40,565 bases of DNA, from positions 1-40,565 of the forward strand of contig NSLH01000024.1 in the NCBI GenBank assembly GCA_002763895.1, given 5' to 3'. Shown in pieces: positions 1 through 40,565 of this stretch. How positions within the stretch are numbered: the first letter of the stretch is position 1; each line of letters starts with the position of its first letter. A program made the position numbers and the translations under genes. The notes under the pieces are model-generated. The model was given only the letters and a program-made list of their open reading frames with translations. It searched no databases and was not told the DNA's origin. This DNA comes from [Chlorobium] sp. 445. Its GTDB lineage: Bacteria; Bacteroidota; Chlorobiia; Chlorobiales; Thermochlorobacteraceae.

Positions 1-230
1 TCGGTGTAAGACCCGTGCAAGACAAACAGCGGTGGATTATTTGGGTTGCCGAACGTTTCTAAATGCACTGCGCGCGTCTTTCCTGCCACCGTGATGGAAA
101 TCTGAGGTAATTGCCGGTCCTGGTCAGCAGTAGGGGGCACAAGCGCACCTTGTTCGTCAATTTCGCGGCAGGAATACAGTAGCAGCGACCAAAGCCAGAT
201 ATACCACTTTGGCCATTTTGAGATGTTCAT
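1..230 (-). CDS. Lipoprotein alpha/beta hydrolase, N-terminal part only
   Basis: The gene runs off the window start, so only its first 76 residues are visible. Residues 10-20 are hydrophobic and end in LLYSC, a lipobox with Cys21 as the lipidation site, so export and outer- or inner-membrane anchoring is likely. Residues 67-75 read PLFVLHGSY; a hydrophobic strand followed by HG is the usual oxyanion-loop start of alpha/beta hydrolases. The nucleophile and catalytic His lie outside the window, so substrate cannot be named. The ATG start is supported by GGAG about six bases upstream. It follows the membrane-protein gene on the same strand by 58 bases and may share its TetR-controlled promoter. 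Confidence 0.6.
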   Translation of the reverse strand, partial: MNISKWPKWYIWLWSLLLYSCREIDEQGALVPPTADQDRQLPQISITVAGKTRAVHLETFGNPNNPPLFVLHGSYT

Positions 231-288
231 AATTACTCCTTTCTCAATTAGATTAAAAAAACAACTTACATCTGCACGCGTGCCCTGT

Positions 289-678
289 TCAGGATTTTCC
301 AAGCAGTGCGATGCAGAGCATCAAGAGACTGATTATTCCCATCGATGCGAAAAAAGTGTTGCGATGCCCTTCAGTGTCGCTGCAAGTCTGCCATGCACGA
401 TAACTCTGCGCAAGTGTTATCGCAAGCGCTGCAACACCTAGATGCATCCACGAGGCGAGTCCAAGTTCAACGCCTTGCGAAAAGAAGCACACCAAATACA
501 CAGTTCCTGAAAGACCTTGCAGAAGTAACACCCACCCAAACATAGACAAAAGCCAATGTGCAAATCGTGTGTAAGTCGACTTTCCTATCCACGCAATAGC
601 AAATTTGAGCGAAACTGTAATTCCTAAAAGAAGCGTCAAACTGCCCAGCAAGCCATGTATGAGCCGCGCGTCGTTCAT
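289..678 (-). CDS. Hypothetical four-helix membrane protein
   Basis: I do not recognise this 129-residue protein. It has four hydrophobic stretches, roughly residues 8-30, 41-65, 75-92 and 108-127, with a short charged stretch between the third and fourth (around residues 93-106), so it is an integral inner-membrane protein. Basic and aromatic residues flank the helices, but no catalytic motif or metal-binding pattern is visible. It lies directly downstream of a tetR-type gene on the same strand, and two matching inverted repeats precede it, so it is probably the regulator's main target. A small efflux or stress-membrane role would fit that context but is only inference. The Shine-Dalgarno sequence is weak. 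Confidence 0.6.
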   Translation of the reverse strand: MNDARLIHGLLGSLTLLLGITVSLKFAIAWIGKSTYTRFAHWLLSMFGWVLLLQGLSGTVYLVCFFSQGVELGLASWMHLGVAALAITLAQSYRAWQTCSDTEGHRNTFFASMGIISLLMLCIALLGKS

Positions 679-695
679 TTTAATTTCACTTTTTT

Positions 696-753
696 AGAGA
701 ACAGCGTTCGCTATAAATATACGAACAAAAAAGAGAACAGTGTTCTCTTTTTT
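696..753 (-). promoter_or_regulatory. Promoter flanked by two TetR-type operators; one also a possible terminator
   Basis: Two related inverted repeats are visible: AGAGAAC-agc-GTTCGCT at 696-712 and AGAGAAC-agt-GTTCTCT at 732-748. Their centres are 36 bp apart. Between them, read on the minus strand at 714-721, is TATATTTA, one base from the TAnnTTTG minus-7 element seen elsewhere in the window. The second repeat extends to two perfect 12-base arms (727-738 and 742-753) ending in six T on the minus strand, so it could also terminate the tetR transcript. I infer that the TetR protein encoded upstream binds both sites and represses the downstream membrane-protein gene. Confidence 0.6.
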
Positions 754-761
754 AGAAAAAA

Positions 762-1388
762 TTATTGTCTCAGTCCACTCAGCAAATTGTTGAAGGAGTA
801 AAAGTAAAATGTGGAAAATTCGTCGTTATTCTGTGGGGCAAGGCCCGTTAGGCGCAAAGCAACCGCACCGTGTGCATGTGTCCAAATTGTGTAGGCAATC
901 CCGGTTGCATTTCCCGGCTTGAACAGCCCTGCATCCAGACATATTTGCACCACATTTTCCAAAATTTGAAATGTCGTACGTGAGTGTGCGCGCACACTCT
1001 CAGGTATTGTTGAACTCTGGAAATACTGATGTGGATTGAGAAAAATCACTTCGTAATACTTAGGCTGCTCTATTGCAAAGGAAAGATATTCAGAGATGGT
1101 GCGATGCAGTTTTGCCTCAGGTGTGGGTTCTGTTAGCGCACGCTGCAAATACGATGTAAACACACTGTAGCCTTCCGTAATGATTGCCCAAACCAGTGCA
1201 TCTTTGTTCTCATAATGCTTGTAGAGCGACGAGGGCACTACCCCTAACTTGCGTGCAATGCGCCGCATTGATAGCGATTCAATTCCTTCTTTCAGATAGA
1301 GCTCGAGACTGACTTTCAAAATGCGCTCGCGTGGGGCAAGCGGTGTGCGAGAGTGCCGTTTCTTTTGCTTTGGCTGCGAGACTTTCAT
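762..1388 (-). CDS. TetR-family transcriptional repressor
   Basis: This 208-residue protein has the length and layout of a TetR repressor. A basic N-terminus (residues 1-20) precedes a helix-turn-helix at about 39-59 with the family pattern RRIARKLGV followed by SLYKHYENKDAL. The C-terminal half is helical and contains Trp169, His173 and Gly174 in a WTHAHGAVAL context, which resembles the WHG-type ligand-binding domain. It should be a cytoplasmic dimer released from DNA by an unknown small molecule. Its likely operators are the two inverted repeats just downstream (696-748), so it appears to control the next gene rather than its own start. No matching repeat is visible upstream of its own ATG. 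Confidence 0.85.
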   Translation of the reverse strand: MKVSQPKQKKRHSRTPLAPRERILKVSLELYLKEGIESLSMRRIARKLGVVPSSLYKHYENKDALVWAIITEGYSVFTSYLQRALTEPTPEAKLHRTISEYLSFAIEQPKYYEVIFLNPHQYFQSSTIPESVRAHSRTTFQILENVVQICLDAGLFKPGNATGIAYTIWTHAHGAVALRLTGLAPQNNDEFSTFYFYSFNNLLSGLRQ

Positions 1389-1485
1389 CGTGAGCGGTCT
1401 TCACTGAGCACAGTATCTTGAAGAATCAGCAGGCAACTGATGCAGAGTGCTTACCATCCCAGTTCATAGGGTGCACTTCCGCCAT

Positions 1486-2016
1486 TCAGATTTGTTCGCC
1501 ACGGTTGTAGCGCTCACCTTGCGCTTTGTTTGGGGCTCTTTTGTCAAATTCAGGCAAAGGAATGCTACCCGGCACGCCAATGAGCGGAAAATCTTTACGC
1601 AGCGGATAGTATTCAAAATCTTCGGGCATATACATGCGTCGCAAGTCAGGATGCCCTTCAAAGCGAACACCGTACATGTCGTAAGTTTCGCGCTCATGCC
1701 AATTTGCGCCGCGCCAAACACTGGTAACGCTGGGCACAACAGGATTATCTTCTTCGACGCGCACCTTCAAGCGAATGCGCCAATGCTTGTCGAGATTGGT
1801 AAGGTTGTAAATCACTTCGAAGCGTTCTTCTTCGGTGAATCGGTCGGCACCGCAAATCTCTACGCAGTAGTTAAAGCCATGATCGTCTTTGAGCGTGCGG
1901 CAGATTTCGACAATCGACTTTGTTTCAACCAGCAGTGTGGTTTCACCTCTGAACTCTGTAACTTCTTTAATCGCCCCGTTAAATTTGGCTTGCAGGGCTT
2001 GGACAATCTCTTTCAT
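1486..2016 (-). CDS. nuoC: NADH-quinone oxidoreductase subunit C
   Basis: NuoC is part of the peripheral arm of respiratory complex I, close to the N2 cluster and the quinone site. The 176-residue protein contains the family signature around residues 108-145: ERETYDMYGV, then GHPDLRRMYMPEDF and PLRKDFPL. Length is normal for a stand-alone NuoC, so it is not fused to NuoD. It lies downstream of nuoA and nuoB on the same strand. The expected nuoD does not follow; about 100 bases after the stop codon the tetR gene begins. The ribosome-binding site is weak. Other membrane subunits of the complex must be encoded elsewhere. Confidence 0.95.
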   Translation of the reverse strand: MKEIVQALQAKFNGAIKEVTEFRGETTLLVETKSIVEICRTLKDDHGFNYCVEICGADRFTEEERFEVIYNLTNLDKHWRIRLKVRVEEDNPVVPSVTSVWRGANWHERETYDMYGVRFEGHPDLRRMYMPEDFEYYPLRKDFPLIGVPGSIPLPEFDKRAPNKAQGERYNRGEQI

Positions 2017-2044
2017 ACTGGTTGCTTTTTAGTTCGTTTTCGCA

Positions 2045-2239
2045 CTATGGTTTTTGGGCAATCATTACCATCTCATCACCAATCCTGAGCCACTCAGATA
2101 GCTTAATGACTGCGCTGTGAGCATTTGCTATCACTGCCGTCTTGAACTTGCCACCCTTAGTAATCGCATTAAAGGCGCGCTGCGCATCAGCATTTGTGTA
2201 AGTGGGCTGTGCAGTTCGCCTCTTGAAACCATGATGCAG
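2045..2239 (-). CDS. Small unexplained reading frame between nuoB and nuoC
   Basis: The 224-base gap between nuoB and nuoC holds a 64-codon open frame on the coding strand. It reads as natural protein, with segments such as NADAQRAFNAIT and KLSEWLRIGDEMVMIAQKP. It lacks an ATG, GTG or TTG; CTG at 2239 is the only near-start, directly after the nuoB stop. The end of the frame (hydrophobic strand, LRIGDEMVMI) vaguely recalls AbrB/SpoVT swapped-hairpin proteins, but this is weak. It could be a small gene with an indel near its start, a gene remnant, or chance. I see no ribosome-binding site. Confidence 0.25.
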   Translation of the reverse strand: MHHGFKRRTAQPTYTNADAQRAFNAITKGGKFKTAVIANAHSAVIKLSEWLRIGDEMVMIAQKP

Positions 2240-2240
2240 A

Positions 2241-2798
2241 TTATTTCTGCAAGGTAAGTTGGTTTTGTTCTGCTTCAGTTAGCCGCTCAAGTTTAGCTAA
2301 TCCTTCTTCCGAGAGCAAGGCATCGCGGAAAGAATGACGCTGGTGCTTGATTTTCTCTTGAATATCCATTAAAGCGTGCAGCACTGCGTCTGGTCGGGGC
2401 GGACAGCCGGGCACATAGACATCGACGGGAATAAATTGATCGACACCTTGTACCACAGGATAGGAGCGAAACATGCCACCTGATGAACTGCATGCGCCCA
2501 TTGCAATGCACCACTTGGGTTCAGGCATCTGGTCCCAGATTTTTTTGACCACATGTGCCATCTTATAGGTAACTGTGCCAGCGACAATCATTAGATCGCT
2601 TTGACGTGGCGACATACGAAAGACCTCTGAGCCGAAACGTGCGACATCATACTTTGGTCCTGCCATCGCCATCATTTCAATTGCGCAGCATGAAAGCCCC
2701 ATTGGCATGGGCCAAAGCGCATTGGAGCGTGCCCAGTTGGTAATTGCATCCATCGTGGTCGTCAAAAAACCATCGCCGAAAGGATTGTTTTGCGTCAT
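2241..2798 (-). CDS. nuoB: NADH-quinone oxidoreductase subunit B
   Basis: NuoB carries the terminal iron-sulfur cluster N2 that passes electrons to quinone in complex I. The 185-residue protein has the four cluster ligands in the expected pattern: the tandem Cys37-Cys38 (SCCAIEMM), Cys103 in [10 protein letters not shown] and Cys132 in VPGCPPRPD. The ATG at 2798 is preferred over an in-frame TTG nine bases upstream, because [11 protein letters not shown] matches typical NuoB starts. It lies between nuoA and nuoC, on the same strand, which is the usual complex I order. The gap before nuoC is unusually long and holds a small open frame. Confidence 0.97.
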
Positions 2799-2861
2799 AC
2801 TTCTCAAGATTTAGTTTATAGAGACTCGCTCTTTGAAAACGCTAAGGCGAAATTAGCCGTT

Positions 2862-3218
2862 TTAATCCCACTCGAGTGCGCCCTTTTTCACAATGTAGAG
2901 ATAGCCTGCCAGCAGCAGCAGTGCAAAGGTCAGCATCGGAATAAACCCAGCGAGTCCAAGCTCACGAAAACTTGTCGCCCAAGGATACATAAAGACAACC
3001 TCTATATCAAAGACAATAAAGAGCATGGCGACAAGGTAATACTTGATGGAAATGCGTTGCTTACCTGTGCCCACAGGTTCCATGCCTGATTCATAGGTTG
3101 TGAGTTTTTGTGCGGTTTTACGTTTAGGTCCAATAGCGATGCCTAGTGCCGAGAGTGCAATGCCTGCAGTTACCGCAAGGCTAATCATCGCAAAAATCGG
3201 TAGGTAGGCTTCAATCAT
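2862..3218 (-). CDS. nuoA: NADH-quinone oxidoreductase subunit A
   Basis: NuoA is a small membrane subunit of complex I at the junction with the peripheral arm. The 118-residue protein has three membrane helices, about residues 5-30, 61-82 and 90-110, and the conserved loop with YESGMEPVG at about 43-51. The acidic FDIEVVF segment in the second helix (about 73-79) is characteristic. The frame is open further upstream, but the ATG at 3218 gives the standard MIEAYLPIF start. It is the first gene of nuoABC, and a well-formed promoter lies upstream at about 3245-3276, divergent from thrA. Confidence 0.96.
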   Translation of the reverse strand: MIEAYLPIFAMISLAVTAGIALSALGIAIGPKRKTAQKLTTYESGMEPVGTGKQRISIKYYLVAMLFIVFDIEVVFMYPWATSFRELGLAGFIPMLTFALLLLAGYLYIVKKGALEWD

Positions 3219-3244
3219 ACTGTGCTTCTTTTTGATGTGAGATG

Positions 3245-3276
3245 TAAAGATACAGCACTGTATGCGCTCTCTCAAA
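3245..3276 (-). promoter_or_regulatory. nuoA promoter with dyad
   Basis: On the minus strand, TTTG (3273-3276) is followed after 20 bases by TATCTTTA (3245-3252). This is the Bacteroidetes-type minus-33/minus-7 arrangement with one mismatch in the last base. A 12-base dyad, TACAG-CA-CTGTA, occupies 3251-3262 between the two elements and overlaps the minus-7, a good position for a regulator to block RNA polymerase. The promoter fit is seen directly; regulator binding is inference. Confidence 0.55.
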
Positions 3277-3333
3277 TCTCCAGTGCTGCCGAGCATGTTG
3301 TCAAAGTTGCTGCATGGCTTGCGGTTCTTTTCG

Positions 3334-3341
3334 TATCTTTG
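3334..3341 (+). promoter_or_regulatory. thrA promoter minus-7 element
   Basis: TATCTTTG matches TAnnTTTG exactly and is followed by GCC. It ends 34 bases before the thrA ATG, the same distance as for rpmH and the short-chain dehydrogenase. No TTG sits at the usual 19-21 base spacing upstream; the nearest is 24 bases away. I see no obvious leader peptide rich in Thr or Ile codons, so threonine attenuation of the enteric type is not apparent. Confidence 0.55.
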
Positions 3342-3375
3342 CCGCTTCATTTATTTTGTCAGCTCAAAAATCGCT

Positions 3376-5828
3376 ATGAAAATTCTCAAATTCGGTGGCA
3401 GTTCCGTTGGCGTGCCGCAACATATCGAGCAAGTTGTACAAATCGTCTTGAATGAACGCAAGCAGAGCAAAGTGGCTGTTGTTGTCTCTGCTTTTAGCGG
3501 TGTAACCGATACGCTCTTGGAAGTAAGTCACATTGCTGCGCAAGGTGATGAAAACTACCGCATGCTGCTGCAAGCACTTGAATTGCGGCATCTCGATGCC
3601 GTCAAAGCCTTGGTTGATGTGCATCGCCAAAGCGGAATTTTGGCAGGTGTTAAAAAGATGCTCAATGAACTTGAGGATGTGCTCAATGGCGTTTTCCTTA
3701 TCAAAGAATACACGCCACGCACACTAGATTTCATTTTGAGTTTCGGCGAGCGTCTTTCCGCTTACATTGTGAGCGAAGCCTTTCGTGAACAAGGTATTGA
3801 TGCCGAGTATCTTGACGCACGATTGCTTGTGAAAACAGATGAACATTTTGGCGCTGCCCATGTGGATCTTGAGACGACTTATCAAACATTCGTTCCTATT
3901 TCGGCTTGCGCCCTGCATTGCAAATTATCACAGGGTTCATTGGCTCTACACAGCATGGACAGACAACCACACTCGGACGCGGCGGCTCGGATTATACAGC
4001 TGCACTTTTCGCTGCAGCACTTAGCGCCTCAGAAATTCAAATCTGGACTGATGTCAATGGCTTCATGACCGCTGATCCACGCAAAGTGCCCGATGCCTTT
4101 TCTATCCCACAGATGACTTATGACGAAGCCTTAGAGATGTCGAACTCTGGTGCAAAAGTGCTTTATGCGCCTACCATTCAACCTGCCATGACCGCAGGCA
4201 TTCCTATCCGAGTGCGCAACACATTTAATCCGACATTTGAAGGCACACTCATTTCAAGCAATCTGCCTGCACGCCGATTCCCTGTCTGTGGAATTTCTTC
4301 ACTGGATGATGTTGCACTTCTTCGCGTTGAAGGCACTGGGCTTGTACGGACAATGGGCTCAGCTAAACGCCTCTTTAGTGCTCTGGCGGAGGCAAAAATT
4401 AATGTCATTTTTATCTCACAGGCTTCATCAGAGCACTCGATTTGTGTTGCCGTCTCACCAAAAGAAGCCAAACTTGCCAAGCAGGCTATTCACAAAGAGT
4501 TTGCACTGGAAATCAATGCTGGCAAGCTCAATGAAGTTGAGGTTGAGACGAATCTCTCCATCATTGCAGCGGTCGGTGAAAACATGCGCCATCGCACCGG
4601 CATTGCAGGCTGGTTTTTTCAGACGCTCGGCAAAAATGGCATCAACATTGTCGCAATTGCTCAAGGCTCATCGGAGCTTAATATCTCGGTTGTCATCGAC
4701 AAGCGCGATGAATCTAAAGCACTCAACGCCCTGCACGAAGCCTTCTTTCTTTCAGAGAAAAAAACGCTCAATGTGTTCTTGGTTGGGACTGGGCTTATCG
4801 GTGGTACATTTCTGCGCCAACTGAGAGAGCATCGTGAAAACTTGCTTAAAGAAAAGTCGCTTGATATTCGCGTCATTGCCTTAGCGCGTCGCTCACAGAT
4901 GCTCTTTCAGGAACGCGGCATTGACCTTGCACATTGGCAAACACATCTCAAAGAATGTGGCGAGAGCACGAACCTTAAAAAGTTCGTCGCTAAGATGAAA
5001 GACTTGAACTTACCGAACAGCATCTTTATTGATTGCACTGCAAGCGATGAAGTTATTGAGCACTACGAAGAAATTCTCTCAGCAAGCATTTCTATCGTTA
5101 CGCCAAACAAGCGTGCTAATTCAGGCAAATATGAGGCGTATCGCAACCTGAAACTGCTTGCCATCAAAAATGATGTGAAGTTTCTCTATGAAACTAATGT
5201 TGGAGCAGGCTTGCCTGTCATCAATACGCTACAAGATCTGCTCAACAGCGGCGATAAAATTTTGAAAATCGAAGCAGTGCTATCAGGTTCACTTAGCTAC
5301 ATTTTCAACAATTTCGTTGGCACCCGCAAGTTCAGTGACGTGGTGCGCGAAGCCAAAGAAAAAGGTTATACTGAACCTGACCCGCGCGATGATTTGAGTG
5401 GTATGGATGTAGCTCGCAAAATTCTGATTCTTGCACGCGAAGTTGGCTTGCCGCTGGAATTGCATCATGTTGAAGTTGAGAACCTCTTGCCACAAGCCTG
5501 CCTTGATGCGCCATCGGTTGAGGATTTCTTCAAGGAGCTCGAGAAAGCTAACCCTATCTTCGAGGAAAAAAAGCGACATGCCGAACAGCACAAACGCAAG
5601 CTCTGCTTCATTGCTTGTCTTGAAGGCACAAAAGCGCAAGTCAAGTTGCAAGAAGTCGATGCACATCATCCTTTCTACACACTCTCAGGCAGCGATAACA
5701 TTATTTCTTACACCACTGAGCGCTACTGCGAGCGTCCGCTTGTTGTTAAGGGTCCCGGTGCAGGTGCAGAGGTTACGGCTGCTGGAGTGTTTGCAAACGT
5801 GGTGTGGATTTCAAATTATTTGTCGTAG
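3376..5828 (+). CDS. thrA: Bifunctional aspartokinase/homoserine dehydrogenase (one-base frameshift)
   Basis: This fusion enzyme phosphorylates aspartate and reduces aspartate semialdehyde to homoserine, opening the threonine/methionine branch. The aspartokinase starts MKILKFGGSSVG and continues with FGERLSAY; after the break come GFI then TTTLGRGGSDYTAA, two ACT domains (about residues 310-460) and the homoserine dehydrogenase with FLVGTGLIGGTF, VTPNKRAN, NVGAGLPVI and GYTEPDPRDDLSGMDVA. As written, the frame breaks near 3884-3886: the first frame fits to TTYQ and the second from NIRSYF on. One extra A in that AAA run restores a protein of about 817 residues, normal for ThrA. All key motifs are intact on both sides, so sequence error is more likely than gene death. 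First gene of thrABC, with a TATCTTTG promoter 34 bases upstream. Confidence 0.9.
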
Positions 5829-5872
5829 TGCTCTTTGTCTTTTGAATAGACGCAAAATCTGGTCATACATTT

Positions 5873-6828
5873 ATGAAAGATGACTGTTTTGTTGCATTTG
5901 CGCCTGCTACAGTAGCTAATGTTGGCGCAGGCTTTGATATTCTCGCTTTGCCCTGCATGCGCCCGGCGATGAAGTCGTGGCACGATTCAATGAAAGCAGC
6001 AAAGTTAGGATAACGCGCATCATAGGAGACAATGGCAAACTGCCGACCGATGCAGCACTTAACACCGCAGGCATTGCGGTGATGAAACTGCTTGAGCATT
6101 TACATCTTGAGCAAGGCATTGATCTCGAAGTACACAAAAAAATGCCGTTAGGCAGCGGATTAGGTTCAAGTGCTGCAAGTGCAGTTGCTGCTGTTGTCGC
6201 CGCAAATGCCTTACTCGGCTCGCCGCTCAAAAAAAGTGAACTTTTGCCCTTTGCACTTGAAGGCGAACGCGTAGCATGCGGCACTGCACATGCTGATAAT
6301 GCTGCGCCCTCTCTTCTCGGTGGATTTATTTTAATTCGCAGCTACGCTCCACTGGATATTGTTGAACTCAATACACCTGCGCATTTGCACGCCGTTGTCG
6401 TGCACCCACACATTGAAGTCAAAACCAAAGATGCACGTGAGATTCTAAAAAAAACGATTTCACTCAAAGATGCTATCGTACAGTGGGGCAATATCGCTGG
6501 CTTAGTTGCCGGTCTAATGAAATCTGACTACGACCTCATCAGTCGCTCACTGAACGATGTCATCATTGAACCCATACGCTCTATTTTGATTCCGGGCTTC
6601 AACCAAGTGAAAACCGCTGCAATGCGCCATGGCGCACTGGGCTGCAGCATTTCAGGTTCTGGACCTTCTATCTTCGCACTGACTGTCAATGCAGATGTGG
6701 CAATGCGTGTTGCTCAAGCCATGCAGGAGGCTTTTGCAGAACAAGGTATCGTAAGCGACAAGTTTATCTCTAAAATCAATCCAGAAGGCGCACGGCTTGT
6801 GCCAAGTTCTCTGTATGCGACTTTATAG
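5873..6828 (+). CDS. thrB: Homoserine kinase (one-base frameshift near the start)
   Basis: ThrB is a GHMP kinase that makes O-phosphohomoserine, the substrate of ThrC. The ATG at 5873 gives an N-terminus with FAPATVANVGAGFDIL, the usual first strand of the family. The frame then breaks at 5945: CTCGCTTTG should read CTCGGCTTTG to give LGFALHAPGDEV, and one G appears missing. Downstream the GHMP ATP-binding loop PLGSGLGSSAASAVAA and the C-terminal ISGSGPSIFAL motif are intact. The repaired length is about 318 residues, normal. It begins 44 bases after thrA and overlaps the thrC start by 14 bases, so translation is probably coupled. Confidence 0.9.
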
Positions 6829-8116
6829 CTCTCATCGTCGGGCATCAGAAGTTGGTCTACGCGAAGCGGTCTTGCAAGGTCTGGCGCAGGACGGCGGTCT
6901 TTTCATGCCAACATCTATTCCTTTATTGCCATCAGATGTCTTCCGCCGACTGCCACATCTTTCCATACAAGAATTGGCTTTTGAAGTTGCTAAAGTCTTG
7001 CTGCAAGAGGCCGTGCCTGAAAAGGACTTACGCTGCATTATTGACGCTGCTATTACCTTCGATGCCCCACTTGTGAAACTTGATACACATCTTTACGCAC
7101 TGGAACTTTTCTTAGGTCCTACACTTGCCTTCAAAGATTTTGGCGCACGCTTTCTTGCACAGTTGCTTAGCTACTTTTTGCAAGATGAGCCTCGTGATTT
7201 GCTTGTTTTAGTTGCCACATCCGGAGATACTGGCAGCGCAGTCGGTTACGGATTTTTGAACCTTCCCAGAACACGCGTGGTGTTGCTTTATCCAAGCGGT
7301 CAGGTAAGCCATATTCAAGAGCAGCAACTGACAACGATTGGCGGCAATGTCATTGCACTTGAAGTGCAAGGCACCTTCGATGATTGCCAGCGGCTCGTAA
7401 AGTCTGCTTTTTTAGATGAGGACATCCGCACACGCTGGACACTCTCATCAGCAAATTCTATCAACATTGCGCGACTGCTGCCACAAACCTTCTACTACTT
7501 TCGTGCTGTAGCACAACTTCCACAAACTGACTTACCGATTGTCTTCTCTGTGCCCAGCGGTAACTTTGGCAACCTAACTGCAGGCTTACTTGCTAAAAAG
7601 ATGGGTCTTGCTGTTCAGAAATTTGTTGCTGCCACAAATACAAATGATATTGTGCCTAAGTACTTGCATACAGGTCTCTTTGAGCCGAAGCCCTCGCAGC
7701 GTACACTCTCAAATGCCATGGATGTCGGCAACCCGAGTAACTTTGCACGCATGCAAGAACTCTATCCTACACACTTGCAAATGCAGCAAGATATTTTTGG
7801 TATCAGTTTCTCTGACACAGAGACTGCTGCCGCAATTCAGCACATTTATCAAAAATATGCTTACATCACGGAACCGCACGGTGCAATTGGCTATTTAGGT
7901 CTGCACGCTTATCAGCAAACGCAATCAGAGCCAACCCATGGTATCTTTTTGGCAACAGCTCATCCTGCCAAATTTGCAGATATCGTTGAGCCGCTATTGC
8001 CTGTCCCTATTGAGATGCCAGAGCGTCTGCGCCATGCCATCAGCAAACCTAAGATGTCGATTTTGATGCAAAACAACTTTGAGCACCTTAAAGCCTTCCT
8101 GCTTGAACTTTCATAG
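6815..8116 (+). CDS. thrC: Threonine synthase
   Basis: ThrC is a PLP enzyme that converts O-phosphohomoserine to threonine. The 433-residue protein starts MRLYSSHRRASEVGLREAVLQ at 6815 inside the end of thrB; an upstream in-frame ATG-like start would overlap thrB further and lacks homology. The PLP-binding lysine is Lys107 in GPTLAFKDFGARF. Other family landmarks are VATSGDTGSAVGYGF, the phosphate-binding SANSINIARLLPQ and PSGNFGNLTAGL. The length fits the shorter bacterial ThrC class. It closes the thrABC operon; I see no clear hairpin terminator before gyrB. Confidence 0.95.
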   Translation: MRLYSSHRRASEVGLREAVLQGLAQDGGLFMPTSIPLLPSDVFRRLPHLSIQELAFEVAKVLLQEAVPEKDLRCIIDAAITFDAPLVKLDTHLYALELFLGPTLAFKDFGARFLAQLLSYFLQDEPRDLLVLVATSGDTGSAVGYGFLNLPRTRVVLLYPSGQVSHIQEQQLTTIGGNVIALEVQGTFDDCQRLVKSAFLDEDIRTRWTLSSANSINIARLLPQTFYYFRAVAQLPQTDLPIVFSVPSGNFGNLTAGLLAKKMGLAVQKFVAATNTNDIVPKYLHTGLFEPKPSQRTLSNAMDVGNPSNFARMQELYPTHLQMQQDIFGISFSDTETAAAIQHIYQKYAYITEPHGAIGYLGLHAYQQTQSEPTHGIFLATAHPAKFADIVEPLLPVPIEMPERLRHAISKPKMSILMQNNFEHLKAFLLELS

Positions 8117-8215
8117 GGTTATCATTTCTCAACTCCTTTTCCTAAAAGAACTTACAAGCACTTCCTGCACTTTGAAATCTTGCTAAAAAAGCACGGTTTC
8201 AAGCCGCAATTTTCG

Positions 8216-8223
8216 TATATTTA
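8216..8223 (+). promoter_or_regulatory. Possible gyrB promoter minus-7 element
   Basis: TATATTTA matches TAnnTTTG except in the last base and ends 45 bases before the gyrB ATG, in the only noncoding gap between thrC and gyrB. There is no TTG at the expected spacing upstream, so this is a weaker call than the tRNA or rpmH promoters. Confidence 0.3.
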
Positions 8224-8247
8224 AAATCTCGAGCAGTAATTTTTTAG

Positions 8248-10221
<1,974 letters not shown>

Positions 10222-10265
10222 TGCGTTGTTGATTTCTCAAAACCGTTTATCCAAAAAACTGTATC

Positions 10266-10832
10266 ATGCGATTTATTTTTATCTCTTTGTTTGCACTCTT
10301 TTTCTTTGCAGCAAGCGCGTTCGCACAGAAGCCGGACAGCAATTACATTCGTTCTCTGGCGCCGCGTCAAAGTCCCATGGCGGTCGCTAAAGTCAATATC
10401 GGCGATGCATACATCAAGGTTGTCTACTCGCGTCCGTTCAAGAAAGGGCGATTGATTTTCGGCTCAAAAGAAGAGAAAGCTCTTGTGCCCTATGGTGAGG
10501 TCTGGCGTACAGGTGCCAACGAAGCCACAGAAATCACACTGACAAAGGACATTAAAATTGCAGGGAAGCCTCTCAAAGCGGGCACGTATTCACTTTTCAC
10601 GATTCCACAGAAAGATAAATTCACCGTGCTCATCAATAGCGAGCTGGGACTTTGGGGACAGTTCCGCATGAATGAGAAAAAAGAAGTGTTGCGCTTTGAT
10701 GTTCCAACAGGCGAGACCGAAGGAGAGTTTGAAGCCTTCACGATTTTCTTCAAAGTACCAGAAGCAAATACGACCGAAATGATGCTGGTGTGGGATAGAA
10801 CTAAGGTAGTTATTCCGATTACAGTAGATTAG
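10266..10832 (+). CDS. Exported DUF2911 protein
   Basis: The 188-residue protein begins with a clear signal peptide (MRFIFISLFALFFFAASAFA, likely cut after Ala20), so it acts in the periplasm. The mature part matches the DUF2911 family common in Bacteroidetes: SRPFKKGRLIFG at about 55-65, VPYGEVWRTGANEAT at about 75-88, and a later KAGTYSLFTIP. Its biochemical function is unknown; the fold is probably an all-beta sandwich. It follows gyrB by 44 bases on the same strand and ends convergently against rnc. Confidence 0.85.
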   Translation: MRFIFISLFALFFFAASAFAQKPDSNYIRSLAPRQSPMAVAKVNIGDAYIKVVYSRPFKKGRLIFGSKEEKALVPYGEVWRTGANEATEITLTKDIKIAGKPLKAGTYSLFTIPQKDKFTVLINSELGLWGQFRMNEKKEVLRFDVPTGETEGEFEAFTIFFKVPEANTTEMMLVWDRTKVVIPITVD

Positions 10833-10874
10833 ATTGGCTGCGCGTTGGTAGGCTGAGCACTGGTGGATTGAGCT

Positions 10875-11699
10875 TCAGAGCCGCACCTGAGTTGGGTTTT
10901 CGATGTGTGGCACTCGTCGCTTCTCGCGCGTGAGATTGAGTTTTGTTGCCGCCTCACGTGCCGCACATTGTTCAGCTTCTTTCTTGCTGCGCCCTACGCC
11001 TTGTCCCATCACTTCATCGCCTAACTTCACAGCAACAGTAAAAATTTTGTTGTGCGGCGGGCCTTCCTCATTTGTAATCGTATAGACAGGCAGTGGGATG
11101 CGCTGTGCTTGTGCATATTCCAACAGCACACTCTTATAGTTCTGCTCTGTGCTCAGCAGTGTGTCAAAGTTGGTTTTACTCAGCACATTTGCGTAGAGAA
11201 ATTCTTTTGCGCGCATGTAACCTCCATCGAGATAAATGGCGCCAATTAACGCCTCAATCGCATCGGAGAGTGCCATGTCGCTGTTACGTACGCCCATTGA
11301 TGCGGCTGACTCACTGATGATGAGCAACTTGCCAATTTGAATTGCACGCGCATAGCCTGCAAGTGTTTTCGCATTCACAACCAGTGAGCGCAATTTTGTG
11401 AGTTCTCCCTCGTCAAAATCAGGATAGGATGTGTAGAGATACTCGGCTACAATCAAATCTAACACAGCATCACCTAAAAATTCCAAGCGTTCATTTGAGA
11501 CGAAAGTTACCTTGTTAGAAAAATCAATTGCAGAACGATGCGTTAGTGCAACCTTGAAGAGATTTAAACTTTTTATAGGATATTGTACGAGTTCTTCGAG
11601 ATGTTCTTTGAGGCGGCGGTCTTCCTCTGAGAGGGCAGGTGTAGATGCGGCGTGCTGTCTACGAAAAAGTTTCTCTAGTAGCGTGTTCCAAAACAACAT
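10875..11699 (-). CDS. rnc: Ribonuclease III
   Basis: RNase III cuts double-stranded RNA in rRNA and mRNA processing. The 274-residue protein has an N-terminal extension of about 35 residues, then the nuclease domain with NERLEFLGDAVLD at 69-81 (Glu70, Glu73, Asp77 in the active site) and the second acidic cluster SDAIEALIGAIYLD (Asp146, Glu149). A double-stranded-RNA-binding domain covers about 188-260, ending GRSKKEAEQCAAREAA. It is the last gene of the fatty-acid cluster, in the order known from other Chlorobi, and lies 85 bases after fabF. Confidence 0.97.
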   Translation of the reverse strand: MLFWNTLLEKLFRRQHAASTPALSEEDRRLKEHLEELVQYPIKSLNLFKVALTHRSAIDFSNKVTFVSNERLEFLGDAVLDLIVAEYLYTSYPDFDEGELTKLRSLVVNAKTLAGYARAIQIGKLLIISESAASMGVRNSDMALSDAIEALIGAIYLDGGYMRAKEFLYANVLSKTNFDTLLSTEQNYKSVLLEYAQAQRIPLPVYTITNEEGPPHNKIFTVAVKLGDEVMGQGVGRSKKEAEQCAAREAATKLNLTREKRRVPHIENPTQVRL

Positions 11700-11784
11700 C
11701 GATCGCCTCAGGTTTAGGTTGCAATCAAATCATCCTTGCTACTTCTTGCTGCTGCGGTAGGTTGCCATAAATTGTTACAAGATA

Positions 11785-13038
11785 CTATTTTGTCGTGTAT
11801 TTCTTAAAAATCAGTGTGCAATTGTGTCCACCAAAACCGAACCCGTTGTTTAGCACATAGTTAATTTCGCGTGGCTTAGGTTTGTTTGGCGTTACATCCA
11901 CATCTACAGCAGGGTCTAAGTTGAAAATGTTGATTGTCGGCGGCACGCACTGATGCTGAATTGCGAGGAGACAGGCTACCGATTCCACGGCACCTGCTGC
12001 ACCAAGCAGATGCCCAATCATAGACTTTGTTGAGCTGATGCTCACGCCTTGGACATCCTCACCGAAGACTTTCTTGATTGCCACGATTTCAGCGATATCG
12101 CCCAGTGGTGTGGAAGTGCCGTGAGCGTTAATGTACTCAATGTGCTTGGGCGAAATTCCCGCTTCATCAATTGCACGCTGCATGGAGAGCATAGCACCTG
12201 CGCCTTCAGGGTGCGGTGCAGTAAGATGATAGGCGTCTGCACTCATTCCAACGCCAGCTAGTTCAGCATAAATGTGTGCCCCGCGTCTCTCGGCTGATTC
12301 TACAGTTTCTAGCACCAGCGCCGCTGCCCCTTCGCCCATCACGAAGCCATCCCGATCTTTGTCATACGGTCGTGAGGCATGTTCAGGGTCGTCGTTGCGC
12401 GTAGAGAGCGCGCGTGCAGCATTGAAACCTGCAACAGCCAGCGGTGTAATTACAGCTTCGGAGCCACCGCAAATCATCATGTCTGCATAGCCCATCTGAA
12501 TCATCATATAGGCATCAATAATCGCATTGAGCGACGTAGCGCAGGCAGAGACCGTCGCATAGTTTGGACCATGCAGCTTGTGCTTGATGGAAATGTGCCC
12601 AGCAGCAATGTCGGGAATCATCATAGGGATAAAGAACGGGCTGATACGGTCGGCACCGCTTTGCATATAGGTGCGGAATTGTTGATCGTAGGTAATCATA
12701 CCGCCAATGCCTGTGCCAAAAATGACCCCTACACGGGTGCGGTCAATGTTCAGACGCTCAAGCTGTGCATCTGCAATCGCCATTTCTGCAGCAGAGACAC
12801 CCAGTTGGCAGTATCTGTCCATACGCAGCGCGGCCTTGCGGTCGATGTAGGTGTTTGGGTCAAAATCTTTGACTTCGCAAGCAAATTTGGTTTCAGTCTG
12901 CGTGGCATCATACTGGGTGATGGGTCCTGCGCCGCTTTTGCCTGCCATCATCGCCCCCCAAAATGCTTGCAGTCCAATGCCAATTGGCGTAATTACACCC
13001 ACGCCCGTAATTGCGACACGCTGCCGTTGTGGTCTCAT
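11785..13038 (-). CDS. fabF: Beta-ketoacyl-ACP synthase II
   Basis: FabF elongates acyl-ACP by condensation with malonyl-ACP in type II fatty-acid synthesis. The 417-residue protein has the Cys-His-His triad: Cys166 in [11 protein letters not shown], His306 in [11 protein letters not shown] and His343 in [15 protein letters not shown], plus Lys338. The C-terminal [10 protein letters not shown] is also present. The ATG at 13038 is chosen over a GTG six bases upstream because GAAG lies at good spacing. It follows acpP; the gap holds a hairpin that may attenuate read-through. Confidence 0.97.
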
Positions 13039-13056
13039 ATACACTTCAAAGTTAAA

Positions 13057-13101
13057 CCCAACTCTGTCAGCGTGTGAGAACTTTTGCTGTGCAAAGTTGG
13101 G
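13057..13101 (-). terminator. Possible attenuating hairpin between acpP and fabF
   Basis: The arms CCCAACT (13057-13063) and AGTTGGG (13095-13101) pair across a 31-base loop. On the transcribed minus strand the structure is followed by TTTAACTTT. This is weaker than a classic terminator because of the long loop and short T run. It would allow acpP mRNA to exceed fabF mRNA. Confidence 0.35.
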
Positions 13102-13136
13102 CTTTTTGCCAAAACTGGTTTAGAGGGAAATTAGAC

Positions 13137-13379
13137 TTATTTCTTTTTGCTTAAAATGTAATCAATCGCATTCTTTACCGTCGAGATGTTTTGTGCATCT
13201 TCATCAGGAATTTGAATGCCGAATTGATTTTCAAACTCCATCACAAGCTCGACATTATCGAGCGAATCGGCGCCTAGGTCGTCTGTGAATTTGGCGTCAT
13301 CTTTAATTTGGTCGCGGCTGACGCCCATTTTTGTGACGATGATGTTGTAGACTTTATCTCTCACTTCATCTACGGTCAT
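13137..13379 (-). CDS. acpP: Acyl carrier protein
   Basis: ACP carries growing fatty acids on a phosphopantetheine arm. The 80-residue acidic protein has the attachment Ser39 in the universal [10 protein letters not shown] motif and the usual three-helix layout. The frame is open to an ATG at 13391, but GGAGGA falls inside those extra codons, five bases before the ATG at 13379. So the 13379 start ([10 protein letters not shown]) is right, with the ribosome-binding site upstream of it. It sits between fabG and fabF. A promoter with correct 20-base spacing lies at 13463-13494, so acpP probably has its own strong transcript. Confidence 0.97.
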
Positions 13380-13462
13380 TTGTTCCTCCATGAAAGGTGG
13401 TTTTGGTTAAAGAGAATCCAAAAGATTTTTATCAGATTTTTGATATTTTGAACAAAACGGGG

Positions 13463-13494
13463 CGAATATACAACGGGCTTTTGCCTCTCCCAAA
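13463..13494 (-). promoter_or_regulatory. acpP promoter
   Basis: On the minus strand TTTG (13491-13494) precedes TATATTCG (13463-13470) by exactly 20 bases. The minus-7 has one mismatch to TAnnTTTG. It lies in the 119-base fabG-acpP gap, ending 83 bases before the acpP ATG. An internal promoter fits the high ACP demand. Confidence 0.5.
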
Positions 13495-13498
13495 TAGC

Positions 13499-14248
13499 TT
13501 ACATGGCTAAGCCGCCATCCACGCGTAGCACTTCACCCGAGATATATCCTGCAAGTGCACTGCACAAGAAGAGTACAGCATCGGCAACTTCTTTAGCAGA
13601 ACCTGTCCGTCTCATTGGAATCATGCTCTCAATGGCTTTGCGCTGTTCTTCGGAAAGCGCACTTGTCATTTCTGTATCAATGAAACCGGGCGCTACGGCA
13701 TTGACCAGCACATTGCGCGAAGCCACTTCTTTTGCTACCGACTTTGTAAAACCAATGATACCAGCTTTCGAAGCCGCATAGTTAGCTTGTCCAGCGTTTC
13801 CTGTTAGCCCAATCACTGAAGTAATGTTGACAATGCGCCCATTGCGCTGCGACATCATCGGTCTCAGTGCCACTTTCGTGTAGTTAAACACACTCTTTAG
13901 GTTGCTGGCGATGACCTCATCCCACTGTGCTTCGCTCATGCGCATCAATAGTGTATCGCGCGTAATGCCTGCGTTGTTGACGAGAATATGCAAATTCCCA
14001 AATGCTTGTAGCACATCTTGCACGACTTTTTCAGCTTGTGCAAATTGTTCAGCGTCTGCTTGCATCGCTATTGCTTTACGCCCTATCGCTTCAATTTCTT
14101 GTCGAAGCGACTCGGCTTTATCGGCTGAAGATTTGTATGTAAATACTACTGATGCACCCGCCTCAGCCAGACGGAGGCAAATCGCCCTGCCAATGCCTCG
14201 TGTGCCGCCCGTTACCAGCGCGATTTGCCCGCTTAAGTCTAACGTCAT
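13499..14248 (-). CDS. fabG: 3-oxoacyl-ACP reductase
   Basis: FabG is the NADPH-dependent reductase of fatty-acid elongation. The 249-residue short-chain dehydrogenase has TGGTRGIG (13-20) for cofactor binding, NNAG (91-94), and the catalytic Asn116, Ser144, Tyr157 and Lys161 (YAASKAG). The C-terminal GEVLRVDGGLAM is typical of FabG. It follows fabD by 12 bases, so the two are co-transcribed. The position inside the fab cluster separates it from the other short-chain dehydrogenase in this window. Confidence 0.97.
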   Translation of the reverse strand: MTLDLSGQIALVTGGTRGIGRAICLRLAEAGASVVFTYKSSADKAESLRQEIEAIGRKAIAMQADAEQFAQAEKVVQDVLQAFGNLHILVNNAGITRDTLLMRMSEAQWDEVIASNLKSVFNYTKVALRPMMSQRNGRIVNITSVIGLTGNAGQANYAASKAGIIGFTKSVAKEVASRNVLVNAVAPGFIDTEMTSALSEEQRKAIESMIPMRRTGSAKEVADAVLFLCSALAGYISGEVLRVDGGLAM

Positions 14249-14260
14249 TGATGAGATGAA

Positions 14261-15202
14261 TTATGCTACTTGCTCCACACCAACAGGAACACGCAGTTTC
14301 TCGACATCTTGCACAGTATCAATGCCAAATACCGTAACATTTGGGTTGATACGCTTGATTAGCCCTTGCAAGACGCGCTGCGGACCCACTTCAATGAACT
14401 CTGTGACACCTGCTGCAATCATTTCCTCCACGGACTGTTGCCAGAGCACCGAATTGGTGAGCTGACGTACCAACTTTTTGCGAATCTCCTCGGCGTTGGT
14501 TGTCAGGCATGCATCCACGTTCATGCAGACAGGAATCTTGGCATCTTGGATATCGACTTGATTGAGCATCTCAGCGAGTTCATCTTTTGCTGGCTTCATC
14601 AGCGGCGAGTGAAATGCTCCTGAAACACTTAGTTCTTTAGCAAGTTTTGCACCGTACTTCTTTGAAATTTCAATTGCTGTTTTGATTGCTGCAATTTCGC
14701 CAGAGAGCACGATTTGCCCAGGTGAATTGAAATTTGCAGCTTGAATGATACCTTGCTCTGAAGCTGTAGCTAAAACAGCCATGAGCTTGTCATCAGGCAA
14801 GCCGATAATCGCTGCCATAGAGCCGGGCCATTTTTCACCGGCTTCTTGCATCAATTCGCCACGTCTGGCTATCACGCGCAGTGCATCTTCAAATGAGAGC
14901 GCGCCAGCGTAACAAAGTGCTGTATATTCGCCAAGACTGTGTCCAGCGGTCATGGCAATTTCATCGCTATCGATGAACCGAAAGAGCAGGTAGCTGTGAA
15001 GGAAAATCGCGGGTTGTGTGTGGCGGGTCTGACGAAGCAGATTTTCATCGCCAGTGAACATGATCTCCGAAAGCGGGTAGCCGAGAATTTCATCGGCTTG
15101 CAAAGCGATTTCGGCGCACTCCGGATACTGTTCGCAGAGTGTCTTTGCCATGCCCACATACTGCGAGCCTTGTCCTGGGAAAACGAGAGCTGTCTTCTTC
15201 AT
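14261..15202 (-). CDS. fabD: Malonyl-CoA:ACP transacylase
   Basis: FabD loads malonate onto ACP. The 313-residue protein has the oxyanion loop GQGSQ (10-14), the nucleophile Ser89 in GHSLGEYTAL and His198 in GAFHSPLM. Length and order of motifs are normal. It starts MKKTALVFPGQGSQ at 15202 and lies 12 bases before fabG. A 266-base gap separates it from fabH, longer than other gaps in the cluster, with a folded element described separately. Confidence 0.97.
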   Translation of the reverse strand: MKKTALVFPGQGSQYVGMAKTLCEQYPECAEIALQADEILGYPLSEIMFTGDENLLRQTRHTQPAIFLHSYLLFRFIDSDEIAMTAGHSLGEYTALCYAGALSFEDALRVIARRGELMQEAGEKWPGSMAAIIGLPDDKLMAVLATASEQGIIQAANFNSPGQIVLSGEIAAIKTAIEISKKYGAKLAKELSVSGAFHSPLMKPAKDELAEMLNQVDIQDAKIPVCMNVDACLTTNAEEIRKKLVRQLTNSVLWQQSVEEMIAAGVTEFIEVGPQRVLQGLIKRINPNVTVFGIDTVQDVEKLRVPVGVEQVA

Positions 15203-15303
15203 AATTTTATATTGTTTGGTCAGTAGCGCGAAGTGTGATTTGTTTTTGGTTATGAGACTACTGACGGTTAAACAAAATAAAATTCATAGCTCTGTGCTCC
15301 TGC

Positions 15304-15337
15304 GGCGCAAATGTTACTTGGGCTTACGCCCTGCGCC
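15304..15337 (-). other. Nested hairpin in the fabH-fabD gap (15203-15468)
   Basis: The 266-base gap has no convincing gene. On the minus strand it contains an outer stem GGCGCA/TGCGCC (15332-15337 with 15304-15309) enclosing a compact hairpin GGGC-GTAA-GCCC. The element lies about 100 bases upstream of fabD, so it could be an mRNA leader structure or a processing site. It is not followed by a T run, so it is not a standard terminator. No known riboswitch is recognised. Confidence 0.3.
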
Positions 15338-15468
15338 TGGTCATCTTGTTTCGTGCCTTAAATACCGATAACTGTTTCATTCTGTCATCACAAAGAACAG
15401 CGGGGCTTTCAAAGAACACTCGGCAAACACCCAAAACGGGTAGTAAGTTAACAATTTTGTGCGCAAAA

Positions 15469-16458
15469 TCACAACTGCCATTTCAGGTAGATACCGCCCC
15501 AAGTGTATCCAGCGCCATAGCTTACCAAAATCAGGTTCGCACCATCGCGCAGTTTCTTTTGTTCATCTAACTCTGCAAGGCAGATTGGAATGGTTGCCGC
15601 TGTCGTATTGCCGTACCGATCTATATTCACCATGACTTTGTCCATGCCGATACCCATGCGTTCTGCTGTGGCACTAATGATGCGCAAATTTGCTTGATGC
15701 GGTACAAGGTAATCGACATCCTCGCTGCTCAGGCGATTGCGCTGCATCATTTCAGCAGCAACTTCTGCCATGCCCACGACAGCTGCCTTGAAGACTGCCC
15801 TGCCATCTTGCACCACATAGTGCATCTTTTTGTCGACCGTCTCATGTGTAGGTGGATTGAGACTGCCCCCGCCGTGCATGTAGAGGTAATCTTTGCCCGC
15901 GGTGCCGTCAGCATAGAGTCGTGCATCCAAAATGCCGTAACCTTCACGTGCAGGCTCAAGCAGCACCGCACCTGCCGCATCTCCAAAAAGGATAGCCGTA
16001 TTGCGGTCAGTGTAGTCGACAATTGAGGACATTTTGTCGCCCCCTAAGACCAGCACTTTCTTATGCATGCCTGTCTCAATGAACTGTGCCCCCACACACA
16101 AGGCATACAGAAAGCCTGAGCACGCCGCAGAGAGGTCAAACCCCCAAGCGCGTTTTGCGCCAATCATATCTTGAACCAGGCAGGCTGTTGAAGGAAAAAA
16201 CATATCGGGCGAGATGGTCGCTACGATGATGAGCTCAATTTCCGTTGCCTCAATACCTCGCTTTTCAAGCAGCGATTTCGAGGCTTCAGCGCACATGTAA
16301 GCTGTAGCTTTTGTCGGATCTTTCAAGATGCGTCGTTCGCAAATGCCGGTGCGCGTGCGAATCCACTCATCACTGGTATCGAGCATTTTCTCGAAATCGT
16401 GATTAGTTAGCACGTCGGTCGGCAGATACTTTGCGGTAGCAGTAATTGCGGCTTTCAT
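15469..16458 (-). CDS. fabH: Beta-ketoacyl-ACP synthase III
   Basis: FabH starts fatty-acid synthesis by condensing an acyl-CoA with malonyl-ACP. The 329-residue protein has the triad Cys113 ([12 protein letters not shown]), His254 ([10 protein letters not shown]) and Asn284 ([12 protein letters not shown]). [12 protein letters not shown] near residue 28 is the family N-terminal signature. It is preceded by rpmF with only 54 bases between; plsX, normally found between these two genes, is missing here. Confidence 0.97.
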
Positions 16459-16512
16459 TGCGCTGATGCAGCAGCAGGGTTAAGACGATTTATAGTGAGT
16501 GGTCTGAACAGA

Positions 16513-16710
16513 TTATTCTGCTGCGGATTCTTTCTTCTTAGCGATGATTCGACCGCGATAGTAACCGCAGTTGTAGCAAGCACGGTGCATGATTGTAATC
16601 GCACCACAGTTTGGGCAAGTAATCATCGTGGCAGGCTTGGTACGCGCATTGAACTGCGCCCGACGCTTGTCCGTGCGCGAGTTAGACATTCTGCGTTTCG
16701 GATTTGGCAT
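16513..16710 (-). CDS. rpmF: 50S ribosomal protein L32
   Basis: The 65-residue basic protein starts [18 protein letters not shown], the L32 signature, and has four cysteines in a zinc-ribbon pattern: Cys32, Cys35, Cys45 and Cys48. So this is the zinc-binding form of L32. It is paired with the upstream DUF177 gene, as in many bacteria, with 54 bases between them. Confidence 0.97.
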
Positions 16711-16764
16711 ATCTGGTTCTGGTTTCTGGTCTGGTTTCTGTGTTTCTTTTGTGTTGCTCCTCTG

Positions 16765-17281
16765 CTAGCGCAGGTTTTCATTAAACTTCTGTTTCAATTG
16801 GTGCAGCGCTTTTTGCCACTCCGATTCAGGCACGCTGTCTGATTGCTCTGGATGGCTTGACAGTAGCTTTGCTTGATTCATACAAGCTGGTTCACAAACA
16901 TTTTTCATGGGCACAGCAAGCAGCAGTGTATCACGCACATCGTCCGTAAGGTCAATTTCAAAATCGTTTCTGCCGAGCCATCGTATTTCATCTTGCCAGT
17001 CCTCGACTTGCATGGATTTCGCTTGCGAATAAAAAATGCGATACTCCCCAGAAATATGCCGATGTAGCGTGGCTAAACACCGATCGCACTCCAGGATCGC
17101 AACTGAACTTACCACAATATCAACTGTGATGCCTGACAATCCCTTATCCAGAGAAAGGCTCACTTCTACTGGATTTGGAAATACCTTCGTGCTTACCGCT
17201 GCATCTTGAAAATCCGCACTTGCTAGCACAAAATGATAACTGTGCTTGCCTTGCGAGAGATGCGAAATTTTTGATTTTCAC
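16765..17281 (-). CDS. YceD/DUF177 family protein (one-base frameshift near the start)
   Basis: DUF177 (YceD) proteins are encoded next to rpmF in many bacteria and are linked to 23S rRNA maturation. The readable frame shows ILECDRCLATLHRHISGEY, containing the CxRC-type core, then an acidic middle segment. In that frame no normal start exists upstream of GTG at 17229, although coding similarity continues. If one T is removed from the T run at 17268-17272 (an A in the gene), GTG at 17281 starts MKIKISHLSQGKHSYHFVL, as expected for the family, and the length becomes 171 residues. I therefore annotate from 17281. An intact TATATTTG promoter lies 57 bases upstream. Confidence 0.8.
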
Positions 17282-17338
17282 AAGCGGCTCACGCCCCACC
17301 TTCCCATCACCATTCATTGCTATCCTTAAAAAGAGCGG

Positions 17339-17346
17339 CAAATATA
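17339..17346 (-). promoter_or_regulatory. Promoter minus-7 element for DUF177-rpmF-fab cluster
   Basis: The minus strand reads TATATTTG followed by CCGC, an exact TAnnTTTG match 57 bases before the GTG at 17281. No TTG is at the usual spacing. It faces away from the tRNA-Asn promoter at 17404. Confidence 0.5.
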
Positions 17347-17379
17347 GGATAAAGGCAGTAGAAATGAAAATTTTTTTAA

Positions 17380-17411
17380 TTTGGAAATCAGCACGCGCAC
17401 TGTTATCTTTG
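17380..17411 (+). promoter_or_regulatory. tRNA-Asn promoter
   Basis: TTTG (17380-17383), a 20-base spacer and TATCTTTG (17404-17411) make a full match to the Bacteroidetes-type promoter. It precedes the tRNA by 73 bases, so a 5' leader would be removed by RNase P. Confidence 0.7.
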
Positions 17412-17484
17412 CAACCCTTGATTTTGCATAGCACACAGCTGGACACGACTGATTGCTTGTGCGAAAGTTCTGTCTTTTATGCAT

Positions 17485-17556
17485 TCCGCGATAGCTCAGC
17501 GGTAGAGCAATCGGCTGTTAACCGATGGGTCGCAGGTTCGAATCCTGCTCGCGGAG
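17485..17556 (+). tRNA. tRNA-Asn (GTT)
   Basis: The acceptor arms TCCGCGA (17485-17491) and TCGCGGA (17549-17555) pair perfectly, with discriminator G. The anticodon stem ATCGG/CCGAT encloses loop CTGTTAA, giving anticodon GTT. The D arm has GCTCAGCGGTAGAGC and the T arm GGTTCGAATCC. CA follows the discriminator but the full CCA is not encoded. It is read from its own promoter and ends at an intrinsic terminator. Confidence 0.97.
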
Positions 17557-17578
17557 CAACATCATCTTCTTCTGGTTA

Positions 17579-17605
17579 AGTCCTGATGTGCCGTCAGGAC
17601 TTTTT
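17579..17605 (+). terminator. Intrinsic terminator after tRNA-Asn
   Basis: A perfect 8-base stem, AGTCCTGA (17579-17586) with TCAGGACT (17594-17601), has a 7-base loop and is followed at once by four more T. It lies 22 bases after the tRNA. Confidence 0.9.
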
Positions 17606-17669
17606 CATTTGTGCAAACTCGGCACCCCCAGCGCGCCCATCCTGCTCCCTTGTTGGACTGCTGTGGGAG

Positions 17670-17957
17670 TCAGGCAAGTAAATTCTTCGACGACGGTGAG
17701 TCATCCTGCCCGGGCGACACATCTGGCTGAATATCAGAGTCGCTGGAGCGCAAGGGCGAGAGAATTTCTAGCTTGTGCTGCGCTGCTGTCAGACGGTCTT
17801 GACAGATTTGTGCAATGCGACGGCCCTCCTCATAGAGTTTAATCGATTCTTCTAATCCGAGTTGACCTTCTTGAATGAGTGTCGCAATTTCTTCTAGACG
17901 CGCTATCAAGGCTTCCAAAGATTGCGCCGTGTCTGAGGTTTTGTTTTCTTCGTCCAT
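17670..17957 (-). CDS. xseB: Exodeoxyribonuclease VII small subunit
   Basis: XseB is the small subunit of exonuclease VII, which degrades single-stranded DNA with XseA. The 95-residue protein starts MDEENKTSD and contains the family core SLEALIARLEEIATLIQEG followed by LGLEESIKLYEEGRRI, then a helical coil and a polar tail rich in Asp and Ser. The frame is open upstream into dnaA, but the ATG at 17957 gives the normal length. It lies 49 bases after the dnaA stop codon. xseA is not in the window. Confidence 0.92.
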   Translation of the reverse strand: MDEENKTSDTAQSLEALIARLEEIATLIQEGQLGLEESIKLYEEGRRIAQICQDRLTAAQHKLEILSPLRSSDSDIQPDVSPGQDDSPSSKNLLA

Positions 17958-18006
17958 TGATGTCCAAATTGAGTTAGGAAGATAACGCAAGACGCATGTA
18001 AAATGA

Positions 18007-19449
18007 TCAGAGCGAGAGAATTTCAAGACGCTTTTTGATTTCAGCAAGGTCGCGCCGCAGTTCAGGCGATGTTTGCTGCTCCTGCTCAATGCTAGTTACA
18101 GCATGAATGACCGTGGAGTGATCGCGTCCGCCGAAATGCAGTCCAATTGTCTTGAAAGAAGAATTGGTCAAGCGCTTTCCAAGATACATCGCCACTTGAC
18201 GCGCCATTGCAATTTCTTGTTTACGCGATTTGCCCTTGATATCGTTGGGTGAGATGTTGTAGTACTCACATGTAACTTTTTCAATCATCTCGAGCGTGAT
18301 ATTAACACTGCGGTCGCGAATGATGTCTTTAAGCACCAATTTAGCAAGTGCCAGATCGATTTCTTTGCCTTGCAGCGAGGCGGTAGCAAGCAAGCGCACA
18401 AGACAGCCTTCAAGCTCACGCACGTTCGTGGTTACATTAGTTGCAATAAAATTGACGACATCATCTGGCAGCGTTGCGCCATTGTCCTCAAGTTTGCGGC
18501 GCAAAATCGCAAGCCGAGTTTCGAAGTCAGGTGCCTGCAGATCGGTCATCAGCCCCCACTGAAAGCGCGAGAGCAGGCGTTCTTCCATGTCGCGCAGTTC
18601 TTTGATGGGACGATCGCAAGAGAGCACAATTTGTTTGTTGGCTTGGTGCAGCGTGTTGAAAATGTGGAAAATTTCCTCTTGCGTTTTGCCTTTACCTGCA
18701 AAAAACTGAATATCATCAATGATGAGTAAGTCAATGTGGCGGTAGAAGGCTGAAAACTCGCTAATGCGGTTGTTTTGAATCGCTGTAACAAAATCAATTG
18801 CAAATTTTTCACTGGAGACATAAAGAATAAACTCGGCTTTACGCTTGATACGTGCGTAGTTGCCAATGGCTTGAATCAGATGCGTTTTGCCCAATCCTAC
18901 ACCGCCATAAATTACCAGCGGGTTGTAGGCGTTTTTGCCCGGCATTTCAGCAACAGAACGCGCCGCCGCTAAAGCAAAAGCATTGCAATCGCCTTGAATG
19001 AAGTTCTCGAAACTGTGCCGCGGATTAAGGTAACTCTCAAAGCGTTGCACATTTGCTTTGTAGAAATCATGTGCAGCGCGCGAGACCGCAATCGTGTGCA
19101 CTTCAGGCGTAATTGCAGCAGGCTGCTGCGGGAGTTTTATCGTAACAGGTTCAACCGGAGATTGCTGCACAACGACAGAATAGGTTAGTTTGGCTTGGTG
19201 ACCGATGACTTCTAAAATAGTGCGTTTGAGCAGTGAGTAGTAGTTCTCTTCTATCCACTCGTAGAAAAACTGGCTCGGCACTTGAATCGTGAGCTCACCG
19301 CCTGAGAGCTTGAGCGGCACGATAGGCTCAAACCAAGTCTTAAAACTCTGCGGATTAATGTTGTCTCGAATGATATTGAGACACTGCTGCCAAGCCTCTT
19401 GAGCAGCGCGCGCCTCTTCTCCTATAGTTTTGCTCTCTAAATCACTCAT
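18007..19449 (-). CDS. dnaA: Chromosomal replication initiator DnaA
   Basis: DnaA binds DnaA boxes at oriC and opens the duplex. The 480-residue protein has domain I (about 17-90, with [21 protein letters not shown]), a linker, an AAA+ domain with Walker [10 protein letters not shown] (182-190) and Walker B LLIIDD (241-246), and the C-terminal DNA-binding domain with [11 protein letters not shown]. The ATG at 19449 is chosen over an upstream in-frame TTG. It points away from a box-rich region at 19.47-19.73 kb, so autoregulation is likely. Confidence 0.98.
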
Positions 19450-19760
19450 AGAGTGATACCTTGTTTTAGACAAAAATCCACATCACCAGCCCTACTTATC
19501 CACACGCCCGTTTATCAAGAACATTCTACACAACAGACTTTGTGCAGTTCTGCCGACAAATTGCACATCACTTCCTAAGTTATCCACATAAATTTCACTA
19601 AGATAAGTGCTTTTATTAAAAAGGCTTAAGACAAATAAGACAAACTTTTCCACATTTTTACATCAAATCCTAAAAGTCATTAATAACTTTTATGAACAAG
19701 CACACATTTTTTTCACATTTTATCCACACACCAACATCTAAAGCTGGTAGTTACCTTCTT
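19450..19760. other. oriC-like region with DnaA boxes
   Basis: The intergenic region between dnaA and rpmH contains three perfect TTATCCACA boxes on the plus strand (19496-19504, 19580-19588, 19720-19728), plus a TTTTCCACA variant at 19646-19654 and an ATCCACA at about 19478. All share the same orientation. The stretch from 19.6 to 19.72 kb is AT-rich and could be the unwinding element. The dnaA-oriC-rpmH arrangement is common in bacteria. No 13-mer array was identified by eye. Confidence 0.8.
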
Positions 19761-19862
19761 GAAACAAACAACATTGCCGTAATGCTCAATTCCTGCGTTG
19801 AAGTGTGGTTACTGACAAAAAAATGGGGGCTAAATCTACAATAAAGGGCGCAAGGCACAAAC

Positions 19863-19893
19863 TTGTTTTTACAGAAAAAATGTAATACTTTTG
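19863..19893 (+). promoter_or_regulatory. rpmH-rnpA promoter
   Basis: TTG (19863-19865), a 20-base spacer and TACTTTTG (19886-19893) fit the TTTG-N19/21-TAnnTTTG pattern. The minus-7 ends 34 bases before the rpmH ATG. Confidence 0.7.
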
Positions 19894-19927
19894 CCGCTCA
19901 TTCTGAAACTATGAATTTTTTTAGGCT

Positions 19928-20089
19928 ATGAAACGCACCTTTCAACCAAGCAATCGCAAACGACGCAACAAGCACGGCTTTCGTGCAAGGATGGCAACAA
20001 AAAACGGTCGCAAAGTTCTTGCACGTCGGCGTGCCAAAGGACGGTATAAATTGACGGTCAGCGATGCGATGAGCCATAAGCAACGCTAA
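19928..20089 (+). CDS. rpmH: 50S ribosomal protein L34
   Basis: The 53-residue, very basic protein starts [21 protein letters not shown] and continues with [18 protein letters not shown], the L34 family pattern. It is divergent from dnaA across the putative origin and is followed 16 bases later by rnpA, the usual order. A strong promoter lies 34 bases upstream. Confidence 0.98.
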
Positions 20090-20105
20090 GCCTTTTTCTG
20101 ATGCC

Positions 20106-20527
20106 TTGTCGGCTCAACCATCTGGCGAAGCACCACGCCGCCGAGCCTTTCTAAAAAAAGTGAGATTCTGCGTCAGAAGCGCGCCATACAACTCTTGTTT
20201 GAGACAGGGCGCAGTGTGCAAGTGCCGTACCTGCGGCTTTTCTTCCATGTCGTGCCCTCGTGCTCCTCGGCAAAAGCAATGGTACTGTTTTCTGTCAGCA
20301 AGCGCACCTTGAGGCACGCCACAGCACGTAACCGCATTAAGCGACTCCTGCGTGAAGCCTACAGGCTACAAAAATGGACACTGCTCGACGCACTTGCTCA
20401 AAAACTCAAGCCCGACGAACAACTTCATCTTGCGCTGCTTTATCAACCCCAGCGAAAGCCGCTAACACTGGAGCGTGCGCTGCACGCAGTTGCACTCGCT
20501 TTTGCTAAGCTCCTTGAACAACTTTGA
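20106..20527 (+). CDS. rnpA: Ribonuclease P protein component (probable one-base frameshift)
   Basis: RnpA is the protein subunit of RNase P, which matures tRNA 5' ends. The frame from 20195 on shows the family features: LFETGRSVQVPYLRLFF, then SVSKRTLRHATARNRIKRLLREAYR, the conserved RNA-binding helix. The expected N-terminus (KKSEILRQKRAIQLL) lies in the same frame upstream, but no normal start codon is there. A TTG at 20106 in another frame reaches FLKK at the A run 20153-20159 (7 A). Eight A would join the two into a protein of about 140 residues. Either an A is missing or slippage on the A run restores the frame. Coding function itself is not in doubt. Confidence 0.85.
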
Positions 20528-20545
20528 GCTTGCATTAAGGCTCTG

Positions 20546-20983
20546 CTAAACTTTGCTTAGCTCTGTGATTGCACAGTTACATGAGCCTTTGGCAAGTAAA
20601 TCTCCCGCTGCATTGAAGACATGGCACTCTGCATGCACGATGCGTCGACCGCGACGCACTACTCTGGCACGAGCTGTAATGACTTCACCTAATTTTGCGC
20701 TGCGCAAAAAATCTGTCACAAGATTGATAGCTACAAAAAAGTTGCTATCGTCCAGAGTGTAAATCGCAATGCCCATAGTTTCATCCATAATCGTGCACAT
20801 AATACCACCGTGCAGAATCCCTACAGGATTGGTCATATCGGGGCGCACAAGAAAATCAGCTTCAAACTCACCTGCTTGAACCCTACGAATCGTCCCATTG
20901 AGCCATCTGCCAACAGGTGAAGGATGCTGGTCGCCGAACGGCTGACCAATGCGCAATTGCAAGTGCTTTAACGCTTGATTCAT
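20546..20983 (-). CDS. PaaI-type hotdog thioesterase
   Basis: The 145-residue protein has the hotdog thioesterase core: NPVGILHGGIMCTIMDETMGIAIY (His58-Gly59-Gly60, acidic Asp67/Glu68), followed by strands VAINLVTDFLRSAKLGEV and ARVVRRGRRIVHAECHVF. Such enzymes hydrolyse acyl-CoA thioesters in the cytoplasm; the substrate cannot be told. The ATG at 20983 is chosen over an extended open frame because it gives normal family length and lies 36 bases from a TATTTTTG promoter. It is convergent with rnpA, with only 18 bases between. Confidence 0.85.
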   Translation of the reverse strand: MNQALKHLQLRIGQPFGDQHPSPVGRWLNGTIRRVQAGEFEADFLVRPDMTNPVGILHGGIMCTIMDETMGIAIYTLDDSNFFVAINLVTDFLRSAKLGEVITARARVVRRGRRIVHAECHVFNAAGDLLAKGSCNCAITELSKV

Positions 20984-21286
20984 AGAAAGATGATGTTTAG
21001 TCACATACAAGTGATTTTGCAAAAATACCTGACCTGATCCGTATTCTCTAACCTGATTACCTTCAGCTTTGTGACGTTCAACACAGTTGCACACATTTTG
21101 ATTTGGAGCAATGTAGCAACCTGAGTATATTCAGCTTCGACGGTGCCCAGCACCACATTCGCACTGAGCAGGATAGCTGGGAAGTAAGTTGTATCAAAGC
21201 TCTCTAGATACGCCATCCCCTCCTTGCCGCTGTACGTATGACATCCTGAGAAATAGAGTTTCTTTAACTTAACTATCCTCAAAAAA
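20984..21286 (-). promoter_or_regulatory. Intergenic region with thioesterase promoter and an orphan open frame
   Basis: An exact minus-7 TATTTTTG lies on the minus strand at 21020-21027, 36 bases before the thioesterase start. The rest is noncoding in the normal sense, but a minus-strand frame (21001-21294) stays open for 97 codons and includes KKLYFSGCHTYSGKEG and LESFDTTYFPAILLSANVVL. It overlaps the start of the next gene, lacks a ribosome-binding site and has no recognised family, so I do not call it a gene. Confidence 0.45.
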
Positions 21287-24200
21287 ATGCACAAGCTTTA
21301 CCGTCCATTCGTCATCCTGCTCCTCTTTGCCTGCACATCGCATGCAGCGCAGCTTACTGTAAGCAACACAAACAATGCTGGCACAGGATCGCTTCGTCAA
21401 GCTGTGCAAGATGCTACGCCGGGGGACACGGTGTACTTTCAAACGGGGTTTAGTGGCACCATCACGCTCACATCGCCGATTACCATTGATAAAAACTTGT
21501 TGATTGACGGACATCATGGTACAAACGGAATGGTTACGATTAGCGGCGGCAGCAACACCCGCATTTTTGAAATTACAGCAGGCAATGTCGAGCTCTTCAA
21601 TCTCATTTTTGAAAATGCAAGCGGTCCTACTGCAGGCGGTGCAATTCGCGCAACTGCTGCAGGTTCACTTGTGATTGACACCTGCACATTTCGCAACAAC
21701 TCAAGCACTTCTGGCAGCGGAGGCGCAATTTTCAGCAATGCGCTTGACACACTCACTGTCAAGAATACGACTTTTTCTAACAATGTGAATGCTGTTGAGC
21801 ACGCTGGTTTTGTAACCATGGAAAATGTAACCCTCGCAAATAATCCTGGCACACAGGTCATTACAACTGCAACAGGTGGTGTGCTCTCACTGATGAACTG
21901 CACTGTTTTCGACAATCCTACCTCAAATGAAAATCTCTTGGTTGCCACTAGCGGAACAGTAACTGCGACCAACACAATTTTTCAAAGTATGCGTGTTAGC
22001 GGGACCGTCGATGTCTACAACTGTGTTGTCTTCCTTGCCCCAAATGTACTCTCCGGCGGAGTTTATTCGCCTAGCCAGACCATTCAAGGCTATAACCCGC
22101 TCTTAGGACCACTTGCAGATAACGGGGGTAAAACCGAAACAAAAGCCTTGCTATCTGGCTCACCTGCATGGCGCGCTGGCTCTGCGTCTGGACCTACTAC
22201 CGACCAACGAGGCTTTTCACGCCCTGACAACCCCAGCATTGGTGCGTTTGATAGCACAGATCCAATTTCCATCTATGTGTTGAATGACAGTGACAGCGGT
22301 CCCGGCTCGCTGCGCAGCACTGTAACGAATGCGCTTGAGAACGATACGCTGATTTTCAACCCTGCGCTCACTGGACAAACCATCACGCTCACCAGTGGAC
22401 AAATTGTGATTGATAAATCGCTCACGATTATAGGATTGGGCGCAAATAATCTTGCCATTAGTGGCAATAATGCTAGTCGTATCTTTAGTATTCAGGGTAG
22501 TATTAATACCGCATCTTTTCCCGACTTCCGCCTGAGCCGCGCACAACCCAGCAGTTATGTTGCGACTACTATCGCTGGTCTCACGCTTCGTAATGCACGC
22601 TCAACTTCAGCTACCGAAAACGGACTTGGAATTCTCACATCAGCAGAGTTCTTGCGCCTCAATAGCTGTGAAATTCGTGATTGCGAGAACACAGCAGGTG
22701 GCAAGGGCATTGGTCTCTATGTGCAGAATGGAACATGTGAAGTCTTCAATTGTACATTCTCAGGCAATTCTTGTGGTACAGGTGGTGAGGGCGGCGCTCT
22801 TGCTGTAGACAACAATGCTTTTGTTTATGTAGCAAACTCTACTTTCTCTGGTAATCAGTCTCCAAAAGGCGGCGCTCTTGCGGCACTCGATGGGCTTTGC
22901 AGTATCTCCAATAGCACCATCGCAGGTAACACAGCAACAACTGAAGGGGGTGGAATTTATGAAGATGGTAGTGAACTCTATCTCAACAATACGCTTGTGG
23001 CTACGAACACTGCACCCAATGGACCAGATGTGTCAGGTACGATTCAGAATTCTTATCCGAATCCGAATCCGAATCCGAACGCAAGCGCATTCTCGGTCAA
23101 CGAGCTCTTCAGGGCAAAAAACTCTCGCCTCAAAATTAAGAATAGAGTCGCAAGCGAGCTCTTTTCAATCAACAGTGGTGGAGCAAGCCGATATAACCTC
23201 ATCGGTAACGGTTCTGGTATGACAGGTCTCGTCAATGCTGATGCAGACAGCAACCTTGTTGGAACGAGCAGCAATCCTATTAACCCCAATCTTGGTGCAC
23301 TTGCTAACAACGGCGGGAGCGTGCGCACATGCGCATTGAATGCCAGTAGCCCTGCCATAGACAAAGGCAATCCAAGTCCCAGCGAAAATGCACTGGCTAA
23401 TGATCAGCGTGGCGGTCTCTTCGTGCGCGTCTCGGGCGGCAGAATGGACATTGGCGCCTTTGAAGTACAAGTTACAAGCAGCATCATCGTACGCGATGCC
23501 GTCTATGATAACACAACTGCGCTCCCTGCAAGTGCAACAGGCATCACAATTGACCTCTCTGGTGTTGAAAGTCAGCTCGGGTTTATTGAGCGCATTCGTT
23601 TCAATGCCGCTGCACCAAACCTGAATGCTATTGCATCTATTGCAGCAACACCGCAAACAGGCAGTGCGTTCATTCCTGATAAGGTCTCGCCAGAGCGCTA
23701 TTGGACAATTTCCAATAGTGCTGTTTCTTTCGGCTCTGTTACACTGAATATTGATCTTACAGGGATTAACGGCATCACGAACCCAGACCGCCTGCTTATT
23801 GTGCGTCGCGAATCTCCCTTGCATCTTTGGCAAGCTGTGAATACTTCGCATAGTAGCAGCATTCTGAGTGCAACCTTTGGCATGGAGGACTTCTATGGTG
23901 ATTTTGCTATTGCTTCACTTGCCGCTGAAAACCCTCTCCCTGTCGAGCTGAAGTCATTTGAGGCTCAACCTGTTGCACGTGGCATTGAACTTCGCTGGAG
24001 TACAGCCTCTGAACAGAATAACGCCGGCTTTGAAGTGCAAAGACGAAGCGAGAACCGCAGCGTGAGAAGTGAAGAGTGGCAAGTGCTGGGCTTTGTCAGA
24101 GGCAACGGCACCACATCAGCAGCACAAAGTTATGCATTTGTAGACCAGACTGCATCAGGCAAAGTGCACTACCGCCTCAAGCAAGTGGATTTTGACGGCA

Positions 24201-24508
24201 CCTTTGAATACAGCCCCACCATTGAAGTTGAAGCCGGTCTGCCACGCACGTTTGAACTTTTGCAGAACTATCCTAATCCGTTTAACCCGACGACAGTGAT
24301 TAGTTATCAACTGCCTGTAAGCAGCGAAGTAAGTTTGAAGATTTATGATATGCTCGGTCGTCAGGTGGCAACACTGGTAGAAGGACGCCAAGAAGCGGGA
24401 CGGTATCAGGTATCGTTTAATGCTGTGCAATTGGCAAGTGGTCTGTATTTCTATCGCTTGCAAGCAGGGACATTTACGCAAACTAGAAAAATGATGCTGC
24501 TGAAGTAA
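21287..24508 (+). CDS. Secreted beta-helix protein with type IX sorting domain
   Basis: The 1073-residue protein is exported by a signal peptide (about 1-20) and carries a type IX secretion C-terminal domain (from about 989, FELLQNYPNPFNPTT through GLYFYRLQAG to KMMLLK). So it should reach the cell surface or medium. Two long beta-helix units each begin with a GSLR-type motif: NTNNAGTGSLRQAV (about 28) and NDSDSGPGSLRSTV (about 332). Each has Asn/Thr/Ser-rich coils and a choice-of-anchor-Q-like ending (PLADNGGKTETKAL; ALANNGGSVRTCAL). LPVELKSFEA and a fibronectin-like region follow. Residues 590-635 look like an insertion with (Pro-Asn)4. No catalytic residues can be named; adhesion or polysaccharide binding is possible. 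Confidence 0.9.
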   Translation: MHKLYRPFVILLLFACTSHAAQLTVSNTNNAGTGSLRQAVQDATPGDTVYFQTGFSGTITLTSPITIDKNLLIDGHHGTNGMVTISGGSNTRIFEITAGNVELFNLIFENASGPTAGGAIRATAAGSLVIDTCTFRNNSSTSGSGGAIFSNALDTLTVKNTTFSNNVNAVEHAGFVTMENVTLANNPGTQVITTATGGVLSLMNCTVFDNPTSNENLLVATSGTVTATNTIFQSMRVSGTVDVYNCVVFLAPNVLSGGVYSPSQTIQGYNPLLGPLADNGGKTETKALLSGSPAWRAGSASGPTTDQRGFSRPDNPSIGAFDSTDPISIYVLNDSDSGPGSLRSTVTNALENDTLIFNPALTGQTITLTSGQIVIDKSLTIIGLGANNLAISGNNASRIFSIQGSINTASFPDFRLSRAQPSSYVATTIAGLTLRNARSTSATENGLGILTSAEFLRLNSCEIRDCENTAGGKGIGLYVQNGTCEVFNCTFSGNSCGTGGEGGALAVDNNAFVYVANSTFSGNQSPKGGALAALDGLCSISNSTIAGNTATTEGGGIYEDGSELYLNNTLVATNTAPNGPDVSGTIQNSYPNPNPNPNASAFSVNELFRAKNSRLKIKNRVASELFSINSGGASRYNLIGNGSGMTGLVNADADSNLVGTSSNPINPNLGALANNGGSVRTCALNASSPAIDKGNPSPSENALANDQRGGLFVRVSGGRMDIGAFEVQVTSSIIVRDAVYDNTTALPASATGITIDLSGVESQLGFIERIRFNAAAPNLNAIASIAATPQTGSAFIPDKVSPERYWTISNSAVSFGSVTLNIDLTGINGITNPDRLLIVRRESPLHLWQAVNTSHSSSILSATFGMEDFYGDFAIASLAAENPLPVELKSFEAQPVARGIELRWSTASEQNNAGFEVQRRSENRSVRSEEWQVLGFVRGNGTTSAAQSYAFVDQTASGKVHYRLKQVDFDGTFEYSPTIEVEAGLPRTFELLQNYPNPFNPTTVISYQLPVSSEVSLKIYDMLGRQVATLVEGRQEAGRYQVSFNAVQLASGLYFYRLQAGTFTQTRKMMLLK
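23055..23078 (+). repeat. Tandem hexanucleotide atccga, four copies
   Basis: Four perfect copies of atccga lie inside the secreted protein gene and encode Pro-Asn repeats (residues 591-598). They mark the start of a segment that interrupts an otherwise typical beta-helix sequence. Such a short tandem can change copy number by slippage while keeping the frame, because the unit is a multiple of three. Confidence 0.9.
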
Positions 24509-24537
24509 GATGGTCATCATCAACTTGCCTCGGTGAC

Positions 24538-24570
24538 AGCGTCTTGCACAAACCTACAGGACGCTTTTTT
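24538..24570 (+). terminator. Intrinsic terminator after the secreted-protein gene
   Basis: Stem AGCGTC (24538-24543) with GACGCT (24560-24565) is followed by five more T. The loop is 16 bases. It sits 30 bases after the stop codon. Confidence 0.75.
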
Positions 24571-24645
24571 TACTGTGTGACCTCAATGCAAGCATTATCA
24601 CAAAGCTAAACGGCAGGGTAGGGACAGAGAGATGCTTGTGCAGAC

Positions 24646-24676
24646 TTGTTCAGACTTTGAAACTCGTGTATTTTTG
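24646..24676 (+). promoter_or_regulatory. tRNA-Arg promoter
   Basis: TTG (24646-24648), a 20-base spacer and TATTTTTG (24669-24676). The element ends 14 bases before the mature tRNA, so the leader is only a few bases. Confidence 0.7.
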
Positions 24677-24690
24677 CTTACTGCTGTTTT

Positions 24691-24764
24691 GCGCCCGTAG
24701 CTCAACTGGATAGAGCGTTGGTCTCCGAAGCCAAAGGTTATGGGTTCAACTCCCGTCGGGCGCA
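24691..24764 (+). tRNA. tRNA-Arg (CCG)
   Basis: The acceptor arms GCGCCCG (24691-24697) and CGGGCGC (24757-24763) pair fully, with discriminator A. The anticodon stem TTGGT/GCCAA (one G-T pair) holds loop CTCCGAA, giving anticodon CCG. The D arm has GCTCAACTGGATAGAGC and the T loop TTCAACT. No CCA is encoded. It has its own promoter. Confidence 0.97.
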
Positions 24765-24802
24765 CTTGTGAGCAAGATGCCTTAAAAATGCCTTAAAAAT
24801 TA

Positions 24803-24824
24803 GGGCGAAGACATAACTTCGCCC
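24803..24824. terminator. Bidirectional terminator between tRNA-Arg and rplI
   Basis: A perfect 8-base stem GGGCGAAG/CTTCGCCC with a 6-base loop lies between the convergent tRNA-Arg and rplI. On the minus strand it is followed by TAATTTTTAAGG, so it is stronger for rplI than for the tRNA. Just before it (24779-24801) is a short direct repeat, gccttaaaaat twice. Confidence 0.7.
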
Positions 24825-24869
24825 CAAATTCTTTAACCCCTGAAAAGGATATAGTTTTTTGAGACAGGT

Positions 24870-25322
24870 TTACTCGCTTGCTTCAGCTTCGACTTCAAGC
24901 TGAAGTTTTGCGACCACATCGGAGTAAAGTTTCACGGCAACTTCGTGTTTGCCGACCTGCTTGATGGGTGGGTCAATGGTAATTTGCTTGCGATCAATCT
25001 CAAAACCTTTGGATTTGAGAGCGTCGGCAACCATTTGGGTTGTAACTGTACCGTAAAGCCGTCCCTCTTCACCCGCCTTGACTTTGATATTTAGCAAGAG
25101 CCGTTCCAGCGATTCTGCCAGTTCTCGTGCAGCTTTGCGTTCGCGCTCAATCTTGAAGGCTTTTTGCTTCTTTTCTTCTTCGAGCGCTTTAAGCATGCCA
25201 TCGGTGGCCCGCACAGCTAAGCCACGCGGAATGAGGTAATTGCGTGCGTAGCCATCTTTGACCTTGACGACTTCGCCTGGCTCGCCGAGTTTTTCCACCT
25301 GTTTTTTCAGAATCACTTGCAT
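24870..25322 (-). CDS. rplI: 50S ribosomal protein L9
   Basis: The 150-residue protein starts MQVILKKQVEKLGEPGEVVKV with the L9 N-domain signature GYARNYLIPRGLA, followed by the long connecting helix (about 50-80, rich in Glu/Lys/Arg) and the C-domain with GRLYGTVTTQMVADAL. The ATG at 25322 is chosen over an upstream open stretch. It lies 10 bases after rpsR and is the last gene of rpsF-ssb-rpsR-rplI. Confidence 0.97.
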   Translation of the reverse strand: MQVILKKQVEKLGEPGEVVKVKDGYARNYLIPRGLAVRATDGMLKALEEEKKQKAFKIERERKAARELAESLERLLLNIKVKAGEEGRLYGTVTTQMVADALKSKGFEIDRKQITIDPPIKQVGKHEVAVKLYSDVVAKLQLEVEAEASE

Positions 25323-25332
25323 AGTTGAATCG

Positions 25333-25602
25333 TTACTTGATTTGGTCAGAGACAAAAGGAATGATCGCCAGGTGCCGTGCCCACTTGATGGATTTGGTTA
25401 GAAGTCGCTGCTCTTTGGCAGAAAGCCCCGTGATGCGGCGCGGGATAATTTTGCCCTGCTCATTGATAAAACGACGAAGTTTTCGCTCATCACGGTAGTC
25501 GAAGAATACGACTTGATTTTTTGCAGGTACGCTCGCTGCGCGGCTGCGTGCTACAATAGCGCGCTGCGCAGGGCGACTCGAGACTGGACTTTTAAGTTGC
25601 AT
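25333..25602 (-). CDS. rpsR: 30S ribosomal protein S18
   Basis: The 89-residue basic protein has the S18 core: [28 protein letters not shown], then [21 protein letters not shown]. The N-terminus is a basic, serine-rich tail. It is the third gene of the rpsF-ssb-rpsR-rplI operon, between ssb and rplI, with 30 and 10 base gaps. Confidence 0.97.
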
Positions 25603-25632
25603 GGCTCAATACATCATTTGGTTTTGCGTAGG

Positions 25633-26103
25633 TTATCGACTGTCTGTTGCAAGCTCACTATCCCCATTGAGATATTTGTATTCGTAGAGGTCTTTGCTGG
25701 TTACCTGCGAATCATCGCTGTATTCTTCTACGACACCAGAGTCATCGTCATTGCGACGGCGCTTGTTAAGGAATTGAATTCGGCGAGCTTTAATTTCAAC
25801 CACAGTACGCGTAGTGTTATCTTGCAGTTTCCAAGTTCGGCTTTGAAGTTCGCCATCAACCAGCACCGCACTGCTCTTGTGTAGATTATCGCGGCACGAT
25901 TCTGCAAGTTTATTCCAGGCAACAACACCGACGTAGCACACATCTTCCTGCCATTCGTTATTGCTGTCACGGAAGCGACGGTTGCACGCAATTGTAAAAT
26001 TCACGACAGGCGTACCTGTGGTGGTTTGTCTGAAAATTGGGTCTTTGGTTAGGTTGCCTGCGATAACCACGCTGTTGATTTCTGGCATTTTTAACTCTGC
26101 CAT
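25633..26103 (-). CDS. ssb: Single-stranded DNA-binding protein
   Basis: SSB coats single-stranded DNA in replication and repair. The 156-residue protein has the OB-fold (about 8-112) with [36 protein letters not shown] and [10 protein letters not shown]. The C-terminal tail is acidic and tyrosine-rich but ends in LATDSR, lacking the DDDIPF-like tip that normally docks partner proteins. That may mean a second SSB exists elsewhere or that the tail works differently here. The start overlaps the end of rpsF by 13 bases, with GGAGGAG at good spacing. Confidence 0.95.
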
Positions 26104-26545
26104 TGCTCTCCTCCATAAGTTGGTTTTATTACAAAGACATAGAACGCTAAGAAAAGAATTTTATCATCCTGCGCAGTCTCAGGCTTAGACTCAGTGGAGG
26201 GTTGCGCTGTGCCGTACTTAGCTACACGCTCGCGGATCTCCAAGAGCGGCTTATCTAAAATGATGGTGAGGAAACGAATAATCTGCTCGTTGAGCCGATA
26301 CTGACGCTCCAACTCTGCTAGCATCGTGGGTGGGGCTGTAAACTCGATATGTATATAGTAGCCGATTGTGTGCTTACCAATTTTGTAGGCGAGCTTCCGA
26401 CGACCGTTATCCGTAATGTTTTTGATATTACCTCCGAGCGAAGTAATAAGCTGCTTTACTTTCTCAATCGCACTTTGGGTGTTTTCGTCATCTAAGTTCC
26501 CGTCAAAAATGACCGTCGTTTCGTAAAGTTTCTCGTTTTTGCCAT
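26091..26545 (-). CDS. rpsF: 30S ribosomal protein S6 (one-base frameshift at the start)
   Basis: S6 binds S18 in the 30S platform. The S6 frame reads [13 protein letters not shown], then [21 protein letters not shown] and [20 protein letters not shown], all family features, but that frame has no ATG, GTG or TTG upstream. The ATG at 26545 is in another frame; adding one base to the T run 26536-26540 (A in the gene) gives [14 protein letters not shown], a normal start. The last 20 residues ([13 protein letters not shown]) are oddly hydrophobic. Removing one A shortly before would instead end the protein with DDKFFS, so a second slip is possible. First gene of its operon. Confidence 0.88.
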
Positions 26546-26658
26546 ACTTGAAAAAGCGTTAAGCGTTAGAATTTCAACCTTGCCTTGCTTTGAAACTGTT
26601 TTGAGTTGTATTTCTGAACTGAACCGTGTTAAGAAATTGTTGATTAAAATTAGGACTG

Positions 26659-26689
26659 CAAAGATAAGTTTCAGCACCAATTTTCCAAA
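26659..26689 (-). promoter_or_regulatory. rpsF operon promoter with long leader
   Basis: On the minus strand TTTG (26686-26689), a 19-base spacer and TATCTTTG (26659-26666). The leader to the rpsF ATG is about 105 bases and can form at least two short hairpins (ATTTCT/AGAAAT and TTTCAA/TTGAAA). Long rpsF leaders in other bacteria bind the S6:S18 complex, but the hallmark CCG bulge is not clear here. Confidence 0.6.
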
Positions 26690-26760
26690 AGATTTTCGTC
26701 GATTTTTTGTGCATCTCGCACTACTGGTCATTTCTGCACTCTGGCGCTGCAGGCACTCTT

Positions 26761-27051
26761 TTACTTGAAGACAATGCCTTTCACCAAGTTGCGCTGCAGC
26801 TTTGAATTAAGCTGCGCAATGATGCTTTGCTTCTTGAAGGAGAGTTCATTTCGCCATGCTGAGTTTTTAACTTTCACATAAAGCACGCCATTTACAACTT
26901 TCTCGACTTCTGAGATGCGCGCAATGTGGCCACCTACGACCTGCGACCACATTTTGATAATCTCAAACTCTTCAGCAGCATCAAAATTCAAATCATGATA
27001 CAGTGCGCTAAGTACTTTCTCAAAGCGACTTGGAACCCTCGTGTAGGACAT
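26761..27051 (-). CDS. DUF721 protein, DciA-like helicase-loader candidate
   Basis: The 96-residue protein matches the DUF721 family: an N-terminal helical part, WSQVVGGHIARISEVEKVVNGVLYVKVKNSAWRNELSF and a C-terminal basic tail. In bacteria without DnaC/DnaI, proteins of this family (DciA) help load the replicative helicase DnaB. Its place 40 bases after recF and near dnaA and dnaN supports a replication role. The VKVKNSAWRNEL segment is the most conserved part. Confidence 0.85.
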   Translation of the reverse strand: MSYTRVPSRFEKVLSALYHDLNFDAAEEFEIIKMWSQVVGGHIARISEVEKVVNGVLYVKVKNSAWRNELSFKKQSIIAQLNSKLQRNLVKGIVFK

Positions 27052-27091
27052 CTCTCAATCTGATTTAGTAAGTTTTCTTTTCTTGCATACG

Positions 27092-28213
27092 CTACTGCGC
27101 AGCATGACAAACATACGCCACATCAATTTGACTCACCCCACTAAACGATTTGCGCTCTGTTGTCGTAATCAGCGATTGACCCAGTGATTTCAAAATCTCG
27201 ATCAAGTCATTTGCACGCTCACGATCAAGCTCACTAAACACATCGTCGAGCAGGAAAATCGGCATTTCGCTAAGTCGTTCTCGAATATAAGCATGCTGAG
27301 CAAGTTTTAGACAAACAAGAAATGTTTTATGCTGTCCTTGCGAAGCATAGCGTTTGAGCGAATTACCGTTCATGAGAAACTCTAAATCATCGCGGTGCGG
27401 TCCGAGCAAAGTTTGACCCCGCCGACATTCTTCGGTGTGCAGAAGTTTGAATTTGAGCTGCAAGCCTGCCGCAATTTTATCCCTTTCTGCTGCATCCCCA
27501 ATTTCAATCTCCACGTCCATCTCGTAGTGCAATTCAGGCTCTTCGCTGAACGAGGCAAACTGTCGGTAAGCTGTTTTCAAATAACTTGAAAATTCTCTTG
27601 CAAACTTTATGCGCTCACAGACGACTGCTGCAGCAAGTCGGATCAGTTGCTCTGTCCACACCTCAAGCGACGAAAGTTGTGCTGAATTTGGACGCAGCTG
27701 CTGTTTGATTTCCGCAAGTAATCGATTGCGTTGATGGAGTGCACGCCTATAGGCAAGCAAGTCTTCAAGGTATGCACGATTGGTTTGCGAGATAGTATTG
27801 TCAAGAAAGCGTCGACGTTCTTGCGGTGCGCCTTGTACCAGCGCAAGGTCGTATGGAGAGAGTGCTATACATGGATATTCACCCACGATTTTGGAGAACT
27901 GTTCAAGTTCAGTACGATTGATGAACACGTGTTTGCCGGCTTGTTTTGAAAAATACACTCTCACACTGGAGTGCACACCCAAGTCGCTTTGCATCTCAGC
28001 TTCCACTTCAAAATGCTCGGCTCCAAATTGCAGGCATTCTGCATCGCTTGCGTCAATCAAGCTCTTTGTAAGGCAGGCAAAATGTGCAGCCTCCAAGATG
28101 TTCGTCTTGCCTACACCATTGCGCCCATAGAGGATATTGACGCCTGAATCCAGCGAAAGCAGCAGCGACGTATGCCGGCGAAAGTTTGTGAGATGTAAAG
28201 AAAGCAGTTTCAA
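27092..28213 (-). CDS. recF: DNA replication and repair protein RecF
   Basis: RecF is an SMC-like ATPase that helps load RecA at gaps. The 373-residue protein has Walker A GRNGVGKTN (30-38) and Walker B IFLLDDVFSELD (about 319-330), plus the RecF-type GPHRDDLEF segment. Length is normal. It precedes the DciA-like gene; dnaN, its usual neighbour, is 2.8 kb away beyond the SulP-carbonic anhydrase pair. A box-rich region lies upstream. Confidence 0.97.
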   Translation of the reverse strand: MKLLSLHLTNFRRHTSLLLSLDSGVNILYGRNGVGKTNILEAAHFACLTKSLIDASDAECLQFGAEHFEVEAEMQSDLGVHSSVRVYFSKQAGKHVFINRTELEQFSKIVGEYPCIALSPYDLALVQGAPQERRRFLDNTISQTNRAYLEDLLAYRRALHQRNRLLAEIKQQLRPNSAQLSSLEVWTEQLIRLAAAVVCERIKFAREFSSYLKTAYRQFASFSEEPELHYEMDVEIEIGDAAERDKIAAGLQLKFKLLHTEECRRGQTLLGPHRDDLEFLMNGNSLKRYASQGQHKTFLVCLKLAQHAYIRERLSEMPIFLLDDVFSELDRERANDLIEILKSLGQSLITTTERKSFSGVSQIDVAYVCHAAQ

Positions 28214-28618
28214 TGTCAGACTCTGAAAATTTTACCAAGGCTTCTTTTACTACAATGTCTTTCTTACGTGTCTATACATTTAAAACGTTTGAAGATATTG
28301 ACTATGTGGAAATGTGGAGAAAGTCTTTTTTATTACCACAACTCCTTGAAAAATAAGAGCTTGCGCGTAAAAACGACTGAATCGTCCTTGTGGATAGGAT
28401 GTGAAAAGCAGGTTTCTTTTCCACATACCATAGATTACAAGATCAAAATAACAATTGGTATTCACACCTGCATGGCTGTTCTTAACAGTCTATGCACGTA
28501 GATTTCACAGAGTTTTACACGTGGATAAAAGGGAAAGTTTTCCACGTGTTATCAAGAGTGTTTGCTGCCGATGATGTTCGGGAGTCTGTTAAACTAAGTA
28601 AGAAGTAGGAGTAACAAA
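28214..28618. other. Intergenic region with a second DnaA-box cluster
   Basis: This 405-base gap between the divergent recF and SulP genes holds no gene. It has TGTGGAAAT and TGTGGAGAA (28305-28321), TGTGGATAG (28389-28397), TTTTCCACA (28417-28425), CGTGGATAA (28520-28528) and TTTTCCACG (28538-28546). The last two form 9-base inverted arms ACACGTGGA/TCCACGTGT. All are one or two mismatches from TTATCCACA. The density suggests DnaA binding, for recF control or as a second origin lobe. Confidence 0.55.
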
Positions 28619-30274
28619 ATGACAGGCAAATATGAGTTTAAACCCGGACTAGCAGAAAACTTCAAGTACGATTTCCCCGCTGGTATTGTTGTTTTTCTTG
28701 TTGCTGTCCCACTGTGTTTAGGAATTGCGCTTGCCTCAAATGCGCCGCTCTTCTCTGGTCTAATTGCAGGGATTGTTGGGGGAATAATCGTGACGCTGTT
28801 TTCGGGCTCTGAACTTAGTGTGTCAGGACCTGCAGCAGGGCTAACGGTCATTGTAGCCTCTTCTATTGCAAAGTTAGGATCATTTGAAGCCTTCCTTGCA
28901 GCGGTTGTGATTGCTGGGGGCTTGCAAATTCTCTTCGGGGTAATGCAAGCAGGCGTGATTGGCGACTATGTACCAAACAGTGTTATCAAAGGCATGCTTG
29001 CAGCGATCGGTATCATTATCATTATCAAGCAATTTCCCTACGCGCTTGGGCATAGCACAGGGCAATACGACGACCGAGAAGATATTGAGTTCCTGCAGCA
29101 CTATGGAGAAGATAGTGCATTTGCTCAACTGATCGCGACGCTCTTTGATATTTCTCCTACTGCGACGCTGATTACCCTAATTTCCATTATCCTGCTGGTG
29201 GTATGGGAAAAGCCATTTCTGCAACGCTACTCATTTTTCAAAATTGTGCCCGGACCATTAGCGGTGGTGTTTCTGGGCATCATCATCAATCAACTCTTCA
29301 TTGCGCTTTTTCCAGAGGCGCCGAGTTTGCACCTAACGAAAGAAAAAGCGCAACTGGTGTCGCTCCCAGTGTTTGAGAATCCAACATATCTATTGCAGAG
29401 CCTGACGCTGCCTGATTTTAGTGCGCTGATGCGCAAAGATACATACATCGTTGCACTGACCTTGGCGGTCGTGGCAAGTCTGGAGACATTGCTCTCGGTG
29501 GAAGCAGTCGACAAACTTGATCCCTTCAAGCGGATATCAGATACAGATAAAGAACTGCGGGCACAAGGTATAGGTAACATTGTGTCAGGGCTGTTAGGGG
29601 GATTGCCAATGACGGCAGTGATTGTGCGTTCATCGGCAAATATCTATGCTGGCGCGCGCACACGCACTTCCGCCTTTGTGCATGGTGTCTTCCTCCTCCT
29701 TGCAGTAGCGCTGATTCCAAATGTGCTCAACATGATTCCGCTGGCAAGTCTTGCCGCAATTCTCATCACTGTGGGCTACAAACTTGCAAGCGTCAAGCTC
29801 TTCAAAGCGATGTATAAAACTGGGGGCGAACAGTTCTTAGCGTTTATCACTACTATCATTGCTATCGTCTTTACAGACTTGCTGATTGGGATTTTCATTG
29901 GTTCAGCCGTGGCAATCTTCTTTGTGCTAAGAGTATATCATCACTCCGCAATTACGATGATAAATCAAGACAATTACTATCTCATTCGCTTCAATAAAGA
30001 TATGTCGTTTGTCAATAAGGCAGAACTGAAAGAGCAACTGGCAAAAATTCCAGATAACTCGCTTGTGATTATCGAAGGCACAAAGGCTGTATTTATTGAT
30101 AGAGATATTTACGAAGTAGTTGACGACTTCCGAGAAGCAGGCAAGTATCGCAACATCACCGTAGAGCTCAAATACATGGATTCAAAGTCTCTCCCGCTGT
30201 TCCCAGATTTTAACAAAAATGACAAAAGGAGACTGAAAAATGGAGTCGTACAAGAAACTGCTTCTGGCAAATAA
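28619..30274 (+). CDS. SulP-family anion transporter, probable bicarbonate transporter
   Basis: The 551-residue membrane protein has the SulP layout: an N-terminal transport domain of about 12 helices ([21 protein letters not shown] at the start, [22 protein letters not shown] in the middle) and a C-terminal cytoplasmic STAS-like domain (about 450-535). The family carries sulfate, bicarbonate or other anions. Here the next gene, overlapping by 35 bases, is a beta-carbonic anhydrase, which strongly suggests bicarbonate import. The ATG has TAGGAG upstream. The gene interrupts the dnaN-recF interval. Confidence 0.9.
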
Positions 30275-30971
30275 AGCATGGGCAAAGGAAAAGCTGGATA
30301 TCCGTCCTGACTACTTTGAGAAGATGGCGCGTAACCAAACTCCAGAGTTCTTGTGGATAGGTTGTGCTGATAGTCGAGTGCCTGCTGAAGAGATTACGGG
30401 AACGGAGCCAGGAGAACTCTTCGTGCATCGCAATATTGCTAATCTTGTGATTCACACTGACTTTAACATGCTAAGCGTCCTGCAATATGCCGTCGAAGTC
30501 TTGAAAGTTAAACATGTGATTGTATGCGGGCACTACAACTGCGGTGGCGTCAAAAACGCGATGGGGCATCAAAGTCTAGGACTGATTAACAAGTGGTTGC
30601 GTCACATCAAAGATGTCTATCGATTTCATGCGGCGGAGCTGGAGGCAATTCAAGATGAAGAGCAACGCTATCGTCGGCTCATTGAGCTCAATGTGATTGA
30701 ACAACTGCGAAACATCGCAGAAACTTCATTCGTGCAGCGTGCGTGGCACTTTGAGGGTCGCCCGTATCTACATGGATGGGTGTACGATATAGAAACAGGT
30801 TTGCTCAAAGAGCTTACAATGATGCAGCCTAATGCGGAACTCTACGACATCTATCGATATGACTTTTCAATAGAACGTGGTAAGGGTAGAGTCAATGAAT
30901 TTGGGGTGTCAAACCAGATCACGAATGGGGAGAAAACCCTAAACACAGTGCCCGAACCCTCTCACCACTAA
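30240..30971 (+). CDS. Beta-carbonic anhydrase
   Basis: This enzyme interconverts CO2 and bicarbonate. The 243-residue protein has the beta-class zinc site Cys42-x-Asp44-x-Arg46 ([12 protein letters not shown]) and His98-x2-Cys101 (VCGHYNCGG), plus RNIANLV. The C-terminal tail after about residue 205 is an extra polar segment. It begins inside the end of the SulP gene (35-base overlap), so translation is coupled. Cytoplasmic location and the partner suggest that it equilibrates imported bicarbonate. Confidence 0.96.
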
Positions 30972-30982
30972 ATACAATGAGC

Positions 30983-31006
30983 AAGGGCAGGCACGAGTCT
31001 GCCCTT
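30983..31006. terminator. Hairpin between convergent carbonic anhydrase and dnaN genes
   Basis: An 8-base perfect stem AAGGGCAG/CTGCCCTT with an 8-base loop sits between the two stop codons. No T run follows in either direction, so termination may be inefficient or Rho-assisted. Confidence 0.45.
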
Positions 31007-31055
31007 ATCACTTCAAAATGTAACTTTACTTTTCTGCAACCCCAATACGCTTCGT

Positions 31056-32186
31056 TCAAACATTAAGCCGGACAGGCATCACAAGGATAAGATGCGTGTC
31101 AAGTGGTTTACCTTGATGAATTGGTTTGACGATAGCAGCGCGCGTAGGCGTACTAAACTCAAATAAGGCTTCTTCAGTGTCGAGATGTGCCAAGGCATCT
31201 TCAAGAAACTTGGCATTGAAGCCAATTAGCAAATTTTCTTTGAAGTTGCACGGTACAGTCTCTTCTGCTGATGCGCCTTCATCGGCATTTTCAGCCGAGA
31301 CCCTAACTGTATCTGCCTCAAGTTGAAGCCGCACATCGCCGCGTGAAGAAAACCGGGCGACGCGCTTAACCGTTGAAGCTAAGCTTGCCCGATTGACAAT
31401 CATTTTCTTGTCGTTCTCTAATGGGATGACAGCTTCGTAGTTTGGATAATTTTCAGCGATGAGGCTTGCTGTTAATGCCGTTTCTCCAAACTTGAATTGA
31501 ATGCGTGCCTCTTTTGTCGCAATAGAAATCTCAACAGTATCTTCATCGCCGAGGGACTTTTGCACGATGCTAAAGACGCGCGAAGGTACAATGACCTTAA
31601 GTTTTTCTTTTGCACCCGTCTCAATTGGTTGAGTATAGCGCGAGAGTCGATGTCCATCGGTGGAGACAGCACGAAGTTGCTGCGCTTCAAGTTCCAGCAA
31701 AACCCCCATCATGGCAGGACGCATGCTATCTAAACTCACCGCAAAGAGTGTCTTGTTGGCAATATCCTTAAACTCTTTGCTGCTTAGCGAAAAGGAAAGG
31801 TCGAAGTCAAGTTTCTTTTCGGTGCGTTCCTGACGCTCGCTGCTACCTGAAATCTTGTATTTGCCACGACCTGTATCAATCATGAAGTTGACTTCGCCTT
31901 CGGCATCTTTCTTTTTGGTTTCGAACTCTGCTTTGCTATCGGGCAAGCTGCGAAGAATGTCGTGAAGGCGTCGTGCATTAAGCAAGACGGTGCCTTTATC
32001 GCCCGACTCTGTAGTAAGAGAGGTTGCAAAAGAGATGTCACCATCGGTCGTAAAGAGTGAAAGTTTTTTCTTTTCGAGTGTGAGCAGAATGCTCTCGAAC
32101 TTGAAGTCTGTAGCTTTGGGTGGAAGTGCGAGCACCGCATTACTGACGGCGTCTGCAAAAGGTTTTAATTCAACTGTAAATTTCAT
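31056..32186 (-). CDS. dnaN: DNA polymerase III sliding clamp (beta subunit)
   Basis: The clamp dimer encircles DNA and tethers polymerase. The 376-residue protein starts MKFTVELKPFADAVSNAV; three repeated clamp folds follow (about 1-120, 125-245, 250-376), with SSKEFKDIANKTLFAVSLDS near 130-150 and DGHRLSRYTQPI about residue 180. The C-terminus HLILVMPVRL is typical. An open stretch upstream of 32186 is not homologous. dnaN is separated from dnaA by 12 kb, unlike the dnaA-dnaN order of many bacteria. Confidence 0.97.
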   Translation of the reverse strand: MKFTVELKPFADAVSNAVLALPPKATDFKFESILLTLEKKKLSLFTTDGDISFATSLTTESGDKGTVLLNARRLHDILRSLPDSKAEFETKKKDAEGEVNFMIDTGRGKYKISGSSERQERTEKKLDFDLSFSLSSKEFKDIANKTLFAVSLDSMRPAMMGVLLELEAQQLRAVSTDGHRLSRYTQPIETGAKEKLKVIVPSRVFSIVQKSLGDEDTVEISIATKEARIQFKFGETALTASLIAENYPNYEAVIPLENDKKMIVNRASLASTVKRVARFSSRGDVRLQLEADTVRVSAENADEGASAEETVPCNFKENLLIGFNAKFLEDALAHLDTEEALFEFSTPTRAAIVKPIHQGKPLDTHLILVMPVRLNV

Positions 32187-32323
32187 TGCGTTGAAATAAG
32201 CAAGATTATTGCCTGCAATGAGTGTCAGGCTTGAAATTCTTTTGCAAAAAAAGAAATGATGCGAAGATAGTGATTTATGCGCAGATTCCCAGCTAGAATG
32301 CAAGGCAGCTTATTCAATGTATG

Positions 32324-33325
32324 CTACGATGTAGGTTCCCAGATAAACTTGCCTGCACGATTGATGTAGCCAATGCGCCGTCCTTCGTGAACTCTCGCAA
32401 TACCATCTTTGAAAGGCTCAATATGATCGAAGCGTGGAGCGAGAATTTCATTACCACCTTTGTCAATAAGTCCCCACTTCCCTTGCTTTTTGACAGCAGC
32501 ATAGCCTTCAGAGAACTCTCGTGCACCTTCAAACTCAATCGGAATAACAATTTTACCGCTTTTGTTAGCATAACCCCATTTGAGTGCACCAGATGAATCT
32601 TTAAGTGCAACAGGCGCCAGCCCCTCACTGAACGAACCGCATTGCTCAAAAGTTGGTGGAATGCGAAAGGTGCCATCAGGGTTAATAAATCCCCACTTAC
32701 CATTCAAATTCACCGCAGCAAGGCTATCTGAAAACTCACGCGCCAGATCGAAACGAGGACTAATTACAAGTGTGCCTGTTTTATCGATGTAACCAAACTG
32801 ATTGCCGATTTTCACCCAGGCAAGACCTTGTGAGAACGACCATGCCATATCGAACTGTGGTTTAATGGCGTACAATCCAAGCGGGGTGATATAACCCCAC
32901 TTGCCACCTTCCTTTACAGCGGCAAGTCCTTCGGAGAAGCGCAATCCATCTTCAAAGCGCGCGGAAATGACAATGTCACCTGTCTTATCCAAGTAACCAA
33001 TATTTTTGCCAATGCGTACTTGTGCTAAGTTTTCAGAGAAATTCCACGCCGAAAGGAACTGTGGTTTAATCACCTCGCGACCGGTGCTGGCATCAATAAA
33101 TCCGAACTTTTCACCGTTCTCGATGACAAGTGCTAAGCCCTCGCATACATCGCCAGCATCGGTATAAATCGGCTCAACAATTTTTTGACCTGTCTCATCA
33201 ATAAACCCAAATCGGTCGCCAAGCCGAATTGGGAGCAACTTGCCGTTTGGTTTTGGGCGAGCATCGCAAGAGAGAAGAAGCGTAGAAAAAAGTATGCTAA
33301 ATGCAAACCAAGAAAAAATGCGCAT
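32324..33325 (-). CDS. WG-repeat lipoprotein
   Basis: The 333-residue protein has a lipoprotein signal peptide (hydrophobic 5-18, lipobox LLLSC, Cys20). The rest is about nine WG-type repeats of roughly 35 residues, each with a GFID/GYID-like core (for example KWGYITPLG, QFGYIDKTG, KWGFINPDG, KWGLIDKGG). WG repeats form a beta-propeller-like or solenoid scaffold and probably bind partners or ligands at the cell envelope. It follows the metallopeptidase-like gene by only 14 bases, so the two likely form an operon. Confidence 0.88.
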   Translation of the reverse strand: MRIFSWFAFSILFSTLLLSCDARPKPNGKLLPIRLGDRFGFIDETGQKIVEPIYTDAGDVCEGLALVIENGEKFGFIDASTGREVIKPQFLSAWNFSENLAQVRIGKNIGYLDKTGDIVISARFEDGLRFSEGLAAVKEGGKWGYITPLGLYAIKPQFDMAWSFSQGLAWVKIGNQFGYIDKTGTLVISPRFDLAREFSDSLAAVNLNGKWGFINPDGTFRIPPTFEQCGSFSEGLAPVALKDSSGALKWGYANKSGKIVIPIEFEGAREFSEGYAAVKKQGKWGLIDKGGNEILAPRFDHIEPFKDGIARVHEGRRIGYINRAGKFIWEPTS

Positions 33326-33339
33326 AGCTTGTGAAGGAA

Positions 33340-34527
33340 TTAATTAAGCGGATAATTCACAGCTTTAAGCATCTCATAGAATTTTTCTGCAGGGTTGCTT
33401 GACTGATTTAGCTGTTGCATCACGAGTGCTTTGCCAATTGGATAGGTGAGCATATAGGTGCGATAGTCAGTGTCGCGCAGGCGTGCAATCACGCGATGCA
33501 ACAGCTCATCTTCACTAGGCGAAAAGCGACGTAGATATGCAAAAACAGTATCGTCATCAGCCTGTTGTTCATGCACAAGCAAGGCAGCATTGATAATGGA
33601 TTTGCGACCGAGTTCCTGCAACACGCTTAAAATCTCAGCATCACGTTCGCTCAAGGGACAATGATGCAACTCACTGTGTGCATTTAGCCAAGCAACACTG
33701 GCAGCGATATCACCAACAATAAGATGTTCTGCAGCCTCAGCAAGACCTTCTGCAAGCAAACTTGCTGGCGTGCCAAGCAAACTGATAGAAAATTCGTCAT
33801 ATCCTAACTTCTCAACAAGTTCTGCTTCCTTGACAATGGCTTCAGTGTGATGACCGCAAAAAGCTTCGTGAGTTGTCGTGTGCAAAAGATTCCAAATCGT
33901 GGTTGGGACATCAATGTTAAGTTCATAGAGTGAGAGAAACTTTCCTTTATACCAGTGATAGCCTGCCCAAGGTTTATTTCGCACCAAGCGGACTTCAATG
34001 TGATTTTCAGGTAATGGAAAAAGTCTGTGAGCAAGTTCTTTCGTTTCACGAATGGCGACGGTGAGAAATCGCTCAATAGCTTCTCCTTGTAACTCAAAAC
34101 GTTTGCGCCAGCGAACGAACCGCTCTGAGAGTGAACCCTGACCCTCTAAGAGATGCTCAAGTGTATCGATGTGAGCAGAAAGTTCAGCGTCATCCTGCCA
34201 TGCGATGTGCTGTATGCCTAAGCAAAGGCGAGCTTCCTCACGAAAGGGAAAAGTATGCCCCAGCTTTTTTTCTATCATGGTATGCAGCGCCAAGGTTTGG
34301 GCACGAAGATACTGTGCACGGTCACCTTGCTCATGCTCGAGTGCTGCTAAGATAGCTTCTGCCTGCTGATGCAAAGACTCAAGTGGAACAGGAGGAACTT
34401 GTGCGAGGCGCTCACGCCACACAGCAGCCTTGCCATAAGCGGCATCAACGACACCGGGCTGGTGCTTATCGAAGTGCAAGGCAAGCTGTATGTAAGGTGC
34501 GACGATGTCTGAAAATGAAGCGTTCAT
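33340..34527 (-). CDS. Putative metallopeptidase-like protein with HExxxGHH motif
   Basis: The 395-residue protein is not clearly assigned, but residues 220-227 read HEAFCGHH, the HEAxxGHH pattern of DUF885-type gluzincin peptidases, and Glu260/Glu264 lie about 40 residues later (LLAEGLAEAAEH) where a third zinc ligand is expected. The first 200 residues are mainly helical with many Glu and Gln. No signal peptide is visible, so it is probably cytoplasmic. The ATG at 34527 gives a normal start (MNASFSDIVAPYI). It is divergent from the short-chain dehydrogenase and leads into the WG lipoprotein gene. Proteolysis is inferred from the motif only. Confidence 0.65.
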   Translation of the reverse strand: MNASFSDIVAPYIQLALHFDKHQPGVVDAAYGKAAVWRERLAQVPPVPLESLHQQAEAILAALEHEQGDRAQYLRAQTLALHTMIEKKLGHTFPFREEARLCLGIQHIAWQDDAELSAHIDTLEHLLEGQGSLSERFVRWRKRFELQGEAIERFLTVAIRETKELAHRLFPLPENHIEVRLVRNKPWAGYHWYKGKFLSLYELNIDVPTTIWNLLHTTTHEAFCGHHTEAIVKEAELVEKLGYDEFSISLLGTPASLLAEGLAEAAEHLIVGDIAASVAWLNAHSELHHCPLSERDAEILSVLQELGRKSIINAALLVHEQQADDDTVFAYLRRFSPSEDELLHRVIARLRDTDYRTYMLTYPIGKALVMQQLNQSSNPAEKFYEMLKAVNYPLN

Positions 34528-34543
34528 AAGATGAGCAAAATGA

Positions 34544-34574
34544 TTGCAAGATACATCGCTACCATCTATTTTTG
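34544..34574 (+). promoter_or_regulatory. Short-chain dehydrogenase promoter
   Basis: TTG (34544-34546), a 20-base spacer and TATTTTTG (34567-34574), ending 34 bases before the ATG at 34609. Confidence 0.65.
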
Positions 34575-34608
34575 AAGCCTTATTGAAGATTTCAACGATA
34601 CACACTCA

Positions 34609-35379
34609 ATGGGTTTTACACTCATCACGGGTGCTTCAACAGGCATCGGAGCAGAATTTGCAAAGCAATATGCTGCAAAAAAGAAATCACTGATTCTTGT
34701 AGCACGCTCACAAGATAAACTTTGCACACTTGCACAAGACTTGCAACAAGCCTTTGGTATTGAGGTCAAAACCTTCGCACAAGATTTATCAAAGCCTGAC
34801 GGTGCAGAGCGTGTCTTTGAATTTTGCAAAGCGCAAAATGTAGAGATTGACTTGCTTATCAATAATGCTGGTGTAGGGCTCTCGCAGAAGTTCCAGTATC
34901 AGCAGCTTGCAGAAATCGAGTCCATGATTCGCCTGAATCTGCTGACGACAGTCAAACTCACGCATCTACTTTTACCAGAGTTTTTGGCAAGGAAACAAGG
35001 CGGGATTATCAATGTCGCATCGGTTGCTGCGTTTCAAGGCACACCAAATATGTGCGTCTATGCTGCAACAAAAGCCTTTTTGCTTTCTTTTTCTGAAGCT
35101 TTAGCAGAGGAACTGCATGGCAGTGGAGTGCGTGTGATGGTGCTCTGTCCCGGTGGCACAGCCACACGTTTCTTCCAAAATGCAGGCTATAAACAAGAGA
35201 GATTCAAACTTCCACTGCAAACTCCGAGCGAGGTTGTCAAGGTAGGTATTGCTGCTTTTGAGCGCGGAAAGACCTGTGTCATCTCTGGCTGGCTTAACAA
35301 AGCACTGGTTTTTGCAGAGCGCTTTACACCACGCTGGCTGAATACCAGACTCGCTGGTGTGTTTGTTGGTGAGATTTGA
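34609..35379 (+). CDS. Short-chain dehydrogenase/reductase
   Basis: The 256-residue protein has TGASTGIG (7-14), NNAG (85-88) and the catalytic Ser138, Tyr151 and Lys155 (YAATKAF), so it is an NAD(P)-dependent oxidoreductase of the classical SDR type. The C-terminal part (KTCVISGWLNKALVFAERF) recalls DltE/YqjQ-like reductases of lipid substrates, but the substrate is unknown. It is a single gene with its own promoter, between two minus-strand genes. Confidence 0.9.
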   Translation: MGFTLITGASTGIGAEFAKQYAAKKKSLILVARSQDKLCTLAQDLQQAFGIEVKTFAQDLSKPDGAERVFEFCKAQNVEIDLLINNAGVGLSQKFQYQQLAEIESMIRLNLLTTVKLTHLLLPEFLARKQGGIINVASVAAFQGTPNMCVYAATKAFLLSFSEALAEELHGSGVRVMVLCPGGTATRFFQNAGYKQERFKLPLQTPSEVVKVGIAAFERGKTCVISGWLNKALVFAERFTPRWLNTRLAGVFVGEI

Positions 35380-35430
35380 GGACAGACAAAATAGACAGGT
35401 ATCTCTACTGCAGTGTTGCAGGCATGAAAA

Positions 35431-36204
35431 CTAATTGTGTAGTTCTGCCATGAACTCTTCTTCAATCTGTCTCATCTTTCTGCCAATAATAGCATAGTAA
35501 TAAATCGGTATGCCGTCAATCGAGAGGCGGTGGCGGTATCGTTCCAAATGATACAGATTAAGGTAATCGCTTAAGATTAGCCGCTTGATGAATGTTGAGA
35601 AACCGCTGTTGTCCTTTTGGCTTAAGAATGTCTCTTTAATGTTGAAGGCGATCCAGCCGTTTTCTTCTATGAGGTTAAACGCATTTGCAAACGCCTTGGG
35701 CGGTATATCTCCAAATCCTAAAGCCGCTACCGTGGTCATACAATCAAAATGCCATTGTTGCAATTGAATCAATTCTTCAGGCTGCATCTCGGTAAGATTC
35801 ACTACAAAATACTCATCGTAGACTGCAGGTCGGTCACGTTCAGCAGCATGTTTAGCTTCAGGCAGAATGTCGATACCAACCAGTCGTGCTACACCATACT
35901 CCATCAAGACCTCACCCATCATACCATTACCAGCGCCGACGTCTAAGACTCTAAGTTGTGTGAAGTATGCACCAGATTCTTCTACCGTCTTTTTAAGCAA
36001 TGCGCCAACTTTTTGTGGGGATTGACATTTGAGGCGCTGATAAAAGAGCTGTTCGTAAAGTCCAGCATGTCGATATATCTCGGCGTAGTCGTGGAAGCGA
36101 ACCTTTTTTTCGCCTTCGGCAGTCTCCAAGAAGAAATAAGCCTCATCTTGCGCCAGTTGAAAGGGTTCATTTGGGGGAAGTTTCAATGCATATTTTTGTC
36201 TCAT
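35431..36204 (-). CDS. SAM-dependent methyltransferase
   Basis: The 257-residue protein has a Rossmann-type methyltransferase core: motif I VLDVGAGNGMMGE (86-98), motif II VGIDILPEAK (about 114) and DCMTTVAALGFGDIPP (about 158) with the acidic and aromatic residues expected. The first 80 residues form a helical region rich in Tyr and Phe and may bind substrate. No substrate family can be named. It starts near the 3' end of the ArsA-like gene, on the same strand. Confidence 0.8.
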   Translation of the reverse strand: MRQKYALKLPPNEPFQLAQDEAYFFLETAEGEKKVRFHDYAEIYRHAGLYEQLFYQRLKCQSPQKVGALLKKTVEESGAYFTQLRVLDVGAGNGMMGEVLMEYGVARLVGIDILPEAKHAAERDRPAVYDEYFVVNLTEMQPEELIQLQQWHFDCMTTVAALGFGDIPPKAFANAFNLIEENGWIAFNIKETFLSQKDNSGFSTFIKRLILSDYLNLYHLERYRHRLSIDGIPIYYYAIIGRKMRQIEEEFMAELHN

Positions 36205-36306
36205 TACGCTGTTAATCTTTTCAAGTCCTTCTCAAAAAAACGAAAAGCAGAGTAGGAAAGTTCAGTTTGCAGTGGTGCGCGACGTCAAAGCAGCTAGGCA
36301 CAATCC

Positions 36307-37506
36307 TCAATCTGGCGTTACGGTTGTAACGGGCGTAACGAATTTAATTTCCAAGTGTCCATCCTCAAGCATTTGTGCTTCTTGTGGCACAAGTCCAGCT
36401 AACGAATCAGGTAGAGCAATATCACGGTATCGTGTGCCGACGCGCAAGGTAAGGGTTGCTCCTAAGCGTGAGAGTTCGATTTTGTCGGTTGGTGCAAAGG
36501 GCAGTTTCACACGCAAAACGGAGCCATGCTCTTCCTGTCGAATGGAAATCGGCTTTTCGGCATAGAGCAATTTGGCGGGGTCAATATCACCATAGAGTTT
36601 GTCAGCAAGCAAGCGCAATCGTTCAATGCCAGTAACTTCGCTTTTGAAGAGTGGGACTTTGAAGATTGGCATTGGGGAAAAATCGTTGAAAATCTGTCCA
36701 AGGTAACGCTGCTGCGACTCATGCCATTCAGCATAGTAACCATCTTTGGCTTCATCGGGAATAACGCGATTGACAATAGCGGCATCGACATGCATGCCGT
36801 AAAGATTGAGGTATGTCATCGCCCGCTGCGATTCAGCAATAACCATTTTCTCAGGGTTCATGACAAGCCGCGCCGATGTCGTAGCTTTTTTATCCATGAT
36901 GTCGCGAATGTCTTTAAGGCGATCGAGCGAACGATCCCACATGGCTGCCACATGTTCAGGCGCGACGATTCTATCCAGACCAGGTGTGACTTTGGAAATC
37001 GGGCGAAGCACTGGTGCCATGATAAATTTTTCAATGACGCGCGTAACTTTCAGAAGCCATGCCAAGACTTCGGGCAGTGAGAGCAAGCGCAAGGTCTCAC
37101 CTGTTGGCGCCATATCGACGACGACCACATCATACTCGCCTTTGCCATGAAAATCACGCAAGCGCAAGAGACTAAACAATTCAGCCATGCCTGGAATCGA
37201 AGCAAGCTCACCTGCGATAGTTTGCTCAGCACCAAGTGTCATCAGGAGACTGGCAACAAAATCACGAATTGCACCCCAATTTTCATTGAGTTCCACGTAG
37301 GGATCAATCTCTATGGCGCTGAGGCGTGGCAATACCGTTTGAACTTTGCCAGAGAGTGGCACGCCGAGCGAATCGGCAAGGCTGTGCGCAGGGTCTGTGG
37401 ACATTACAACTGTATTGTAGCCTAATTCAGCACAACGAATAGCTGTAGCTGCTGCCGAACTGGTTTTGCCGACGCCGCCCTTACCTGTAAAAAAAATAAT
37501 TCTCAT
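36307..37506 (-). CDS. ArsA/GET3-family ATPase
   Basis: The 399-residue protein has one ATPase unit: P-loop GKGGVGKTS (8-16), switch-like STDPAHSLADSLG (36-48) and the DMAPTGETLRLLSLPE segment. The last 90 residues look like the Hsp20-like domain seen in chlorobial ArsA proteins. It has a single nucleotide-binding half, so it is not the two-domain arsenite pump. Chlorobi have several such paralogs, one group linked to chlorosomes, but nothing here shows that role. The ATG at 37506 is chosen from the P-loop distance. An exact TAACTTTG promoter lies 45 bases upstream. Confidence 0.88.
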   Translation of the reverse strand: MRIIFFTGKGGVGKTSSAAATAIRCAELGYNTVVMSTDPAHSLADSLGVPLSGKVQTVLPRLSAIEIDPYVELNENWGAIRDFVASLLMTLGAEQTIAGELASIPGMAELFSLLRLRDFHGKGEYDVVVVDMAPTGETLRLLSLPEVLAWLLKVTRVIEKFIMAPVLRPISKVTPGLDRIVAPEHVAAMWDRSLDRLKDIRDIMDKKATTSARLVMNPEKMVIAESQRAMTYLNLYGMHVDAAIVNRVIPDEAKDGYYAEWHESQQRYLGQIFNDFSPMPIFKVPLFKSEVTGIERLRLLADKLYGDIDPAKLLYAEKPISIRQEEHGSVLRVKLPFAPTDKIELSRLGATLTLRVGTRYRDIALPDSLAGLVPQEAQMLEDGHLEIKFVTPVTTVTPD

Positions 37507-37868
37507 CCGTAAGCTATATTTATCTGGTTTGCTATTAGCAATCTGTGAGTGCAAAGTTAGGTAAACTAAGACATCTTTGGGGATAATTTTTAGAACACGT
37601 TGAAAGCATAAAAGAACCAAAACACGATAAGTAAAGTTGCAACAAAACAAGAGGCACGCCAGCGTTACCCGGCGTGCCCCCCTCATCACCCAAAACAAAA
37701 CACAAAGATAACTTGTGGTTATCTCTGCTGAATTGGGAGTATCCAAAAGCGTGCCAAATTTCAAATCCGAGTTTTTGTTGTGTTTTCAAGCGTTTTGCCC
37801 TAAAAGCACATCGGTTAAAATTACTTTTCGTAATTAGGTTATTACACTTCGTAATTCCCTCAATAAGT
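37507..37868 (-). promoter_or_regulatory. GDH-ArsA intergenic region: terminator, promoter, dyad
   Basis: This 362-base gap has no gene. From the glutamate dehydrogenase side it holds a TTCGTAATT direct repeat (near 37826-37855), a dyad AGATAAC/GTTATCT at 37706-37724, and a strong hairpin GGCACGCC/GGCGTGCC (37653-37660 with 37671-37678) followed on the minus strand by TCTTGTTTTGTT, the likely terminator of the dehydrogenase gene. TAACTTTG at 37552-37559 is the ArsA-gene minus-7 element; TATCTTTG also occurs at 37703-37710. Confidence 0.6.
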
Positions 37869-39158
37869 TCATGCATAAATGCCGCGCAATTTCAAAGTTT
37901 TGGCAACCTTATCAATGGCAAGGATGTATGCCCCAATCCGAAGGGTTTGATTGTGCGTAATTGCAGTGTGATAGACAGCTTCGAAGGCATTGCGCATAGC
38001 ACGTTCTAAGCGGCGATTGACACGCTCCAGCGACCAGAAATAGCCCTGTCGATCTTGAACCCACTCGAAGTAACTGACCGTGACGCCACCAGCATTAGCT
38101 AAAATATCGGGCACAGTACGAATCCCTCTGTCGAAAATAATTGGCTCTGCATCGGCGGTCATCGGACCATTTGCTCCTTCTACAATCAAGCGGCACTGAA
38201 GTTTATGAGCATTACGCGTGGTAATTTGGTCTTCTTTTGCGGCAGGAACGAGCACATCGCATGGTAGCTCAAGCAGTTCTTCATTGGTGATATGATCGCC
38301 TTCGCTGTATCCTGCAAGCGAACCGTGTTTTGCTGCATATTCCAGCGCTTTTGGAATATCATGTCCGTTAGGATTGTAGTATCCGCCAGAGATATCGCTA
38401 ATGCCAACGATTTTACAGCCTTGCTCATAGAGCAATTTCGCAGAAACAGAGCCGACATTACCAAACCCTTGCACTACGACACGAGAACTCGTCGGCGACA
38501 TGCCTAATTTATCCATCGCTGAAAGTGTGCAAATCATCACGCCGCGTCCAGTCGCTTCGCGTCTTCCAAGCGAGCCGCCCAAGATGACTGGCTTTCCCGT
38601 TACGACAGCTGTTTCTGTGCGCTGCACGTGCATTGAGTAAGTGTCCATAATCCACGCCATCGTCTGTTCGTTGGTGTTCATATCTGGCGCAGGAATATCT
38701 TTGTCAGGTCCAAACACGGACATCAGATTTGCAGTGTAGCGGCGCGTGATTTTTTCAACTTCAATGGGCGTGAGTTGTGTGGGATCACACTTGACAGCAC
38801 CTTTTGCACCGCCAAAGGGAAGGTTCAAAATCGCACACTTCCATGTCATCCATGCCGCCAAAGCTTTAACTTCATCAAGTGTTACATCTGGCGCATAGCG
38901 AATGCCGCCTTTTGACGGACCGAGTATATCGTTGTGAATCACGCGATAGCCTTCAAACACCTCGATCTTGCCATTATCCATCTGAATGGGGATTGAGACA
39001 GTCACTTGCTTAACAGGTGTCTTGAGATATTGATAAATCCCTTCTTCGAGATGGAGAATTTCAGCGGCGATATCAAAGCGCGCCATCATGGATTCAAAAG
39101 GATTCTCTTTATCCTTGATGGGTGCAGGTTCCTTGTACAATCCTTGTTGAACGTTCAT
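37869..39158 (-). CDS. Glutamate dehydrogenase (Glu/Leu/Phe/Val family)
   Basis: The enzyme interconverts glutamate and 2-oxoglutarate with ammonia. The 429-residue protein has GPSKGGIRYAP and LPFGGAKGAVKCDP with the active-site lysines, DIPAPDMNT, and the nucleotide-binding QGFGNVGS (G-x-G-x-x-G). Length is that of the hexameric small class. The ATG at 39158 (MNVQQGLYKEPAP) is chosen; the frame is open 46 codons further with a non-homologous hydrophobic segment. The coenzyme cannot be read from the sequence alone. Confidence 0.93.
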   Translation of the reverse strand: MNVQQGLYKEPAPIKDKENPFESMMARFDIAAEILHLEEGIYQYLKTPVKQVTVSIPIQMDNGKIEVFEGYRVIHNDILGPSKGGIRYAPDVTLDEVKALAAWMTWKCAILNLPFGGAKGAVKCDPTQLTPIEVEKITRRYTANLMSVFGPDKDIPAPDMNTNEQTMAWIMDTYSMHVQRTETAVVTGKPVILGGSLGRREATGRGVMICTLSAMDKLGMSPTSSRVVVQGFGNVGSVSAKLLYEQGCKIVGISDISGGYYNPNGHDIPKALEYAAKHGSLAGYSEGDHITNEELLELPCDVLVPAAKEDQITTRNAHKLQCRLIVEGANGPMTADAEPIIFDRGIRTVPDILANAGGVTVSYFEWVQDRQGYFWSLERVNRRLERAMRNAFEAVYHTAITHNQTLRIGAYILAIDKVAKTLKLRGIYA

Positions 39159-39595
39159 TGCTGATAGAGGTGAGTTTGAAAAGAATGAAGTTGAAAAAAA
39201 CACGATGGAGAAAGAAAGTAAGAAAGTATTATCATTCGCTGAGCATGCAGTCAAGCAAGCATCATGTAATTCAGTAGTACTCATTGTCATTAGCATAATT
39301 GGGCTGTGAAGTTACAAAAACAAGGATGAAAACAAAATCGAGTGGAACACAAGTAGAGAAGTAGAAACAACTTATGAGCTTGCAAAACAGAGACAAGAAG
39401 CAACTAACATAATTTTGGTTGAAAGTTGTAGATTGCAGGCAAAGGTAAAGCTTATGCTACAAGCGCTGTTGAACACCATCATGAAATGCACGTCGCTCTA
39501 CACTGCTTGGTGCACGGAACAGTTTTGTGCAAGGCTGTAAAGTAAAACAGCTCTTATGCACAAAAACCTCTGTGAATAGAACCTTGATAAAAAAG
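39159..39595. other. Divergent intergenic region, dehydrogenase and tldD-like gene
   Basis: This 437-base gap has no supported gene. Two possible minus-7 elements face each other: TAATTTTG on the plus strand (39410-39417) and TACCTTTG on the minus strand (39440-39447). Neither has a TTG at the usual distance, and leaders would be long (about 180 and 280 bases), so both calls are weak. Confidence 0.3.
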
Positions 39596-40565
39596 ATGAA
39601 AAGACGCGAATTCTTAAAGTCAGCAGGTCTTGCGGCTGTAGTGACCTGCTTTCCAATCTCTGCATTTGCGCGCCGTGCTGAAGCGCAGTGGATCACGCCT
39701 GTGCTGGAGCGCAACGAGAAAAAAGCACTGGTAGACATTGCACTCAATACTGCAACGAGGTTTGGCGCAACCTACTGCGATGTGCGTATCGGACGCTATC
39801 TCAATCAGGCGATCTCAACGCGAGAAAACCGCGTGCAAAACATTCAAAACTCAGAGTCGTTTGGCGTCGGCATTCGTGTGATTGCAAAAGGCACATGGGG
39901 GTTTGCCTCAACCAATAAGGTTACACCCGATGGCATCAAGGAAGCTGCTGAGCGCGCTATTGCCGTTGCAAAAGCCAATTCGCGTTTGCAAAAAGAACCT
40001 GTCAAGCTCGCGCCGCAACCAGCACAAGGCGAACAGACTTGGAAAACCCCAATCGAAAAAAACGCCTTCGATATTCCGATTAAGGACAAAGTCGACTTGC
40101 TGCTTGCTGCAAATGCTGCTGCAATGAAAAACGGGGCGCGCTTCGTTAGTTCACAACTTTTCCTCGTCAACGAGCAGAAGTACTTTGCCTCTACAGACGG
40201 CTCTTACATCGACCAAGATATTCATCGCATCTGGCCCGACTTCACCGTTACCGCAATTGGCATCGGGACATTTCAAACGCGCAATGCACTTTCTGCGCCT
40301 ATGGGAATGGGCTACGAATACCTTGAGCCGAAGCCTGCAGATAAAATCATCTCTGAGCATCTCATACTTTACAAAAATTCTTACGACATTATTGAAGATG
40401 CTGCACAAGCTGCAAAACATGCGCAAGAAAAAATTGCGTGCAAAGTCCGTCGAAGCAGGCAAATACGATTTGGCACTGGAGCCCTCTCACCTTTTTCTGA
40501 CAATTCACGAGTCGGTCGGACACCCACTTGAGCTCGATCGTGTGCTGGGCTATGAAGCGAACTAC
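39596..40565 (+). CDS. Tat-exported TldD/PmbA-type metallopeptidase, partial, frameshifted
   Basis: The gene runs off the window end. The start MKRREFLKSAGLAAVVTC is a twin-arginine signal, so the protein is exported folded. The body matches TldD: the N-terminal domain with YCDVRIGRYLNQ, then GTWGFAS and so on. Near 40428-40433 the frame breaks; removing one A from the six-A run gives EKLRAKSVEAGKYDLALEPSHLFL followed by HESVGHPLELDRVLGYEANY, which includes the HExxxH zinc motif. TldD proteases work with a PmbA partner on peptides; the partner may follow outside the window. In its raw frame the protein would end early without the active site. Confidence 0.85.

Follow-up and report, generated by a model that had tools for sequence, protein, structure and literature searches.

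The DNA analyzed here (the window; 40,565 nucleotides) corresponds to contig C24 in a draft genome of 2.8 Mb. On its minus strand, homologs of nuoA, nuoB and nuoC, the last assigned by Pfam and the other two by reading, are followed by a tetR gene, an 83-bp gap, a gene for a membrane protein and a gene for a lipoprotein. The tetR gene (positions 762–1388, minus strand) encodes a TetR-family regulator of 208 amino acids that combines the N-terminal helix-turn-helix domain TetR_N (PF00440, 43.2 bits against a Pfam gathering cut-off of 24) with TetR_C_33, a C-terminal domain that binds ligands in a known class of TetR proteins (PF13305, 49.8 bits against a cut-off of 26.8). The membrane protein gene (289–678, minus strand), the presumed target of regulation, encodes 129 amino acids that form four helices in an AlphaFold2 model. 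The lipoprotein gene (3–230, minus strand), which is perhaps the second gene of an operon, is truncated by the contig end, and the part at hand encodes the start of a lipoprotein resembling an alpha/beta hydrolase. The homologs of nuoA, nuoB and nuoC (1486–3350) close a gene run; the gene after nuoC differs among the relatives examined, with nuoD located directly behind it in genome G005 and close behind in G004.

Two palindromes of 17 bp each, neither assigned to a strand, lie in the 83-bp gap. O1 (AGAGAACAGTGTTCTCT, 732–748) is perfect and lies between the tetR stop codon and the likely promoter, and O2 (AGAGAACAGCGTTCGCT, 696–712) contains one mismatch and lies over the expected transcription start; read on the minus strand, they are AGAGAACACTGTTCTCT and AGCGAACGCTGTTCTCT, respectively. 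Their centers, at 740 and 704, are separated by 36 bp. The coordinates, sequences and center spacing of both repeats given in the initial annotation proved correct when re-read from the sequence, and the upstream repeat is indeed part of a long inverted repeat (727–753, minus strand), with arms of 13 nt rather than the 12 originally reported. Among 20,000 dinucleotide shuffles of the intergenic sequence, none contained a pair of palindromic 17-mers alike in at least 15 of the 17 positions; the pair is not a chance occurrence.

Between the two sites, within TTCGTATATTT, we found a putative −10/−7 box, TATATTT (715–721, minus strand), that is kept in the related genome discussed below. On the minus strand, the box reads TATATTTA (721–714) and, save for the last base, fits TAnnTTTG, a promoter consensus from Bacteroides (PMC7366714). 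Upstream of genes, TATATT is over-represented in the sense orientation in both genomes (29 vs 13 in one, 20 vs 11 in the other), and the sense bias of TAnnTTTG in the same two genomes is slight (54 vs 46 and 32 vs 26). Given the origin of the consensus, the earlier description of this element as a near-consensus minus-7 is no more than plausible for this lineage; the promoter as such we infer, because no −33/−35 partner element was found at the usual spacing from the box.

The initial annotation had suggested checking whether the repeats are conserved in related genomes that carry this gene pair, and both are kept in the only other such genome found, that of Ca. Thermochlorobacteriaceae bacterium GBChlB (G003; contig JPGV01000015.1), so that the comparison involves one additional genome. 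The gene pair is absent from two congeners (G001 and G002), and a search of other collections for TetR orthologs with more than 50% identity yielded only that of GBChlB. The GBChlB proteins are 65–66% (TetR, depending on the comparison) and 53% (membrane protein) identical to those of the window, and their genes flank an 88-bp gap that holds AGGGAACAGTGTTCTCT, the conserved counterpart of O1 (L030:6415–6431), and a perfect copy of AGAGAACAGTGTTCTCT in the place of O2 (L030:6381–6397), 34 bp apart, with TTCGTATATTT between them. The shuffle test on this intergenic sequence likewise gave 0 of 20,000. A third GBChlB site (L030:5683), with 2 mismatches and inside the next gene, was left out of the count. 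In the window, the cassette lies behind nuoC, whereas in GBChlB nuoC is on contig C6 and tetR on contig C15; the cassette thus occupies a different chromosomal position in GBChlB, and the tandem order, the gap and the sites have therefore been kept while the surroundings changed. The perfect palindrome is O1 in the window and O2 in GBChlB, and in each genome the partner site is mismatched. The substitutions in the partner, that is, O2 in the window and O1 in GBChlB, break a stem yet spare a half-site, a pattern that fits protein-binding DNA better than an RNA structure.

This comparison also bears on the earlier proposal that O1 serves both as an operator and as an intrinsic terminator of tetR, stopping read-through and binding the repressor. 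O1, measured from its 13-nt arm, lies 8 nt past the stop codon of tetR; this location is compatible with such a role, as is the hairpin of O1, which is U-rich on the 3′ side and folds at −12.5 kcal/mol (z = −3.8). However, the stem contains few G-C pairs and incorporates the U run, so that O1 lacks the G-C-rich stem, followed by a U tract and conserved among relatives, that characterizes an intrinsic terminator, and it was not among the terminators called by the scan. Moreover, the O1 hairpin of GBChlB is mismatched and weak (−5.1 kcal/mol), and the strong hairpin in that genome is that of O2 (−11.7 kcal/mol), inside the leader of the next gene. We therefore find no support for the dual role as a general feature and consider it unlikely, although the extended repeat may form a weak tetR terminator in the window alone.

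The window TetR belongs to a group defined by the combination of PF00440 and PF13305, which allowed a comparison with 63 distant homolog loci from the phylum with their flanks (23–31% protein identity). A site was defined as a AACNNNGTT core in which 5 or more of 8 positions pair, located from −60 to +20 relative to the tetR start. By this criterion, a palindrome is present just upstream of tetR in 54 of the 63 homologs, whereas four equally long control windows gave 0, 1, 0 and 0 of 63. This operator most often takes the form AGTTAACACTGTTAACC, some 20 bp ahead of the start codon; like forms are shared by loci L126–L188 (for example, about 21 bp before tetR in L138), and many of these precede fatty-acid degradation genes, namely those for acyl-CoA dehydrogenase, acyl-CoA ligase or hydroxyacyl-CoA dehydrogenase. 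Both O1 and O2 carry the group core AACASTGTT, O2 with one base off. The outer bases differ, with TTAAC..GTTAA in the group and GAGAAC..GTTCTC (GAG..CTC) in the window, which accordingly departs from the group pattern; the operator ahead of the regulator's own gene, a trait of the group, is missing in the window, where the sites sit behind tetR.

In the tree, two large groups stand next to a single long branch that comprises the TetR proteins of the window and GBChlB, and because of this long branch the exact place of these two proteins is unsure. In the larger group, the seven neighbor genes scanned were three acyl-CoA dehydrogenases, three AMP-binding ligases and one 3-hydroxyacyl-CoA dehydrogenase; such genes are absent next to the window tetR, the neighbors of which are nuoC and the membrane protein gene. 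In the other group, which includes paralogs in GBChlB, G004 and G005, related sites occur ahead of tetR, after its stop codon or in both places. At one distant locus (L128, reverse strand), the like palindromes ATTAAACAATGTTTAAT and AATAAACATTGTTTTTA lie 18 bp apart, at 27 and 45 bp past the stop codon of tetR, between the tetR homolog and a short-chain dehydrogenase-like gene. The layout had been called uncommon, which is only partly borne out: a site just behind tetR recurs among group members, one of which has two, and a pair that brackets a conserved box at 34–36 bp turned up only at the two orthologous loci.

Because O1 and O2 share their core with the operators of this TetR group, they are predicted to be operators of the adjacent TetR, and judging from the sequence comparisons they almost certainly are. 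Taken as a whole, the observations are best explained by two predicted TetR operators placed around the promoter that likely drives the membrane protein gene, a reading to which we assign a probability of roughly 0.87; the proposal of this arrangement in the initial annotation is thus supported by both the GBChlB locus and the operators of distant group members. Under this model, TetR dimers would bind O1 and O2 on either side of the promoter. If TATATTT is the −10/−7 box, the −35 region would fall under O1, and the start together with the initial transcribed bases under O2, such that both the binding and the escape of the polymerase would be blocked until a small molecule frees the repressor. 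The distance from O2 to the box is 2 bp in both genomes, whereas that from O1 to the box is 10 bp in the window and 8 bp in GBChlB; because only the former is fixed, independent binding of the two dimers is more probable than the formation of a single rigid complex. A rigid cooperative pair or a loop was rejected, given that the center spacing, 36 vs 34 bp or 3.4 vs 3.2 helical turns, is not conserved.

A different regulator of the same genome could, in principle, bind the palindromes, considering that their outer bases depart from the usual operator of the group and that binding by the adjacent TetR is a prediction. However, in GBChlB the sites have remained next to this tetR at another chromosomal location, and their core is the operator core of this very TetR group, which makes such a regulator highly improbable. 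Least probable of all is that the palindromes are RNA hairpins, namely, a terminator and a leader attenuator, rather than operators: the perfect stems (O1 in the window and O2 in GBChlB) do fold far better than shuffles, but in either genome the other copy combines a disrupted stem with an intact half-site, and the core recurs before tetR in the great majority of the distant homologs.

Returning to the operator model, no operator was found upstream of tetR, where the best match has 5 mismatches in 14 positions, and for this reason tetR is unlikely to be autoregulated via this motif and would be made at a steady level. Further matches to the motif across the genome are no more common than those to a reversed control pattern and nearly all lie inside genes; a wider regulon was rejected on these grounds, and the scarcity of matches beyond the control indicates a local regulator. 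Because many relatives, which share about a quarter of their residues with the window TetR, precede fatty-acid degradation genes, an acyl-CoA-like inducer can be offered as a reasonable, if weak, guess by analogy.

The initial annotation left both putative target genes unassigned. The membrane protein is now assignable to a small family of four-helix proteins, whose members (L107–L118, together with window positions 289–678) lack a Pfam model, are scattered over the phylum and occur in unrelated gene contexts. No significant match to this protein was found in Pfam, NCBIfam or PDB; there was no sequence match to a solved structure, and the best fold match (E = 0.29) pointed only to generic four-helix bundles. 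The AlphaFold2 model consists of four helices with a mean pLDDT of 93, and alignment with 13 remote homologs identified invariant H8, Q54, G58 and H79. A b-type haem is suggested by the two invariant histidines, of which one lies in helix 1 and the other in helix 3; similar proteins of Bacteroidota are annotated 'cytochrome B'. In G006, the remote homolog (L031:4198–5318) adjoins a 4Fe-4S NapH/CcoG-like membrane protein, and there is no TetR gene next door. The hydrolase is not conserved as a partner, and its gene breaks off at the contig end: it has no Pfam match and no homolog among 20 relatives, and in GBChlB the next gene encodes a different membrane protein, so that a conserved hydrolase target was rejected. 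One could imagine an acyl-CoA- or lipid-sensing TetR lineage that lost autoregulation, acquired two operators behind its own gene with changed outer bases and came to control a possibly haem-binding membrane protein, with the three-part cassette moving as a unit; we regard this scenario as speculative and rather doubtful.

In all likelihood, the layout in this relative of green sulfur bacteria from hot springs is a real but ordinary switch for the neighboring membrane protein gene. Several operators per TetR-controlled promoter region are already well known (PMC3511530, PMC4424350), and the novelty is limited to a new regulator/target pair and the operator core of a widespread TetR group. An unstudied TetR of hot-spring relatives of Chlorobiales gains a testable operator, and the four-helix membrane family without a Pfam model gains a likely regulator. 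The more useful result is the operator core AACASTGTT, typically AGTTAACACTGTTAACC, shared across the phylum by a large group of PF13305 TetR proteins, many of them encoded beside fatty-acid degradation genes; a limited literature search found no description of such an operator for this group.

Among the known systems, that of Tn10, in which a dimeric TetR-fold repressor acts on two palindromic operators, tetO1 and tetO2 (PMC3511530), resembles the window in having both palindromes within one short intergenic region. In Tn10, however, tetR diverges from its target and repression acts on both promoters, whereas the tandem genes of the window have sites around the downstream promoter only. MbdR of Azoarcus, also a TetR-family repressor, has several palindromic operators over −10/−35 and start sites (PMC4424350) and differs from the window TetR in its operator, ATACN10GTAT, its known ligand and its control of several promoters. 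The site of the TetR-type FadR of Thermus thermophilus, TTRNACYNRGTNYAA (PMC5597230), has the same AC-N3-GT core spacing. The TetR group of the phylum that is located beside fatty-acid genes has in common with the window both Pfam domains and the core AACASTGTT; these FadR-like relatives usually possess one operator before tetR, in contrast to the two sites behind tetR, next to a membrane protein gene, in the window.
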